64,000 nt of DNA from Chitinophaga pinensis (GTDB lineage: Bacteria; Bacteroidota; Bacteroidia; M30B66). The number at the start of each line of letters is the position of its first letter. The first letter of the stretch is position 1. The position numbers and the translations under genes are program-made. The stretch covers positions 1 through 64,000 of the forward strand of contig CAMCXT010000013.1 in assembly GCA_945883545.1 (NCBI GenBank), written 5' to 3'. The notes beneath the pieces were generated by a model. The model saw nothing but the letters and a program-made list of their open reading frames with translations. It did not search any database and had not been told where the DNA came from. Of this stretch, positions 1 through 64,000 are shown piece by piece.

Positions 1-105
1 CAAAGCAATCAATTTGGAAATACTTCCTCATTTAATGCAGCCAGTTCAAGTGTAAACTTTTTACTTGGCCGTCGTTGGCAAACATCTTTAACGCTAACTT
101 TTTAA
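1..105 (+). CDS. C-terminal end of an outer-membrane beta-barrel protein (partial)
   Basis: Frame 1 is open from the first base to a TAA at 103-105 and gives 34 residues. They end in an alternating hydrophobic/polar strand, GRRWQTSLTLTF, whose last residue is phenylalanine. A terminal aromatic residue on a final amphipathic strand is the usual Bam recognition signal of outer-membrane beta-barrels, for example TonB-dependent receptors or the OMP_b-brl families. The gene body lies outside the window, so the family cannot be named. Its stop is only 5 bases before the following lipoprotein start, so the two are probably cotranscribed. Confidence 0.6.
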   Translation, partial: QSNQFGNTSSFNAASSSVNFLLGRRWQTSLTLTF

Positions 106-110
106 GGAAC

Positions 111-563
111 ATGAAAAAACTAGCCATCATCGCATTGCTTTGCGTAGGATTCATTTCCTGCAGTAAGGAGCAAAATGCAGCCGACCAACTAAATGCTGGT
201 ATTTGGAAAATTAGCTTGCTAAAATGGGCAAACGGCAAAGAAGTTGAAACCACAAACGACATTCACAAGATGGAGTTTTTTCCTTGCACCGATGCTTATA
301 CAGCAACTTGCAAAGGCGTTTACACACTCGATTATGCTGATACAGCCCGAATAGACCTTCGCGATACTTTTCAGTTCGACATCAAAGGCAGCGAGTTATC
401 AATCACTGCAGTCAAGAGTTCTGTGGCTTCAAATACCTTTGTGAACAAAATACTTCGTCAGCGCTACGAAATTGAACAACTTACCGATTCAGAATTAGCA
501 CTTAAAAGATTCAGAACATTTGCCGATAGCACGGAAGGCTACATCCGCGCACAAAAACAATAA
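111..563 (+). CDS. Lipocalin-like lipoprotein
   Basis: A 150-residue lipoprotein. MKKLAIIALLCVGFISC is a short lysine-rich, hydrophobic signal sequence with a lipobox cysteine at residue 17, followed by SKEQ. The mature part looks like the small lipocalin-like lipoproteins of Bacteroidota: a WKISLLKW strand near the start, F-P-C-T and C-K-G-x-Y-x-L segments, and a closing R-Y-E-I-x-x-L-T-x-x-x-L-x-L-K pair of strands. ATG 111 is chosen over an in-frame ATG at 75 because the upstream partial gene runs to 105, the signal peptide begins exactly at 111, and AAGGAAC precedes it. The nuclease gene follows 9 bases after the stop, so the two probably form an operon. The ligand and role are unknown; the family assignment is moderate and the lipoprotein call is strong. 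Confidence 0.8.
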   Translation: MKKLAIIALLCVGFISCSKEQNAADQLNAGIWKISLLKWANGKEVETTNDIHKMEFFPCTDAYTATCKGVYTLDYADTARIDLRDTFQFDIKGSELSITAVKSSVASNTFVNKILRQRYEIEQLTDSELALKRFRTFADSTEGYIRAQKQ

Positions 564-572
564 ACACGCGAT

Positions 573-2864
573 ATGAAAAAACTTTTCTTAATTCTTGCTG
601 CTGCATTTTCAACAATTGTTGCAGAAGCACAAAGCCCGGTTCCAACATCTTGGGATTGCACAGGGGCTGCAACTCCAATAGGTTGGACTTTTGTACCAAC
701 TGGAGGAAATGGCAACACCAATTATACTGGAAGTGCCGCTTGCGATGGAGCTTCATCGCTAAGACTAGATGCAGCAAATGAAGCATTGGTGATTTTCCTT
801 GGCCAACAGCCAGGTGCAGTTAGCTATCAAATTGGAGGATCAACAAGTGGCAGTCCTTTCGAAGGAACTTTCGTTGTTCAGGAGTCTGTAGATGGAACTA
901 CATATACAAACATGGCTTCCTATACTGATGCCGACCTAAGCGTTTTAAATTGCCAAGATGCAACAGTTACTCCAGCAAATCCACTGAGCCGTTACATTCG
1001 CTTTTTCTTTCAAAATAAAGTATCTGGATCGAATGTTAAAGTGGATGAAATCAACATTGCAACACCTGTTATCACAACAGCTAGTATCGATGTAAAGCAA
1101 GGAACTTCTTCAATTTTAAATGGCGGCATTGCAGATCCATTTAACGATGCAACTGTAACTTTTGAAGTAAACAACATCGGCACAACAGAAGACCTAGTGG
1201 TAACTGAAGTGAACTTTACTGGACCCAATGCTGGATTGTATTCACTTGTTAGTCCAACACTCCCTTTTACAGTTGCAGCTGGAGAAAGTACTGATTTGGT
1301 GATAGGCTTCACGCCAACTGCATCAGGCACCAACGTAGCAGGAATAGAATTGATTAACAACGATGTGGATGACGCAACTTTCGCCTTTACTCTTTATGGT
1401 GTGAATGGAAACTTTGCCACTGAGCCCGCTTCAAGTGTTAGCAATATCGCCAATCCAATCAACAAAACCTTCCGTACTGTAATCAGTTTCAATGGAAACA
1501 TACTTAATGAAGACATCCTTGGTGGTTATGTTGTACTTCGTAGCGAAGGTTCACCAATTTCAACTGCGCCGGTTGATGGATCGAATTACTCTCGTGGACA
1601 ATCTATTGGAAACGCCAAAGTGATTTATGCTGGTCGCCCAGATGCGGCAAGTGTTAGTCTAAATGCGCGTTATGTAATCGCTGGAAAGACTTATTACTTC
1701 GCAGTGTTCCCATATTCTGGTGCTGGAGCTTTCACCAATTACATCAATACCATTTCTGAAACTACTGTAATTGCTCCAGCTACAATGGTTTCTGCGAACG
1801 AATACACTGGAATCAGTTCTGCAAACGCAACTTTACCAACCGACCTTCAAGCCTTAACTGCCGATCACTTTTCGATCTTCTACAGCAATTACGCGCCAAT
1901 AGTGATCAATTTGTTCCAAGCCCGCGATACCTTTGCAACCGTTGGAGCAAACACTTTCACCCGTGTAATCAATTGCGCTTACAGCGGAGAAACGAAGCTT
2001 TTCAACGATCCATTCGATTGGACAGGAACTGGTTATAGCCGCGAGCACACTTTTCCACACAGTTGGATGCCTTCGTTCCCTGCCGACAATCCAGAGAAAC
2101 CTGAATACAACGATTACCATAACCTCTACCCTGCTCGTCAAACCAATGTAAATGATGTTCGTTGCAATTACCCATTAGGCGAAGTAGTTGGAACACCAAC
2201 TGTTGAATTCCTTGATGGCAAATTAGGTTTAGATGCAAATGGAAAAACCGTTTACGAACCGAGAGACCAGCACAAGGGTCGCGCTGCACGTGCCTTGATG
2301 TACATGGCTGTAACTTATAACTCTCAAGCAAATCCGTTTACGTTCACCAATCCTGTAGGACAACAATGCTTGCAAAATATCATCAGCTATCCACAAGATC
2401 AGAACTTGGTTAAAAAATGGCATTTTGATTATCCTCCAGATGGATTCGACATTTCACGTAACGACTTCTTAGATTCGGTACAAACCAACAGAAATCCATT
2501 TGTTGATCAACCAGATTTGGCTTGCTACATCGACTTCAATACATTAACACATATTGCAACACCTCCAAGTCCATGCTGGACATTAAGTGCTACCAATGTT
2601 GATGATGCAGTAATGAATGTGAACATCTTCCCTAATCCAAGCAATGCATCTGCTTTGTTGACTTTCGGAATGCAACAATCTATCGCTTATTCATTGGAAG
2701 TTTCTGACTTATCTGGACGCGTAGTTTTACGTTCAAATGCAAAAGGACTTTCTGGATTGAATCAAGTGGAAATTCCAACTGTAGACTTTTCAAATGGTGC
2801 TTATACCGTTAAAATCGAAGCTGGAAATTCTATGCAAGTAAGAAAAATGATGGTGGCTCACTAG
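573..2864 (+). CDS. Secreted endonuclease I family nuclease with T9SS sorting domain
   Basis: 763 residues. A Sec signal peptide (MKKLFLILAAAFSTIVAEAQ) is followed by a beta-rich region. Residues ~170-280 resemble a choice-of-anchor D/HYDIN-type immunoglobulin-like domain (NNIGTTEDLVV, GESTDLVIGFTPTASG). Residues ~430-660 are an endonuclease I domain with its hallmark SREHTFPHSW (His492, His496) and Y-N-D-Y-H-N-L-Y-P, as in Vibrio Vvn/EndA-type periplasmic nucleases. The last ~80 residues are a type A T9SS sorting domain (NIFPNPS, LSGRVVL, NGAYTVKI). The predicted product is a cell-surface or extracellular DNase/RNase that degrades nucleic acid for nutrients or biofilm turnover. It follows the lipoprotein by 9 bases and ends before a bidirectional terminator. 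Confidence 0.9.
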   Translation: MKKLFLILAAAFSTIVAEAQSPVPTSWDCTGAATPIGWTFVPTGGNGNTNYTGSAACDGASSLRLDAANEALVIFLGQQPGAVSYQIGGSTSGSPFEGTFVVQESVDGTTYTNMASYTDADLSVLNCQDATVTPANPLSRYIRFFFQNKVSGSNVKVDEINIATPVITTASIDVKQGTSSILNGGIADPFNDATVTFEVNNIGTTEDLVVTEVNFTGPNAGLYSLVSPTLPFTVAAGESTDLVIGFTPTASGTNVAGIELINNDVDDATFAFTLYGVNGNFATEPASSVSNIANPINKTFRTVISFNGNILNEDILGGYVVLRSEGSPISTAPVDGSNYSRGQSIGNAKVIYAGRPDAASVSLNARYVIAGKTYYFAVFPYSGAGAFTNYINTISETTVIAPATMVSANEYTGISSANATLPTDLQALTADHFSIFYSNYAPIVINLFQARDTFATVGANTFTRVINCAYSGETKLFNDPFDWTGTGYSREHTFPHSWMPSFPADNPEKPEYNDYHNLYPARQTNVNDVRCNYPLGEVVGTPTVEFLDGKLGLDANGKTVYEPRDQHKGRAARALMYMAVTYNSQANPFTFTNPVGQQCLQNIISYPQDQNLVKKWHFDYPPDGFDISRNDFLDSVQTNRNPFVDQPDLACYIDFNTLTHIATPPSPCWTLSATNVDDAVMNVNIFPNPSNASALLTFGMQQSIAYSLEVSDLSGRVVLRSNAKGLSGLNQVEIPTVDFSNGAYTVKIEAGNSMQVRKMMVAH

Positions 2865-2888
2865 GCTGATCCACATACAAAACAAAAA

Positions 2889-2920
2889 ACGCCTCGGTCC
2901 ATGTGATCGAGGCGTTTTTT
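2889..2920. terminator. Bidirectional rho-independent terminator
   Basis: An 11-bp stem (ACGCCTCGGTC pairing with GATCGAGGCGT through one G-T wobble) has a 5-base loop. It is preceded by A-rich and followed by T-rich sequence, so it can stop the nuclease transcript on the plus strand and the repressor transcript on the minus strand. Confidence 0.9.
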
Positions 2921-2921
2921 T

Positions 2922-3707
2922 TTATGCTTTGCGCATAGTGTTCTTTAACTTATTGACTTCCCTTTGAAGATGCATCACAGTGGAAGCAATTTCAGATCTA
3001 TCGAGGTTTGGCTCGGGCAGTTCGGAAGAAATGTAGTGTGTGAATTTCCAAACTTCCAGCACTTGATGAATGGCGATTTCATACGGCTCATAGGCTGGAT
3101 TGGTAGAACAAAGTAATAAAGTGCCGTCGTCGTCAATTTGATTGTAAACGGATTTGAAAACGATGCCATCATCTTTGGTGACAATAATGTACGGGTTGCC
3201 GTTTTTAATGAAATTCCAATTTTCTAGATATTCACCAGTTACCCATGAACCATCAGCTACCGGCGGCATTGAATCACCAATGATTGGGAAGGTCCTGTAT
3301 TTTTTACCAGGCGACAAAAATGGCATATTGAACGCAGGCAAAACTCTGATGTACTCAGGATCTGCATAGCCGCTAGTATATCCAGCCCTGGCTTTAAGCG
3401 GAACAAGCTCGATGTTGTCGTTGTTATCACGATCAACAGTTGTTGCAATGATTCGAAGTGATGCTCCAGAAACCTGCGATATAAAATCGGCCGCTGGTAT
3501 ACCCGTTTTCGAAAGGTCTTGACGTAGCAATACATCTACAGTAATTCCATAATAATCTGAAAGCCGCAGCAAGTAATCAGTATTGGGCTCGGCTGATCCA
3601 TTTTCATATCCACTTAATGTGGTTCGCTTGATCGAAATATCGTTAGCTACTTCCTCTTGAGATTTCGCTTTTGATTTTCGTAGATATTTTAGATTGGCTG
3701 AAATCAT
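2922..3707 (-). CDS. XRE-family repressor with S24 (LexA/CI-like) C-terminal domain
   Basis: 261 residues. Residues 1-62 form an XRE helix-turn-helix (SQEEVANDISIKRTTLSGYE, then PNTDYLLRLSDYYGITVDVLL). Residues ~100-225 are an S24 peptidase-like domain. The potential autoproteolysis parts are all present: Ala108-Gly109 in RAGY, Ser146 in GDSMPP and Lys185 in GIVFKSV. It could therefore be a cleavable damage- or stress-responsive repressor, although many chromosomal relatives use the fold only for dimerisation. The C-terminus (residues 240-260) is probably a short helix. The gene stands alone between terminators, with no phage genes nearby. Its promoter carries three TGACA repeats suited to autoregulation. 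ATG at 3707 lies 14 bases after the -7 element. Confidence 0.9.
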   Translation of the reverse strand: MISANLKYLRKSKAKSQEEVANDISIKRTTLSGYENGSAEPNTDYLLRLSDYYGITVDVLLRQDLSKTGIPAADFISQVSGASLRIIATTVDRDNNDNIELVPLKARAGYTSGYADPEYIRVLPAFNMPFLSPGKKYRTFPIIGDSMPPVADGSWVTGEYLENWNFIKNGNPYIIVTKDDGIVFKSVYNQIDDDGTLLLCSTNPAYEPYEIAIHQVLEVWKFTHYISSELPEPNLDRSEIASTVMHLQREVNKLKNTMRKA

Positions 3708-3721
3708 GACTGATTTTTTGT

Positions 3722-3754
3722 CAAATATAAACGAATGTCAGAATACCTGTCAAA
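3722..3754 (-). promoter_or_regulatory. Promoter of the XRE/S24 repressor with three TGACA operator-like repeats
   Basis: On the minus strand a Bacteroidota -33 TTTG (3754-3751) and -7 TATATTTG (3729-3722) are separated by 21 bases. The pentamer TGACA occurs three times in the same orientation (3752-3748, 3740-3736, 3723-3719): on the -33 element, in the spacer and across the -7/start site. Bound protein there would block polymerase, so autorepression by the adjacent regulator is likely. The operator role is inferred. Confidence 0.6.
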
Positions 3755-3828
3755 AATTATTTGAGAATTTTCATCAACCATTTCAAAATGAGAATGTTTT
3801 ACCTTGTGGTATCAAATAAACTAGTGAA

Positions 3829-6609
3829 ATGCGGACTTGGAAAATACTTTTAACGACCATTATTTTATTCGTTGGATTTTGGGCTGAGGCGCAAACAGTC
3901 TTCACCAATAGCCGATTTGCAGATGCTTATCTTGGAGGAATCCTCCATTTTAAAGTGAAGGAATCTCTTCGTGCACAAACAAATGAATCGACTATATCTC
4001 ACGATGCTTTTGAGACATTTTTAACAACGCATCCAGACATTCAACTTAAAAAAAGGTTTCCTGGCAAGGAAAAGCCAGCAAAATCTCATACCGAATCGGG
4101 CGAAAGATTAGCCGATTTATCATTGATTTATAGCCTTACGTTCGACCCTGAAACAGACCCAATAAAGTACATTGATGCCCTAAGAAAAACAGGTATTTCA
4201 AACATTATTGAACCGCAGTTATTGCCACAATTAACCTATGTACCGAACGACGATAGTGTTGGTGTTCAATATGCTTTACAAAAGATTCAAGCCTTTGCTG
4301 GCTGGGATGTTCACAGGGGAGACACCAACACTGTAATTGGAATCACCGACACAGGTTGCGATCCATTGCACCCTGATATTTCTGGGAATATTGCACGTAA
4401 TTGGTCTGATCCAATAAATGGTGTAGATGACGACAACGACGGATATGTTGACAATTTCATTGGATGGGACACAGGCAATAACGATAACGACCCTACTTCT
4501 GATGGCAATTTTCACGGGCAACATGTTACAGGACTTTCATCTGCACAAGCCGACAACGATCTAGGAATTGCAGGAACTGGATTTAATTGCCGGTTTATTC
4601 ATGTAAAAATTGCCAATTCAGGAGGATCGCTATCGGGTGCGTATGAAGGTTTAGTTTACGCTGCCGACCATGGATGCAAAATCGTAAACTGCTCATGGGG
4701 TGGACTTCAATTCAGTGAAATCAATGCTGAGATTGTTCGATATGCGGCGATCAACCAGAATTGTTTGGTTACATGCGGCGCTGGAAACAACAACAACGAT
4801 TTACCTTTTTATCCAGCTGCATACGAATACGCCTTTTCAGTTGGATCCACAAATGCCTCCGATTTCAAGGCCGACTTTTCGAATTTTGGTTACACGATCG
4901 ATCTTGTTGCACCGGGCGATTATGTACTTTCCACTTGGTCGGGCAACAGTTACCTTGTGAGTGGAGGCACTTCAATGTCATCTCCAATCGTTGCAGGTTG
5001 TGCAGGAATTGTTCACAGCGCATTTCCAACCTTAAACTCACGCCAAATTGCAGAACGAATCAAACTTTTCAGCGATACTGTAGATCAGCTTCCATTTAAC
5101 GCTCCTTGGGAAACGCGTTTGGGAGAAGGCCGTTTGAACTTATTTAAATCGCTTACAGAAACGGGAGTTCCAGCACCTGTGATGCACGATATCAACATCA
5201 CAGATAGCGGTTATGGGCAATTTTTACCAGGCGACACGATCAACATTTCTGGATTTATTACCAATTATCTTTATCCTGCCAATTCTGTCATTCTGAGAAA
5301 TTTCTCTCTTGACAATTATTTACAACCCTTGCAAAATGATCTTCCTTTGGGAAGCCTCAACACCTTGCAAACATTTACCGCTTCATCGGGCTTGCTAAGA
5401 TTTGTAATCGCCGAAAACTGCCCGTTGAATCAACAATCGGTTATTCGTTTCGAATTTGAATCTGATGGCCAATTGAGAAACCAATACATCACAGTAAGTC
5501 TGCATGCCGACTTCGTGAATGTTAGTTGGAACGATATTTCCACTTCGATAGGTTCAAAAAGCCTTTCAGCTGTTACTGGAAATGGCTACTTGAAAGGAAT
5601 GGGATTTCAATACAATGGTAACGAAGATCTATTGTATGAATGTGGATTAATGGTTGGACTGAACGATACATATGTTGCAGACAATGTAAGAAGCACTACT
5701 GGAACAGACAGTGATTTCAGCACGGTTGAGAGAATAACTCAAATGCCTCCCTACGAAGGAAATGCGGTTCAATATTCAGGTAAATTTGAAAGCAATATTC
5801 CTGCGCTTTCTGTTCGAGTTAATCAGCGTGTAATCGCCGACAGCAGCGCGCAAAACAGAAAGTTTGTTATCCTAGAGTATAACATTATCAATACCGGGAT
5901 TGAGCCATACAATGGGATGGTGGCTGGGATATTCGCCGATTGGGATTTAATAAATGCAGGTCAGAACAGTTGTGGTTATGATCAAACTTCAAGAGTTGGT
6001 TACGTAAACACACTACCCGATACCTTGCTTGGTGGAGTTCAACTGCTGAACTTCGGTTCTGCGAATTTTTACGCAGTTGATAACGTACCAGGTGGAAATG
6101 GAGGAATAAACCTTTATGATGGATTTTCATCTGCTGAAAAAAATCAAATCATGCGCAACGTTCGGTTGACTACTGGAACTGGCAACAACGGTACAGATGT
6201 GATTATGGTGTTGTCGACGCCAGCATTCGATCTTGCAGTTGCAGATACTCAAACAGTAGCATTTGCATTGCTTGCTGGAAATTCAGTAAATGAGATGGTT
6301 TCAACAGGCGAAAACGCAGAAGCATTTTATCTTAATCAAGGCATTCCTTTGTCAGCCAAAAACATATTATCCAAGCAACCGATCATTTACCCTAATCCTG
6401 CAAATGATGAGATTTTTATCAAGGGACTAGAAAGCAATGAAAAAGTTTTCTATCGGTTGATAAATTCATCCGGAATGGAAATGTCTTCAGGATACACATC
6501 TTCAGCAAATTCCATTTCCACAAAAGACTTTTTATCAGGAATTTACACATTAACAATTCTAGATAAAAGCCGCATTGTGCATCAACGGTTGTTGATAATA
6601 CATCCATAG
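3829..6609 (+). CDS. Secreted subtilisin-like (S8) serine protease with T9SS sorting domain
   Basis: 926 residues with signal peptide MRTWKILLTTIILFVGFWAEAQ. An inhibitor-like propeptide of about 115 residues precedes the S8 catalytic domain (~140-420). All parts of the active site are visible: Asp174 in GITDTGCD, His229 in FHGQHVTG, oxyanion Asn320 in GAGN and Ser382 in GGTSMSSP. Residues ~205-225 are rich in Asp and Asn (DDDNDGYVDN), suggesting a bound calcium. A beta-sandwich region of ~400 residues follows. The last ~75 residues are a T9SS type A domain (IYPNPANDEIFI, FLSGIYTLTI). Predicted to be exported across the outer membrane and anchored or released as an extracellular protease. It is divergent from the XRE repressor gene, so the ~120-base spacer may serve both genes. 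Confidence 0.93.
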   Translation: MRTWKILLTTIILFVGFWAEAQTVFTNSRFADAYLGGILHFKVKESLRAQTNESTISHDAFETFLTTHPDIQLKKRFPGKEKPAKSHTESGERLADLSLIYSLTFDPETDPIKYIDALRKTGISNIIEPQLLPQLTYVPNDDSVGVQYALQKIQAFAGWDVHRGDTNTVIGITDTGCDPLHPDISGNIARNWSDPINGVDDDNDGYVDNFIGWDTGNNDNDPTSDGNFHGQHVTGLSSAQADNDLGIAGTGFNCRFIHVKIANSGGSLSGAYEGLVYAADHGCKIVNCSWGGLQFSEINAEIVRYAAINQNCLVTCGAGNNNNDLPFYPAAYEYAFSVGSTNASDFKADFSNFGYTIDLVAPGDYVLSTWSGNSYLVSGGTSMSSPIVAGCAGIVHSAFPTLNSRQIAERIKLFSDTVDQLPFNAPWETRLGEGRLNLFKSLTETGVPAPVMHDINITDSGYGQFLPGDTINISGFITNYLYPANSVILRNFSLDNYLQPLQNDLPLGSLNTLQTFTASSGLLRFVIAENCPLNQQSVIRFEFESDGQLRNQYITVSLHADFVNVSWNDISTSIGSKSLSAVTGNGYLKGMGFQYNGNEDLLYECGLMVGLNDTYVADNVRSTTGTDSDFSTVERITQMPPYEGNAVQYSGKFESNIPALSVRVNQRVIADSSAQNRKFVILEYNIINTGIEPYNGMVAGIFADWDLINAGQNSCGYDQTSRVGYVNTLPDTLLGGVQLLNFGSANFYAVDNVPGGNGGINLYDGFSSAEKNQIMRNVRLTTGTGNNGTDVIMVLSTPAFDLAVADTQTVAFALLAGNSVNEMVSTGENAEAFYLNQGIPLSAKNILSKQPIIYPNPANDEIFIKGLESNEKVFYRLINSSGMEMSSGYTSSANSISTKDFLSGIYTLTILDKSRIVHQRLLIIHP

Positions 6610-6623
6610 AAAACACTGAGAAA

Positions 6624-6654
6624 TTTGCTGTAAGGTGGATTTAGTTTAGGTTTG
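6624..6654 (+). promoter_or_regulatory. Canonical Bacteroidota promoter
   Basis: TTTG at 6624-6627, a 19-base spacer and TAGGTTTG at 6647-6654 match the -33/-7 consensus (TTTG, TAnnTTTG) exactly. The start codon at 6674 leaves a leader of about 14 bases. It drives the DUF5606 gene and probably the peptidase behind it. Confidence 0.85.
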
Positions 6655-6673
6655 CAGAATTCAAGAATCAAAT

Positions 6674-7210
6674 ATGAATTTAACAGGAATTATTGCTGTT
6701 TCGGGATCGCCCGGATTATACAAAGTTGTTGCTCAAACCCGCAATGGTTTGCTAGCAGAGTCGCTTTCAGATGGGAAGCGTTTACCAGTGTACTCAACCG
6801 ATAAGGTAAGTTCACTAGAAGATATCAGTATCTACGGTAATTCGGAAGATATTCCTTTGAAGGACGTATTGAAAATGATTAAGGATAACCTTGCTGGTGC
6901 AGAAGTTCCAGGTTCAAAAGCAGACCCTAAAGAAATGCGTTCCGTTTTTGCAAGCTGTGTTCCTGAATATGCCGAGGATAGAGTGTATACTTCCGACATG
7001 AAAAAGGTATTTACTTGGTATGCATTATTAGATGCAAAAGGCTTACTGGATGCAGAACCAGAAGCTGCTGAAGGGGAAAAGCCAGTTGAAAAAACTGTTT
7101 CAGCATCCAAAGCAGTATCAAAGGTGAAGGAAGCTCCAAAAACATCCGCGCCGAAAGCATCTTCTAAAGGAATGGCCAAAACACAAACTGTTCGTAAAAC
7201 AGGAGGATAG
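6674..7210 (+). CDS. DUF5606 family protein
   Basis: 178 residues, no signal peptide, predicted cytoplasmic. Residues 1-130 match the Bacteroidota-restricted DUF5606 family: an N-terminal small beta-barrel-like segment (LTGIIAVSGSPGLYKVVAQT, SDGKRLPVYSTDKVSSLEDISIY) followed by a helical part ending in VFTWYALLDAKGLLD. Residues 130-178 are a low-complexity tail rich in Lys, Ala, Ser and Pro, which suggests a flexible, possibly nucleic-acid-binding extension. The function of the family is not known to me. The gene has an exact consensus promoter, and the M3 peptidase follows 30 bases after the stop, so the two may be cotranscribed. Confidence 0.8.
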   Translation: MNLTGIIAVSGSPGLYKVVAQTRNGLLAESLSDGKRLPVYSTDKVSSLEDISIYGNSEDIPLKDVLKMIKDNLAGAEVPGSKADPKEMRSVFASCVPEYAEDRVYTSDMKKVFTWYALLDAKGLLDAEPEAAEGEKPVEKTVSASKAVSKVKEAPKTSAPKASSKGMAKTQTVRKTGG

Positions 7211-7240
7211 TCGTTCTAATTCACTATAATTTTTCACTGA

Positions 7241-8923
7241 ATGAAATTACCGGAAATTCCGGTTCAAAGCTGGGAAGACGTTTCTGCACTTTTCGAAGAG
7301 CTGATCAATAGGCCACTGAATTCCTTAGCGGAGTTACAAACCTGGCTCAAAGAACGCAGTGCTCTTGATGCTTTTTTGCAAGAAGATCTAGGATGGAGAT
7401 ACATCCATCATACTTGCGATACGGCAAATGCTGAAAAACATCAGTTACTCAATTTTTTCATTCAAGAAATTGAACCCCATCTAGCAAAGTTTGCGGATCT
7501 GCTCAATAGAAAAATGTTGAGCAATCCCTTTCTGCCAGAAATTACTGAAACAGGTTTTTCTGTTTATTTGAGAAACGTTCAGAAAGAAGTAGAGCTGTTT
7601 AGAGAGGAAAACATCCCATTGCTTACTGAAATCCAAACATTAAGCAATGAATACGGGCAGCTTTCTGGAGCTATGACAGTTGAAATGGATGGTAAAACTG
7701 TCACATTTCAACAAGCTGCTGTGGAGCTGAAATCTTCGGATCGAAGCAAAAGGCGTGAAGTTTATATAAAGATCAATGAGCGAAGACTTCAATCTTCAGA
7801 TGAATTAAACACACTTTTCGATAAACTCCTTAAGCTTCGAAATCAAGTTTCTATAAAAGCTGATTGTTCGAATTACAGAGATTACATGTTTGATGCTTTA
7901 GGAAGATTCGATTACACGCCTAAACACTGTTTCGACTTCCATGAAAGTGTTGCTCAGCATATCGTTCCGATCATTTCATCATTCGAAAAAGAAAGAAAAG
8001 ATCTCCTAGGCTACGTTCAACTTATGCCTTGGGATTTAGAAGTTGATCCTTTGCTTCAATCACCACTTGAGCCTTACAAAAACTCTGATGAACTAATTGA
8101 AAAAACAATCGAAGTTTTCAAGCGCATTCGTCCTGATTTCGGTGAGGTTATTCGATTGATGAAAGAAAAAGGACACCTCGATTTAGATTCAAGAATTGGC
8201 AAAGCCCCAGGTGGATACAATTATCCGCTTTATCAATCTTCATTGCCGTTCATCTTTATGAATTCTGCTGGAACCATGCGCGATATGGTAACAATGATGC
8301 ACGAAGGAGGCCACGCCGTTCATTCGTGGTTAAGCAAGGATTTAAATCTAACAGCATATAAAAGTACTCCATCCGAAATCGCAGAAGTTGCATCAATGGC
8401 CATGGAATTGATTTCAATGGAACATTGGGATGTGTTTTTCGAAGATGAATCCACCCTTCGAAGGGCAAGAAAATACCAACTCGAAAAGATCCTTTCGATC
8501 CTTCCTTGGATCGCCACTGTAGATGCCTTTCAGCATTGGATTTACCTCCATCCTGAACATTCGCCAGAAGAACGAAAATCTGAGTGGATCAAATTGTTCA
8601 GAAAATTCAGTGGGGATGTAATCGATAGAAGTGAAACGGCAAGCTACGAGCCTTTTGGTTGGCACCGACAGTTGCACATATTCGAAGTACCATTTTACTA
8701 CATCGAATATGGTATTGCACAATTGGCTTCAATCGGAATTTGGAAAAACTACAAAGAAAATCCTGAGAAAACCTTGTTGCAGTATGAAGCTGCATTAACG
8801 GCTGGATACACTTTCACTTTGCCTGAATTATATGAAATGGCAGGCATTCGATTCGATTTTTCAAGCGACTATATTCAAGAATTAGCCGCATTTGTAAAAA
8901 ATGAATTGGACCAGTTAAGCTAA
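7241..8923 (+). CDS. M3 family oligoendopeptidase (PepF-like)
   Basis: 560 residues with no signal peptide, a cytoplasmic zinc metallopeptidase that degrades short peptides. The zinc site is MMHEGGHAVHSW (His354, Glu355, His358), with a third ligand expected in SEIAEVASMAMELIS about 25 residues later. The long helical N-terminal half (~1-200) is typical of the family, and the conserved substrate-pocket segment HIFEVPFYYIEYGIAQ lies near residue 490. Length is usual for M3 oligoendopeptidases. The start at ATG 7241 is 30 bases after the DUF5606 stop. The stop at 8921-8923 directly abuts the stop of the convergent outer-membrane protein gene with no spacer. Confidence 0.93.
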   Translation: MKLPEIPVQSWEDVSALFEELINRPLNSLAELQTWLKERSALDAFLQEDLGWRYIHHTCDTANAEKHQLLNFFIQEIEPHLAKFADLLNRKMLSNPFLPEITETGFSVYLRNVQKEVELFREENIPLLTEIQTLSNEYGQLSGAMTVEMDGKTVTFQQAAVELKSSDRSKRREVYIKINERRLQSSDELNTLFDKLLKLRNQVSIKADCSNYRDYMFDALGRFDYTPKHCFDFHESVAQHIVPIISSFEKERKDLLGYVQLMPWDLEVDPLLQSPLEPYKNSDELIEKTIEVFKRIRPDFGEVIRLMKEKGHLDLDSRIGKAPGGYNYPLYQSSLPFIFMNSAGTMRDMVTMMHEGGHAVHSWLSKDLNLTAYKSTPSEIAEVASMAMELISMEHWDVFFEDESTLRRARKYQLEKILSILPWIATVDAFQHWIYLHPEHSPEERKSEWIKLFRKFSGDVIDRSETASYEPFGWHRQLHIFEVPFYYIEYGIAQLASIGIWKNYKENPEKTLLQYEAALTAGYTFTLPELYEMAGIRFDFSSDYIQELAAFVKNELDQLS

Positions 8924-11011
8924 TTAAAATTTAATCCGCATTTGAATCCTAAAATCGGAACGAACAGGGCCTCCAACTTCTGTTAATCCAGATCCGGTTT
9001 GGTCAAGATCTGTATAGAAAAACTGTGCGTATCTGAACCACAAATCGATGCTACGAGACAAGCTATATTCCACATTCAGATACATTCTAGAGCCTTTGTT
9101 GAAATAGGCAGGAATCGAGAATGAATACAACATATCGTTTTCATATGCATAGATCCTCGGATTGAATCCATCTGTTCGGAACAAGGCATATCGAAATGAG
9201 AACGACAAGGGCTTCATCATCGGTTTGTAAATCACATCTTGCATCACTGCAAACCCTTCTTCAATTTTACGGTCGATCGCGTTAAAACGAACGTATTCAA
9301 TTCGGTTTCTCAGTTTAAAGGATGGAGATATCTTATAGATGATATCGTACCTAAAATTTTGCTGAAGTTGTTCAAGTGGATAATCGATCAGCTCATCAAA
9401 ATCGGCAGTAGTGTTTCGGGCTCTAATCCTTTCCCGGTAACGGAAGTACATATCCATCGATTTCGATGGGGTATAATTTATTTGAGCGAGGGCATCATAT
9501 CCATTTGATGGTGCATCAACTAAATATCGAAGCCAAGGATAGGTCCAAAAATCATAATAGGCAGAAATACTAACGGTTCTCGATGGACGAATATTAACAC
9601 CCATATAGGTTCCGTATTCATTGATCGCTCTTGAACCTTCTGCAATTGCGGCTGTATAAATCGCTTGGTAATCGCGCCCGAATCGTCGGTGCAATAGTGA
9701 AAATGAAAGTTTAGGATCTAAACTAGCGATCAGCCCAGCTGTAGCTGAAACTCCACCATTCTGACTTCTTGCAACTTCCCCAAACAAGTTGATATTTCTA
9801 AACACCCAATTGAAATCGAAACCTACATTTTGATTCCGAATTCCATTGAATTCAAAGGCATTGTATGGAGCTCCTGACCGAGTTAAAGCCGCACTGTATT
9901 GAAAATCAGCAAATGTAAATCCGATATTCAGATTCCGTTTTTTCCAAGCCAAATGCCCACCTACAACTTGCTCATTGATATTGGCTTTGTCGAGTAATTC
10001 ATTCGGGGTTCTATGGAAACCACTGAGGTTAAAATTGGAAAATGCTTGAATATCCTGACTTAATGAATCGATCGCTGAAGCATTTGTATTCACCTTTTTC
10101 ATCGAACCAAATGCAGTAACTTCTAAAGATCCAAAAGCCCAAGTGGCACCTGCACCACGGAGAAACAAGTTCTCATTGATCGATGTGTAGGGCTTCAGAC
10201 CAATAGCTGACCGTTTCACATTCATGGCATCGGCGGTTTTTCCAAATCCGAATCCAGTCCAAAAGGCCAAGCCCTGTCCGAATTGCGCCTGAAAATCACC
10301 TATTGTCAATGCTTTTAAACGCCCTATGTTTTTAAGAGCAAAGTGCGCAGAATAAAAATCGAAACCTTGCTTTTGAGAACCCCTGAAAAACTCTTCCCCG
10401 GCATCCTTTTCAGCAGTTATCCCTGCACTGATAAAAGTTCCATACTTGAACCGATATCTTGCAAACAAGCGTTGAGGGCTTCCCAAATAACGAGCATTTG
10501 GATTTTCAGCCAACGATGCGGAATCAATCTCACTATATCCAACTTGTTCTTGAAGCACTTGCGCTGAACGGAAAACAACCTCCTGATTCGCATACTTCAA
10601 AATATCTCGAAAAGAAATATTGAGTCTGTTTAAGTCTCTTGAAACCTTCACAAAAGGCAAAAGTTGGTAAATCGTCTGAAGATCGAAGCCCGGAACTGCC
10701 TGTAATTCATAGATCGACAACAACTTACCGTACTTTTCTCGATAGGTGATTAAAGCCGCAATTTGAAAATCCGAAACGATATACAATTGTTGTAAATCTT
10801 CGGCAGTTGCTATATTCAATTCTAAAGGGCGCTCTCTGTAGTAATTAAGCGCTTCGAAAACGGTAGTAAAATCGATATCTTCAGAGGAATTCTCTGCAAT
10901 GGTCTCAATTTTCCGTTCAATAAAATTGTCGGTTTTGGGATCTGTAAGTTGTTGCTGTGCAGAAACCTGTATTCCAATCAGCAGTAAGAAAATGTAAATC
11001 TTACTTTTCAT
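8924..11011 (-). CDS. Secreted helix-hairpin-helix protein with outer-membrane beta-barrel-like body
   Basis: 695 residues. A signal peptide (MKSKIYIFLLLIGIQVSAQ) is followed at ~residues 55-125 by helix-hairpin-helix units (LNIATAEDLQQL, YGKLLSIYELQAVPGFD) as in ComEA-type proteins. From ~140 to the end is a long series of amphipathic strands (FRYRERI, MYLNVEYSLSRSIDLWFRYAQFF) finishing in QMRIKF, which looks like a beta-barrel with the usual terminal aromatic residue. Bacteroidota genomes carry such HhH-barrel proteins with no clear assigned function; DNA contact during uptake is possible because ComEA uses HhH motifs on DNA, but that is an inference. It starts inside the end of the upstream PorV/PorQ-like gene (11-base overlap), so the two form an operon. 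Confidence 0.75.
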   Translation of the reverse strand: MKSKIYIFLLLIGIQVSAQQQLTDPKTDNFIERKIETIAENSSEDIDFTTVFEALNYYRERPLELNIATAEDLQQLYIVSDFQIAALITYREKYGKLLSIYELQAVPGFDLQTIYQLLPFVKVSRDLNRLNISFRDILKYANQEVVFRSAQVLQEQVGYSEIDSASLAENPNARYLGSPQRLFARYRFKYGTFISAGITAEKDAGEEFFRGSQKQGFDFYSAHFALKNIGRLKALTIGDFQAQFGQGLAFWTGFGFGKTADAMNVKRSAIGLKPYTSINENLFLRGAGATWAFGSLEVTAFGSMKKVNTNASAIDSLSQDIQAFSNFNLSGFHRTPNELLDKANINEQVVGGHLAWKKRNLNIGFTFADFQYSAALTRSGAPYNAFEFNGIRNQNVGFDFNWVFRNINLFGEVARSQNGGVSATAGLIASLDPKLSFSLLHRRFGRDYQAIYTAAIAEGSRAINEYGTYMGVNIRPSRTVSISAYYDFWTYPWLRYLVDAPSNGYDALAQINYTPSKSMDMYFRYRERIRARNTTADFDELIDYPLEQLQQNFRYDIIYKISPSFKLRNRIEYVRFNAIDRKIEEGFAVMQDVIYKPMMKPLSFSFRYALFRTDGFNPRIYAYENDMLYSFSIPAYFNKGSRMYLNVEYSLSRSIDLWFRYAQFFYTDLDQTGSGLTEVGGPVRSDFRIQMRIKF

Positions 11012-11843
11012 TGCTCGCCGATGGATTGAAAGTCAGGGAAATCTTTGGTGTGAAACCTAAAACCTGGTGAAATGTACCTGCAAAATCCAATTGAAGTTTC
11101 TTCATTTGAAGCCCAAATCCAAAATTGCTATTGAAAGGATTGCCCGAAATCCCCGCACGAACATAAAGTACATCAACAGGATGATATTCCAAACCTGCGC
11201 GGAGACTTGGCTTTTGGTAAAGTCCATTTTCTACCTCTGCGGCTAGAAACACTCGGTCTGAGAAGCTATATCGAGCTCCAAATCGAATCACAGAAGGAAT
11301 TCGCTCATCGTTGTATTCTGCGATTCTTGATTGATTAGGGTTGAATAAATGAGCCGCCAAAACCACCTTCTTACCTGCTTTGTATATGGCACCTACCTCT
11401 GCTGTGAAAGCTGAAGAATTACCATACATTTCTGAAAATACTGCAGAATGGTAGTTCAATTGAACACCAATACTCAAGAAATCTCCAAACGAACGACCGT
11501 AAGCCAGTCCAATTTTGTTTTCTTTATAAAGTTGGTAACCAAAGGAGTTAAAGCTTAGTCCGAATGTACCTTTCCCAATTGGAACGGCCAGTGCAGCTGC
11601 ACTCAATCCCAGCTCTGGCATAAGGAATCGACTTTCATAATAAACACCGGCAGAAACTTTCCTGATATGCCCTAAACCTGCTTGGTTGTGATGAACACTC
11701 CAAACATCGCTTAATGTGAGACTAGCATTAGCCAAGCCTGCAGACCTTGCCCCTATTGGTTGGTTTTCATTCCCTCCAATCGACGGAGTTTGAAAAGCAA
11801 AAACAAAAAGCGCAGTAAAAACGGTGAATAACGACTTCCTCAT
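11001..11843 (-). CDS. PorV/PorQ-like outer-membrane protein
   Basis: 280 residues. The signal sequence (MRKSLFTVFTALFVFAFQTPS) is followed by GARSAGLANASLTLSDVWSV and HHNQAGLG, the N-terminal signature of the PorV/PorQ (FadL-like) barrel family. The rest is alternating strands with many glycine and tyrosine residues (LAYGRSFGDFLSIGVQLNY, FRAGLEYHP-type repeats). Family members PorV and PorQ act in T9SS, PorV as the cargo shuttle; this copy may be a paralogue rather than PorV itself. It overlaps the next gene by 11 bases. It lies 64 bases downstream of purE with no obvious promoter of its own, so read-through from purKE is possible. Confidence 0.7.
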   Translation of the reverse strand: MRKSLFTVFTALFVFAFQTPSIGGNENQPIGARSAGLANASLTLSDVWSVHHNQAGLGHIRKVSAGVYYESRFLMPELGLSAAALAVPIGKGTFGLSFNSFGYQLYKENKIGLAYGRSFGDFLSIGVQLNYHSAVFSEMYGNSSAFTAEVGAIYKAGKKVVLAAHLFNPNQSRIAEYNDERIPSVIRFGARYSFSDRVFLAAEVENGLYQKPSLRAGLEYHPVDVLYVRAGISGNPFNSNFGFGLQMKKLQLDFAGTFHQVLGFTPKISLTFNPSASNEK

Positions 11844-11907
11844 AAATGCCTCAATTTACATTGTTTGTTTTAACCTGAAGCATTCCATAGGTTGTAAAAA
11901 TGTTAAC

Positions 11908-12432
11908 CTAGATTGTGGATTTCTTCTGAAAGCTAAGCCCAAGGCTCTCTGCCTCTGAAAGAGTACCCAAAACTTTGTTTGATAGTTGAGCTTGATACAA
12001 TTCCAATTCGTTTGCAACTCTGGCATCTGTAGCACCTAAAATTCGAACGGCAAGTAATCCGGCGTTTGCTGCACCATTCAGCGCTACAGTTGCAACTGGA
12101 ATTCCAGAAGGCATTTGAAGGATAGAGAGTATTGAGTCCCATCCATCAATAGAGTTAGATGATTTAACTGGAACACCAATCACAGGCAAAGTTGTTAATG
12201 AAGCGACCATTCCAGGCAAGTGTGCAGCACCTCCTGCTCCTGCAATAATCACTTCGATGCCTCTGCTTCTTGCAGATTTTGCATACTCGAACATACGTTC
12301 TGGCGTCCGATGCGCTGATACGATCGTGACTTCGAATGGGATTTCGAATTTCTCACAAATTTCCGCTGCAGGCTTCATTACTGTAAGGTCGCTGCTGCTT
12401 CCCATGATGATCGCTATTCTTGCCTTTTCCAT
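11908..12432 (-). CDS. purE: N5-carboxyaminoimidazole ribonucleotide mutase
   Basis: 174 residues, usual for bacterial class I PurE. It moves the carboxylate of N5-CAIR to give CAIR in de novo purine synthesis. Diagnostic sequence is present: [11 protein letters not shown] at the N-terminus, the active-site SAHRTPERM, and [13 protein letters not shown] followed by PVIGVP. It begins 3 bases after purK ends, so the two subunits of the CAIR pathway are cotranscribed in the order K-E. Cytoplasmic. Confidence 0.97.
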
Positions 12433-12435
12433 TTT

Positions 12436-13578
12436 TTATGCAATTACTTTGATGATACTTTTCACTCGATGTGCAATTTCCATAGCCTCTTTGGTAGAAT
12501 TGGCAGTAACAGTGATGTGACCCATTTTTCTGAATGGCTTAGTGATCTTCTTTCCATACAAATGAACATTCACGCCAGGAATGGCTGATATTTCATCTAG
12601 TCCAACATATTTCACAGCACCAGAATATCCTGGTTCTCCAAGTACATTTAACATGACAGCAGGTTTAACAGTGGAAGTATCTCCTGGTGCCCATCCAACA
12701 ATGCTCCGAAAGTGCTGTTCGAACTGACTAACAACATTGCCTTGAATGGTATGATGACCCGAATTGTGAGGACGAGGCGCCATCTCATTTACAATCACTT
12801 CGTTGTTTTGATCGAGAAAAAACTCTATTGCCAGAATCCCTCTAATGTTTAATCTAAGCGCTATTTCTTTGGCAATTTTCTCAGCACGATCCGTGATTGA
12901 TGTTGGCAAAGCAGATGGTGCAGAAAGAAATTCTACCAAGTTGGCTTCAGGATGAAAAACCATATCCACTGCAGGAAAAGTGCTATAAATGCCGTTCGCA
13001 TGACCAGAAACAATCACAGCAAACTCCATTTTAAGATCCACAGATTTCTCTAACAATGACGGAGCATCGAATGCCTCTGAAAGATCAGCTTTTGAATTCA
13101 GTCTTTTTACTCCTTTCCCATCATAACCTGAAGTAAAAAGCTTCTGAAAACATGGAAACCATGAATCCTCTAATGATTCTATTTCAGATTTGCTATTAAC
13201 AAATACATAGGGAGATGTGGGTATCGCAAATTCATGATAGAAGTCCTTTTGCTTGCCTTTGTGTTGAATAAGCGACAATACAGATGATTGAGGATAAACT
13301 GAAACCCCTTCTTTTTCTAATTGTTGCAATGCGGAAGTATTTACATGCTCGATTTCAACCGTTAAAACATCTACAGTTCTTCCAAAATCAAGAACAGAGT
13401 CATAGTCATTGAAATCGCCCTGCACAAACTTAGATGCGATCTGTGTGCAAGGAGCTGAAAGATCTGGATCCATCACAAAAATTTCCGCATCATATCGAAT
13501 GGCATTCTGAATAAACATGCGTCCCAATTGACCACCACCTAGTATTCCAATAGTTGGAATAGGATTCGTTTGCTTCAT
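12436..13578 (-). CDS. purK: 5-(carboxyamino)imidazole ribonucleotide synthase
   Basis: 380 residues of an ATP-grasp enzyme that carboxylates AIR with ATP and bicarbonate. Motifs: GILGGGQLGRMF at the N-terminus, VEIEHVNTSAL, a conserved GYDGKGV ATP-binding loop and NEMAPRPHNSGHHTI near the catalytic end. The frame is open to 13746, but the extension would run through the promoter and into hpt, and homology begins at MKQTNPIPTIGILGGG, so ATG 13578 is the start. That ATG lies only 4 bases after a TATATTTG element, so its mRNA is predicted to be leaderless. Divergent from hpt and cotranscribed with purE. Confidence 0.95.
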   Translation of the reverse strand: MKQTNPIPTIGILGGGQLGRMFIQNAIRYDAEIFVMDPDLSAPCTQIASKFVQGDFNDYDSVLDFGRTVDVLTVEIEHVNTSALQQLEKEGVSVYPQSSVLSLIQHKGKQKDFYHEFAIPTSPYVFVNSKSEIESLEDSWFPCFQKLFTSGYDGKGVKRLNSKADLSEAFDAPSLLEKSVDLKMEFAVIVSGHANGIYSTFPAVDMVFHPEANLVEFLSAPSALPTSITDRAEKIAKEIALRLNIRGILAIEFFLDQNNEVIVNEMAPRPHNSGHHTIQGNVVSQFEQHFRSIVGWAPGDTSTVKPAVMLNVLGEPGYSGAVKYVGLDEISAIPGVNVHLYGKKITKPFRKMGHITVTANSTKEAMEIAHRVKSIIKVIA

Positions 13579-13582
13579 TTGC

Positions 13583-13590
13583 CAAATATA
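13583..13590 (-). promoter_or_regulatory. -7 element of purKE (predicted leaderless start)
   Basis: TATATTTG on the minus strand matches TAnnTTTG exactly and is separated from the purK ATG by GCAA only. With the usual spacing from this element, transcription would begin at or within a base or two of the ATG. No convincing -33 TTTG is seen. Confidence 0.6.
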
Positions 13591-13612
13591 CCATCCTACC
13601 TTTAGAAATTCA

Positions 13613-13620
13613 TATTTTTG
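13613..13620 (+). promoter_or_regulatory. -7 element of hpt-adk
   Basis: TATTTTTG matches TAnnTTTG. The hpt ATG at 13630 is 9 bases downstream, giving a leader of only a few bases. This element and the purK one face apart in a 51-base spacer. No clear -33 element is seen. Confidence 0.6.
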
Positions 13621-13629
13621 CGAACCCAG

Positions 13630-14172
13630 ATGAAAAAGGAAATCAACATTCACGATAAAATCTTCAGTATTTATATACCGGAGAGTGAAATTCAAATTAG
13701 AGTCGCGGCAATTGCTGCCGAAATGAATGTAAAATACAAAGGCCAAACTCCACTCATTATAAGTGTATTAAATGGATCCTTTATGTTTACCAGTGACTTG
13801 ATGAAATTGCTTGATTTCCAGTGTGAACTCAGCTTTATTCGAGTTTCTTCTTACCAAGGAGTTGAAAGTACTGGGAAACTAAAACAACTCATCGGTTTAA
13901 GTGAAGATCCCAAAGGCAGGCATGTAATTCTTGTTGAAGACATTGTAGATACAGGACACACCATAAGTGCTCTAGTGGAACAAATTAGCGCAACCAATCC
14001 TGAAAGCTTGTCTGTTTGCTCGCTGCTAGTAAAACCCGATCGACACGAAAAAGAAGTAAATATTACTTTTTCAGGTTTTGTAATTCCTGATCGTTTTGTT
14101 GTAGGTTACGGATTGGATTTAGACGGACTTGGCCGTAATTTACCTCACATTTATCAACTCAAAAACAATTGA
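13630..14172 (+). CDS. hpt: Hypoxanthine phosphoribosyltransferase
   Basis: 180 residues. It salvages hypoxanthine and guanine with PRPP to IMP and GMP. The PRPP-binding motif VILVEDIVDTGHT is at residues 99-111, the flexible-loop region is SSYQGVESTGKL, and SVLNGSFMF supplies the N-terminal conserved loop. ATG 13630 is preferred over an in-frame TTG at 13618 because the TTG lies inside the TATTTTTG promoter element. Adenylate kinase follows 4 bases after the stop, so purine salvage and nucleotide phosphorylation share a transcript, opposite the de novo purKE genes. Confidence 0.96.
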   Translation: MKKEINIHDKIFSIYIPESEIQIRVAAIAAEMNVKYKGQTPLIISVLNGSFMFTSDLMKLLDFQCELSFIRVSSYQGVESTGKLKQLIGLSEDPKGRHVILVEDIVDTGHTISALVEQISATNPESLSVCSLLVKPDRHEKEVNITFSGFVIPDRFVVGYGLDLDGLGRNLPHIYQLKNN

Positions 14173-14176
14173 AAAC

Positions 14177-14749
14177 ATGCTTAATCTAGTACTGTTCGGA
14201 CCTCCGGGAGCAGGAAAAGGAACTCAATCCGCGATGCTCGTCGAAAAATACAAGCTAATTCATCTTTCAACTGGCGATTTACTTCGAGGGGAAATTGCAG
14301 CCGGAACTGAACTCGGATTAGAAGCTAAGAAGCTAATGGACCAAGGAATTTTAGTTCCAGATGCAGTTGTAATCGGAATGATTGGTTCAAAATTGAAACA
14401 AAATCCAAATGCTGGAGGATTCATTTTTGATGGTTTCCCACGCACTGTTGCACAAGCAGAAGCATTAGACCTACTTCTAGCAAGTTCAAATACATCGATT
14501 TCTGGTATGTTGGCTTTGGTAGTGGAGGAAGAAGAGTTGGTTGCAAGACTTTTAAACAGAGGCAAGGATTCTGGAAGAAGCGACGACCAAGATGAAAATA
14601 TCATCAGAAATCGCATCCAAGAATACAATGCGAAAACAGCTCCTCTAGCCGACTTTTATACCAATCAAGGTAAGTACAAAGCAATAAAAGGTGTTGGTAA
14701 AATTGAAGAGATCACATCAGCATTAAATGAGGCTATCGCAGCATTGTAA
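14177..14749 (+). CDS. adk: Adenylate kinase
   Basis: 190 residues, the short form common in Bacteroidota. It interconverts AMP, ADP and ATP. The P-loop GPPGAGKGT is at residues 8-16, followed by the AMP-binding HLSTGDLLR and GFIFDGFPRTVAQAE. The lid region (LLNRGKDSGRSDDQD) is short and lacks the zinc-binding cysteines of the long form. ATG 14177 is chosen because upstream in-frame ATGs lie inside hpt and homology starts at MLNLVLFGPPG. A terminator follows about 20 bases after the stop. Confidence 0.97.
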   Translation: MLNLVLFGPPGAGKGTQSAMLVEKYKLIHLSTGDLLRGEIAAGTELGLEAKKLMDQGILVPDAVVIGMIGSKLKQNPNAGGFIFDGFPRTVAQAEALDLLLASSNTSISGMLALVVEEEELVARLLNRGKDSGRSDDQDENIIRNRIQEYNAKTAPLADFYTNQGKYKAIKGVGKIEEITSALNEAIAAL

Positions 14750-14770
14750 TTAGAAACTACAACCTATTGA

Positions 14771-14806
14771 AAAGGCTATCCCTTAACTGGTGATAGCCTT
14801 TTTTAT
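14771..14806 (+). terminator. Terminator of hpt-adk
   Basis: AAGGCTATC and GATAGCCTT form a 9-bp stem with an 11-base loop, followed by a run of T. Confidence 0.85.
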
Positions 14807-14927
14807 TATCCGATCTATAAAGCTGAAAGGTAATTAATGCTGAATGATAGATAAGAAGGTCTGCCAACGAATGATGTCAGAATCGAAAAATCCAGAAACG
14901 CTTTCAAACGAAACGAGTTCACAGCAA

Positions 14928-14963
14928 TAAAAAAGCCCGGTGAAACGAATCCACCGGGCTTTA
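14928..14963 (-). terminator. Terminator of the giant adhesin gene
   Basis: AAGCCCGGTG pairs with CACCGGGCTT around a 9-base loop. Read on the minus strand the hairpin is followed by TTTTTT. It lies 20 bases past the adhesin stop. The ~120 bases between this hairpin and the adk terminator (14807-14927) show no gene. Confidence 0.85.
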
Positions 14964-14980
14964 AAATGATTATCTAATTA

Positions 14981-17900
14981 TTAGTGCTTTACAACTCTGA
15001 AGTTGATTGCACCTTTATCAGAAGATACACTGAATGTGTAAACACCACGAGCAAGATCGCTTAGGTCATAAACCTTGCTGAATTTACCCATGTAATTGTT
15101 CACGTTTTCAACTTGAATCAATCTACCGATTTCATCAGTAATACGTACTTCAAATGATTGAGAAGCAAGTGAGTTGAATGTCAACATAACATCACCCTGA
15201 GTAGGGTTTGGATACAATTGAATCATATCAACACCGTCAATACTTCCAATACCAACTGAAAGCTCAAGTGCCACAGTGAAGGTATCGGCCCCACAACCAG
15301 CACTTGATGCGATCAAAGTGATGTCGTAAGAACCATTCGCTCCATAAGTGTGGCTTGGATTCACTGCAGTTGATGTTTGAGCATCACCGAAATCCCAGCT
15401 GTATGAAGATGCATTTACTGAAGCATTGCTAAATACTACTGTAGATCCATTAGCACTGTAGTTGAAAGATGCAACTGGTGCAGGGTTCACAGTAATGGTT
15501 TGTGTTGCAGTTGCAGAACAAGTTCCATTTGAGTAAGTAGCAGTGATAGTATGAGTACCTAAACCAGCAACCTGTGGACTGAATGTTTGACCATTTACGC
15601 CAGGGCCTGTAAACACCGCTCCGCTAGGAGAAGAAGTCAACAAGAATGGATCAGCATCTGAACAAACTGAAGCAGGAACAGAGAAAGTAAGTGTTAAGTT
15701 ATCAGTAACTGTTACTTCAACTTCATCAAATCCAATACAAGTTCCGTTGTTGAATTCGTAACGAATTGTATGCGTACCAACACCAGCAGCAGCAGGATCA
15801 AATGTTCCACCAGTTACACCAGGACCAGAATAAGTTCCAAGAGCAGGAGTACCAGCCAAAGTAACTACATCAGAATTCAAGCAGTAAGTACTAGCAAGAC
15901 CAGCAAGAGTAACCACTGGAGCAGGATTCACTTGAATAGTTTCAGTTACTACACCAGGACACACAGAATCAGGAACTGAAATAGTGTAGGTAATGGCGAT
16001 TGAACCAGTTCCTGACAATGCAGGATCGAAAGTGCCGGCAAATACACCAGAACCACTAAAGATACCACCAGCAGGTGTACCAGTCAAGGCAATTGGAGCT
16101 TCTTGACTGCAAGTTGAATCTGCAAGTACAAAACTAGCTGTTGGAGCACCATTAACTAAAGTGCTTTGTGTAATTGAGGAAGCACAAACACCACCAGTAT
16201 TAACTGTGTAGGTAATGTCATAAGAGCCTGGAGTTACAAGCGAAGGATTGAAAGTGTTGCCATCGATACCAACATTGTTTGTGTTATTGATACTGAATAC
16301 ACCACCAGCAGGAATACCTGAAAGCTCAGCACTTGCATCAGCAGGGCAATATGAAGCAGCTAATCCTACGAAGTCAGCCAAAGGAGCAGCAACAACATTG
16401 ATTGTAACTGTGTCTTCAGAAGCACATCCATTAGCTGAAGCGTTGTAAGTGATTACATAACTTCCAATACCAGCAGTTGAAGGATCGAATGTTCCAGCAT
16501 TAGCATCAGAGATACCAGAACCAGACCAAGTTCCACCAGAAGGAATAGCGAACAATGTAAATGGAGCAGTAGTTTCACATACGTCAGCTACTGGAGCAAT
16601 TTGAGTAACACCACCAGACAATTCAATTGTGTAAGCATTGTAGCCAGTACAATCAAACGGAGATTGTTCAAATACTGGAACCAAAACAACTGCATATGAA
16701 CCAGGATTCAATGAAGTAGCGATTGTATAAGGAGTGTTTGCAGTGAAGTTACCTTGTGACGGTATTACTAGGTTAGCACAATCAGCAACATCAACGAACA
16801 ACAATATACCATCGAATTCAGCAAGCACATTCACTGTGTAAACACCAAGGTTATCTACAGTAATTGAATACCAATCTGTATCACGTGTAGTTGGGTTCAT
16901 GAAACTAGTTCCACAAACTGTTTCGCCACAAGCAATAGGCTGATAAGCTGGAGGAGTTGAGTTACAACCACCATTAGCGTCATCACCACATGGTTCTGCT
17001 TCAGCAGTCATATCAGCAGTACATTCGATACAACGAGTAAGGAATGAAACATTCGGTGAGAAAGTAGTATCAGTTTCTCCTGGGCAAATTGAAGCGATTT
17101 GAAGAACGTATTCAGTACATGGAAGTAAATCCGTAAAGAATGTAAAGTTATCAGGCGCCGCAACAACTTGAGGGTTAGCCCAAGTAAGATCAGTAACAGG
17201 AGCATCAGCAGCTCGGTAGCGAATCAAATATTCACCTGCATCCAAAGCTGTATCCCAAGTAATGATAGTTGCTGTAGTTGTCGTTTCACTTGTAGTTATG
17301 TTGTTAGGGAATGGACAAGCCAAAGCAGGATTCACAATAATCGTGTAATCTTCAACTTCACCGAATGTTGTAATTCCACAAGGATCCAAAATTCCAGTAA
17401 ATGTGATTCGAATACGCATTGTTGTTGGTCCTTCAACAGCACCAGCCGGAGGAGTAATTCCTGCAGTATATGGACCTACACCTGGAGTACCGTTCACTGT
17501 AATGGTTTCATCAGCATCGTCAAAATCACCATCTTGATTCCAGTCGATCCAAATGCCAGCTTGATCAGTTGGATAATCAAGAATACCATTGGTTACTGCG
17601 ATATTTGTAGTTGTCCCAATGTAAACATCAGTTGAAAGATTGGTAAAATCAGCATAACCGTCAGTTGTACAATCCGTAGCGTTGTTAATGTTACCCATTT
17701 CAACATTTGCTATGAATTCATCACATATAGTTGAGCCTGCTTCGCAATAAATCAAACAAGTACCTGTAGTGAAATTGATTGTATCACAACCAACAGCTTC
17801 TCCATTGGCATTGCTTGGAATAATGATAACTCCATATGAAGTGTTTGGAGCCAACGTTCCAGGGTCAAATGTTGTTGCAGTTTGATCATCAGCAAGAAGA

Positions 17901-20900
17901 ACATATCCACTTCCATCAAAATCAAAGTATACATCGTATCCAGTTGCAGGTGAACCAGCTCCAGCAGTCCATGTGAAGATTGCTTCGTTCAAACAAACAT
18001 CAGTTGCTCCATCAGCTGGACCAGAAGTAATTACTGCACATGAAGGTGCATCAGTTGTAGAAACACAAGTTACTGTTGCTGCCCAACCTGGGTTAGTAAC
18101 TGAAGCATCAGAAGAGAATGTAAAAGTTAAACAGCCATCAGTAGCAGCAGAGGTAAATGGTCCAGGGATAACATTGTTTGAGAATTTCTCGTTACCCGAA
18201 GTTGGACTGATATAAGCAGTTCCAGCTGTACCCGTTCCATTGTAAACAGTCATCCAATCCCAAGGATTGTCAGGAGTATTGAAACGCTCTTCAACATCGA
18301 ATGAAGTGAAGATAACTTGAACTGCACTATTCGGTTGATCAGGACAGATTGTTAACTCAGAACCTTCGTTGTTAGAATAGTTGCCAGTTAACCCACCCGA
18401 ATCGTAGAAGTTAGCAGCACAAGTAGTAAATGAACCATTCTGCATCAAGATGTCGATGTTTCCACTAGTAGTGAATGTATTACAAACACAACCAGTTGCT
18501 TCGCCAACACCATTAACAGGAACAACCATCCAAGCGTATGAAGAGCTTGTTGCCAATTGACCTGGATCGAATGTAGTACCAGGTTGGTTATCAGAAACCA
18601 ATACCATGCTAGCACAATCATCACCGAAATAAACATCATAACCAGTTACATATCCAGTACCAGCAGTCCATGATAAAACTGTAGTTGTAGAACTTACTTC
18701 AGTAGCACCATCAGCAGGACTTGTAATAGTTGCACAACCAGGAACAACAGTTGTGTCAAGACAAGTAACAGATGCAACAAACCCTAAACCTGCAATTGAA
18801 ATGTCAGAAGCAAATCTGAATGTTAATGAACCATCAGCAGCGGTTGAAATAAACGTTTGCGGCATTGTTGGAGCACCAAAGAGATTACCAATTTGAGGAG
18901 CTGCAATTGAATTACCGTTAAAGATGAACATATCATCACAACAAGCTTCTCCTCCAAAGGCAGTAAAGGTTACTTGAACAACACTATTTGGTGCACTTGG
19001 GAATATTGTATAAGTGAAGTTCTCGTTGTTTTGGTATTGACCATCAAGTCCACCCGAGTCATAGAAATTAGCATTACAAGTAGTGCTTGTGCCATTAGTC
19101 ATAATGATATCAACAGCACCACCTGTGGTAAACGACTGAACAGGGCAACCAGTTGCAGAACCAATCGAATTGAATGGAATCACTTGCCAGTAGTAAGTAG
19201 TATTAGCAGTTAAACCAGTTGGAGTGAAAACAGTTTCTACTTGATCATTAGAAACAAGAGTAAGCGCTAATGGATCTGTTCCGAAATAAACGTCATAACC
19301 AGTAGCTAATCCAGTTCCATTCGACCATGAAAGAATTGCGTTCAATGATGCGTCTACTGAAAGATCAACTGGAGCGTAGTTAGTAGCACATCCAGGAGCT
19401 TCAGAAGGTGTGAAACAGCTGATAGCGATTTCAAAACCAGCATCAGTTGCACTTCCATCAGAAGAGAATACGATTGTTAGACTTCCATCAGCAGCAGTAG
19501 AAACAATTGTACCAGGTAAAACAGCACCTGATACATCTAATACTTCTGTTGCACTGGTTGAATTACCATCATAAACATTTACGAAATCAAAACCTAGTTC
19601 AGTAGCAAATGATGTGAAATCAAGTTGTACAAATGATCCAGGAGTAGAAGGATAAATGGTTAATTCAAAATCTTCATTGTTTTCGTAATCGCCAGTAGAT
19701 CCACCTGTATCAAACAATGTAGCATCACAAACTGTGATTTCACCATTAAAGATCACTAAATCGCTTGTAGCTGCAGTTGTAAAGCTATTAACAGCACAAT
19801 CAAGAGCAGAACCATCAGCATTAGATGGAATAACTTGCCAGTAGTAAACGGTATTGAGTTCTAGAGCAGCTGGAGTATATGTTGTTCCAATTTGATTATC
19901 AGAAACCAAAGCAAGGGCTAATGGATCTGTACCAAAATACACATCATAACCAGTAACAATACCACCACCAGACTGCCAGTTCAACGTTGGAACAAAAGTA
20001 ACATCTGTTGCAGCGTTGGCAGGGAAGAAATTCGTAGCACAATCAGGTGCTCCAGCAACTTCAACACAAGCAACTTCAGCAGCCCAACCTGGTTCTCCAA
20101 AGATGAAGTCAGAAACGAAACGGAAAGTCAATGCTCCTGTAATATCAGAAGATGTAAATGGTCCAGGGATGGTTGTTCCAGAATAGAAACCAATTAACGG
20201 GGCGTTTACAGAAGAACCATTGTATACATATAATGTATCGTAAATAGTACCATCAAAAGGATCAACTTCAACATCAAACTCACTGAAAGTAACTTCAATA
20301 ACGTTACCCGCTGTTGCAGGAAGGAACGTCAAAGTATAATCTTCATTATTTAAGTAAATAGCATCAGCTCCTCCTGCATCGAAGAAGTTAGCACCGCAAG
20401 TAGTAACAGTAGCATTGCTCATCAAAACATTCTCAACTGCAGTAGTTGTGAATGAGTAAACAGGACAATCAACAGCTGGACCATTCGCACTTTGAGCGAT
20501 TACTTGCCAGAAATAGGTTGTGTTCAATGTTAGGTCACCTGCATTGTATGAGGTACCCGCTTGGTTGGTTGCAACTTGCGTTAAAGCAAGTGGATCAGTA
20601 CCAAAGAATACATCGTAACCTGTAACAACACCAGTAGAAGCTGTCCACGAAATAGTTGTACCTGAATTATCAATACCAGTTGCAAGATTTGCAGGAACTG
20701 GATTGCTAGCACACTCAGGAGCAACAGTAGGATCAATACAAACAACTGAAGCAACCCATCCTAGTTCAGTAACTGAGATATCTGAAGTAAAGTTAAATGT
20801 AAGTGAACCGTCGGCCGCTGTTGAAACAAATGATTGACCAGCACCAGCAGTTCCATCCAATTCTGCAAGAATCGGAGAAGCGGTTGAGTTACCGTTGAAT

Positions 20901-23900
20901 ATTCTTAATGTATCAAACTCAAATTCTGTTTCAAACTCAGTGAAAGAAACCTGAATAACATTTCCAGCAATTTCAGGAATAAATGTGAGTGTTAAATCCT
21001 CATTGTTTGAATAGTTACTTGCAGCATCTCCAGAATCAAAGAAATCAGCAGCACAAAGTGTGAAAGTACCATTTTGCATCACGATATTTTGAGTTGCCTC
21101 TGTGGTGAATGCATTTACTGGACAGTTTTCTGCAAGTAGATCATTGTTTCTAGGAACCACTTGCCAGTAATAAGTTGTATTAAGTTCAAGTGATTCAGGA
21201 GTGTAAGTCGTTGCTTGAGTATTTGCAGCTACCAATATTAAATCTAGTGGATCAGAACCGAAATAAACATCAAAACCATTAGTTGCTCCGCCACCTGTTG
21301 TCCAAGTCAAACTAGTTGAGACAGAAACCTCTGTAGCATTGTTAGCAGGGGAAAGGTTTTCAGCACATTCAGGAGCTGCATCTGCATCTACGCAAGAAAT
21401 AGCAGCTTCCCAACCTTCAAACTGGAATGATCCATCAGATTCAAAAACAAGTGTTAAAGAACCATCAATAGCAGATGAAACAACAGTAAATGGAGCTAAT
21501 TCACCTTGATAGTTTCCAATCAAAGGGGCGGCAACTGAGTTTCCGTCATAAATCATTAATGAGTCAAAATCTTCTTCAGTATCGAAAACTGAGAAATCAA
21601 TTTGAAGTAAAGAGTTAGGCGTTGTTGGTGTTAACACAAGCGTAAATAATTCATTAGCGCTGTAATTGGCAGATGAACCACCAGCATCAAAGAATGCTCC
21701 TTGGCATACTGATAGCGCACCGTTCTGCATTAAAATATCTGTAACAACCTCAGGAGTGACAGCAAAACTGCTGATAGCACATCCTGTTGCTGATCCAACT
21801 TCATTTGTCGGGATAATCTGCCAGAAGTAGGTAGTACCTGCCTCCAAACCAGCTGGAGAATAAGACGTCGTTGTTTGAGTACTAACTAATGCCAAGTTTA
21901 ATGGATCAGTTCCAAAGAATACTTGATATCCTGTTGGAATGCCGGTACCTGCTTCCCATGTAAGTGTTACATCATCTGCTACATCAGTCGCATCATTTGC
22001 TGGTAATGTATTAATAGCGCATCCCGGAGCAACAGCTTGTGTAATACAAGTGATGTTAGCAGCCCAACCTCCAGAGAAGTTATCTGTCTCATCAGAAACA
22101 AACACAAAAGTCAATGCTCCATCTGCTGCAGAAGAAGTGAATGGACCAGGAAGCTCAGTACCAGAGTAGAAACCGATAACGTTGTCTACGTTGTCTGGAT
22201 CAGAACCGTTGATTACAACAAGAGCATCAAATCCAAATTCAACATCAAAAGAAGTGAATTCAACACTTACTAAGTCACCTGCGTTTTCAGGAACAAAAGT
22301 AAGATTGTTCAATGTGTTTGGTGCATAATCACCATTCAATCCGCCATCATCGTAGAAAGTTGAACCACAAGCAGAAATTGTGTCAGTGGTCATAAGAATC
22401 TCCTGGTTTGGAGTCGTTGAGAACTGAAGAATAGCACAATCAGTAGCACTTCCTGAATTATTTGCAGGTACAATTTGCCAGTAGTAAGTCGTGTTTAATG
22501 CAAGAGTAGCTGGTTGGTATGAAGTACCTAAAAAGTTATCTTCAACCAATGTTAAGTTCTGTGCGTCAGAACCAAAGTATACATCATAGTTAAGCGGAGC
22601 TCCACCACCTGATGACCAAGAAATTGTCGGATTTGAGGTAACACCAGTTGAATTGTCGGCAGGAGAAAAATCAACAGCGCAATTTGGTGCTACATTATTA
22701 TCCACACAAGTTACTTGAGCAGACCAACCTGAGTTAGTAACTTGGAAATCCGACACAAATGTGAAAGTCAAAGCACCATCCGGTGAATCAGATGTAATAG
22801 TAAATGGAACAGCTATTGAATTTCCACCCAAAGAACTTACTGGAGTTCCTAAGTTACTTGTACCATTATAAATGGTTAGAAGATCGAATCCAGGATCTGT
22901 ACTAAATTGATTGAATGTAACACTCACCAAACTACCTAGAGTTTCAGGTAAAATGGTCAATGTTAAAGTCTCACCATTGCTGTAGTCGTTGTCAGCTGCT
23001 CCTGAATCATAGAAGGTTGCGTCGCAAGCTGTAACAGTTCCATTCTGCATGAGAATAACATTCTGCGGAGCATCTTCTGTTGTGAAACTTAAGATTGCAC
23101 AATCAGTTGCAGAACCATTTGCGTTCTTAGGTACAACTTGATAGTAGTATGTAGTTGCATTGAGAAGCGTTGGTAAATCAAACGATGTTCCTACAACATC
23201 CGCTTGAAGAAGAGCTGGTGTAGCTGTTGTTCCAAAATAAACATCGTATGCTGAAGCGTTTCCAGTTCCTGCTGTCCAAGAAAGATTAGCTTCAACTGAA
23301 ACATTGGTTGCGGCATCTGCAGGGGACAGAGCTGTGGCACATCCTGGAGCAGATCCCGAAGGAACGCAACTTAGTGTAGCTGACCAACCCGCTGTGTTTA
23401 GAATGTCATCCGACAAGAACGCAAAAGTCAACGCTCCTTGTGGGTTTGTTGCTGTAATTGTTCCTGGGGAATCCGTTCCTAAATAAACACCAACGATAGT
23501 TCCATTTTCATCGATACCATCTAGAACCACCAAAGCATCGAAACCTGCTTCAAGTTCAAAGCTGTTGAACACAACTTGAACTGCAGAATTCAATTGATCT
23601 GGGAAGATGGTTAAAAGAAGCGTATCATTATTAAAGTAATTTCCATTAACACCACCAGCATCTGTAAATGTTCCGCTGCAAGTATTGATTACGCCATTGG
23701 CCATCAAGATAACATCGCTATTATCTGTAGTAGTAAATGAACGAACCGGACAACCTGTTGCACTTCCTGCTGAATTGGAAGGAATTACTTGGTAGAAGTA
23801 TTCCGTGCTAGGAAGAAGAGCTCCTGGATTATAAGTTGTTGAAGTTTGGTCGTCAGATGCCAAACTTGGCGTGGCATTGGTTCCAAAATAAACATCATAT

Positions 23901-25414
23901 GAAGATGGCTGACCTAAACCAGCAACCCAAGTAATCTGTTGATCTAAAGAGATATTTTGTGCATCGTCTGAAAGATTATATGATTCAGCACAAGCAGGTA
24001 CTTCAGATTGAACTGCTTCGAAATTAACTCTGAAATATCGAATGGTTCCAACATCTCCTGCAAAATCATCACATACACGTAATCTCCAAATTCCATTGGC
24101 TGAGCCACCATCATTGAAATCTGCAAGATTGCCTTCAGGAATAAACGAGCCAATGAAGGGAGCCGTTCCACCATTAACTGGCGTAGTGGCTGTCATCGTA
24201 AATCTTGCGAATTGTGTACAGTTGTCGAGTTGGTAAAAACCAAAGTCAGCACCGTCTCCACCGTTATCCGTTGAAAGTTCTACAACTTGACCATCGGGAC
24301 CTTGAAGAAAGATATCCAAATCAGCAGCCATTGCATGGTCAATGATGATATCAACAGATTGAATCAAGTGATTTGTTCCTAATATACCTAAACCTGAAAC
24401 AGTAACAGAAGCAAGTGTATTGTTAGGACAAGCGTTGTCTTGTATAGAAGTTGAAATTCCGCAAGCTGTAGAGAAGCTTAAATCTGCAGGTGGGCCTGGA
24501 GGATCAGAAGGAAATTCAATAGCATAATCTTCAGCTTCCCCAAATTGATATGTTGCACATGGATCCATGTCTGCACCAGATACAGGAATAGTAAAAGCTG
24601 ATCTAATTCTTAGTCTAGTTTCACCTGCTGTGACAATAGCTGGGGTTGTAAATGTAATCTGACCAGTAGCTCCCGCAACAACTTGAATTTGACCGAGCAA
24701 TTCTGTTTCAGAGAATTCAAGATTTTGATCGTAGTCAATCCAAGCAGCAATATTTTCTGCAAAATCAGGATTATTCTGAACAGAAATAGTATATGAAGTT
24801 GAAGCAGAAAGCTGCGTAGAAAGGTTTGTGTAGTCGTTATATGAGGCTCCACCAGAAGCCCCTGTATTTGGATTCGAAATTGATCCTAGGGTAAAACTGT
24901 TAATGAAATCTCCATTAACCGTACCTGATGAATAACTTGGAATGCAATATTCGCTTCCTGAGCCAGCAGAAATTAGCGTTACTACGATTTCACCACATTC
25001 GTTAGAACTAATGGTTGAAACGCAGGTGTTACCAGGACCAGTTTTATCCAACAAAATTCTGTAATTACCCGTTGTTGCAGGAGTAAAATCTAGTTGAGCT
25101 CTGGTGCCACAGAAATCATCGTTAAATCCTAACGCAGCACCACCACTGTTCGAAAAAACAGTTAGGCGAGTGTCTACGATATCTGTACTTCCGCATGAAG
25201 AAATTCGGTAAGTACTTCCTGCTTGCATGTTGTTTATGAGGTAATACTCACCAGCATAAATACATACTTCAGAACCTACAGAAGCGCCAATTGTAGTTGG
25301 AGCACTGTAATCAAAAAAGAGCACGTTATCATTTGCGCATTGAGCTTGAGCTCTATTCCCAAATGAAAAAACGGCAAGTAGCGTCAGTGTGAACAGTTGT
25401 AAAATCTTTTTCAT
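14981..25414 (-). CDS. Giant T9SS-secreted adhesin-like protein with nine tandem Fn3-CUB modules
   Basis: 3477 residues. Order of domains: signal peptide (MKKILQLFTLTLLAVFSFGN); a prepeptidase-like domain (~25-150); a GEVED domain (~155-305); a proprotein-convertase P domain (~312-475); nine Fn3-CUB modules of ~217 residues (~475-2455), each beginning A-P-x-C-A with YDVYFGTDP and Y-W-Q-V-x-P in the Fn3 half, and ILMQNG plus DSGG, DGALTF and GW in the CUB half; a tenth Fn3; a second GEVED (~2553-2700); another Fn3; a prepeptidase-like domain; five Ig-like repeats (A-G-T-P-x-x-G-x-x-S-G-P-G-V, ~2938-3311); a PKD domain (WDFGD); and a type A T9SS domain (LYPNPTQGDVML, LARGVYTFSV). No catalytic domain is visible, so adhesion or matrix formation is inferred. 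ATG 25414 starts the signal peptide. It lies 42 bases after the small secreted protein gene. Confidence 0.9.
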   Translation of the reverse strand: MKKILQLFTLTLLAVFSFGNRAQAQCANDNVLFFDYSAPTTIGASVGSEVCIYAGEYYLINNMQAGSTYRISSCGSTDIVDTRLTVFSNSGGAALGFNDDFCGTRAQLDFTPATTGNYRILLDKTGPGNTCVSTISSNECGEIVVTLISAGSGSEYCIPSYSSGTVNGDFINSFTLGSISNPNTGASGGASYNDYTNLSTQLSASTSYTISVQNNPDFAENIAAWIDYDQNLEFSETELLGQIQVVAGATGQITFTTPAIVTAGETRLRIRSAFTIPVSGADMDPCATYQFGEAEDYAIEFPSDPPGPPADLSFSTACGISTSIQDNACPNNTLASVTVSGLGILGTNHLIQSVDIIIDHAMAADLDIFLQGPDGQVVELSTDNGGDGADFGFYQLDNCTQFARFTMTATTPVNGGTAPFIGSFIPEGNLADFNDGGSANGIWRLRVCDDFAGDVGTIRYFRVNFEAVQSEVPACAESYNLSDDAQNISLDQQITWVAGLGQPSSYDVYFGTNATPSLASDDQTSTTYNPGALLPSTEYFYQVIPSNSAGSATGCPVRSFTTTDNSDVILMANGVINTCSGTFTDAGGVNGNYFNNDTLLLTIFPDQLNSAVQVVFNSFELEAGFDALVVLDGIDENGTIVGVYLGTDSPGTITATNPQGALTFAFLSDDILNTAGWSATLSCVPSGSAPGCATALSPADAATNVSVEANLSWTAGTGNASAYDVYFGTTATPALLQADVVGTSFDLPTLLNATTYYYQVVPKNANGSATDCAILSFTTEDAPQNVILMQNGTVTACDATFYDSGAADNDYSNGETLTLTILPETLGSLVSVTFNQFSTDPGFDLLTIYNGTSNLGTPVSSLGGNSIAVPFTITSDSPDGALTFTFVSDFQVTNSGWSAQVTCVDNNVAPNCAVDFSPADNSTGVTSNPTISWSSGGGAPLNYDVYFGSDAQNLTLVEDNFLGTSYQPATLALNTTYYWQIVPANNSGSATDCAILQFSTTPNQEILMTTDTISACGSTFYDDGGLNGDYAPNTLNNLTFVPENAGDLVSVEFTSFDVEFGFDALVVINGSDPDNVDNVIGFYSGTELPGPFTSSAADGALTFVFVSDETDNFSGGWAANITCITQAVAPGCAINTLPANDATDVADDVTLTWEAGTGIPTGYQVFFGTDPLNLALVSTQTTTSYSPAGLEAGTTYFWQIIPTNEVGSATGCAISSFAVTPEVVTDILMQNGALSVCQGAFFDAGGSSANYSANELFTLVLTPTTPNSLLQIDFSVFDTEEDFDSLMIYDGNSVAAPLIGNYQGELAPFTVVSSAIDGSLTLVFESDGSFQFEGWEAAISCVDADAAPECAENLSPANNATEVSVSTSLTWTTGGGATNGFDVYFGSDPLDLILVAANTQATTYTPESLELNTTYYWQVVPRNNDLLAENCPVNAFTTEATQNIVMQNGTFTLCAADFFDSGDAASNYSNNEDLTLTFIPEIAGNVIQVSFTEFETEFEFDTLRIFNGNSTASPILAELDGTAGAGQSFVSTAADGSLTFNFTSDISVTELGWVASVVCIDPTVAPECASNPVPANLATGIDNSGTTISWTASTGVVTGYDVFFGTDPLALTQVATNQAGTSYNAGDLTLNTTYFWQVIAQSANGPAVDCPVYSFTTTAVENVLMSNATVTTCGANFFDAGGADAIYLNNEDYTLTFLPATAGNVIEVTFSEFDVEVDPFDGTIYDTLYVYNGSSVNAPLIGFYSGTTIPGPFTSSDITGALTFRFVSDFIFGEPGWAAEVACVEVAGAPDCATNFFPANAATDVTFVPTLNWQSGGGIVTGYDVYFGTDPLALALVSDNQIGTTYTPAALELNTVYYWQVIPSNADGSALDCAVNSFTTAATSDLVIFNGEITVCDATLFDTGGSTGDYENNEDFELTIYPSTPGSFVQLDFTSFATELGFDFVNVYDGNSTSATEVLDVSGAVLPGTIVSTAADGSLTIVFSSDGSATDAGFEIAISCFTPSEAPGCATNYAPVDLSVDASLNAILSWSNGTGLATGYDVYFGTDPLALTLVSNDQVETVFTPTGLTANTTYYWQVIPFNSIGSATGCPVQSFTTGGAVDIIMTNGTSTTCNANFYDSGGLDGQYQNNENFTYTIFPSAPNSVVQVTFTAFGGEACCDDMFIFNGNSIAAPQIGNLFGAPTMPQTFISTAADGSLTFRFASDISIAGLGFVASVTCLDTTVVPGCATITSPADGATEVSSTTTVLSWTAGTGYVTGYDVYFGDDCASMVLVSDNQPGTTFDPGQLATSSSYAWMVVPVNGVGEATGCVCNTFTTSGNIDILMQNGSFTTCAANFYDSGGLTGNYSNNEGSELTICPDQPNSAVQVIFTSFDVEERFNTPDNPWDWMTVYNGTGTAGTAYISPTSGNEKFSNNVIPGPFTSAATDGCLTFTFSSDASVTNPGWAATVTCVSTTDAPSCAVITSGPADGATDVCLNEAIFTWTAGAGSPATGYDVYFDFDGSGYVLLADDQTATTFDPGTLAPNTSYGVIIIPSNANGEAVGCDTINFTTGTCLIYCEAGSTICDEFIANVEMGNINNATDCTTDGYADFTNLSTDVYIGTTTNIAVTNGILDYPTDQAGIWIDWNQDGDFDDADETITVNGTPGVGPYTAGITPPAGAVEGPTTMRIRITFTGILDPCGITTFGEVEDYTIIVNPALACPFPNNITTSETTTTATIITWDTALDAGEYLIRYRAADAPVTDLTWANPQVVAAPDNFTFFTDLLPCTEYVLQIASICPGETDTTFSPNVSFLTRCIECTADMTAEAEPCGDDANGGCNSTPPAYQPIACGETVCGTSFMNPTTRDTDWYSITVDNLGVYTVNVLAEFDGILLFVDVADCANLVIPSQGNFTANTPYTIATSLNPGSYAVVLVPVFEQSPFDCTGYNAYTIELSGGVTQIAPVADVCETTAPFTLFAIPSGGTWSGSGISDANAGTFDPSTAGIGSYVITYNASANGCASEDTVTINVVAAPLADFVGLAASYCPADASAELSGIPAGGVFSINNTNNVGIDGNTFNPSLVTPGSYDITYTVNTGGVCASSITQSTLVNGAPTASFVLADSTCSQEAPIALTGTPAGGIFSGSGVFAGTFDPALSGTGSIAITYTISVPDSVCPGVVTETIQVNPAPVVTLAGLASTYCLNSDVVTLAGTPALGTYSGPGVTGGTFDPAAAGVGTHTIRYEFNNGTCIGFDEVEVTVTDNLTLTFSVPASVCSDADPFLLTSSPSGAVFTGPGVNGQTFSPQVAGLGTHTITATYSNGTCSATATQTITVNPAPVASFNYSANGSTVVFSNASVNASSYSWDFGDAQTSTAVNPSHTYGANGSYDITLIASSAGCGADTFTVALELSVGIGSIDGVDMIQLYPNPTQGDVMLTFNSLASQSFEVRITDEIGRLIQVENVNNYMGKFSKVYDLSDLARGVYTFSVSSDKGAINFRVVKH
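17760..23995 (-). repeat. Tandem coding repeat array: nine Fn3-CUB modules plus a tenth Fn3
   Basis: The I-L-M-x-N-G start of each CUB recurs at about 23700, 23045, 22390, 21725, 21073, 20417, 19747, 19097 and 18443, a period of ~650-660 bases. Copies differ throughout at DNA level, so the array is an old, diverged duplication rather than a recent slippage product. Each module has four cysteines at fixed places (two in Fn3, two in CUB). Confidence 0.85.
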
Positions 25415-25433
25415 CGTGTCGTCTTGTGGTTTG

Positions 25434-25449
25434 TACATATATATATGTA
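25434..25449. repeat. Perfect AT palindrome in the adhesin leader
   Basis: TACATATATATATGTA is a perfect 16-base palindrome in the 42-base gap between the small secreted protein gene and the adhesin start. In RNA it could form a weak hairpin just upstream of the adhesin start codon. Confidence 0.6.
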
Positions 25450-25456
25450 TATCAAC

Positions 25457-25981
25457 TTACCGGTTAGAAGTGTTAGGTCTCTTCAAATTGCCATTTTTCA
25501 ATTGGCCCTCTTTGAGATGTTTTTGATATAGATCTGGATTTTCATCCATCCACTTAGCTTTTGCCAATTGGTAATTTTTTTCATCTAAAGCTGAATTGCC
25601 GGTTGCAATAAATTTTGGGTAGCGAGGCAAATCAACAATTGTAATTTCGCGCTGACCTATAACCGGCTTTTGTTTTTGAATCACTGGTGCAACTCCTGCT
25701 TTCTTTCCTTCAATTTTTTGTTTTGAAGTTAATGAAGGTTTAGAAGTTACATTGGTTGACTTCTGAAAAGTCGAATTTCTCTGTTGCTCCTTTTGCTGCC
25801 ATTTCTGCACATCTTTTTGATGCTGTTTAATGTCAGCCTCAGGGTTTCCTGTGGATTTTAGGTTAGGATAAGGAGCAGGTTGTGATCCTGAAGCTGTCTT
25901 GCTTTGGGCAAAACTCAGCACAGGAACCATCAGCAAAAGGCTGAAAACCAGTACAAGCTGAATGCGTAAACGCTGTTTCAT
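25457..25981 (-). CDS. Small secreted protein with duplicated Y-P-TGN-KW motif
   Basis: 174 residues, basic and glutamine/lysine-rich. MKQRLRIQLVLVFSLLLMVPVLSFAQ is a clear signal peptide and no lipobox cysteine follows. Two copies of a ~25-residue motif are visible, at residues 38-66 and 121-149: Y-P-x4-T-G-N-x3-D-x-K-x2-Q-x5-K-W. A low-complexity Ser/Thr/Lys/Gln linker separates them. I do not recognise a named family. It lies directly upstream of the giant adhesin on the same strand with a 42-base gap and has the only clear promoter for both, so it is probably cotranscribed and may assist or decorate the adhesin; that role is a guess from position. No T9SS sorting domain is present. Confidence 0.75.
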   Translation of the reverse strand: MKQRLRIQLVLVFSLLLMVPVLSFAQSKTASGSQPAPYPNLKSTGNPEADIKQHQKDVQKWQQKEQQRNSTFQKSTNVTSKPSLTSKQKIEGKKAGVAPVIQKQKPVIGQREITIVDLPRYPKFIATGNSALDEKNYQLAKAKWMDENPDLYQKHLKEGQLKNGNLKRPNTSNR

Positions 25982-26038
25982 AGAGATGTAAGGATGTTAG
26001 AAATGACAATTGACGGGCATAGTAATTATGCATCCGAG

Positions 26039-26046
26039 CAAAAATA
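26039..26046 (-). promoter_or_regulatory. -7 element of the small secreted protein-adhesin operon
   Basis: TATTTTTG on the minus strand matches TAnnTTTG, about 58 bases before the ATG at 25981. No exact -33 TTTG at 19-21 bases. Confidence 0.5.
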
Positions 26047-26209
26047 TTGATTTCTTTCGCATAAAAAAATCTTTACAGAAAAAAGATAAAAGTGTTAAGT
26101 TGTTGATAATGTAACAATTACTCAATATGCTATTCACAAAGTATGAACAAATCTTCGTTAATGATTACATAAGAGGGAATTTATCCTCCTAAGTTGCCTC
26201 GAACTGAAA

Positions 26210-26237
26210 ATTTGTGATTGAGCACAAATCGATTTGT
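26210..26237. promoter_or_regulatory. Inverted half-site cluster upstream of yidC
   Basis: ATTTGTG (26210-26216), CACAAAT (26223-26229) and ATTTGT (26232-26237) are three copies of one half-site in alternating orientation. The last two form the perfect palindrome ACAAATCGATTTGT (26224-26237). The cluster sits ~40 bases upstream of the yidC -7 element, a typical place for a regulator site. Confidence 0.45.
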
Positions 26238-26274
26238 TCCCAAAACAGAAATAACCAAATTAACCGAATACCAT

Positions 26275-26282
26275 TATCTTTG
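26275..26282 (+). promoter_or_regulatory. -7 element of yidC
   Basis: TATCTTTG matches TAnnTTTG, 28 bases before the yidC ATG. No TTTG at the expected -33 position. Confidence 0.6.
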
Positions 26283-26310
26283 CGGCCCTCTAATATGAGA
26301 TTACATTAAC

Positions 26311-28107
26311 ATGGACAGGAATTCAGTCATTGGTTTGCTTCTGATCGGTTTAATTATGGTCGGTTCTACTTACATTTTTAAATCGGATGAACCGGCAAAA
26401 GCGCCGAAACAGGTAAAAACAGAAAAGGTTGTTCCAGAAACTAAAAAAGCTGAACCTAATGCCAACCAACCTTCCACCGCAATTGAAACATCAAATTCGA
26501 AAATTGGTGTTTTCGTTTCTACAGAAGAAAAAGCCAACCAGACATTCACACTTGAAAATGAAGTCCTTAAGGCTACTTTCAATGCTGTAGGAGGTTCCCC
26601 TACTTCAGTAATATTAAAGAACTACACTACTTGGGATAAAAAAGAGCTAGAGTTATTTAGAAACAACATCCTAGTTTTTAATATTCCAGCCAAAGGTCTT
26701 GATATTACCAATCAAGATTTAGTTTTTGAAAAATCTACTGCATCAAACACTAACAATCTAATCCTGCAAGCTAAAGGTACAGACGGGAGTCTTATAGAAA
26801 TGAATTGGAATCTTAAGTCAAACTCATATTTGGTAGACTTACAAACCAAATTCAGTCTTCAGCCAAGTCTTCTAAATACGAATCAAAAGAACCTGCATGT
26901 TGAGTGGACTCAATCGGCACCAGGTAAAGAAAAGAACAGAAGTAATGAAAGTGATAATTCAACAGTTTATTATCAGCTTTCGGCCGAAGACGAAGTTGAC
27001 AAGTTGAATCCAATTGGCTTCGATAGCCTTGCATTTGAAGAGGGAGTTAAATGGATTGGCTTTAAGCAGCAGTTTTTCACTAGTGTTATGATCCCTAAAT
27101 CTGAAATCAAACCGGGTTCAATGATTTCAACGCGCACGCCAAACGAAAAAGAAGATTATAAAAGATTCAACGCAAATATGAATCTTGCTTTTGATCCTGG
27201 CGCTGGTCAAGCTGCTGAATTTCAATTTTATTTTGGCCCAAATCAGTTTCAAGCGCTGAAAGAAGCTGGTCATGATTTGCAAAAACAGATTCCATTGGGC
27301 TGGGGAATTTTTGGTTGGGTAAATAAATTCTTGGTTATTCCTGTATTCAATTGGCTAGATGGATATAACTTAAACTATGGAATTATTATCCTTTTACTAA
27401 CCTTAATTATTAAATCAATTCTTTTTCCTTTTCAATACAAATCATATTTGTCTCAAGCTAAAATGAGGGTTTTAAAGCCAGAAATTGATGAGCTGAATAA
27501 GAAATTTGAAAATGATGACCCAATGAAGAAACAGCAGGCGCTAATGGGGCTTTACAAAGAGGCTGGAGTAAATCCATTGGGAGGATGTCTTCCATTGTTA
27601 TTGCAACTTCCAATTTTGCTTGCGTTGTTCAATTTTTTCCCAAATGCTATTGAACTTCGTCAACAATCATTTTTATGGGCAGATGATTTATCTACTTACG
27701 ATTCAATCTTCACTTTGCCATTCAGTATTCCTGTATATGGCGATCATGTAAGTTTGTTCGCCTTGTTGATGACAATTTCAACCATCATTTATACCATGAT
27801 GAACAATCAACTTTCTGGTGCAAATGCACAGATGCCGCAGTTGAAATGGATGATGTATCTAATGCCTGTTATTTTCTTATTCGTTCTGAATAGCTATGCT
27901 TCTGGCTTGAATTATTACTATTTCCTTGCCAACGTAATTACATTCGGACAGCAGTTTGCTTTCACAAGATTTGTTGATGAGAAAAAGATACATGCTAAAA
28001 TTCAAGCCAATAAAATTAAGCCTAACGCTAAAAAACAATCATCGTTTCAGCAAAAGCTTGAAGAAATGGCTCGCAAAAGAGGCTATCAACAACCAGGTAA
28101 AAAATAG
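26311..28107 (+). CDS. yidC: Membrane protein insertase YidC
   Basis: 598 residues, the long YidC form with a periplasmic domain. It inserts and folds inner-membrane proteins, alone or with SecYEG. Residues 5-22 form the first membrane helix (VIGLLLIGLIMVGSTYIF). A hydrophilic linker and the beta-rich periplasmic domain occupy ~25-325. The conserved 60KD_IMP core (~355-560) contains YNLNYGIIILLLTLIIKSI, the amphipathic coil QAKMRVLKPEIDELNKKF, and NPLGGCLPLLLQLPILLALF. The C-terminal tail is basic, suited to ribosome contact. It has its own -7 element and ends 4 bases before the convergent antiporter stop. Confidence 0.97.
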   Translation: MDRNSVIGLLLIGLIMVGSTYIFKSDEPAKAPKQVKTEKVVPETKKAEPNANQPSTAIETSNSKIGVFVSTEEKANQTFTLENEVLKATFNAVGGSPTSVILKNYTTWDKKELELFRNNILVFNIPAKGLDITNQDLVFEKSTASNTNNLILQAKGTDGSLIEMNWNLKSNSYLVDLQTKFSLQPSLLNTNQKNLHVEWTQSAPGKEKNRSNESDNSTVYYQLSAEDEVDKLNPIGFDSLAFEEGVKWIGFKQQFFTSVMIPKSEIKPGSMISTRTPNEKEDYKRFNANMNLAFDPGAGQAAEFQFYFGPNQFQALKEAGHDLQKQIPLGWGIFGWVNKFLVIPVFNWLDGYNLNYGIIILLLTLIIKSILFPFQYKSYLSQAKMRVLKPEIDELNKKFENDDPMKKQQALMGLYKEAGVNPLGGCLPLLLQLPILLALFNFFPNAIELRQQSFLWADDLSTYDSIFTLPFSIPVYGDHVSLFALLMTISTIIYTMMNNQLSGANAQMPQLKWMMYLMPVIFLFVLNSYASGLNYYYFLANVITFGQQFAFTRFVDEKKIHAKIQANKIKPNAKKQSSFQQKLEEMARKRGYQQPGKK

Positions 28108-28111
28108 TTGT

Positions 28112-30118
28112 TTACATTCTCGACACCTTGTCGATAGATTCGTGACTGCCAAAAATAACCAAAAGATCGTTTTCAATTAACTCCAGTTCATCAGTGGGAT
28201 TTGCCATAATGTTGGCTCCTCGTTTCACCGCTAAAACTGATATATTATAAACAGATCTCATGTTCAGTTCTGATATTCTCTGATTTACAAAGGGAGAGTT
28301 AGCTCTAATTCGTACAGTTATGATTTCTGTATCTGAGATTTCTAATCGATAATCTTGGAGCCCTTGTTGTTCATAGCGAATGGTTCTTTCCATATCGTAA
28401 TTCAACTGCCTCAACCTCACAATAAAATCATCAATCTCATTTCTGGTCACTAAATATCTGCTTAAAACTCTTGTTACAACTTCAACTGAAATCTCAAATT
28501 GTTCACTTATGATTTCATTGGCTCCCGCATCAAACAATTTTACAAAATCGGCAGTTTTTCTAGATGTTGCAATCACATGGCATTTAGGTGCTAACTTTCG
28601 AATCGCCATAACAATTGCCTGAACTTCCAAAGGGTTGCTTATAGTTATAACGACCATTCTAGCCTGACCTATCCCGACATGCTTTAAAATTTGAGAATTT
28701 GTAGCATTACCATAAACTACTTGGGTTCCTCTTTTATTCTTTGAAGAAAGTACAATTTCAGGATCAGATTCTAATGCTATAAATGGAATTTTAGCCATCT
28801 TAATAACCTTACTTATATTTTTTCCAATTTCATTGTAACCTACGATTACTAAATGATCCTTAAGCTTTTGTTCATGAATATTTGGCTTAATACTTGAATG
28901 AATGAGACCCGGAAATTTTTTCCTAAGACTTTCACTCATAAACAACTTATTTAGCCAATAGGATAAACGATCTGATTTCTCGATAAAGTATGGAGTTAAA
29001 CCCATAGATAAAACCGAAATAGACAGAAACAATTGATAGTTTCGATTGCTTAGCAAATTCAACTCGATAACACTTCCAGCCAAAATGAATGAAAACTCCC
29101 CTACTTGGCAGATAAACAATCCTGATAAAAATGCAACACGGGCATTGTTCCCCGTCAGAAAGACTGCCAAACCTCCAACTAACAACTTGATACAAAGAAT
29201 CAAAATTGTTCCAAATACAATAACTACAGGGTTAGCAAAAATATAATCAAGGTCTACCAATAAGCCAATAGAAATGAAAAAGAAACTTGTAAAAACTTCC
29301 CTAAAAGGCAGGATAGTTGAAAAAGCCTCGTGGCTGTATTCTGATTCTGAAATAACCAAGCCTGCTAAAAAAGCTCCTAAGGAAAGTGACAAGCCCATTT
29401 CGGCTGTTAGCCAAGCAACAGATAAACAAACCACCAAAACAGTCATTAAAAAAAGTTCGGTTGATTTACTTTTGGCTACAGCAAAAAGCAACTTTGGCAT
29501 GATTACTCTTGCTAGATAAAGTACTATAACGACTGTTAAAAGTGCTTTTAATATTGTTAGGAAGAATTTCAGATCTATTCCACCTGAATCAGGCGCAAAA
29601 TAAGGGATAAGCAACATGACAGGAATAACTGCCATATCTTGAAAAATAAGAATGGCCATAGTAGACCTTCCTTGAGGGCTATGTACCCTGCCCATATCTT
29701 GCAACACTTTAAGTACAATGGCAGTTGAGCTAAAAGAGAACAACAGACCTAACATAATCGCTTCCATTCCTCCAATACCACTAAGCCAGGTAAGAAGCCC
29801 CGCAATCAAGGTGGTACCTAAAACTTGGATTAATCCACCAAAAAAAACCTGCCTACGGATTCTGATTAAGTCCTTCAGAGAAAATTCAATCCCAATGCTA
29901 AACAACAGAAAAATGATTCCTATTTCTGCAAACATTGAAAGATCATCCTTGCTTTGGGTGAGATGCAATGCATCAGGTCCCGCAAGCACTCCTGTGAGAA
30001 GAAAGCCAAGTACTGATGGGATTTTGAATTTGCTACAAACAAGTAAAACTATGATAGCCAATCCAAAGATTATACTTATATCATATATTACCTCTGGTAC
30101 TGCTCCTACAACTAACAT
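28112..30118 (-). CDS. KefB-type CPA2 monovalent cation:proton antiporter with RCK domains
   Basis: 668 residues. Residues ~5-390 contain about 12 membrane helices of the Na+/H+ exchanger CPA2 fold (FLLFSIGIEFSLKDL, SFSSTAIVLKVLQDM, SLGAFLAGLVISESEYSHE). Residues ~420-540 form an RCK_N (TrkA-N) Rossmann domain (HLVIVGYNEIGKNI, VVYGNATNSQILKH). Residues ~580-660 form a TrkA-C domain (SPFVNQRISELN, ELIENDLLVIFGS). Predicted inner-membrane K+ or Na+ efflux coupled to proton entry and gated by a nucleotide on the RCK domain; the ion is not decided by sequence. It starts 4 bases after a near-consensus TAATATTG, a geometry like that of purK. Confidence 0.92.
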   Translation of the reverse strand: MLVVGAVPEVIYDISIIFGLAIIVLLVCSKFKIPSVLGFLLTGVLAGPDALHLTQSKDDLSMFAEIGIIFLLFSIGIEFSLKDLIRIRRQVFFGGLIQVLGTTLIAGLLTWLSGIGGMEAIMLGLLFSFSSTAIVLKVLQDMGRVHSPQGRSTMAILIFQDMAVIPVMLLIPYFAPDSGGIDLKFFLTILKALLTVVIVLYLARVIMPKLLFAVAKSKSTELFLMTVLVVCLSVAWLTAEMGLSLSLGAFLAGLVISESEYSHEAFSTILPFREVFTSFFFISIGLLVDLDYIFANPVVIVFGTILILCIKLLVGGLAVFLTGNNARVAFLSGLFICQVGEFSFILAGSVIELNLLSNRNYQLFLSISVLSMGLTPYFIEKSDRLSYWLNKLFMSESLRKKFPGLIHSSIKPNIHEQKLKDHLVIVGYNEIGKNISKVIKMAKIPFIALESDPEIVLSSKNKRGTQVVYGNATNSQILKHVGIGQARMVVITISNPLEVQAIVMAIRKLAPKCHVIATSRKTADFVKLFDAGANEIISEQFEISVEVVTRVLSRYLVTRNEIDDFIVRLRQLNYDMERTIRYEQQGLQDYRLEISDTEIITVRIRANSPFVNQRISELNMRSVYNISVLAVKRGANIMANPTDELELIENDLLVIFGSHESIDKVSRM

Positions 30119-30188
30119 TCGGCAATATTAATGAAACCGCTGATTCAAGGAAAACTTAAACCAATGTATAATTATTCAAGGATGCGTG

Positions 30189-30196
30189 TATTTTTG
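30189..30196 (+). promoter_or_regulatory. -7 element of the ridA operon
   Basis: TATTTTTG matches TAnnTTTG, 17 bases before the ridA ATG. No -33 TTTG at the expected distance. Confidence 0.55.
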
Positions 30197-30213
30197 CTCA
30201 ATCAATAATTGAA

Positions 30214-30594
30214 ATGAAAAAAATCATTCTTACCGACCAAGCTCCTGCGCCAATTGGCCCATATAGCCAAGCCATTCTCTTTGGGAACACACTTTATGTG
30301 AGCGGTCAAATTGCAATAGACCCGCAATCCGGCTCGTTGAATATGGCAACACTTGACCAAGAAACAGAACAAGTTATGCAGAACCTAAAAGCAATATTAA
30401 ACGCTGCTGGAACAGACTTTTCAGGTGTATTGAAGTCAACAATTTTCTTGTCGGATATGAAATTTTTTAAAGATGTAAATGCGATCTATGGTCGTTACTT
30501 TTCAGAAAATCCTCCTGCACGCGAAACCGTTCAAGTTGCAGGCTTGCCGCTTGGAGTAAATGTCGAAATATCTGTTATTGCGGTTATAGTTTAA
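30214..30594 (+). CDS. ridA: RidA family enamine/imine deaminase
   Basis: 126 residues, full length. RidA hydrolyses reactive 2-aminoacrylate and related enamines released by PLP enzymes. Conserved segments: APAPIGPYSQAI at the N-terminus, YVSGQIAIDPQSG, and the C-terminal PPARETVQVAGLPLGVNVEI, with the arginine that binds the substrate carboxylate and the glutamate near the end. Cytoplasmic trimer in the family. First gene of a run ridA-DUF423-M32-lipoprotein; the next ATG comes 1 base after its stop. Confidence 0.95.
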   Translation: MKKIILTDQAPAPIGPYSQAILFGNTLYVSGQIAIDPQSGSLNMATLDQETEQVMQNLKAILNAAGTDFSGVLKSTIFLSDMKFFKDVNAIYGRYFSENPPARETVQVAGLPLGVNVEISVIAVIV

Positions 30595-30595
30595 A

Positions 30596-30994
30596 ATGGA
30601 TGCGAAAAAGGCATTAAGCTGGGCTGGAATTTTAGGAGCTATATCGGTTATAGTTCTTGCTTTAGCGGCTCATGCGCTTGAAAAAAAATTGGATGCCGCA
30701 CAGTTAAACGCTATAAAAACAGCTGGAAACATTCAGTTAATCCATGCAGTGGCGCTGCTTGCAATTGGCGGATCATCTGAAAAACTATTGGGTCAATTGA
30801 AAAATGCAATCCGATGTATGTTGATTGGAACATGCCTCTTCTCTTTTTCAATTTACATAATCATGTTTAAGAACATTGCAGGCTTAGAATTTCTTAGATT
30901 TATTTGGCCAATAACTCCAATTGGAGGTGTTGTAATAATTTCATCATGGTTAATGATTTTCGTTCAAAGCAGAAACCTTGGGAAATCAAATTAA
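30596..30994 (+). CDS. DUF423 family inner-membrane protein
   Basis: 132 residues, four predicted membrane helices. The N-terminal helix and LAAHALEKKLDAAQLNAIKTA followed by QLIHAVALLAIG match the DUF423 (YgdD) family. PITPIGGVVIISSWLMIF is the last helix. The function is not established. It begins 1 base after ridA and its end overlaps the proposed carboxypeptidase start by 17 bases, so expression is probably coupled to both. Confidence 0.88.
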   Translation: MDAKKALSWAGILGAISVIVLALAAHALEKKLDAAQLNAIKTAGNIQLIHAVALLAIGGSSEKLLGQLKNAIRCMLIGTCLFSFSIYIIMFKNIAGLEFLRFIWPITPIGGVVIISSWLMIFVQSRNLGKSN

Positions 30995-32483
30995 GGCTGC
31001 CAATCGTCTTGAATTCCTGATGAAGGAAATTGCTGACATACAATCAGCATCATCCTTGTTGCAATGGGATCAGGAAACATATATGCCAAATGGTTCGGCG
31101 AATTTCAGATCACGACAAATCGCAACGCTATCTGGAATAGCACATGAGAAATTTGTTTCCGGCGAAATCTCTGATCTTGTAAATGGTTTACTGGAATTCA
31201 ACACTATCGATCCATTGTATCAAAGATCCTTGTTGAGAATTAGAAAAGACTTAGATCGAAAAGAGAAATTGAACCGCAACTTCGTTGAAAAACTTTCTCA
31301 ATCAATTTCAACTGCTTATCAATTTTGGGAAAAGGCAAGACAATCGAACGACTTCAATTTGTTTTCTTCTCATTTGAATACCATTGTTAAACTTAAGAAG
31401 GAAGAGTGTGAATTCATAGGATATGAAGCCAACCCTTACGATGTTTTGTTGGATGAGTATGAACCAGGAATGAAGAAAATTAGATTAGACGAAATTTTCT
31501 CTACTCTATTGCCACAACTACGTGAATTGCTCGATCGAATTAAAAACGCACCACATCAGCCTAATGATGAGTTCTTACGCGGGCAATTTGATTCAAAAGC
31601 CCAATGGGAAATGGGTATAGAGATACTCAGTGGAATTGGTTATGACTTCAACCGTGGTAGGCAAGACATTTCAACACATCCATTTACAATAACAACAAGC
31701 CCTGATGATGTGCGCATTACTACAAGAATTTCTGAAAACAATATTCAGGAAATGCTCTGGTCTTGCTTACACGAAGCTGGCCATGCGATGTATGAACAGG
31801 GTTTATCGGCAAACAGTTACGGGTTACCTGGATCCGAGGCTGCTTCATTGGGGATCCATGAATCGCAATCAAGGCTTTGGGAGAATCAGATTGGTCGAGA
31901 GTTCCCCTTTTGGAAGGCCCATTATTCAACTATTCAGCAAACCTTTTCAAAAGCTTTTGGTTCGGTAGAGTTAAGCGACTTTTACCGTGCAATCAATCTC
32001 GTTGAACCCGGGTTTATTCGAACCAATGCAGATGAATTGACCTACCATTTCCATGTGTACATTCGGTTTAAGATTGAATGCTTATTGATAGAAGATAAGC
32101 TTCAAGTTTCAGACCTGGAAGACGCCTGGAACACAATGTATCAAGAATTTTTAGGTTTAACACCAAAGAATTGTTTAGATGGGATTCTGCAAGATGTTCA
32201 TTGGGCGCATGGAAGTTTTGGCTATTTCCCAACATATAGTTTAGGGAGTTTGTACGCAGCTCAATTTTATAATTCAGCAGTAGAACAAATACCAAATCTA
32301 GAGAACCAATTGGAGGAAGGCAATACGGCACAATTGCTGCAATGGCTAAAAAAGAACATCTATGAAAAAGGGCGGCTTTATAATTCTGAAGAAATCTGTA
32401 CAATGGCAACAGGATCAGGATTAAATCCAAACATCTTCATGAGTTACCTCAACAAGAAATACCAATCAGTTTACCAATTTTAA
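30978..32483 (+). CDS. M32 family (Taq-type) metallocarboxypeptidase
   Basis: 501 residues. M32 enzymes are cytoplasmic metal carboxypeptidases that trim C-terminal residues. The zinc motif is LHEAGHAMYEQG (His265, Glu266, His269). The family signatures SSLLQWDQETYMP near the N-terminus, GIHESQSRLWENQIGR and VEPGFIRTNADELTYHFHV are all present. The start is uncertain: TTG 30978 overlaps the DUF423 gene by 17 bases but keeps the RLEFLMKEI helix seen in relatives, whereas ATG 31020 would remove 14 residues including part of it. I favour the TTG. The lipoprotein gene follows 6 bases after the stop. Confidence 0.93.
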   Translation: MGNQIKAANRLEFLMKEIADIQSASSLLQWDQETYMPNGSANFRSRQIATLSGIAHEKFVSGEISDLVNGLLEFNTIDPLYQRSLLRIRKDLDRKEKLNRNFVEKLSQSISTAYQFWEKARQSNDFNLFSSHLNTIVKLKKEECEFIGYEANPYDVLLDEYEPGMKKIRLDEIFSTLLPQLRELLDRIKNAPHQPNDEFLRGQFDSKAQWEMGIEILSGIGYDFNRGRQDISTHPFTITTSPDDVRITTRISENNIQEMLWSCLHEAGHAMYEQGLSANSYGLPGSEAASLGIHESQSRLWENQIGREFPFWKAHYSTIQQTFSKAFGSVELSDFYRAINLVEPGFIRTNADELTYHFHVYIRFKIECLLIEDKLQVSDLEDAWNTMYQEFLGLTPKNCLDGILQDVHWAHGSFGYFPTYSLGSLYAAQFYNSAVEQIPNLENQLEEGNTAQLLQWLKKNIYEKGRLYNSEEICTMATGSGLNPNIFMSYLNKKYQSVYQF

Positions 32484-32489
32484 CCAATT

Positions 32490-33026
32490 ATGAAACTTCG
32501 GATCAAATTCTCTGCAATTGCCGTGTTAAGTGTATTCCTTTTAATTACACTTTTCTTCGCTTGCAAAAAGCAACCAGCCAAATCTGTATCCAATGCGCCT
32601 CAAGAAAAAGTAGATTTAAAGCCTACCGAAGTAGTTGAAAAAAAATCCGATGTTGAGGAAACAAAAATCCCATCTAATGAAAATAAGATAAAAGAAGAAA
32701 GTAAAAAGGTAAATGATGATGATAAAGCTATCGAAGATCTCCCAAAGCGGTTGCTTGTATCGTTCTATAGTATTGGTGGTGGGATTGATTTGAAAAATGC
32801 ACAATTATTTGATAATTTCATGGTAGCATATAAGTCAAGCAATGGGAAATCAATTACTTATGAACGGGTACCTTGGGGTCGTGAAGGAGAATTAGATTAC
32901 TGTATAGTGTTTGATGGTATGAGCACATCTGATATAAATGAATTCATAGTATCGGCAAAGGCGAAGATCTCAGATTGTAAAATGGTTCATTTCAAACTTG
33001 ATGCAGAGTGCAAACGAAAGAGATAA
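32490..33026 (+). CDS. Lipoprotein of unknown function with charged linker
   Basis: 178 residues. A lipoprotein signal (IKFSAIAVLSVFLLITLFFAC, lipobox Cys25) is followed by a ~65-residue Lys/Glu-rich, probably disordered linker and a small C-terminal domain (~85-178) with predicted strand-helix pattern (KRLLVSFYSIGGGIDL, ELDYCIVFDGMSTSDINEFI). Cysteines late in the domain (DYC, DCK, EC) could pair. I recognise no named family. It lies 6 bases behind the M32 gene, so it is probably the last gene of the ridA operon. The role is unknown. Confidence 0.75.
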   Translation: MKLRIKFSAIAVLSVFLLITLFFACKKQPAKSVSNAPQEKVDLKPTEVVEKKSDVEETKIPSNENKIKEESKKVNDDDKAIEDLPKRLLVSFYSIGGGIDLKNAQLFDNFMVAYKSSNGKSITYERVPWGREGELDYCIVFDGMSTSDINEFIVSAKAKISDCKMVHFKLDAECKRKR

Positions 33027-33113
33027 AAACTGGATTTCTTACAGTTGATAAAATTTAGTTACATTCTTAGTAATATTCTGTTCAGAAATGACCGTCAGTT
33101 TGATGGGTTATGT

Positions 33114-33121
33114 TAATTTTG
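33114..33121 (+). promoter_or_regulatory. -7 element of pckA
   Basis: TAATTTTG matches TAnnTTTG, 38 bases before the pckA ATG. A TTTG lies 11 bases upstream, too close for a -33 element. Confidence 0.5.
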
Positions 33122-33159
33122 TAGCTCCAAAAATCAACATTCCCTAATCAATCTTCTCT

Positions 33160-34776
33160 ATGCAATTTACAGGCATAAAAGGCAATCATGATACGTTAGC
33201 TGCTATCGGACTTGCCGAAATCGGCGTTGCTCACTGGAATTTAAGCCCAGCTGAGTTGGTCGAAGAAACTCTCCTTGACGGAGAAGGAACTCTTACTGAC
33301 ACGGGGGCTTTAGCAATCGACACAGGTGAGTTTACTGGTCGTTCACCCAAAGATAAATTCGTGGTTTACGATGAAACTACTAAGGATTCTGTTTGGTGGG
33401 GTGATGTGAATAATCGGTTTGAATCGGAAGCATTCGACAAACTTTACAACAGAGTTTGTGCTTATCTAAATGGCAGCGAGGTATACGTTAGAGACAGTTT
33501 TGCCTGCGCTGATCCAGAATACAGACTTAATATTCGTGTAATAACTGAATATTCTTGGTCAAATCTTTTTGCACACAATTTATTTCTCCGCCCAACTGCG
33601 GAAGAAATAACAGATTTCAGACCAGAATGGCATATTGTTAATGCTCCAGGATTTAAAGCAGATCCAGCAATTGATGGAACTCGTCAGCATAATTTTTCCA
33701 TCATCAATTTCACCAAGAAAATCATATTAATTGGTGGAAGTGGTTACACAGGAGAGATTAAAAAAGGTATCTTCTCTGTATTGAATTATGTACTTCCTCA
33801 TGAGAAGGGCGTTTTATCAATGCATTGCTCTGCCAATGTTGGAAAAAACAATGATACTGCAGTGTTTTTTGGATTAAGTGGGACTGGAAAAACAACCCTT
33901 TCTGCAGATCCTGATCGCCGATTAATTGGTGACGATGAGCACGGTTGGTCGGCCAATTCAGTATTTAACTTTGAGGGTGGTTGCTATGCAAAGTGCATTG
34001 ATCTTTCTCAAGAAAAGGAACCACAAATTTTCAATGCAATTCGTTTTGGTGCTTTGCTAGAGAACACCAATTATTTCGAGGGTACAAGAAATGTTGATTA
34101 TACAAATATTTCAAAAACAGAGAATACCCGTGTTGCCTATCCGATTTATCTGATCGACAATATTATGGAGCCATCTGTTGGTGATGTTCCTAAGAATATT
34201 TTCTTTTTAACTGCTGATGCGTTTGGCGTTTTACCTCCGATTTCGCGTTTAACACCAGAACAAGCAATGTATCATTTCATTTCAGGGTATACTGCTAAAG
34301 TTGCTGGAACTGAAGTTGGTATTACCGAGCCTCAGGTTACTTTTTCTGCATGTTTTGGGAAGGCATTTCTTCCACTCCACCCAACACGTTATGCAGAGTT
34401 GTTGGGTAAAAAGCTCAAAGAAAACAATGTAAATGTTTGGTTGGTAAACACAGGATGGTGCGGTGGACCATACGGAATTGGTAGCCGTATCAAATTGAAA
34501 TACACAAGATCTTTGATTACTGCAGCTTTAACGGGAGAACTTGATCATGTGGATTACATTCAAACACCATTCTTTGGATTGAATACTCCAGTGAGTTGTC
34601 CGGATGTACCGTCTGAACTGTTATACCCTAGAAATGCTTGGCCGAATAAGGATATGTTTGATCAAAAAGCCTCAGAGTTGGCAGAGAAATTCGTGAAGAA
34701 TTTTGAACAATACGCTGATTTTGCTAGTGATGAAATCAAAGCCGCTTCTCCAAAAGTTGTTGCTGCTCAGGTTTAA
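33160..34776 (+). CDS. pckA: Phosphoenolpyruvate carboxykinase (ATP)
   Basis: 538 residues, usual length. It converts oxaloacetate and ATP to PEP, CO2 and ADP, the entry step of gluconeogenesis. Visible motifs: FTGRSPKDKFVV (substrate loop), the PEPCK-specific HCSANVGKNNDTAVFFGLSG region with the P-loop GLSGTGKTT (residues 238-246), and the metal/ATP-binding LIGDDEHGW. GGPYGIGSRIKLKYTR lies near the C-terminus. Transcribed alone, ending in a strong terminator shared with pyrG. Confidence 0.97.
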   Translation: MQFTGIKGNHDTLAAIGLAEIGVAHWNLSPAELVEETLLDGEGTLTDTGALAIDTGEFTGRSPKDKFVVYDETTKDSVWWGDVNNRFESEAFDKLYNRVCAYLNGSEVYVRDSFACADPEYRLNIRVITEYSWSNLFAHNLFLRPTAEEITDFRPEWHIVNAPGFKADPAIDGTRQHNFSIINFTKKIILIGGSGYTGEIKKGIFSVLNYVLPHEKGVLSMHCSANVGKNNDTAVFFGLSGTGKTTLSADPDRRLIGDDEHGWSANSVFNFEGGCYAKCIDLSQEKEPQIFNAIRFGALLENTNYFEGTRNVDYTNISKTENTRVAYPIYLIDNIMEPSVGDVPKNIFFLTADAFGVLPPISRLTPEQAMYHFISGYTAKVAGTEVGITEPQVTFSACFGKAFLPLHPTRYAELLGKKLKENNVNVWLVNTGWCGGPYGIGSRIKLKYTRSLITAALTGELDHVDYIQTPFFGLNTPVSCPDVPSELLYPRNAWPNKDMFDQKASELAEKFVKNFEQYADFASDEIKAASPKVVAAQV

Positions 34777-34793
34777 TCAATCGACATAAAAAA

Positions 34794-34838
34794 ATAAAGC
34801 CCCGGTGAAATTAATATTCACCGGGGCTTTATTTTTTG
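34794..34838. terminator. Bidirectional terminator, pckA/pyrG
   Basis: A perfect 16-bp stem (34794-34809 with 34817-34832, GC core GCCCCGGTG) has a 7-base loop. It is flanked by an A run on the left and a T run on the right, so it serves both converging genes. Confidence 0.95.
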
Positions 34839-34852
34839 GTCTATTGGCCTCT

Positions 34853-36550
<1,698 letters not shown>

Positions 36551-36615
36551 TCAATTTCTTTAAACAGGAATAATTTTAATTTTTAGTTAATCTTGGAATG
36601 TTGAGAAGTTCGTAA

Positions 36616-37389
36616 TCAGGCTGCACGCTTGTCTTTAACCTGTGGATACTTTCTAAACCAACTCTTGATTTTCATCTCAATAACACCAATAACGGCTTCT
36701 CTAAATATCTTTCCGGACATCTTAGAATGTCCATCTGTACGATCGTAGAAAATTATTGGAACTTCTACGATTTTATAACCGCATTTCCACGCTGTGAACT
36801 TCATTTCAATCTGAAATGCATAGCCCATGAACTTTATTTTGTCTAGCTCAATGGTTTCAAGCACGTTTCGGCGGTAACATTTAAACCCTGCGGTGGTATC
36901 ACGAATGCTCATACCAGTAATTTTCCTCACATAAGCAGATGCATAATAAGACATCAACACGCGCTTCATTGGCCAGTTTACCACATTCACTCCGGTTATG
37001 TATCTGGAACCTATTGCTACATCTGCTCCATCGCTTTTGCATGCATTGTAAAGCCTTTCCAGATCATCGGGATTGTGTGAAAAGTCGCAATCCATTTCAA
37101 AAATGAATTCATAATCGCGCTGCAACGCCCACTTAAAACCATGGATGTAAGCTGTTCCCAACCCTAGTTTACCCTTTCTCTCCTCCATGTGCAGCTTACC
37201 TGAATATTCTGGCATCAGCGATTTCACAATAGCAGCGGTGCCATCAGGAGAGCCATCATCAATGATTAAAACATGAAAGAGTTTAGACAAAGAAAACACC
37301 TTGCGGATCATCTTTTCGATGTTCTCCTTTTCGTTGTAAGTAGGAATTATAACTAAACTGTCGGACAAATCTGTAGCTTTTGGGATCAC
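36616..37389 (-). CDS. Polyprenyl-phosphate mannose synthase-like glycosyltransferase (GT2)
   Basis: 257 residues, cytosolic face, with no C-terminal membrane domain. It resembles dolichol-phosphate mannosyltransferase DPM1: LVIIPTYNEKENI, LIIDDGSPDGTA, MDCDFSHNP (the DxD-type metal site), RYITGVNVVNW, and the acceptor-side DTTAGFKCYRR and YAFQIEM. It probably moves a sugar from GDP-mannose or a similar donor to undecaprenyl phosphate for later transfer outside the membrane; donor and acceptor are inferred. The start is a GTG at 37389; no ATG fits before the first conserved strand. It lies 45 bases behind hemE and is the last gene of the run. Confidence 0.88.
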   Translation of the reverse strand: MIPKATDLSDSLVIIPTYNEKENIEKMIRKVFSLSKLFHVLIIDDGSPDGTAAIVKSLMPEYSGKLHMEERKGKLGLGTAYIHGFKWALQRDYEFIFEMDCDFSHNPDDLERLYNACKSDGADVAIGSRYITGVNVVNWPMKRVLMSYYASAYVRKITGMSIRDTTAGFKCYRRNVLETIELDKIKFMGYAFQIEMKFTAWKCGYKIVEVPIIFYDRTDGHSKMSGKIFREAVIGVIEMKIKSWFRKYPQVKDKRAA

Positions 37390-37434
37390 AAAAATAATTG
37401 AAATATCAATGAATCAATCAACGATATTGACGCC

Positions 37435-38472
37435 TTACTGATTGTGCTTGAAGGCTTTCACTTGTTTGATAAAATGGCGCACCTTGTTAGGGTCAGTGTC
37501 TGGATACAAGCCATGACCTAGGTTGGCAATGTGAGGAGTTCCTGAAAACGCAGACAACATCGATTTAACTCCTGCTGAAATTGTTTCCTCATCGGCATAC
37601 AACAAACATGGATCTGCGTTTCCTTGAAGTGTTTTGGTTGATCCAACCTGAGCACGTGCCTGACGGATATCGGTATGCCAATCTAAACCAATCGTTCTGC
37701 AAGGAAGATCGGCCATTTCAGGAATTGCATAGAATGCACCTTTTGCAAAAACGGTTACGGGGACTTCGGTGATTGCTTTACAAATCTTCCTAATGTAGCG
37801 TAACGAGAACTCACGGTATTGATCTGGACCGAGTATTCCAGCCCATGAATCGAACAATTGTACCATGTCTGCACCAGCTTCGATTTGTGCTTTTAGATAA
37901 GCAATGGTCGAGTCTGCAATCATGTCGAGCAGCTTGTGTGAAAAAGCTGGATCAGTGTAAAGAATTTTCCTAGCAACAGAGAAAGTTTTGGATCCAGAAC
38001 CTTCGGTCATGTAAGCGAAGATGGTCCATGGAGCACCTGCAAAACCAATCAAAGGAACACGACCATTTAAGTTCTTCTTGGTGAGTCGAATAGCATCAGT
38101 AACAAACTTGAGATCGGTATGCGGATCGGCTACGTGAATCCCTTTCAATTCTGCTTCATTGCGCACAGTTTGAGGAAAAAATGGGCCCTTACTTTCAATC
38201 ATTTGGTAGGCGCATCCCATTGCTTGTGGAATAACCAAAATGTCGGAAAAGATAATGGCAGCATCCACGTCCAATAAATCAACAGGCTGAATGGTTACTT
38301 CAGCTGCAAATTCTGGTGTTTCGACCAGTTCAATAAAGCCAGATAGTTTCGAACGTACTTCTCGGTATTCTGGAAGAATTCTTCCGGCTTGACGCATCAG
38401 CCAAATTGGACTTCTTTCTGTAATTTCGCCTTTAGCGGCGCGCAATACGATATCGTTTTGTAGTTTCATCAT
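37435..38472 (-). CDS. hemE: Uroporphyrinogen decarboxylase
   Basis: 345 residues. It removes four carboxyl groups from uroporphyrinogen III to give coproporphyrinogen III in haem synthesis. Family signatures: [16 protein letters not shown] near the N-terminus (substrate-binding arginines) and [31 protein letters not shown] supplies the catalytic aspartate. FDSWAGIL and [12 protein letters not shown] close the barrel. Two consecutive ATGs (38472, 38469) are possible. It follows the KdsC-like gene by 6 bases. Confidence 0.97.
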
Positions 38473-38478
38473 GGTTGG

Positions 38479-39150
38479 TTAATCTTCGCCCAATGGACGA
38501 TCAAGTAAGAATCTGTCGGCCCATTCGCGGATGCAGCCTTGGCCTCCGGATTTCGACAGAATTACATCCGCTTCAGCTTTAACAGCATCCAGCGCATCCG
38601 CCGGACAGGCGCTAAAACCAACAATGCGAATGATAGGCAAATCGTTTACATCATCGCCAATGAAGGCTGTTTGATCGAATGTAATACCCAGTTCGGTGCA
38701 CCATTCTGCGAGGACTTCATTTTTAGGACGATTTCCAGCGTAAACACGCGCTATATTGAGTAAAGTAGCGCGTTTTTGGATAAGGTTAATATTGATTCCG
38801 TGGCTAATGATGCCAGTTTCGTAACCTGCATTTCTAAGGGCTCGAATTGCTAGTCCGTCGCGGGCATTGAACTTTTTCATTTCATCACCACTTTCGGTGT
38901 AGTACATTCCAGCATCGGTCATCACGCCATCGACGTCGAAAATGATCAACTTCAGATTTTGTGGTCGTTTGTGCAGATCATCCAACTTGGAATCAAAAAG
39001 TTTCCCGATAGGGATGCCTGAGATTCTAGATATTGCAGCGAGATCTTCGGCTGTAAATGGGCCACCTTTCACGATCGAAATCAAGTGATCCTGATCTGGA
39101 AAACTTGCCAGATCGTTCACTAAAAACCTTAGATTCTCGTAGAAATGCAT
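38479..39150 (-). CDS. KdsC-like HAD phosphatase with N-terminal HTH-like extension
   Basis: 223 residues. Residues ~66-215 form a C0-type HAD phosphatase like KdsC (3-deoxy-manno-octulosonate 8-phosphate phosphatase): LIIFDVDGVMTDAGMYY with Asp72 and Asp74, KKFNARDGLAI, the short ISHG motif, and AFIGDDVNDLPIIRIVG. Residues 1-62 are an extra segment not usual for KdsC (typically ~170-190 residues); FTAEDLAAISRISGIPIGKLF resembles the last helices of an XRE domain. KDO-8-phosphate is the likely substrate but related HADs act on other sugar acids. It sits 4 bases behind DAHP synthase and 6 before hemE. Confidence 0.85.
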   Translation of the reverse strand: MHFYENLRFLVNDLASFPDQDHLISIVKGGPFTAEDLAAISRISGIPIGKLFDSKLDDLHKRPQNLKLIIFDVDGVMTDAGMYYTESGDEMKKFNARDGLAIRALRNAGYETGIISHGININLIQKRATLLNIARVYAGNRPKNEVLAEWCTELGITFDQTAFIGDDVNDLPIIRIVGFSACPADALDAVKAEADVILSKSGGQGCIREWADRFLLDRPLGED

Positions 39151-39154
39151 GTTA

Positions 39155-40153
39155 TTAAATGATTTGGCGACCTACTGCGGCGGCAATTGGATGCAAAGTT
39201 TTCACTAAAGCGCGGAATTGGTCGTGATCAAGTTGCTGAGAAGCATCAGATAATGCTTTCACAGGCGTTGGATGAACCTCAACGAGTAAACCATCAACGC
39301 CCATTGCAGTGCAAGCACGCGCCAAATCAGGCACACCGTAAGCATAGCCCATGGCATGACTAGGATCGAGAATTACAGGCAAGTTGGTGTATTCTTTCAG
39401 GTAGGCTGCGCCACAAAGATCAAGTGTGAAGCGTGTTTTAGTCTCGAATGTGCGGATTCCGCGTTCACATAAGATCACGTTTGGGTTTCCACCAGAAAGG
39501 ATGAATTCGGCACACTGCACAAATTCTTGAAGCGTCGAGCCGAAACCACGTTTAAGAAGCACAGGTTTCTGCGTTTTTCCGCAGCGTTTTAATAGGCCAT
39601 GGTCGTACATCGATTTTGCACCAATTTGGATTACATCGGCATACTCGATAACATCTTCAACATGCGTAGCGTCGCGCACTTCAGTAACTACAGTGAGACC
39701 GTATTTAGAACGAACATCAGCAAGCATTTTCAAACCATCGAGGCCTAAACCTTGAAAAGTGTAAGGCGAAGTACGGGGTTTGAAGGCGCCTGCACGGATA
39801 TTTTTAATTCCGAGTTCAGTGAGAAGCTTTGCTGATTGATCGAGTTGCTCAGTTGATTCTGCCGAACATGGACCTGCAATGAGAACAGTATTTCCGGATT
39901 TTCCACCGATCACAGTTGAACCCCAAGACACTTCACGTACTTCATTGCGGTAGGTTCGAGAAGCAAGTTGAATATCGGTATCGGTAGCCCAAGAACCTGT
40001 AACGTATTGACTGATCGAATCCGGCACTTGTTTCACCGATGCTGGTAAAACGAAAACCAATTCATCGAATTGCTTGAACCATGCTGCTTTGTGGGCTGCT
40101 GCAAGCTGTTGAATTTGGTCGTCAGAAAGGTTATTTTGAAGATGTAAGATCAT
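39155..40153 (-). CDS. 3-deoxy-7-phosphoheptulonate (DAHP) synthase, type I-beta
   Basis: 332 residues. It condenses PEP with erythrose 4-phosphate, the first step of the shikimate pathway. Barrel motifs: VLIAGPCSAES, RAGAFKPRTSPYTFQGLG (the DAHPS-specific substrate loop, unlike the KANRSS type of KdsA), VTEVRDATHVEDV, IQIGAKSM, LKRGFGSTLQEF, LCERGIRTF and VILDPSHAMG. The first ~85 residues look like the small N-terminal regulatory domain of Thermotoga-type enzymes. No chorismate mutase domain is fused at the C-terminus, unlike many Bacteroidota homologues. Its ATG lies 23 bases inside the upstream Rpe-like gene. Confidence 0.93.
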   Translation of the reverse strand: MILHLQNNLSDDQIQQLAAAHKAAWFKQFDELVFVLPASVKQVPDSISQYVTGSWATDTDIQLASRTYRNEVREVSWGSTVIGGKSGNTVLIAGPCSAESTEQLDQSAKLLTELGIKNIRAGAFKPRTSPYTFQGLGLDGLKMLADVRSKYGLTVVTEVRDATHVEDVIEYADVIQIGAKSMYDHGLLKRCGKTQKPVLLKRGFGSTLQEFVQCAEFILSGGNPNVILCERGIRTFETKTRFTLDLCGAAYLKEYTNLPVILDPSHAMGYAYGVPDLARACTAMGVDGLLVEVHPTPVKALSDASQQLDHDQFRALVKTLHPIAAAVGRQII

Positions 40154-41090
40154 GTTCTGGAATTTGAATGAAGAAACTTCCGGTGATTTTCAAATGTTCA
40201 TTCACTGCGAAAACATAGCGAGGCACTTGATTCATGGAAGCAATTGTTGTTTTCAAGGTGCTGATTTTGAGTAATTCATCTACAAAAAGAGCATCACCAC
40301 TGAGTTCAGCAAATGTACTGATCTGTTCGAGGTTAAATTGCCATTCAGGCAAACGGCTAATTTCGATGACTTGACCTGTAGAATTGATCCACCAAGAAAG
40401 CGCATTCACGCCAAACGATTTTCCTGAAACGCTGAAAATCTCGGTTCCATGCGCCATCACGTCTTGGATCGTCCAATTGGTTTCTTCGTGATGGTGAAGT
40501 AAATTTACCGATTGTTGAATCGTTTCGTTGCTGAAAAGGTATGAGCCAGAAACGATGGTACGAATTCCCATTAGCCTTAAGACGGAAGCTACTTCATGGT
40601 TAACGCCGCCATCCACTGTCATTGGGATTTCTGGATACATCTCGCGGTAGCGGATGATGTTCGCAAAATGTTCAGGCTTGAATTTTCCGCCGCTTTTTCC
40701 TGGTGTTGTGAGCATTATAAGGATTGATGCTGCTTCTTTTCTGTAAACTGAAAACAATTTTGGATTCGTGGAAGCCAAAACAGCCAATCCCACTTTTCCT
40801 TTCAAATCGTCAGGGATAAAGAGTGGTTTTTTGAGATTTTCGAGTTGAAGATGGATTTCTGGAATCCCAGATTGTCGAATCAAATCCCAGTATTTTTCGG
40901 GTGTTTCGGTGATTAGATGAAGATCAAACGGTTTATCAGTAAACTGACGAAGGTGGGATGCAAAATGGAAGATCTCTTCGCTTTCGATACTGTCGAGGTG
41001 GTATGCGTTTACACCAGCATGATCGAGCTGCTTTACTATCCCCGGCAGGGAATCTGATTGAACTGAAGCTACGGAAGCGGTAATGCGCAT
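40131..41090 (-). CDS. Ribulose-phosphate 3-epimerase-like protein with extra C-terminal domain
   Basis: 319 residues. Residues 1-~195 resemble an Rpe TIM barrel: start MRITASVAS, NAYHLDSIE, FDLHLITETPE, LTTPGKSGGKF (in place of the NPGFGGQ loop), MTVDGGVN and VSGSYLFSN (phosphate site). The metal/catalytic His and Asp positions look kept in DLHL and TVDGG. Residues ~205-319 are an added domain; DVMAHGTEIFSV and FAVNEHLKITGSF are weakly like a pair of CBS motifs. It is the first gene of the operon and overlaps DAHP synthase by 23 bases. A true epimerase supplying pentose phosphate, or a repurposed regulatory paralogue, are both possible. Confidence 0.7.
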   Translation of the reverse strand: MRITASVASVQSDSLPGIVKQLDHAGVNAYHLDSIESEEIFHFASHLRQFTDKPFDLHLITETPEKYWDLIRQSGIPEIHLQLENLKKPLFIPDDLKGKVGLAVLASTNPKLFSVYRKEAASILIMLTTPGKSGGKFKPEHFANIIRYREMYPEIPMTVDGGVNHEVASVLRLMGIRTIVSGSYLFSNETIQQSVNLLHHHEETNWTIQDVMAHGTEIFSVSGKSFGVNALSWWINSTGQVIEISRLPEWQFNLEQISTFAELSGDALFVDELLKISTLKTTIASMNQVPRYVFAVNEHLKITGSFFIQIPEHDLTSSK

Positions 41091-41127
41091 GAAGAAAAAT
41101 TGGGCATCGCTGAGTTGCGCTGGGCGG

Positions 41128-41135
41128 CAAAATTA
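41128..41135 (-). promoter_or_regulatory. -7 element of the Rpe-like/DAHPS operon
   Basis: TAATTTTG on the minus strand matches TAnnTTTG, 37 bases before the ATG at 41090. Confidence 0.55.
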
Positions 41136-41165
41136 GACCATTTAGGCTGATTGAAAAAATTCAGC

Positions 41166-41173
41166 TAGGTTTG
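41166..41173 (+). promoter_or_regulatory. -7 element of the aminotransferase operon
   Basis: TAGGTTTG matches TAnnTTTG, with an imperfect -33 (TTTA, 41141-41144) 21 bases upstream. It faces away from the DAHPS operon element 30 bases to its left. Confidence 0.6.
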
Positions 41174-41197
41174 CAACCCAAATTCAAATTAAACTGA

Positions 41198-42394
41198 ATG
41201 AACCGTGTTGCGAAAAGGCTGATGGTCCTCAGTGAGTCGGAAACCCTTGCTATGGCTCGTCGCAGCAGGGAATTGAAGGCTCAAGGTAAGGATGTAATCA
41301 GTTTAAGTATCGGTGAGCCGGATTATGACACTCCAGATTTCTTGAAGGAGTCGGCATACCGCGCCATTAAAGAAAATTACACCCATTATACGCCCGTTGC
41401 AGGCTTTGCAGAATTGCGTGAAGCTGCTGCGGTAAAATTTAAGCGCGACAATGGGATCGACTATAAACCAGAACAGATTGTAGTATCTACTGGTGCTAAG
41501 CAATCGATCGCCAATGCGATTTTAAGTTTGGTTGATGTGGGTGATGAAGTGCTTCTGCCTGCGCCGTATTGGGTGAGTTACATTGAAATGATTCGCTTGG
41601 CTGGTGGAATTCCGAAAGTCGTTTACGCTGGGATAGATCACGATTTTAAGATCAATCCTGAAATGCTGAAGGAACACATTACAGAGAAAACTCGAATGAT
41701 CGTTTTCAGTTCGCCATGCAACCCGACAGGTTCGGTTTACAGCTATGATGAATTGAAAAATTTGGCTGCTTTTTTCGCTCAATATCCTGAATTGTTGATC
41801 ATTTCGGATGAGATTTACGAACACATCCGCTTCGGCGAAAAACATACATCTATTGCTTCATTTCCAGAAGTTTACGACCGTACAATTACCGTAAACGGAC
41901 TTTCGAAGTGTTTCGCAATGACTGGTTGGCGTTTGGGCTACATCGGAGCTCCGAAATGGATTGCTGATGCTTGCGATAAATTCCAAGGGCAGATTACGTC
42001 TGGAACATGTTCAATTTCTCAGCGTGTAGCAATTGATGCTTTGATGGCTGATCCAGAAGTTGTGCAAACAATGGTTGAAGGCTTCCATAAACGTAGAGAC
42101 TTGATGTACAGCTTATTGCAAGACATCAAAGGATTAAAAGTAAACCTTCCACAAGGGGCATTTTACTTTTTCCCTGACGTGAGTGCTTTTCTTGGAAAAA
42201 CCGTTGATGGTCATCACATTGGAAATACACAAGACCTTACGATGTATCTGCTTAATACGCATTTGTTGGCCACTGTAAGTGGAGAAGCATTTGGATGCAG
42301 CAATTCGATTCGTTTGTCGTATGCCACCTCGGAAGATCTTATCATTGAATCTGCTAAGCGGTTTAAAGCCGGATTGGAAGCTATTGGTGCATGA
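41198..42394 (+). CDS. Class I aminotransferase, aspartate aminotransferase type
   Basis: 398 residues, PLP-dependent, cytoplasmic. It matches the I-gamma aspartate/aromatic aminotransferase group: VISLSIGEPDYDTPDFL, NYTHYTPVAGFAELREA, VSTGAKQSIANAI, FSSPCNPTGSVYS, ISDEIYEHIRF, and the PLP lysine Lys237 in LSKCFAMTGWRLGY. C-terminal SIRLSYATSEDLI carries the carboxylate-binding arginine. Aspartate-oxaloacetate exchange is likely; prephenate or aromatic keto acids are possible given the DAHPS operon on the other side of the promoter. Its stop overlaps the next start by ATGA. Confidence 0.93.
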   Translation: MNRVAKRLMVLSESETLAMARRSRELKAQGKDVISLSIGEPDYDTPDFLKESAYRAIKENYTHYTPVAGFAELREAAAVKFKRDNGIDYKPEQIVVSTGAKQSIANAILSLVDVGDEVLLPAPYWVSYIEMIRLAGGIPKVVYAGIDHDFKINPEMLKEHITEKTRMIVFSSPCNPTGSVYSYDELKNLAAFFAQYPELLIISDEIYEHIRFGEKHTSIASFPEVYDRTITVNGLSKCFAMTGWRLGYIGAPKWIADACDKFQGQITSGTCSISQRVAIDALMADPEVVQTMVEGFHKRRDLMYSLLQDIKGLKVNLPQGAFYFFPDVSAFLGKTVDGHHIGNTQDLTMYLLNTHLLATVSGEAFGCSNSIRLSYATSEDLIIESAKRFKAGLEAIGA

Positions 42395-43380
42395 AACGGG
42401 AAGAAATTATCCAGCTTTTTGAGCGCTTCAATGGGATGAAAATCCTTGTAATTGGCGATGTAATGGTGGATAGTTACGTTTGGGGCAAAGTGGATCGCAT
42501 TTCGCCTGAAGCGCCAGTTCCTGTAGTGAGTGTGAGGAAGTTGGAGAAACGCTTGGGTGGCGCTGCAAATGTGGCGTTAAATTTAAAAGCCATGGGTGCA
42601 GAACCTGTGCTTTTGGCTTGTGTTGGAAGCGATCGATCGGCAATTGATTTTTTCGATTTGTTGAAAGAGCAACAGCTTCGAGCTGATGGTATTGTATCTC
42701 TAAACCGAAGCACTACGGTTAAAACAAGAATCTTGGGAAATGCGCATCATTTGTTGCGTGTGGATGAGGAAGACGATACGGAACTCAATACGTCGGATAG
42801 TAAACAAGTGTTGATGCAGTTTGTAAGACTGATCAACCAAGAAAAGTTCGATGCGGTTATCTTTGAAGATTATGACAAAGGTTTGCTTACAGAAGAACTG
42901 ATTGCCGAAATAACGGAACAATGTATTGGGAAGAAAATCCCAGTGGCGGTTGATCCAAAGAAGAGAAATTTCGCGCATTACAAGCGGGTTGATTTGTTTA
43001 AGCCGAACTTGAAGGAAATCAAAGAAGGATTGAAAATATCTGTGAATCCCAAAGAAAAAGAATCGTTGCGCAATGCAGACATTGAATTGCGAAAAGTATT
43101 GGGACATAATATTTCTTTGATTACACTATCGGAAGAAGGTGTCTATGTATCGGATTCAATAGCTGACAATAAAATTGCTGCTCATTTAAGAAATATAACA
43201 GATGTAAGTGGGGCCGGTGATACGGTGATTAGTGTTGCAACGCTTTGCATGGCTGCTGGAATTTCGAAAGATGCATTGGCTGCATTTTCGAACCTTGCAG
43301 GCGGATTGGCCTGCGAAAAAGTAGGTGTTGTTCCAGTAGATAAAGCACAACTATTGGAAGAAATACTTCGTTTGTCATAA
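42391..43380 (+). CDS. D-glycero-beta-D-manno-heptose-7-phosphate kinase (HldE kinase domain alone)
   Basis: 329 residues of a PfkB/ribokinase-type sugar kinase. The N-terminal IGDVMVDSYVWGKVDRISPEAPVPVV is typical of HldE/RfaE domain 1, GGAANVALNL binds substrate, and DVSGAGDTVISVATL is the anion-hole/ATP motif with the catalytic aspartate. The nucleotidyltransferase half of E. coli HldE is absent, so this is the separate RfaE1 form. It provides heptose 1,7-bisphosphate for LPS core or related surface glycans. Translationally coupled to the aminotransferase (4-base ATGA overlap). Confidence 0.9.
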   Translation: MKREEIIQLFERFNGMKILVIGDVMVDSYVWGKVDRISPEAPVPVVSVRKLEKRLGGAANVALNLKAMGAEPVLLACVGSDRSAIDFFDLLKEQQLRADGIVSLNRSTTVKTRILGNAHHLLRVDEEDDTELNTSDSKQVLMQFVRLINQEKFDAVIFEDYDKGLLTEELIAEITEQCIGKKIPVAVDPKKRNFAHYKRVDLFKPNLKEIKEGLKISVNPKEKESLRNADIELRKVLGHNISLITLSEEGVYVSDSIADNKIAAHLRNITDVSGAGDTVISVATLCMAAGISKDALAAFSNLAGGLACEKVGVVPVDKAQLLEEILRLS

Positions 43381-43425
43381 TCATCCAAGACGCAACAAAT
43401 TAGGACAAACGCTGTTTCAGAACGC

Positions 43426-44145
43426 ATGGAAGTTAAACCTTATCAGGAAGAAACCGGAAAGAAAGAGCAAATCGAAAAGATGTTCGATTCAATATCTGCA
43501 CGTTACGATTTCCTGAATCGATTTTTGTCGCTTGGAATAGATATTTATTGGAGAAAATTGATGGTTAATCGTTTGAAAGCAATAAAACCGAAAACCATTT
43601 TAGATATCGCAACTGGAACCGCTGATGTGGCCATTGCAATGAGAAAAATTGGGCCTGATAAAATAGTCGGGCTTGATCTCTCTGAAGGCATGCTAGAAAT
43701 TGGTCGTGAAAAAGTAAGCAAGAAAGGTTTAGGTAATTTAATCCAATTGGTAAAAGGTGATTCAGAGCATTTGCCATATTCGGAAAATGCCTTTGAAGCA
43801 GTTACAGTGGCATTTGGTGTTCGGAATTTTGAAAACTTGCTCAAAGGCCTTTCAGAAATGAACCGTGTACTTAAGCCTGGAGGCAAAGTGGTAATACTTG
43901 AATTTTCAAGGCCAAGGATATTTCCAGTTAAGCAGCTGTATGATTTTTATTTCCGGTATTTTTGCCCTTGGTGGGGAAGAATGATTTCTAAAGACGATTC
44001 TGCTTATCGATATTTGTATGAATCTGTGAATGCATTTCCAGAGGGTGAGAGCTTTATAGAAGTTGCTAAGCAGGCTGGTTTTAGAGAAATAAAAGCAGAA
44101 CGCGTAACCTTTGGTATCGTGAGTTTGTACACCGGAGTGAAATAA
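43426..44145 (+). CDS. menG: Demethylmenaquinone methyltransferase (MenG/UbiE)
   Basis: 239 residues, SAM-dependent. It makes the last C-methylation of menaquinone. FDSISARYDFLNRFLSLGIDIYWR at residues 20-43 is the UbiE N-terminal signature, LDIATGTADVAI (59-70) is SAM motif I, and VAFGVRNFENLLKGLSEMNRVLKPGG covers motifs II-III. Length is normal. It begins 45 bases after the kinase stop, within the same run. The porT-like gene follows by 17 bases, an arrangement I recall as common in Bacteroidota. Confidence 0.95.
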   Translation: MEVKPYQEETGKKEQIEKMFDSISARYDFLNRFLSLGIDIYWRKLMVNRLKAIKPKTILDIATGTADVAIAMRKIGPDKIVGLDLSEGMLEIGREKVSKKGLGNLIQLVKGDSEHLPYSENAFEAVTVAFGVRNFENLLKGLSEMNRVLKPGGKVVILEFSRPRIFPVKQLYDFYFRYFCPWWGRMISKDDSAYRYLYESVNAFPEGESFIEVAKQAGFREIKAERVTFGIVSLYTGVK

Positions 44146-44162
44146 TTTTCATAAAAAGCACG

Positions 44163-44909
44163 TTGAAACAGACATTTATCAAACTAGTGAAACGAGTTCC
44201 ACATATTTTTGTTTTTCTGTTTATGCTCGTCATTTTGAGCACAACAAACCTTGGTGCACAACAAAAACGCCAGATATTAAACTTGCCTAACTACGATAGG
44301 CAGATCGTCCACTTTGGGTTTATATTGGGCGTAAACACCTTTAATTTCACTGCCAAGCCCATTGAGGATATTCGAATTTTAGACAGCTTGATGTCGGTAA
44401 CTCCTCAAAGAGCAAGTGGATTTTCGCTTGGCATAGTTTCGAACCTGCATTTGGGTGACAATTTGGATTTTAGATTTCTCCCAACACTTTCATTTGGCGA
44501 GAGATCGCTTGTTTACCAAATCAAGAACTTGGCAGCTGATTCTATCTATGAAAGAACAAAGCCAGTTGAATCGACCCTTTTAGAATTTCCGTTGCAACTA
44601 AAATTCAAATCTCAGCGACATGGTAATTACCGAGCTTACGTTTTGGGAGGCTTTAAACCAACCATCGATTTGGCTTCGCAAGACAAAGTAGATTCAAGGG
44701 GAGAGAAACTATTGAAGTTGAAAAGAAACGATTATCACTATGAAATTGGAATGGGATTCGATTTCTATTCTCAATACTTCAAGTTTTCACCTGAAATAAA
44801 GTTGGCATTTGGCATGCGGAATTTAATGATTCCAGAAGGCAATATTTACACTTCAGGTGTGGAAAAGCTCACATCAAGAGCTATTTACCTATCATTTACA
44901 TTCGAATAA
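44163..44909 (+). CDS. porT: PorT-like outer-membrane protein of the type IX secretion system
   Basis: 248 residues. Signal sequence (KRVPHIFVFLFMLVILSTTNLGAQ), then IVHFGFILGVNTFNF and ISFG-like strands (FRFLPTLSFGERSLVY, YRAYVLGGFKPTIDL, FKFSPEIKLAFGMRN) of an eight-strand barrel ending in AIYLSFTFE. This matches PorT/SprT, needed for T9SS export in Porphyromonas and Flavobacterium; position behind menG agrees. The start is TTG 44163, since no ATG precedes the signal peptide and the next Met falls inside it. It would serve the three T9SS cargo proteins coded at the left of the window. Confidence 0.85.
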   Translation: MKQTFIKLVKRVPHIFVFLFMLVILSTTNLGAQQKRQILNLPNYDRQIVHFGFILGVNTFNFTAKPIEDIRILDSLMSVTPQRASGFSLGIVSNLHLGDNLDFRFLPTLSFGERSLVYQIKNLAADSIYERTKPVESTLLEFPLQLKFKSQRHGNYRAYVLGGFKPTIDLASQDKVDSRGEKLLKLKRNDYHYEIGMGFDFYSQYFKFSPEIKLAFGMRNLMIPEGNIYTSGVEKLTSRAIYLSFTFE

Positions 44910-44915
44910 ACCACA

Positions 44916-46481
44916 ATGCAGAGAGAACTTCAATTGGCAGTTCCTCCTGAAGCGGGATTTGATTCGGATAATCTTCAGAGATATCTTAGAAAGTACTTAT
45001 CGATCGGTGAAGACCAGAAACTGCAAGTGGTACTTCGTCGCAGAAGCATCGATGCCCGTGGGCGACAGTTGAAAGTAAATATTACTGCTACAGTTTGGAT
45101 TGATGAAACGGCACAAGCGGTAATTCCAGAGCATCCAGAATATCCTGATGTTCAAGGCAAGCCAGAAGTTGTGGTGATTGGTGCTGGCCCGGCAGGATTG
45201 TTTGCTGCTTTAAGGCTGATTGAAAAGGGTTTGAAACCTATCATCCTCGAACGAGGAAAAGATGTTCGTGCAAGGAGAAGAGATTTAGCGGCAATCAACC
45301 GCGAACATGTTGTGAATCCAGACAGTAATTATTGTTTTGGAGAAGGTGGTGCGGGTACTTATTCTGATGGAAAACTCTACACCAGATCTAATAAACGTGG
45401 AGATATTGCGGGTGTTTTGAACACCTTTTTTGCTCATGGAGCAGTAGAAGAAATTCTTGTGGATACACATCCTCACATTGGCACCAATAAACTTCCTGGG
45501 ATCATTGTAAGTATGCGTGAAACCATCTTGAGATGCGGTGGAGAAGTTCATTTTAATTCTCGGGTTGAGGATTTCGATATTCAATCGGGAAAGCTTTGCG
45601 GAGTAAAAATAGCAGGAGGCATTAACATAAAATGTACATCTGCAATACTTGCAACAGGTCATTCGGCAAGAGATATTTACGAGTTGTTGTATCGTAAACA
45701 AATCTTGCTGGAGTTTAAGCCTTATGCCTTGGGCGTTCGTGCTGAACATCCACAACAACTGATCGATCAGATACAATATCATTGCGATAGCAGAGGAATC
45801 TATCTTCCACCTGCCTCCTACTCGCTCGTAAATCAGGTGGATAGTCGTGGTGTTTATTCGTTCTGTATGTGCCCAGGTGGGATTGTGGCACCGTGTGCAA
45901 CTTCACCGGGTGAGATTGTGACAAATGGATGGTCGCCATCAAAACGTAACAATCCTTTTGCTAATTCGGGCATTGTGGTTGAGATTAAACCAGAAGACCT
46001 CAAGACATTTGAGCACAGAGGCCCTTTGGCTGGCATGGATTTCCAACGATCGATTGAGCAAACTGCTTGGTTAGCGGGTGGAAAAACCCAAGTTGCACCA
46101 GCACAGAGAATGGTCGATTTTGTGCAGCGCAAAATATCATCCAGCTTGCCTGAAAGTTCGTATCAGCCAGGAATCAATTCGGCGAATCTTCACGAGGTAT
46201 TGCCGAAATCTGTTGCTGGAAGATTGGCTAAAGCCTTTGTTTCCTTTGGCGATAAGATGAGAGGTTATTATACCAACGAAGCTGTTCTGCATGCAGTAGA
46301 ATCAAGAACATCAACGCCAGTGCGCATTCCACGCGACCAAGACACCTTGATGCATACAGAGATAGCTGGCTTATTTCCTTGCGGAGAGGGTGCTGGATAT
46401 GCTGGAGGAATTGTATCAGCGGCGATGGATGGTCAAAAGTGTGCCGAGGCCGCATTTCGATATTTATCTGAAAAACCATGA
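44916..46481 (+). CDS. COG2509-type FAD-dependent dehydrogenase
   Basis: 521 residues. Residues 1-80 form a small alpha-beta domain (RRRSIDARGRQLKVNITATV) peculiar to this family. The FAD Rossmann motif VVIGAGPAGLFAALRLIEKG starts near residue 87 and ends with the ribose-binding glutamate in ILERG. YCFGEGGAGTYSDGKLYTR and the C-terminal LFPCGEGAGYAGGIVSAAMDG close the FAD site. No membrane or signal segment. The substrate of these uncharacterised flavoproteins is unknown to me. It follows porT by 6 bases and overlaps the aldehyde dehydrogenase by ATGA. Confidence 0.9.
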   Translation: MQRELQLAVPPEAGFDSDNLQRYLRKYLSIGEDQKLQVVLRRRSIDARGRQLKVNITATVWIDETAQAVIPEHPEYPDVQGKPEVVVIGAGPAGLFAALRLIEKGLKPIILERGKDVRARRRDLAAINREHVVNPDSNYCFGEGGAGTYSDGKLYTRSNKRGDIAGVLNTFFAHGAVEEILVDTHPHIGTNKLPGIIVSMRETILRCGGEVHFNSRVEDFDIQSGKLCGVKIAGGINIKCTSAILATGHSARDIYELLYRKQILLEFKPYALGVRAEHPQQLIDQIQYHCDSRGIYLPPASYSLVNQVDSRGVYSFCMCPGGIVAPCATSPGEIVTNGWSPSKRNNPFANSGIVVEIKPEDLKTFEHRGPLAGMDFQRSIEQTAWLAGGKTQVAPAQRMVDFVQRKISSSLPESSYQPGINSANLHEVLPKSVAGRLAKAFVSFGDKMRGYYTNEAVLHAVESRTSTPVRIPRDQDTLMHTEIAGLFPCGEGAGYAGGIVSAAMDGQKCAEAAFRYLSEKP

Positions 46482-47866
46482 GCTACACCAATGAAATTCC
46501 TTGGGAAGTCATCAGATCGCAACGGTCATTTTTCGAATCGGGCGTAACCAGATCGATTGATTTTCGCAAAACCCAATTGAGGAGACTGCTCAAACTGTTA
46601 GATCGCCATGAAGCGGATATCCTTGAAGCGCTTAAAAAAGACCTGAAAAAACATCCGTTCGAAGCCTTCAGCAGTGAAATTGGTTTTTTGAAACTTGAAA
46701 TTAACGAGGCGCTTAAAAATGTTCAGCGTTGGGCAGCAAGGAAGAGAGTTTCGACTCCATTGGTGCATTTTCCTGCTAGCAGTTATATTGTTACTCAACC
46801 GCTTGGCCAAGTGTTGGTGATTAGTCCTTGGAATTACCCAATTATGCTTGCCTTTACTCCGGTTATCAGTGCGATTGCGGCAGGAAATTGTATCGTGTTG
46901 AAACCATCTGAGCTCACCCCCAACTGTTCGGCATTGATTAAGAAGTTGGTTGCTGATTTTTTTGATGCCGGTTTGTTTACTGTAATCGAAGGTGATGGGC
47001 ATGTTGTATTGCCTGCCATAATGGAAAATTATCGCTTTGATTACGTGTTCTTTACTGGCTCGGAAAGAACAGGAAAAATCATCTATAAACTTGCAGCTGA
47101 GAAACTTACTCCAGTAACTTTAGAGTTGGGAGGAAAAAGTCCATGTATTGTTGATGAGACAGCAGATGTTGAGATTTCGGCCAAGCGAATAGTGTGGTCG
47201 AAATTCTGGAATGCTGGTCAAACATGCGTTGCAACAGATTATTTGTTGGTTCATGAAAGTGTAATGGTTGCATTGGTTGCACAAATGAAACGATTTATTG
47301 AGGAGTTTTTCGGGAAAGATTCTCAGCAAAGTGATTCGTTGTCGCGGATTGTATCTCTCCGCCATTTTGAGCGATTGAAACAGCTCATACACCAAGAAAA
47401 AATTGAATTTGGAGGCCGTATTGTCGAATCATCACTTTGGATTGAGCCTACTTTATTGGTAAATACGAGTTTAGAATCATCGGTGATGAAAGAGGAAATT
47501 TTCGGACCGATCCTTCCGATTCTAACCTTTAAAAATTTAGATGAGGCAATGGAAATTGTACGCAAAATGCCCGATCCATTGTCGCTTTATATTTACAGCA
47601 AGTCGAAGCAAAACATCCAACGGATTGAAGAAAATCTCAGTTTTGGTGGAGGTGTGATCAATGGTGGATTGATTCACTTAGCGAACCCCAAGCTTCCATT
47701 TGGAGGTGTTGGCCGCAGTGGTTTTGGAAACTACCACGGTAAATTCGGTTTCGATACTTTCAGTCACCAGAAAGCTATGATGTTCAATAGTTTTTGGCCA
47801 GATATTCCATTCCGGTATGCGCCTTTTGGTAAATGGACTTGGATCGTGAAGCAGTTTATGCGCTGA
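46478..47866 (+). CDS. Aldehyde dehydrogenase, class 3 (AlkH/fatty-aldehyde type)
   Basis: 462 residues, typical of the shorter class 3 group. It oxidises aldehydes to carboxylic acids with NAD(P)+. VLVISPWNYPIMLAF and VFFTGSERTGKII form the cofactor site, LELGGKSP has the general base Glu216, and NAGQTCVATDY has the nucleophile Cys250. FGPILPIL and GGVGRSGFGNYHGKFGFDTFSHQKAM are class 3 C-terminal motifs. Some relatives have a C-terminal membrane anchor; this one ends in a short hydrophobic-basic tail (WTWIVKQFMR). Last gene of the run; its stop abuts the stop of the convergent gene. Confidence 0.93.
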   Translation: MSYTNEIPWEVIRSQRSFFESGVTRSIDFRKTQLRRLLKLLDRHEADILEALKKDLKKHPFEAFSSEIGFLKLEINEALKNVQRWAARKRVSTPLVHFPASSYIVTQPLGQVLVISPWNYPIMLAFTPVISAIAAGNCIVLKPSELTPNCSALIKKLVADFFDAGLFTVIEGDGHVVLPAIMENYRFDYVFFTGSERTGKIIYKLAAEKLTPVTLELGGKSPCIVDETADVEISAKRIVWSKFWNAGQTCVATDYLLVHESVMVALVAQMKRFIEEFFGKDSQQSDSLSRIVSLRHFERLKQLIHQEKIEFGGRIVESSLWIEPTLLVNTSLESSVMKEEIFGPILPILTFKNLDEAMEIVRKMPDPLSLYIYSKSKQNIQRIEENLSFGGGVINGGLIHLANPKLPFGGVGRSGFGNYHGKFGFDTFSHQKAMMFNSFWPDIPFRYAPFGKWTWIVKQFMR

Positions 47867-48373
47867 TCAATCTTTGCGTAGTTCGCGGATTCGGTGATTG
47901 ATTGCAGCTCGATCGTAAGGTTTCAGTTCAAATTCCCCCGACAGGGAAACCTCGTGAATGAAAATTGAATCGATGAGATTTCGTTTTTGAAGCTCCTCCA
48001 GCAGACCGTGTAAAAATGGCTGTTCGGGGAGAATATCCTGCTCCTGTCTTAGCAATTCAAGAATTGGATCAAGGCATGAATTGCCTTCGTTAAGAATGCC
48101 CAATTGCATGAAAAACGGCGCTGGATAAATCGGGTTTTGGGTTGACTTGATCTTCACCAAAAGCACTGAAGTGCCTTTTTTTATCAAGCGATTGATGAGT
48201 CGGTTAGCATCTGTGTGGTGTTCTGAACCTTTTACTGTGAAGGCAAAATAATTTCCCGAATCGATGAGTGCCACATGCGGTGGAATTTTATGCAGACCAA
48301 CAATAACGAGGTATCTTCCACTTGAAAGTGGCAACTCGATCGGCAATAAATTTTTGAGCACCAAGGGGCGCAT
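47867..48373 (-). CDS. Conserved protein of unknown function coupled to dapF
   Basis: 168 residues, no signal or membrane segment, predicted soluble alpha/beta. Notable stretches are SSGRYLVIVGLHKIPPHVALIDSGNYFAFTVKG and a lysine-rich KKGTSVLLVKI strand. Residues 120-168 are mostly helical and charged. I do not recognise the family. Its ATG shares a base with the dapF stop (TGATG), so translation is coupled. The stop touches the aldehyde dehydrogenase stop with no spacer. A role linked to DAP/peptidoglycan is only an inference from position. Confidence 0.75.
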   Translation of the reverse strand: MRPLVLKNLLPIELPLSSGRYLVIVGLHKIPPHVALIDSGNYFAFTVKGSEHHTDANRLINRLIKKGTSVLLVKIKSTQNPIYPAPFFMQLGILNEGNSCLDPILELLRQEQDILPEQPFLHGLLEELQKRNLIDSIFIHEVSLSGEFELKPYDRAAINHRIRELRKD

Positions 48374-49164
48374 CAGATTTCGATTGTGCCTGTAAATACT
48401 TCAGCCGCAGGGCCTGAGAGCGTAACGTTGCTGTAATTATCGTCGCCGGTGGAAAAGTGCACCTTCAATTCTCCTCCACGGGTATAAACACGGATTGGAT
48501 TTTCATTGATCATTCCTGAGAAATGGCTGGCGATTGCAGATGCAGTAACTCCGGTTCCGCATGACAGCGTTTCCTCTTCAACTCCACGCTCGTAGGTGCG
48601 AACTGTGATGGAATCTGTGTGAATTTCCGCAAAATTTACATTTACTCCGTCGCGAAGGAATCTTTCGGAATTTCTCACCTTTCGCCCTTCGGCATTCACA
48701 TCGATGGATGCTGCATCATCAACAAATCTAACGAAGTGAGGAGAGCCAGTATTGAGAAACAGGTCGTTATCGATCGTTTCTGGTGTTTGAACGGGTTGCA
48801 TTGATAGTCGAACCCAAACTTGATGTTCTCCAATTTCTTCGATAGAAGCTTCGTGAAGACCATCGAATGCTTGGAAGCTGAAGTTGTATTTGCCTGGATT
48901 TAGTTTGTGTGCAAAAGCTGCAGCGCATCTACCGCCGTTCCCGCACATTGAGCCTTCATATCCATCGGCATTGAAATAAATCATTCGGAAATCAAATTCA
49001 GATTCGTTTCTAAACAGGATCAGACCGTCGCCACCGATTCCAAAACGACGATTGCAGAGTTTCTGAATTAATGCACTGTTTTGGCTATCGAATTGTTTCT
49101 GTCGGTCGTCGACAATAATGAAATCATTTCCTGTTGCCTGAAACTTGAAAAACTGCAATGTCAT
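48373..49164 (-). CDS. dapF: Diaminopimelate epimerase
   Basis: 263 residues. It interconverts LL- and meso-diaminopimelate for lysine and peptidoglycan, cofactor-independent, with two catalytic cysteines. Cys74 is in MCGNGGRC and Cys202 in LSCGTGVTASA. The first half starts FFKFQATGNDFIIVDD, the usual opening, and each half is one lobe. The start overlaps the preceding membrane protein stop by ATGA and its own stop overlaps the next start by one base, so three genes are coupled. Confidence 0.96.
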   Translation of the reverse strand: MTLQFFKFQATGNDFIIVDDRQKQFDSQNSALIQKLCNRRFGIGGDGLILFRNESEFDFRMIYFNADGYEGSMCGNGGRCAAAFAHKLNPGKYNFSFQAFDGLHEASIEEIGEHQVWVRLSMQPVQTPETIDNDLFLNTGSPHFVRFVDDAASIDVNAEGRKVRNSERFLRDGVNVNFAEIHTDSITVRTYERGVEEETLSCGTGVTASAIASHFSGMINENPIRVYTRGGELKVHFSTGDDNYSNVTLSGPAAEVFTGTIEI

Positions 49165-49832
49165 GAACGTAATTGTTTGATCGTGTTTTCGTCGGTAATC
49201 CTTTGGTAAGGCATAAACCGGTCGGTTGGATAGATTCTATAAAAAAAGTTGCCGCTTCTAAGGATCAGAGTTCCATTGAGGTCGAAAAGCTTGGTGATAT
49301 CTTCAGGATTTAAACCAAAGCTGATGATTCCGTTTCGGATGAGTTTGAATCCTTTGAAATTTACAGGCGATTGCCAGAATTCGAGGCGAAAAGTATTTTC
49401 GTTGGTATTTTGCCCACCTTGAAAGACATTTAGCAAAGAGTCTGTTTTAATGGATTGACTGGGCTTCCCGATGATAGAGGCTTCAATCAGAATACTTTTC
49501 AAAAGCTCATCGCGTCGTACGACAATTTCTTCATTAGTATTTGAAGTTGATGGTAATGAATCTGTACTACTCGGAGCTATGAAACTTGAATCGGCAAAAG
49601 TTCCTTCTTGGTAATTGGATGGACTAGGAGTTAAAGGTGTCGATTTATTGACTTTGCGAGATTTGGATTCAAACTCCGTGGTTAAATCAACAATGGTATC
49701 TATGGAAGAATTGTTCTCATTAGAACCAAACAGTCGAGAAGGACTGAAATCGTTCATAATTAAAAACACAATTCCAATTGCGGCGAGCATGCCGAACAGA
49801 ATTCCGCTTAAAAAAGAACCAGGAGTCCTCAT
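49161..49832 (-). CDS. Membrane-anchored protein of unknown function
   Basis: 223 residues. MRTPGSFLSGILFGMLAAIGIVFLIM gives one N-terminal membrane helix (residues ~9-26). A ~70-residue Ser/Thr/Pro/Asn-rich linker follows, then a compact C-terminal domain (~105-223) with strand-rich sequence (FRLEFWQSPVNFKGFKLIRN, GNFFYRIYPTD), predicted on the periplasmic side. No family recognised. ATG 49832 is preferred; an upstream in-frame TTG at 49871 would put hydrophilic residues before the helix. The stop overlaps the dapF start (ATGA), so it heads the dapF operon. Confidence 0.7.
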   Translation of the reverse strand: MRTPGSFLSGILFGMLAAIGIVFLIMNDFSPSRLFGSNENNSSIDTIVDLTTEFESKSRKVNKSTPLTPSPSNYQEGTFADSSFIAPSSTDSLPSTSNTNEEIVVRRDELLKSILIEASIIGKPSQSIKTDSLLNVFQGGQNTNENTFRLEFWQSPVNFKGFKLIRNGIISFGLNPEDITKLFDLNGTLILRSGNFFYRIYPTDRFMPYQRITDENTIKQLRS

Positions 49833-49899
49833 GAATCCATAAAAATTGTTAAAAATCAGGAGCTTCAACAACAGATATTGAGGCGATCCGTTTCGGGTA

Positions 49900-49907
49900 C
49901 AAACCTA
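49900..49907 (-). promoter_or_regulatory. -7 element of the dapF operon
   Basis: TAGGTTTG on the minus strand matches TAnnTTTG, 67 bases before the ATG at 49832. No -33 TTTG is seen at the usual spacing. Confidence 0.45.
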
Positions 49908-50035
49908 AGTCATTTTAAGTTGCAGTTGTTCCTGTTAAAAGAACTCAGTTAACACTTGAGTGTTCATGAAGAACTGCAAAAATGGCAGGGCATAATTTTT
50001 GAGAACCCAAAACTTTAGTCAATTATCCAACTTTT

Positions 50036-51472
50036 ATGAAAAAAATCCTGTCTTCATTGCTCATTGCATGCCTAGGCGGTTTTGCAGCTTTGAGTTTAAA
50101 CCACTTTGTTTATCAAAACAACACTTCAGAAAAAAGCCGACTTATTCAGGAGAGAATTCCTGTAAAATTGACAGCCGGAAATGGTTCACAATTGGCTTCA
50201 GCACCAGACTTCACACAATCGGCTGAAATGTCGGTGAATGGTGTAGTTCACGTAAAAACGCTTGTTTCTGGAAATCGGAACTACGATCCATTTTTCGATT
50301 ATTTCTTTGGAAATCCATACCGCAATTCGCCGAATCAACCAACAGCTTCTGGTTCGGGAGTAATTATATCTGAAGATGGCTATATCGTTACTAACAATCA
50401 CGTGATCGCCAATGCAGAAAAAGTTGAAGTTGTATTAAACGATAAAAGAGAATATCAAGCTACCGTAATTGGTCGTGATCCAAATACTGATTTGGCGTTG
50501 TTGAAAGTAGATGCGAAAGGGCTTCCATTTATTTATTATGGAAATTCGGATGATGTTAAAGTTGGAGAATGGGCACTTGCCGTGGGCAATCCGTTTAGTT
50601 TAACCTCAACAGTTACGGCTGGGATTATCAGCGCTAAAGGACGAAACATTAACATACTGAATGAGAAATTCGCCATTGAATCATTTATTCAAACTGATGC
50701 TGCGGTAAATCCTGGAAACAGCGGAGGAGCTTTGGTAAATGCGAAAGGTGAATTGATTGGAATAAATTCAGCCATCGCGTCCAATACAGGATCTTACTCG
50801 GGTTATTCCTTTGCGATTCCAGTGAATATCGTTAGAAAAGTAGTTGCCGATTTGTTAGAATATGGTGATGTTCAGCGTGCATTTATTGGGGTTGTGCTTG
50901 AAGATCTTGATGCAAAACTCGCATCCAAAAAAGGCATTGAAAACATCAAAGGTGTTTATGTTGCTGGCTTAAATGCTGGAGGAGCTGCAGAAGAGGCGGG
51001 CATTAAACAGGGCGATGTGATTTTGAAAATTCAAGACGCAATCGTGAACAATCTACCTGAATTGCAGGAGCAGATTGGCCGTTATCGTCCTGGTGATAAA
51101 GTAGAACTCACTGTGAATCGCGAAGGAGATGTGAAAGTGATTCCTGTTGTTTTGAAAAATAAAAACGGAGATACACGCTTGATTCGATACTCAGAATCAA
51201 TTGCCAATGAACTTGGAGCAGAATTCATGGCACCGAGTGATAAAGAGAAAAGCACGCTTCGATTCGAAAAAGGTTTGAAAGTGGCGAAACTCAAAGAAGG
51301 CAAACTCAAGCGAATTGGAATTCGTGAAGGCTTTATCATCACTCACATTGGCGATAAACCTGTAGATTCAATTGAAGATTTAACCAACGCGTTAAAATCG
51401 GAGCGCAGAGGAATGTTGATTGAAGGGATTTATCCAAATGGAACAAGGGCTTATTACGGTCTCGGGATTTAG
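50036..51472 (+). CDS. HtrA/Do family periplasmic serine protease
   Basis: 478 residues. It degrades or refolds damaged envelope proteins. An N-terminal signal or anchor (KKILSSLLIACLGGFAALSL) precedes a trypsin-like domain (~60-265) with intact triad His122 (TNNHVIA), Asp152 (NTDLALLK) and Ser229 (NPGNSGGAL). PDZ1 (~285-380) has GVYVAGLNAGGAAEEAGIKQGDVIL. A shorter, divergent second PDZ (~400-475) has LKRIGIREGFIITHIGDKPV. Length and layout match DegP/DegQ-type proteins of Bacteroidota. Monocistronic; an off-by-one -7-like TAATTTTTG lies at 49993-50001, and a terminator follows the stop. Confidence 0.95.
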   Translation: MKKILSSLLIACLGGFAALSLNHFVYQNNTSEKSRLIQERIPVKLTAGNGSQLASAPDFTQSAEMSVNGVVHVKTLVSGNRNYDPFFDYFFGNPYRNSPNQPTASGSGVIISEDGYIVTNNHVIANAEKVEVVLNDKREYQATVIGRDPNTDLALLKVDAKGLPFIYYGNSDDVKVGEWALAVGNPFSLTSTVTAGIISAKGRNINILNEKFAIESFIQTDAAVNPGNSGGALVNAKGELIGINSAIASNTGSYSGYSFAIPVNIVRKVVADLLEYGDVQRAFIGVVLEDLDAKLASKKGIENIKGVYVAGLNAGGAAEEAGIKQGDVILKIQDAIVNNLPELQEQIGRYRPGDKVELTVNREGDVKVIPVVLKNKNGDTRLIRYSESIANELGAEFMAPSDKEKSTLRFEKGLKVAKLKEGKLKRIGIREGFIITHIGDKPVDSIEDLTNALKSERRGMLIEGIYPNGTRAYYGLGI

Positions 51473-51492
51473 TAAGTAATCAACAAAAGCAC

Positions 51493-51532
51493 AAAGGTCT
51501 TTCTGAAAAATATCCAGAAAGACCTTTTTTTT
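51493..51532 (+). terminator. Terminator of the HtrA gene
   Basis: AAAGGTCTTTCTG pairs with CAGAAAGACCTTT around a 9-base loop and is followed by a T run. Confidence 0.92.
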
Positions 51533-51557
51533 GTGTCTGATCGGGAGTGTAAATTGC

Positions 51558-51565
51558 TAATTTCG
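51558..51565 (+). promoter_or_regulatory. Probable -7 element of the GAPDH gene
   Basis: TAATTTCG differs from TAnnTTTG by one base and lies 26 bases before the ATG. The same variant occurs at the parvulin gene promoter (58476-58483), where spacing to a -33 TTTG is ideal. Confidence 0.45.
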
Positions 51566-51591
51566 CAACGCAAAAATTAAAGCCCTTTCAT

Positions 51592-53064
51592 ATGTCACAA
51601 AACGGTTCGGGAGTACTTCCAAACAATTACGAAACTGAGTTACAAGAGTGGATTCAAGACGAAAAAGCTGCCATTGAACTGATTCACATTGTTGGTCAGT
51701 TATGGTTCGAAAAAAGTATCGAATTGGTGATTTTTCGTAATCAGTTGGTAGATAGAAGTGCAAGTGAAATCCTAAACCTTCACAACTACGCAAGAACAAT
51801 TGTTGGCCGACCGATTGCGATTCAAGATACAATCATTTTGGCGCGTGAAATCTTCAATAAAGAGATTGCTCCATCAAGAATTGATATCGGTCGCTTGGCG
51901 ACAGAATGGCTTAACGAAAAGGCACTTTATCCTTCATCTGTTGAATTTATCAATGATAAACTTGCAGCATTTTTGGGTAACGACAAGCGCGTATTAACGC
52001 CTAAAGATGTTGTGCTTTATGGATTTGGTCGAATTGGTCGAATTGCTGCTCGCGAAATCATCGCACAAGCAGGAAAAGGAGAACAACTTCGTTTGCGTGC
52101 GATTGTAACCCGCAGCAATTCTGATGAAGACATCACAAAACGTGCAGCATTGCTTAGAACGGACTCTGTGCACGGTCCATTCCCTGGAACTATCATCGAA
52201 GATCTTGAGAATAAGGCATTGATCATCAACGGGCATACTGTTAAAATGATTGCTGCTTCAGATCCTGCAGCTGTTGATTATCATGCCTATGGAATTGAGA
52301 ATGCTTTGTTGATCGACAACACAGGTGTAACACGCGACAGAAAAGGATTATCGGAGCATCTTAAATCACAAGGCATTTCGAAGGTTTTGTTAACAGCTCC
52401 AGGCAAAGGTGATATTCCTAACATCGTTTATGGAGTTAACCAATCATCAGCCGATAAAGACAATGAAACGATTTTCTCTGCAGCATCTTGCACAACAAAT
52501 GCAATTGTGCCAGTATTGAAAGTGATTCAAAAGAATTTAGGCATTGTTAGTGGGCACATCGAGACTATTCATGCTTATACCAATGACCAAAACTTGTTGG
52601 ACAATTACCACAAGAAATACCGTCGTGGTCGTGCAGCGGCATTGAACATGGTGATCACAGAAACAGGTGCAGGAAGTGCCGTTTCTAAAGTTATTCCTGA
52701 ACTAGCTGGAAAATTAACTTCCAATGCAGTTCGTGTTCCTGTGCCGAATGTTTCTTTGGCAATTTTGAATCTTAAAATTGAATCAGCAACATCGAAAGAT
52801 GACCTCAACAGCCTACTTCGCAATGCCGCATTGAAAGGCGAATTGGTTGAACAGATTCAATTTTCGATGTCGCAAGAATTGGTTTCTTCTGACCTTGTTG
52901 GAAATTCTTGTGCATCAATTGTAGATAGTCCTGCAACGATCGTTTCAGACGACAACAAATCGATTGTGTTGTATGTATGGTACGACAATGAATATGGATA
53001 TACTCGTCAGGTTGTTCGTTTTGCGAAATACTTGGCTGAAGTAATTCGTTTAACTTACTATTAA
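51592..53064 (+). CDS. Glyceraldehyde-3-phosphate dehydrogenase, long form
   Basis: 490 residues against ~335 for ordinary GAPDH. Residues ~140-490 form the enzyme: LYGFGRIGRIAAREI (NAD site from ~144), LIDNTGVTRDRKG, SAASCTTNAIVP with the catalytic Cys300, HAYTNDQNLLDNYHKKYRRGRAAALNMV, and WYDNEYGYTRQVV. Residues 1-140 are an added, mostly helical domain (ELQEWIQDEKAAIELIHIVGQLWFEK-type helices) that I recall in other Bacteroidota GAPDHs; its function is unknown to me. The ATG at 51592 fits because the extension is helical and begins immediately. The gene lies between two terminators, so it is transcribed alone. Confidence 0.93.
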   Translation: MSQNGSGVLPNNYETELQEWIQDEKAAIELIHIVGQLWFEKSIELVIFRNQLVDRSASEILNLHNYARTIVGRPIAIQDTIILAREIFNKEIAPSRIDIGRLATEWLNEKALYPSSVEFINDKLAAFLGNDKRVLTPKDVVLYGFGRIGRIAAREIIAQAGKGEQLRLRAIVTRSNSDEDITKRAALLRTDSVHGPFPGTIIEDLENKALIINGHTVKMIAASDPAAVDYHAYGIENALLIDNTGVTRDRKGLSEHLKSQGISKVLLTAPGKGDIPNIVYGVNQSSADKDNETIFSAASCTTNAIVPVLKVIQKNLGIVSGHIETIHAYTNDQNLLDNYHKKYRRGRAAALNMVITETGAGSAVSKVIPELAGKLTSNAVRVPVPNVSLAILNLKIESATSKDDLNSLLRNAALKGELVEQIQFSMSQELVSSDLVGNSCASIVDSPATIVSDDNKSIVLYVWYDNEYGYTRQVVRFAKYLAEVIRLTYY

Positions 53065-53081
53065 TCGGTCATCGATAAAAG

Positions 53082-53121
53082 AAAAAGGGCTGCTTTGAAT
53101 GTTTTAGAGCAGCCCTTTTTC
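53082..53121. terminator. Bidirectional terminator, GAPDH/MoxR
   Basis: AAAAAGGGCTGCT pairs with AGAGCAGCCCTTTTT around a ~13-base loop. The A run on the left and T run on the right allow it to act on both converging genes. Confidence 0.88.
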
Positions 53122-53139
53122 TTTGAATATTAAGAAGAT

Positions 53140-54111
53140 TTAATCTAGCAATGAAGCAATGATTTTCTCTACTGAAATTCCTTCGGCTTCAGCTTTGTAA
53201 TTTCTGATGATGCGGTGACGAAGAATGGCTGTTGCAACTGCGTTCACATCTTCAATATCGGGCGAATATTTCCCACGAATGGCAGCATGGCATTTTGCGC
53301 CAAGCACCAAGAATTGTGATGCACGTGGACCGGCTCCCCACGCGAGATACTTCTTCACCATTTCTGGTGCATGACCAGAGTTGGCGCGTGTTTTCACGGC
53401 AAGTTTCACGGCATATTCTAGCACATTGTCGGATACAGGAATTCTGCGCACAAGGTCTTGGTAAAACAAGATTTCCTCGGCACTGAGAATTGAATTTAGC
53501 TCAATCTGCTCATCTGATGTTGTGCTTTTTACTACACGAATTTCATCTTCTAAAGATGGGTAATCAACCCAAATATTGAACATAAAACGGTCGAGTTGGG
53601 CTTCAGGGAGCGGATATGTACCTTCTTGTTCGATTGGGTTTTGCGTTGCCAAAACGAAGAAAGGCTTTCCAAGTTCGTAACGCTTTCCAGCTGCTGTTAC
53701 TGCCTTTTCTTGCATCGCTTCAAGTAGCGCAGCCTGTGTTTTTGGCGGTGTACGGTTGATCTCATCTGCCAAAATGATGTTGGCGAACAGAGGACCTTTG
53801 ATGAATTTGAATTGTCGATTTTCATCTAAAATTTCGGTTCCTACAATATCCGAAGGCATCAAATCGGGCGTAAACTGGATGCGGTTGTAATCTAAACCGA
53901 GCACTTTAGAAATGGTGGTTACCAATAAAGTTTTAGCCAAACCAGGCACACCAACAAGTAGACAATGGCCTCTGCTGAAGATTGAGATAATTACATCCTT
54001 TACCACATCATCCTGACCGATAACCACTTTACCGATTTCAGCATTGAGTCGGCTGTAAGCATCCTTTAATCCGTTTATAGCTTCCACATCGGAAGCGAAT
54101 TTCTGTTGCAT
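53140..54111 (-). CDS. MoxR family AAA+ ATPase
   Basis: 323 residues, cytoplasmic chaperone-like ATPase. Walker A is LLVGVPGLAKTLL, Walker B is NIILADEINRTPPKTQAALLEAM, sensor 1 is FVLATQNPIEQEGTYPLPEAQLDRF, and the C-terminal lid contains RAFxVLGAK-like sequence (ASQFLVLGAKCHAAIRG). MoxR proteins usually work with von Willebrand A and DUF58 partners, none of which is adjacent here. It lies 20 bases behind the parvulin gene, so it is probably the last gene of the envelope-folding operon. Confidence 0.94.
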   Translation of the reverse strand: MQQKFASDVEAINGLKDAYSRLNAEIGKVVIGQDDVVKDVIISIFSRGHCLLVGVPGLAKTLLVTTISKVLGLDYNRIQFTPDLMPSDIVGTEILDENRQFKFIKGPLFANIILADEINRTPPKTQAALLEAMQEKAVTAAGKRYELGKPFFVLATQNPIEQEGTYPLPEAQLDRFMFNIWVDYPSLEDEIRVVKSTTSDEQIELNSILSAEEILFYQDLVRRIPVSDNVLEYAVKLAVKTRANSGHAPEMVKKYLAWGAGPRASQFLVLGAKCHAAIRGKYSPDIEDVNAVATAILRHRIIRNYKAEAEGISVEKIIASLLD

Positions 54112-54131
54112 ATCTTTAGGTGATATTGAAT

Positions 54132-55508
54132 TTACTGGGTTTTCCAGTCGTTAGCGAAATCGCATGCGTTAAATATCGGGTCGATACGAACATAGAATGA
54201 TTTACGTTTCCTTTCGATCCAATCCTGGACTCTTTTTTCACGTTTTTCGTTTTCTGCAGCTGCCATAATTTTCTGGTAATCATCGTCCAGGTTGGCAACA
54301 TGGGGCTTTGTTCTTGAGCGGAGCATCACGATTCGATACGCTTCCTTTTTCTCTCCAGCGCGTACGAGAACTGGATCAGAAATTTCACCTTCTTTGAGTT
54401 TATCCACTACAAAGAAAAGGCTTTGGTCCATTTGAGAAATCTCGAAAAATGTTGAACCTGAAGCTGCATTTACCATTACACCTCCATTGTTTTTGGATTC
54501 AGCATCATCGGAAAATTTGTTGGCAGCCTCTTCGAAACTGATAGTACCGAGACGAACTTCGCGCAACACGCTATCTAGTTGAATTCGGGCTTTATCGAGA
54601 TCAGTAGCTGATGGTTTTGGTGACAGGAGGATATGGCGAACATTGATCGTCTCCCCTCTTCTTTCGATCAATTGGATGATATGAAAACCGTACGTTGATT
54701 CGATCACTGGGGAAATCTCCTTGCCTTTAAGTTCGAAAGCTGCTGCTTCGAATTCAGGTACTAAATCGCCTCTTCCAACGAAGCCTAATTCACCGCCCTT
54801 AGCAGCAGAACCTACATCTTCTGAGTAGAAAGCTGCCATGGAAGCAAAGCTTTTACCGTCAAGAATCTTCTGGCGGATATCAGATAGTTCCTTTCGAACT
54901 CGTTCCTTTTCGGCAATATTGATTGGTGGTTTTCTAAGGATTTGAGCGACTTGAATTTCGCTTTCAACAAATGGGAGGCTGTCTTTTGGGATTTTGTTGT
55001 AGAATTCCTTCACTTCGGCTGGAGACACTTTGATTTCACCAGCAAGTTTTGATTGCATTTGTTGTACGAGCAATTGCTCTCTGATTCGGTCTTTGAAGTC
55101 GTCTTTGATTTGAGTGATAGACTTTCCAAGGTATTTTTCCAATTCTTCAACGGAGCCAATTTGGTTTACAAAGAATCTAATTTTCTTATCCAATTCTTGG
55201 TCAACCTGAGCATCCGTAACTTCGATACTGTCTTTTTCTGCTTGGTTGAGCAGAAGTTTTTGGAGGATGATATCTTCGAGAACCGCGCACTTCAAGTTGG
55301 TGTCAACTACACCGTTTTGCGCTTGAATTTGTTGAACTTGGGCTTGTAATTCGGAATATAGGATTGGTTTTTCGCCAACCACAGCAATTATTTTATCAAT
55401 CATTCCATTCGTAGGCTGAGCATTCAATTGCCCAGCAAACAGCATGATCAGTGCTGAGATGGTAAAAATATTAACGTGTAGTTTGTAGAATTTCAAAGTC
55501 TTTTTCAT
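54132..55508 (-). CDS. SurA-like periplasmic parvulin peptidyl-prolyl isomerase
   Basis: 458 residues. The signal peptide (FYKLHVNIFTISALIMLFAGQLNAQ) is followed by a SurA N-terminal helical domain (MIDKIIAVVGEKPILYSEL, residues ~30-160) and two PpiC domains (~165-270 and ~275-390), the first with GGELGFVGRGDLVPEFEAAAF and TYGFHIIQLIE, the second with RHILLSPKPSATD but a weaker core. Predicted to chaperone outer-membrane proteins to the Bam machine. Start at ATG 55508 (MKKTLKF) is preferred; in-frame ATGs at 55529, 55520 and 55517 are alternatives. The gene overlaps the end of the foldase-like lipoprotein gene by 38 bases. Confidence 0.92.
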   Translation of the reverse strand: MKKTLKFYKLHVNIFTISALIMLFAGQLNAQPTNGMIDKIIAVVGEKPILYSELQAQVQQIQAQNGVVDTNLKCAVLEDIILQKLLLNQAEKDSIEVTDAQVDQELDKKIRFFVNQIGSVEELEKYLGKSITQIKDDFKDRIREQLLVQQMQSKLAGEIKVSPAEVKEFYNKIPKDSLPFVESEIQVAQILRKPPINIAEKERVRKELSDIRQKILDGKSFASMAAFYSEDVGSAAKGGELGFVGRGDLVPEFEAAAFELKGKEISPVIESTYGFHIIQLIERRGETINVRHILLSPKPSATDLDKARIQLDSVLREVRLGTISFEEAANKFSDDAESKNNGGVMVNAASGSTFFEISQMDQSLFFVVDKLKEGEISDPVLVRAGEKKEAYRIVMLRSRTKPHVANLDDDYQKIMAAAENEKREKRVQDWIERKRKSFYVRIDPIFNACDFANDWKTQ

Positions 55509-56325
55509 TAAGTGCATCATTGTAAACATCTCGCTGCATTTGTTCTACAAGCTTGATTTTACGCTTATTAAGGATGATATTCCGGATATTTCCCTTTTCG
55601 TAACTGAGTGGCGCGCTGCTCTCTTTCACTAAGAATCCGGTAACCGAAACAAAGTAACGGTAATCTTTATCTTTTATGTCGAGGGATCTCTGATTTCGAT
55701 TGAATTTTTCAATGGAGTAGTCGGTAATCGGTATTTCTTTGAGTACATCATCGAACAGCAGCCAATTGGCATCATCGAGCAAGTAATTGACAGCATACAT
55801 CTTGCAGTATTGTTCGAGTTTGTTGCGATCGGACGCAACTTTGCTATTAAACCATTTTCCTGCCTTATCGCCATTTGGAGAGGTCACAGGCAACTTGATG
55901 TAACGAAGCCTTATAATGTTACTTTTCAATTCAAAATTTGCTGGATTGCTTTTGTAATAGGCTTCGATCTCCGTTTCTGCAACAATGGTATCAAGCTTTT
56001 GGCGCACCAACTCGCGTTCGTAGGCATAAATCAACAATGAAGCACGATAGTCTTCGATTTGTTGGTTAACGTCCTTCTGTTCATCCGTTAGATTATTCTC
56101 AGCCCTTTTAAGCACTAGATTCCTGCGAATCCATTGGTCGATATATTCCTGTGCGATTTGTGCGCTGTCTTTCGGCAATAAACCATAAGGAACCGCGCGA
56201 GCAACCTCCGACTTGTATAAATATTTATCATACACCTTCGCCACAGCATCTTTGGAAGCATCGTTTCCTCCACAAGCGCTGATAAAAAAGGCAATACTGA
56301 TAAGAATAAATAAGGAAAATCGCAT
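55471..56325 (-). CDS. Foldase-like lipoprotein without a parvulin domain
   Basis: 284 residues. The lipoprotein signal is RFSLFILISIAFFISAC, with lipobox Cys18, then GGND. Residues ~30-120 resemble the SurA/PrsA N-terminal helical chaperone arm (VAKVYDKYLYKSEVARAV, YIDQWIRRNLVLKRAENNL). Residues ~130-284 have no recognisable PpiC signature. ATG 56325 starts the signal; the frame extends to 56397 but that part crosses a terminator hairpin. It lies between two true parvulins, so a chaperone or scaffold role in outer-membrane biogenesis is likely; the exact role is unknown. Overlaps the next gene by 38 bases. Confidence 0.75.
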   Translation of the reverse strand: MRFSLFILISIAFFISACGGNDASKDAVAKVYDKYLYKSEVARAVPYGLLPKDSAQIAQEYIDQWIRRNLVLKRAENNLTDEQKDVNQQIEDYRASLLIYAYERELVRQKLDTIVAETEIEAYYKSNPANFELKSNIIRLRYIKLPVTSPNGDKAGKWFNSKVASDRNKLEQYCKMYAVNYLLDDANWLLFDDVLKEIPITDYSIEKFNRNQRSLDIKDKDYRYFVSVTGFLVKESSAPLSYEKGNIRNIILNKRKIKLVEQMQRDVYNDALNEKDFEILQTTR

Positions 56326-56357
56326 GGGGAACGAAACTACAAAGAAACAAGGAGGCA

Positions 56358-56396
56358 GAAAAAAGCCCGGATGAAAAAAATCCAACCGGGCTTTCA
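56358..56396 (-). terminator. Hairpin terminator between the first parvulin and the lipoprotein
   Basis: AAAGCCCGG pairs with CCGGGCTTT and an inner GGAT/ATCC pair extends the stem; on the minus strand TTTTTT follows. It lies within the same-strand gene cluster, so it may reduce rather than abolish read-through. Confidence 0.8.
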
Positions 56397-56413
56397 TGGT
56401 ATTTTGATATTAA

Positions 56414-58456
56414 TTACTTGATGGAATTGAAGATTTCCTTGTTTACTTCCACCTTGTATTTCGCACGAAGTTCTTTAATCCATTCTTGCTCCAAAGAAGT
56501 TTGGTAATCGGCAGTGATCAAACCGCGTGCTTCAGAAAGCGACTTTGGCATTGGCTCCATCACTTTTTTGTATTCGATGAATGTTACAGTTCCATCGGCA
56601 TTTACCTTATTTTCCGTAACTCCAACTTTCCAAGCTTGTGCATCGATCAGTTCGTTATCACCTTTCGAGTAAACGCCTTCTTCAACTTGAAGATTGAGCA
56701 AAGATGTTTTATTGATTTCTTTGGTTATGTCGTCGTTTGTGTAGCCTTTCTTGGCACGTTTTTCAACCATTTTACGTGTTTTAGAAGCTATTTTGGCATC
56801 CTTCATTTTGTAGGTCACCGCTTCAGTACGTTCGCCCCACATGTATTTTGCACGGTTTTGATCGTGGAAGTTTTTCAATCCTGAGCTATCACGAATGGCT
56901 TTCGACCATACGTTTTCGTCTGTAATTTCGAAAAGGAGGATACCATCGCGGTATTCGTTCATTAACAATCTAAAATCAGGATACTTCTGTTCCAATCGGG
57001 CATCTTCGTAATTGATGATTTTATCCACCTTGTAACCATCATAAGCCTTACGAATCAAACCTTCAACAGTTGATTCTTTCGGTTGCTTTGACTGATTATC
57101 GGCAAGGAATTTAGCCAAATCGGCTTGAGTATACGTTTCAGTGCCGATCGAGAAAAGCTTCTTGGTTAAACCAGCAACTGCGGTATTCGACCATTTTCCG
57201 TTGATGTACGAAGTGTCAATTTTAGAAATCAATTCATCTAAAGACTTAGGATCTTCAGTGAAGTTGTTTTCTGTTTTCACACGTGCAATCACAGCATTTC
57301 GGCTCACCTGTGAACGTGAATCTTTGGTGATTTTTTGTTTCAATTCGGCTTTCACCTCGTCAAAAGTTTGGATACCTTTTCGATCGAGACGCTTGATGAT
57401 GTGCCATCCGTAAGGTGAACGAACGGGCTCAGAAATCTGGTTGTTTTCTTTTAATTCGAATGCTGCTTTCTCGAATTCAGGTACCATTTTACCTGTTCCA
57501 AACCAAGGAAGTTGACCACCTGTTTTACCTGAAGTACGGTCGTCGGAGAAATTTTGAGCCAATACTCCGAAATCTTCACCATTGCGTGCTTTGGCAAGTA
57601 ATTCTTCGATCTTCTTTTTGCTTGAAGCAACAACCGAATCGGGTGCACCATCAGCAATTTTAACCATGATGTGCGCTGCCTTTACCTGACCTTGAGCATC
57701 GCGAACATCTGTTACTTTAAGGATATGGTATCCGAAACGGGTGCGAACTGGGAAAGTGATTTGACCAATTGAGTTGCTGTAGGCTGCATTTTCAAATGGG
57801 TAAACCATCATCATTGAAGTAAAGTAACCAAGATCTCCACCATTTTGCTGACCTGAAGGATCGTCGGAATTCTGACGTGCTAGGTCGGCAAAATTTTCAC
57901 CTTTGATCAATCTGTTTCGGATTGATAGCGCCTTGTTATAGGCTGCAAGTGTATCTTTCGGTGTTGGATCGGTTCCAAGTTTAATGAGGATATGGCTTGC
58001 ACGAACGTCTTTTTTCATGCGCTCGTATGCTTCTTCAATTAGCTTTTCATTTACGTCTTTATCCGACAAATAAGGTTGAGCCAACTGACGACGGTAGCCT
58101 TTCAATTCGTTGATAAATGCTTTGGTGGTGTCTTTACCAACAACCTTAGCAGCCTTCACTTTCAACTTGAAGTTGATGAACAATTCTAGATAATCTTCAA
58201 GCGCTTTGCGGTCGTTTGGACTGTCTTTCGGATTGTTTTTTCGGTAGATGCTTTCGAATTCGCCTTTGGTTACCTCGTCTCCACCAACGGTAAGGAGAAC
58301 GGGATCAACAACTTCAACTTGAGGCGGAGGCGAAGCAACAACTGTAGGAACAGTGTTCTTTTTCCCTGAAGCAGGTTTCTTTCCTGCGGTCTGGGCTACA
58401 AGTGTAGAGCAGGCCATGATGAGCCCAAGACCCAAAATACTGAATTTACGATACAT
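56414..58456 (-). CDS. Periplasmic parvulin-type peptidyl-prolyl isomerase
   Basis: 680 residues. Signal peptide (FSILGLGLIMACSTLVAQ), a Pro/Lys-rich stretch to ~50, then a helical arm (~55-150, VTKGEFESIYRKNN). PpiC domain 1 spans ~151-252 (VRASHILIKLG, GGDLGYFTSMMMVYPFENAAY, FGYHILKV) and PpiC domain 2 spans ~255-362 (AAHIMVKI, GGQLPWFGTGKMVPEFEKAAF, YGWHIIKRL). The C-terminal ~300 residues are charged and helical and have no named domain. It probably assists folding of outer-membrane proteins, as PpiD/SurA relatives do. It has the best-spaced promoter in the cluster and is divergent from the unknown membrane protein. Confidence 0.92.
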   Translation of the reverse strand: MYRKFSILGLGLIMACSTLVAQTAGKKPASGKKNTVPTVVASPPPQVEVVDPVLLTVGGDEVTKGEFESIYRKNNPKDSPNDRKALEDYLELFINFKLKVKAAKVVGKDTTKAFINELKGYRRQLAQPYLSDKDVNEKLIEEAYERMKKDVRASHILIKLGTDPTPKDTLAAYNKALSIRNRLIKGENFADLARQNSDDPSGQQNGGDLGYFTSMMMVYPFENAAYSNSIGQITFPVRTRFGYHILKVTDVRDAQGQVKAAHIMVKIADGAPDSVVASSKKKIEELLAKARNGEDFGVLAQNFSDDRTSGKTGGQLPWFGTGKMVPEFEKAAFELKENNQISEPVRSPYGWHIIKRLDRKGIQTFDEVKAELKQKITKDSRSQVSRNAVIARVKTENNFTEDPKSLDELISKIDTSYINGKWSNTAVAGLTKKLFSIGTETYTQADLAKFLADNQSKQPKESTVEGLIRKAYDGYKVDKIINYEDARLEQKYPDFRLLMNEYRDGILLFEITDENVWSKAIRDSSGLKNFHDQNRAKYMWGERTEAVTYKMKDAKIASKTRKMVEKRAKKGYTNDDITKEINKTSLLNLQVEEGVYSKGDNELIDAQAWKVGVTENKVNADGTVTFIEYKKVMEPMPKSLSEARGLITADYQTSLEQEWIKELRAKYKVEVNKEIFNSIK

Positions 58457-58475
58457 ATCTTTTCTTAAGAGCCTG

Positions 58476-58506
58476 CGAAATTAGCAGAAGACCCGCATTT
58501 AACAAA
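58476..58506 (-). promoter_or_regulatory. Promoter of the parvulin cluster
   Basis: On the minus strand TTTG (58506-58503), a 19-base spacer and TAATTTCG (58483-58476) match the Bacteroidota consensus with one substitution in the -7 element. The ATG is at 58456. Confidence 0.7.
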
Positions 58507-58584
58507 ACAAATTTTCGATTAATACTGAGCCAATTTGATGGATCCTTAACCTGTTAAATGATGTTTTTCAGAAAAAAATTACGA

Positions 58585-58592
58585 TATATTTG
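58585..58592 (+). promoter_or_regulatory. -7 element of the unknown membrane protein gene
   Basis: TATATTTG matches TAnnTTTG, 23 bases before the ATG at 58616. Confidence 0.5.
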
Positions 58593-58615
58593 CGCAAACA
58601 GTCTTTTGAAGTGCA

Positions 58616-59500
58616 ATGGAAACAGGAGATGGAATCATTGACTTTACCGAGAAATTACCTGGGAAAGTCAATTCAACGGAGCAAGAAAGAAACAATAGAA
58701 TCATCAATTCTTCGGTTGCCTACATGGCTTCTGTCGCAATTGTTTTTATTTCTTTTTATCTAGTCACTGCCCTTTTTGCAAAGCGCAATAACCTGTTCTA
58801 CAAACTCTATTTTTTCAAAGTTGAATTTACCCAGGATTATTCGCTCTGGGAAATTGGACCAGTACTAAAGACATTTTCAGCTGGGCCAATTTTTTGCTTA
58901 GTTGCCGGTTTGATCGCCTTTGGGGTGCAGAAGCTTTACAGAAAAAGACCCGGAATGTTAAAATTATTCTGGCTTTGGTTGGGAATTCATTACATCAATT
59001 TCTTTGCTGTTCAGTTGGTATTGATGCCGATTAAGGCGAATTCACAGGGTATCAATGCATCCTATTTAGGCATTGTTGCCGATTACATGTATGTTGAGGA
59101 CTTCACGAAGTTGATTTTTTCAATTTTCGCTTCTTTGTTACTGATTTATGTTGGCTTTATTGCTGCAAAACCTTTCATTCAAATCACCAACAGTACACAC
59201 CATATCAACAAAAACGAAAATAGGATTGTGTACCTTTTCCAAACCGTATTGTTGCCTTATCTGATTTGTTCGGGGATCACGATGATCTATTTCAGCGATG
59301 GATCGTTTATCCTCAATTTGGCCAGTGTGAGTACGATGTTGATCATGATCATTTCATTGTTTATCAACGGAATGAAAAACAGGATGATCATGATTTATCG
59401 ATTGCCTGAAACAGGCCAGATCGAGAATAAATTTCTCATTATACTTTCATCAGTGTTGATTCTGATGAAAATCTTCCTCAACAACGGCGTTCGATTTTAA
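58616..59500 (+). CDS. Multi-pass membrane protein of unknown function
   Basis: 294 residues. After a hydrophilic ~35-residue start there are about seven hydrophobic segments: AYMASVAIVFISFYLVTALF (~residues 36-56), FSAGPIFCLVAGLIAFGV, LFWLWLGIHYINFFAVQLVL, LIFSIFASLLLIYVGFIAA, a segment around TVLLPYLICSGITMIYF, LASVSTMLIMIISLFI, and one near the C-terminus (FLIILSSVLILMKIF). No catalytic or transport motif is apparent and I recognise no family. It has its own -7 element, is divergent from the parvulin cluster and convergent with guaB (25-base gap, no strong terminator). Probably an integral inner-membrane protein. Confidence 0.7.
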   Translation: METGDGIIDFTEKLPGKVNSTEQERNNRIINSSVAYMASVAIVFISFYLVTALFAKRNNLFYKLYFFKVEFTQDYSLWEIGPVLKTFSAGPIFCLVAGLIAFGVQKLYRKRPGMLKLFWLWLGIHYINFFAVQLVLMPIKANSQGINASYLGIVADYMYVEDFTKLIFSIFASLLLIYVGFIAAKPFIQITNSTHHINKNENRIVYLFQTVLLPYLICSGITMIYFSDGSFILNLASVSTMLIMIISLFINGMKNRMIMIYRLPETGQIENKFLIILSSVLILMKIFLNNGVRF

Positions 59501-59525
59501 TTCAGATAGGATGTATTTCCTAGAA

Positions 59526-60989
59526 TTATCGGCTAGAATAATTCGGTGCTTCTCGGGTTACAGTTACATCGTGCGGATGGCTTTCGCGAACGCCTGCTGA
59601 AGTGATTCGGATAAACTTCTTTGTTTGCAAAGTGGCAATGTCTTTGGCACCACAGTAACCCATACCAGCGCGTAAACCACCGATAAATTGATAAAGCACT
59701 TCGCTCAAGGTTCCTTTGAAAGGCACTTGACCTACAATGCCTTCAGGTACCAATTTCTTGATATCATCTTCTGCATCTTGAAAGTAACGATCCTTCGAAC
59801 CAGTTTGCATGGCTTCGATAGATCCCATACCGCGATAAGATTTGAACTTTCGTCCTTCGTAAATTATCGTTTCTCCCGGAGATTCCTCTGTTCCAGCGAA
59901 CAATGAACCTGCCATGATACTTGAAGCACCGCCAGCCAAAGCTTTTACTAAATCGCCCGAAAATCGGATGCCACCATCAGCAATAACGGGAACTCCCGAT
60001 CCTTTCAAAGCATGCGCTACATCTACCACTGCAGTAAACTGAGGAACACCAACACCAGCGATTACTCGTGTTGTGCAAATTGAACCCGGTCCAATTCCTA
60101 CTTTAACAGCATCTGCGCCTGCTTCTGCCAACATCAAAGCTGCCTCTGGAGTGGCGATATTACCAACAACAACCTGCAAATCGGGCCATTTACTCTTTAC
60201 GTTTTTCAGCATTTGAACCACTCCTTTCGAATGCCCGTGAGCAGTATCGATAATAATAGCATCAACACCTGCATTCTTCAATGCTTCTATCCTCTCGAGC
60301 GTATCGGCAGTAACACCAACTGCAGCAGCAACACGTAGGCGACCGAAATCGTCTTTGCAGGCATTTGGACGGAGTTTGTTTTTAATAATGTCTTTGTAGG
60401 TGATCAATCCAACCAATCGGTATTCAGAATCTACTACAGGCAGCTTTTCGATTTTATAATCTTGCAGCATTGCCTCTGCCTTGGTGAGATTGGTTTCTGT
60501 GGTGGTGATTAAATGTTCGGAAGTCATTACTTCTCTCACCGGTTTATTGAAGTGTTTCTCGAAACGAAGATCTCGGTTAGTGATGATTCCAACCAATTTT
60601 CTTTGTTCGTCAACAACTGGGATTCCACCAATTTTGTATTCCTTCATCAGTGCGAGTGCATCTGAAACTACAGCGGTTTCTGATAAAACTACCGGATCGA
60701 TGATCATGCCGCTTTCAGAACGCTTTACTTTTTTCACCTCGGCAGCTTGTTGCGCAATCGGCATGTTTTTGTGTAAAACGCCAATGCCACCTTCTTGCGC
60801 AATTGCTATCGCCAATGCCGATTCCGTAACGGTATCCATGGCTGCAGAAACAATTGGAACATTCAGTTTTATTTTCTTAGTAAACCAAGAACTGATGTCT
60901 GTTTCGCGTGGTAAAACTTCGGAATAATCTGGTACGAGAAGCACATCATCGTACGTAAGTCCTTCGCTAATCTGGAATGGGCTATTCAT
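59526..60989 (-). CDS. guaB: Inosine-5'-monophosphate dehydrogenase
   Basis: 487 residues. It oxidises IMP to XMP with NAD+, the committed step of GMP synthesis. Barrel start [18 protein letters not shown], two CBS domains at ~95-205 ([45 protein letters not shown]), the catalytic [15 protein letters not shown] with Cys305, [20 protein letters not shown] and the flap [14 protein letters not shown] 60989 is the start: an in-frame ATG at 61028 overlaps the TATATTTG promoter element and so cannot be on the mRNA. GTP-dependent control through the CBS pair is known in the family. Confidence 0.97.
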
Positions 60990-61025
60990 GGCAACCGGGT
61001 GTCGGGGTTTGTCCCGAATTGCGCG

Positions 61026-61033
61026 CAAATATA
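61026..61033 (-). promoter_or_regulatory. -7 element of guaB
   Basis: TATATTTG on the minus strand matches TAnnTTTG, 36 bases before the guaB ATG. No -33 TTTG is seen at 19-21 bases. Confidence 0.55.
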
Positions 61034-61083
61034 GGAGGATTTCCCGCCCAGAAATGGGCAGGAGGCAAATTTAATATTCAGCG

Positions 61084-62370
61084 TTATTTTTTACCCACAA
61101 CGAGCTCAATAAGATCTTCTTCTTTAAGCCATTTGTTTGCAAGTTCACGAAGATCAGATGCTGTTGCTGAACGAATTGCTTCGGTGTAGCGGTCGTAATA
61201 GTTATCCTCGAGATGATATAAATACAAAGCCTTAAAGCGTTCGATACGTTCGAAAGGACCATCAAAACTCTTCAGTAATGTTCCTAGCAAGTAATTTTTC
61301 ACCAGGTCTAATTCTTCATCTGGAATTAATTCGTTGCGAAGGACCTCTAATTCGAAGTAAATTTCCTTCAAAGCATCAACGGTAACATCTGTGCCCACTT
61401 CGGTTGAAATATAGAACCAACCATCGTTTTCATATGCTACAACTCCAGCACCGATTCCGTAAGTATAGCCTTTGTCTTCGCGGATATTGCTCATTAATCG
61501 TGATCCAAAATATCCACCCAAAATGGTGGTGAGAATTTTCATTCCAAAATAATCAGGATGGCGTCGATCGAACATTCTACGGCCAATGCGAATTGCCGAT
61601 TGAATGGCATCATCTTTTTCGATGAAATGCACTCTTTCTTGGCTTGCAATGGGCGTTAATTCTGAATTCGAACTAAAAAATGAAGGTTCAGAAATTTGCA
61701 CCTTTCCTAAAATGTGTTCTGTTGATACTAAAACAGATTGATCAACAAATCCGCTAAACATGATGAACGATTTGTTGAGTTGATAATGCACTTTGCGGAA
61801 TTCGACCAATTCGTTAAGTTGAACATTTTGGTAAGTCTGTTCATCGAATGAAGCACCATACGGAGATCCTTTAAACACAAGTTCTTGGAAGGCTTTTCCT
61901 GCCACAAAAGATACCTTACCAAGATTGATGCGGTATTTTTGAATTCGGTTTGAAATCATAATCCTCCATTCGTTTTCAGGAAGATTGGCCTCTTGGATGA
62001 TTTCAAGAATTACAGGGAGCGTTTCGTCGAAATAACGCTTGAGTGTGTACAGCGTTATGGATGCAAAATCTTTGTCGTGATCTAGTTCTAGAAATGCTCC
62101 ATAATTGTCGATGGCATCAGCTATTTCAGCAGCAGAATGCTTTGATGTTCCTTCTTGCATCATGGCAGAAGTGAACGATGGAACTAATGGATTTCCATGC
62201 TGTGCAGAGCCTGCATAAAAAACGAATTCAGCTCTGATAACTTCTTGTGAGCCCATGTTGAGCACCCAAATTGGCAAACCATTCGAAAGTGTGACTTTCT
62301 CTGGTGCTGAATATTGCACTCCTTCAATAGCTACAGCTATCGGAGCCATTGTTCTATCGGGCTGCATCAT
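61084..62370 (-). CDS. M16 family peptidase-like protein lacking the zinc motif
   Basis: 428 residues. It has the two-domain M16 layout: VTLSNGLPIWVLNMGS at the start, and the C-terminal-domain DKGYTYGIGAGVVAY and FDGPFERIERFKALYLY. The HxxEH zinc motif is replaced by AMMQEGTSKH, so it cannot bind zinc in the normal way. In bacterial and mitochondrial M16 heterodimers one subunit is active and its partner contributes binding residues; this protein fits the partner. ATG 62370 overlaps the upstream stop as ATGA, so it is coupled to the active gene. Longer in-frame starts (62400) are less likely. Cytoplasmic or periplasmic location is uncertain; no signal peptide. Confidence 0.9.
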   Translation of the reverse strand: MMQPDRTMAPIAVAIEGVQYSAPEKVTLSNGLPIWVLNMGSQEVIRAEFVFYAGSAQHGNPLVPSFTSAMMQEGTSKHSAAEIADAIDNYGAFLELDHDKDFASITLYTLKRYFDETLPVILEIIQEANLPENEWRIMISNRIQKYRINLGKVSFVAGKAFQELVFKGSPYGASFDEQTYQNVQLNELVEFRKVHYQLNKSFIMFSGFVDQSVLVSTEHILGKVQISEPSFFSSNSELTPIASQERVHFIEKDDAIQSAIRIGRRMFDRRHPDYFGMKILTTILGGYFGSRLMSNIREDKGYTYGIGAGVVAYENDGWFYISTEVGTDVTVDALKEIYFELEVLRNELIPDEELDLVKNYLLGTLLKSFDGPFERIERFKALYLYHLEDNYYDRYTEAIRSATASDLRELANKWLKEEDLIELVVGKK

Positions 62371-63605
62371 GGTTTCTTTTTGTAATAAAGTGTTGAACAA
62401 TTCTCTTGGCGCAAGATGGTTTTGGCTGCTAGATGGATAGACTCAGAAGTAACGGCTAGAATTTTATCAATTTCAGAGTTTACCAATGCCGCATCTCCCA
62501 TGAGTTCTGCAAATGCTAGATTCATGGCTTTGTTGAGCACACCCATTTCTCCGAAAACATGCGACGATTCTGACTTGTTTTTAACTTTCGAAAGTTCGGA
62601 TTCGGGAATGCCTTGTTCGATGATCTTTGAAATTTCTTGCTGAATGGCTTCATCGGCCTGTTCGCAGTTGTAGCCTTCTTTGATTCGACCAGAAACTACA
62701 AACAAACCTGGATCGTAATTGCCTGTAACGAAAGCATTGATTTCACTAAACATTTCCGAACCTTTTACCAATGATTGATACAGTCGAGAAGAAGTTCCGC
62801 GGCCGAGTATATCCGACAATAAATCCTGGCTGTAGTAATCGTTGTGGTTTCTTCCAACCATATGATAGACCTTGTGAATGGCATCGGAAGGAACTTCACG
62901 TTCAACGCTAAGGTGTCTTGGTGCTAATTGAACAGGTTCGGTTGGTAGATTTCGAGGTTGTTTTGTGCCTGAAGGAATAGGTTTAAACCATTTTTCGGCG
63001 AGTTGTTTCACCTGTTCGGTTTTGATGTTTCCAGCAACGACTAGAATGGCATTCGACGGATTGTAAAAACGATTGAAGAATGCACGAACGTCTTGCATTT
63101 GGGCATCAGAAATATGGCTAATTTCCTTTCCGATGGTTGCCCATTGATATGGATGAACTTGGTAAGCCAATGGACGAATAAGCAACCATTCATCACCATA
63201 AGGCTGGTTGAGATAGCGTTGTTTAAATTCTTCGATCACCACATTGCGTTGTACTTCTAGGCTTTTCTCAGAAAATGCAAGACTAAGCATTCGGTCTGAT
63301 TCGAGCCAAAAGCCTGTTTCGAGATTTTCGGCGGGCAATGTGAGGTAATAATTGGTGATATCGTTGTTGGTGAAGGCATTGTTTTCGCCTCCAACTTCTT
63401 GCAATGGAGTATCGTAATTCGGAATATTGACTGAACCTCCGAACATCAAGTGTTCAAACAAATGGGCGAATCCGGTTTGATTGGGATGTTCGTCGCGAGC
63501 ACCTACATCGTACAAAATATTGATGCAGGCCAAAGGTGTGGAAGCATCTTCATGAACAATGACTTTTAGTCCGTTGTTGAGCGTAAATCTTTCGAATGAA
63601 ATCAT
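62367..63605 (-). CDS. M16 family zinc peptidase (active subunit)
   Basis: 412 residues. N-terminal FTLNNGLKVIVHEDAST, then the inverted zinc motif HLFEHLMFGG (His48, Glu51, His52), and the third ligand expected in the LEVQRNVVIEEFKQR helix. The C-terminal half (residues ~200-412) is the second M16 domain. It resembles the processing-peptidase/pitrilysin group that degrades or trims peptides. ATG 63605 is the start; an in-frame TTG at 63614 adds three residues. It overlaps the inactive partner by 4 bases, so the pair is probably made in equal amounts as a heterodimer. No signal peptide seen. Confidence 0.93.
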   Translation of the reverse strand: MISFERFTLNNGLKVIVHEDASTPLACINILYDVGARDEHPNQTGFAHLFEHLMFGGSVNIPNYDTPLQEVGGENNAFTNNDITNYYLTLPAENLETGFWLESDRMLSLAFSEKSLEVQRNVVIEEFKQRYLNQPYGDEWLLIRPLAYQVHPYQWATIGKEISHISDAQMQDVRAFFNRFYNPSNAILVVAGNIKTEQVKQLAEKWFKPIPSGTKQPRNLPTEPVQLAPRHLSVEREVPSDAIHKVYHMVGRNHNDYYSQDLLSDILGRGTSSRLYQSLVKGSEMFSEINAFVTGNYDPGLFVVSGRIKEGYNCEQADEAIQQEISKIIEQGIPESELSKVKNKSESSHVFGEMGVLNKAMNLAFAELMGDAALVNSEIDKILAVTSESIHLAAKTILRQENCSTLYYKKKP

Positions 63606-63967
63606 GCGACGCAAGGTAGATTAGAAATGCAAATGAAAATTTTGAAGGGTATTGAAATTCCTCACAATTGCACTTGAATAAATATTGCGGCACAAAACTT
63701 CCGGCAGTGGTTGAGCCGGATATCCTGCACATCCCGAAGGGTGGGCAGATAAGAGGCGAAAACACGACCCTGCCTTAGAAAATGTTCAGATAAATCTTAA
63801 ATGATGGAGGCAGGGAGCCGGCAAAAAAATCAACTCTTTGTAAAACACCTATAGCGTCGAGACTAGCCATGAACTGAGCTGAAATTGATTGATAGCATTT
63901 GGTTGATGGATCACATGATTTGGAATTAATCTTACCTTTCGATCCTTAAAATCGTGTGCTAAGTTTT
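63606..63967. other. Divergent intergenic region at the right edge
   Basis: 362 bases without a plausible coding frame. It holds a GC-rich hairpin-rich part (63690-63830, described separately) and an AT-rich remainder. No exact TAnnTTTG with a -33 TTTG is present on the plus strand; TACCTTTC at 63933-63940 is the nearest match before the partial gene. Confidence 0.6.
63690..63830 (+). ncRNA. Candidate structured RNA (leader or small RNA)
   Basis: GC content rises sharply relative to the flanks and several helices are possible. CCGGC (63701-63705) pairs with GCCGG (63715-63719). CTGC and CATCC (63725-63734) pair with GGGTG and GCAG (63739-63748) around a CGAA loop. CCCTGCC (63768-63774) pairs with GGCAGGG (63809-63815). 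One pair is G-U on the plus strand but would be A-C on the minus strand, weakly favouring plus. No known riboswitch or RNA family is identified; a 6S-like RNA or a leader of the gene at 63968 are possibilities. Confidence 0.3.
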
Positions 63968-64000
63968 ATGAAAGAATTGATTGAAAAAGTTTGGGAGAAC
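63968..64000 (+). CDS. N-terminal fragment of a gene running off the window
   Basis: ATG at 63968 opens a frame of 11 residues (MKELIEKVWEN) to the window end. The start resembles tetrahydrodipicolinate N-succinyltransferase (DapD) of Bacteroidota, but eleven residues do not settle it. It is divergent from the M16 pair. Confidence 0.4.
   Translation, partial: MKELIEKVWEN

Follow-up and report, generated by a model that had tools for sequence, protein, structure and literature searches.

Flavo-1 (RF01705) has stood without a function since 2010. In the accessible part of its description it is listed as an RNA ("y") and not as cis-regulatory ("n") (Weinberg 2010, PMC2864571), the accessible part of a review also lists it without a function (PMC9029176), and the available sections of an RNA-seq study of F. 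psychrophilum describe matches lying "indistinctly" sense or antisense, and thus indifferent to transcript strand, with many outside transcripts (PMC9723704). A literature search, thin in subscription journals and preprints, found no statement of Flavo-1 mobility in the accessible texts, and the MITE and REP papers that it returned concern, in their accessible parts, other elements. MITEs, among them the Correia elements of Neisseria, are short, noncoding, dispersed, and intergenic; REP/BIME sequences associated with RAYTs are imperfect palindromes that lie between genes and form inverted pairs; and 6S-Flavo (RF01685) is a hairpin with internal loops.

The locus studied here lies in a stretch of 64,000 nucleotides from Chitinophaga pinensis (contig CAMCXT010000013.1), referred to below as the window. 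Its hairpin-rich island belongs to a structured element whose copies are scattered through intergenic DNA. As the original prediction had it, this copy is located between divergent genes, namely, an M16 peptidase gene (− strand) and the lysine synthesis gene dapD (+ strand). The element is a divergent relative of Flavo-1 in a three-way-junction form. Our preferred reading (probability, about 0.72) is that it is a non-autonomous, mobile, folded element, homologous to Flavo-1 and acting at the DNA level, with the fold of its + strand under selection. The data extend Flavo-1 to a tailed three-way junction, show that orthologous sites gain and lose copies, and reveal, in one genome (G381), 8-bp duplications and inverted repeats around a Flavo-1-type core. 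The features are as follows.

62367..63614, − strand: M16 peptidase gene, a neighbor outside the element (open reading frame list, family match)
63701..63821, + strand: whole structured element, divergent Flavo-1 type (fold, R2 match, covariation)
63701..63705, + strand: 5' strand of P1, CCGGC, pairing with 63817-63821
63707..63765, + strand: P2, an imperfect hairpin arm and the part modeled by Rfam Flavo-1 (fold, Flavo-1 overlap, covariation), made up of GTG/CAC, a G.A switch, TT/AA, a tandem G.A loop, GCC/GGC, TATC/GATA, TGC/GCA, and CATCC/GGGTG
63725-63748, + strand: P2 tip, CTGC-CATCC/GGGTG-GCAG around CGAA (sequence, fold)
63768..63774, + strand: 5' strand of P3, CCCTGCC, pairing with 63809-63815
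63775..63808, + strand: P3 loop, 34 bases, not conserved (the G002 orthologue matches it at 15 of 33 aligned bases)
63809..63815, + strand: 3' strand of P3, GGCAGGG (sequence, fold, covariation)
63817..63821, + strand: 3' strand of P1, GCCGG (sequence, fold, covariation)
63822..63826, + strand: tail CAAAA, where other copies have a CCAAA tail (alignment, tail columns)
63968..64000, + strand: start of dapD, which runs past the window end, outside the element (neighbor-gene comparison)

The predicted fold of positions 63701-63821 (+) is a three-way junction in which P1 is the closing helix, P2 a long imperfect arm, and P3 a stem. The + strand has a folding energy of −46.7 kcal/mol (z score, −3.40; 1 of 200 dinucleotide shuffles was as good), compared with a z score of −1.24 for the − strand. 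The three helices predicted originally (CCGGC/GCCGG, CTGC-CATCC/GGGTG-GCAG, and CCCTGCC/GGCAGGG) are all present in the sequence and in the fold. The accompanying claim of a GC-rich stretch stands relative to the intergenic flanks, with a GC content of 0.50 at 63700-63799 versus 0.34 at 63600-63699 and 0.37 at 63850-63949; the surrounding coding DNA is only slightly poorer (0.36 to 0.47). Rfam returned no family at threshold over the 64-kb window and no plausible one over 63550-64000 at E values up to 10. A promoter and terminator scan near the window copy found nothing, its promoter model being a sigma-70 one unsuited to Bacteroidota, and a Bacteroidota promoter box was not found near the tail by eye. 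On the − strand, 61084-63614 holds two adjoining open reading frames; the nearer is the M16 peptidase gene, and the farther (61084-62400) resembles, by eye, a second one.

Relation to Flavo-1 and conservation of the fold

A nucleotide search of 100 genomes found the element in three: the window's own genome (G000), a congener (G002) that also carries it between M16 and dapD, and a confamilial genome (G005) that carries it elsewhere. The letters of P1 differ among these relatives yet pair (CCGGC/GCCGG versus GCGTG/CACGC). These three copies, none of which reached the Flavo-1 cut-off, were used to build R1, a covariance model of 67 positions, which gave matches in 15 of the 395 genomes of the class, several of them with many copies, and at L007, L014, and L011 these matches coincided with places above the Rfam gathering cut-off for Flavo-1 (42 bits). 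The window copy itself lies below that cut-off, with no Flavo-1 match in the window; in the own-genome search its place was absent from the list, and none of the five sub-threshold Flavo-1 places fell at the window site. Through such intermediates, the window element is homologous to Flavo-1 in the P2 core with its internal loops.

The two have their P2 core in common, including the internal loops and where these lie. The 76 positions of Rfam Flavo-1 cover the P2 arm only, whereas the window element adds a 5-bp P1, the P3 stem, and a CCCAAA-like tail. The flanks of other copies likewise show P1, a CCCAAA tail, and P3, whose loop varies freely in both size and sequence. A longer model of 95 positions, R2, scored the window copy at 71.2 bits (E value, 2.4e-15) and gave 94 copies, of which 91 rows were distinct. 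By hand count, R2 matches overlapped 13 of the 17 above-threshold Flavo-1 places in G314 and 3 of 27 in G197; G158 had none above threshold, and all 7 of its weak ones overlapped. Classical Flavo-1 copies, 15 of which were listed, read TAGCC...GAAAWAGCT with a TCAAA or CCTAAA tail, corresponding to a short P1 without P3; those of G197 mostly have AGC/GCT and, unlike the window element, GAAAWA in place of P3, with a TCAAA/CCTAAA tail.

The pairing is maintained across divergent copies. In a first alignment of 32 copies, for which 7 of 39 candidate rows had been excluded beforehand and the P1 3' site had been chosen partly by complementarity, 86.6% of cells were paired, compared with 68.3% after shuffling and 34 to 44% in slid versions. 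In the alignment of the 94 copies, which was fitted to the model, the corresponding values were 86.7% and 67.9%, with a covariation score of 0.406 versus 0.111, and both sides changed in 20 of the 23 pairs. All five P1 pairs covaried, with 99.1% of cells paired, and P3 (helix 4) had 88.3% paired. When P1 was anchored on the tail alone, which dropped 31 of the 94 rows because the tail rule missed them or columns were gapped, all five pairs formed in 51 of 63 copies (mean, 4.41 versus 3.50 shuffled). Covariation in relatives, the lack of which had been named beforehand as a refutation, thus strongly supports the fold. Each of the three helices is kept through compensatory changes, and the prediction of an unannotated structured element is borne out.

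The nonstandard pair of P2 was A.G in 70 copies, G.A in 21, A.A in 2, and gapped in 1 (n = 94), so that A.G or G.A occurred in 91 of 94 copies, compared with a mean of 59.5 after shuffling; the adjoining G.A was kept in 92. Read on the opposite strand, these would be C.U pairs. The natural reading of the alignments is that selection acts on the folded + strand.

Constraint is also seen at a single site. The orthologous dapD copies in G000 and G002 have 4 differences within the 67-base core, and these make up two compensated pairs, a 4/4 pattern reached by 12 of 400,000 random draws for a structure drawn with the window fold in view; the P3 loop is identical at 15 of 33 positions and the upstream 60 bases at 34 of 60. 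This compensatory evolution of an old copy exceeds that of a dead mobile element, which argues that movement is not the whole story, and the in situ preservation points to some copies having a secondary function in cis. At the pyruvate kinase site the differences between L022 and L024 are, by eye, uncompensated, so in situ constraint is not universal.

Filled sites, empty sites, and terminal repeats

Joined queries made from neighbor-gene fragments of 10 of the 22 own-genome sites were run in six relatives, and at four sites (dapD, pyruvate kinase, HtpG, and MBL-ABC) the element was clearly absent from relatives; the results for a further five were unclear, one-sided, or without adjacency of the fragments. 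Between M16 and dapD, G000 and G002 have a long gap, compared with 71 nt in G003 and G004, and by parsimony the insertion predates the split of G000 from G002 and postdates that from G003 and G004. G000 and G002 also carry the element in the pyruvate kinase-M42 gap, just past the stop codon of the kinase; this gap is at most 16 nt in G003, G004, G006, and G008. The HtpG and ABC/MBL sites lack the element in G003, G004, and G006. At the L130 site the element is present in G000, G002, G003, and G004 with differing P2 tips, and G001 has no gap. For the genus of G153, 20 sites were fetched and 2,058 of 5,600 bases compared, and three sites were informative: a G153 copy is absent from G304, a G260 copy is absent from G304, G283, and G153, and one intergenic site (L188 and L223) carries the element in opposite orientations in G153 and G236, through either inversion or independent insertion. 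The element has been mobile in its history.

In G381, nine copies are alike far beyond the core and end in 25-base imperfect inverted repeats. The repeat pattern had 64 matches in G381, none in the reversed control, and none in G281, and 16 paired units were readable from the match list. The flanking 8-mers of 14 whole units agreed at 8 of 8 positions in 6 units, at 7 of 8 in 7, and at 5 of 8 in 1 (mean, 7.29 of 8 versus 2.79 shuffled); a flank width of 8 gave an identity of 0.911, with all other widths at or below 0.53. The inverted repeats and 8-bp duplications imply that the core travels there in a transposon-like unit, presumably moved by a DDE-type transposase acting in trans. Since many unpaired repeats lie at contig ends in G381, a full-length transposon may be hidden there.

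These units resemble MITEs in their terminal inverted repeats and 8-bp target duplications. Elsewhere the likeness to MITEs is that of a short, noncoding, dispersed, intergenic sequence: outside G381, the tail or its vicinity forms the end of the unit, and neither terminal repeats nor duplications accompany it. The surroundings of the window copy and the Foetidibacter copies showed no terminal repeats, and neither terminal repeats nor duplications were found in the window's own genus, where the window site is too diverged for duplications to be read. A shared flanking word of at least 8 occurred in 2 of 65 Foetidibacter cases, compared with 2.3 after shuffling (no excess), and in 9 of 123 in other genomes, compared with 5.15 after shuffling (shuffled maximum, 9; no clear excess). 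The core of the element also covaries, unlike a terminal repeat read by a transposase. No mobilizer gene was found, which counts against the mobile-element reading.

The fold of the copy inserted between the M16 peptidase gene and dapD has been maintained since its arrival. Under the preferred reading of a mobile folded element, selection would see the folded + strand, as single-stranded DNA in movement or as RNA after transcription, more than its letters. Some copies may have gained a secondary cis role, e.g., as a hairpin serving divergent genes as an end or spacer. A wider proposal, which we advance tentatively and hold to be possible rather than probable, is that Flavo-1 as a whole, rather than being a small RNA family, forms the folded core shared by a very large mobile superfamily of Bacteroidota, moved as structured single-stranded nucleic acid by an unrecognized recombinase and also captured by transposons with terminal repeats and 8-bp duplications, its fold being selected both for movement and for a host role at gene ends. 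The mobile reading turns a small RNA puzzle into a testable question on mobile folded elements and would account for many hairpins between genes for which annotation pipelines may mistakenly call an RNA.

Dispersal and genomic position

R2 found 22 copies in the window's own genome; three complete genomes had 13, 30, and 16, and when the best 9 candidates per genome were scored, the element was present in 166 of the 395 genomes of the class. In a pattern scan of named genomes, the loci among the matches listed were mostly from Bacteroidota and included dozens of copies in Foetidibacter luteolus as well as copies in Flavobacteriaceae, Tannerellaceae, Paludibacter, and metagenome-assembled genomes of Cytophagaceae and Spirochaetaceae. 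Also among them was Glaciecola amylolytica, whose chromosome (complete genome) carries a copy at L349 2188-2326 (56.3 bits). Glaciecola is a gammaproteobacterium, and this copy suggests horizontal transfer. Two queries of plasmids gave no match. The G197 copies showed no replication-strand bias (8 versus 8), so a model based on lagging-strand single-stranded DNA gains no help.

The copy number and the variety of neighbors bear on the original suggestions of a 6S-like RNA and a dapD leader. The shape recalls 6S RNA in that both have a hairpin with internal loops, and the window copy does lie upstream of dapD. However, 6S-Flavo had no match in the window (nor in the own genome, where the control gave none either), and the element is multicopy and has a junction; the lysine and cobalamin riboswitch families were also unmatched in the window. 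A dapD leader is unsupported as a family trait because copies sit beside unrelated genes, many with the downstream gene on the opposite strand, and dapD lacks the element in the congeneric G003 and G004. Both identities can be dismissed for practical purposes.

Among 159 copies with called genes on both sides, 8 overlapped an open reading frame of at least 100 amino acids and 151 were intergenic. The tail of the element faced an opposite-strand stop codon in 92 of these 151, within 15 nt in 31 of the 92, and the 5' end faced a same-strand stop in 66, within 15 nt in 7. Where the neighboring genes were in tandem, 60 copies ran against them and 34 along them. The excess of tails close to stop codons, along with the compensated substitutions at dapD, would fit a cis-acting RNA (a 3'-end stabilizer, processing site, or insulator) that acts beside genes and spreads as a by-product, but orientation and neighbors vary, to the point of opposite orientations at one site in two genomes, and relatives lack the element at the same genes; we regard this account as unlikely. 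An alternative in keeping with the Rfam type "sRNA" is a trans-acting or housekeeping small RNA gene amplified by duplication, for which the strong RNA-like fold, the conserved G.A pairs, the maintenance in situ at dapD, and the 2010 listing of Flavo-1 as an RNA all speak. We consider it improbable, given the 22 copies in one genome, the mostly antisense placement relative to co-directional neighbors, the strand-indifferent and often untranscribed matches reported for F. psychrophilum, and the lack of a promoter-like site near the window copy in the sigma-70 scan.

Mobilization as a REP-like element by a RAYT (Y1) transposase was rejected as highly improbable. A copy lay within about 1.5 kb at 6 of 30 Y1 loci, the hairpin has mismatches, and most genomes lack terminal repeats and duplications, as such a mechanism would have it. 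The Y1 genes inspected nevertheless sit among different short palindromes of their own, the window element is longer than REPs and has a three-way junction, and it occurs in G003, G004, G005, G017, and G392, which had no Y1 match (the G003 and G005 assemblies being incomplete).

Several arrangements of copies and neighbors were also recorded. At L043, L045, L046, and L056, Y1 genes lie among short palindromes such as TGACCCCGATGGGGTC, apparently their own REPs. All 10 inverted pairs of the element within 1,300 bp had their tails outward, and six more pairs were in tandem; at L026 1452-2466 (G006), an inverted pair with outward tails encloses an ORF6N-domain gene. Near two tandem copies, at L011 714-783, the DUF805 RNA motif (RF03081) was above threshold. 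In G050, P3 loops are wholly different between otherwise similar copies, and at L009, L032, and L021 the upstream flank pairs strongly with the copy's own P3 loop (−28.3 kcal/mol for L009), possibly as a pseudoknot or a duplicated inverted stretch. In a check for target guiding or a pseudoknot through the P3 loop, over the 21 of 94 copies with a loop of at least 18 and full flanks, pairing between the upstream flank and the loop had a mean of −13.82 versus −12.21 (standard deviation, 0.68) when crossed, a difference driven by the G050 copies. Finally, L017 1-463 (G123) and L070 1371-1690 hold tandem arrays with constant 30-bp spacers, in which some units have the P2 tip deleted.
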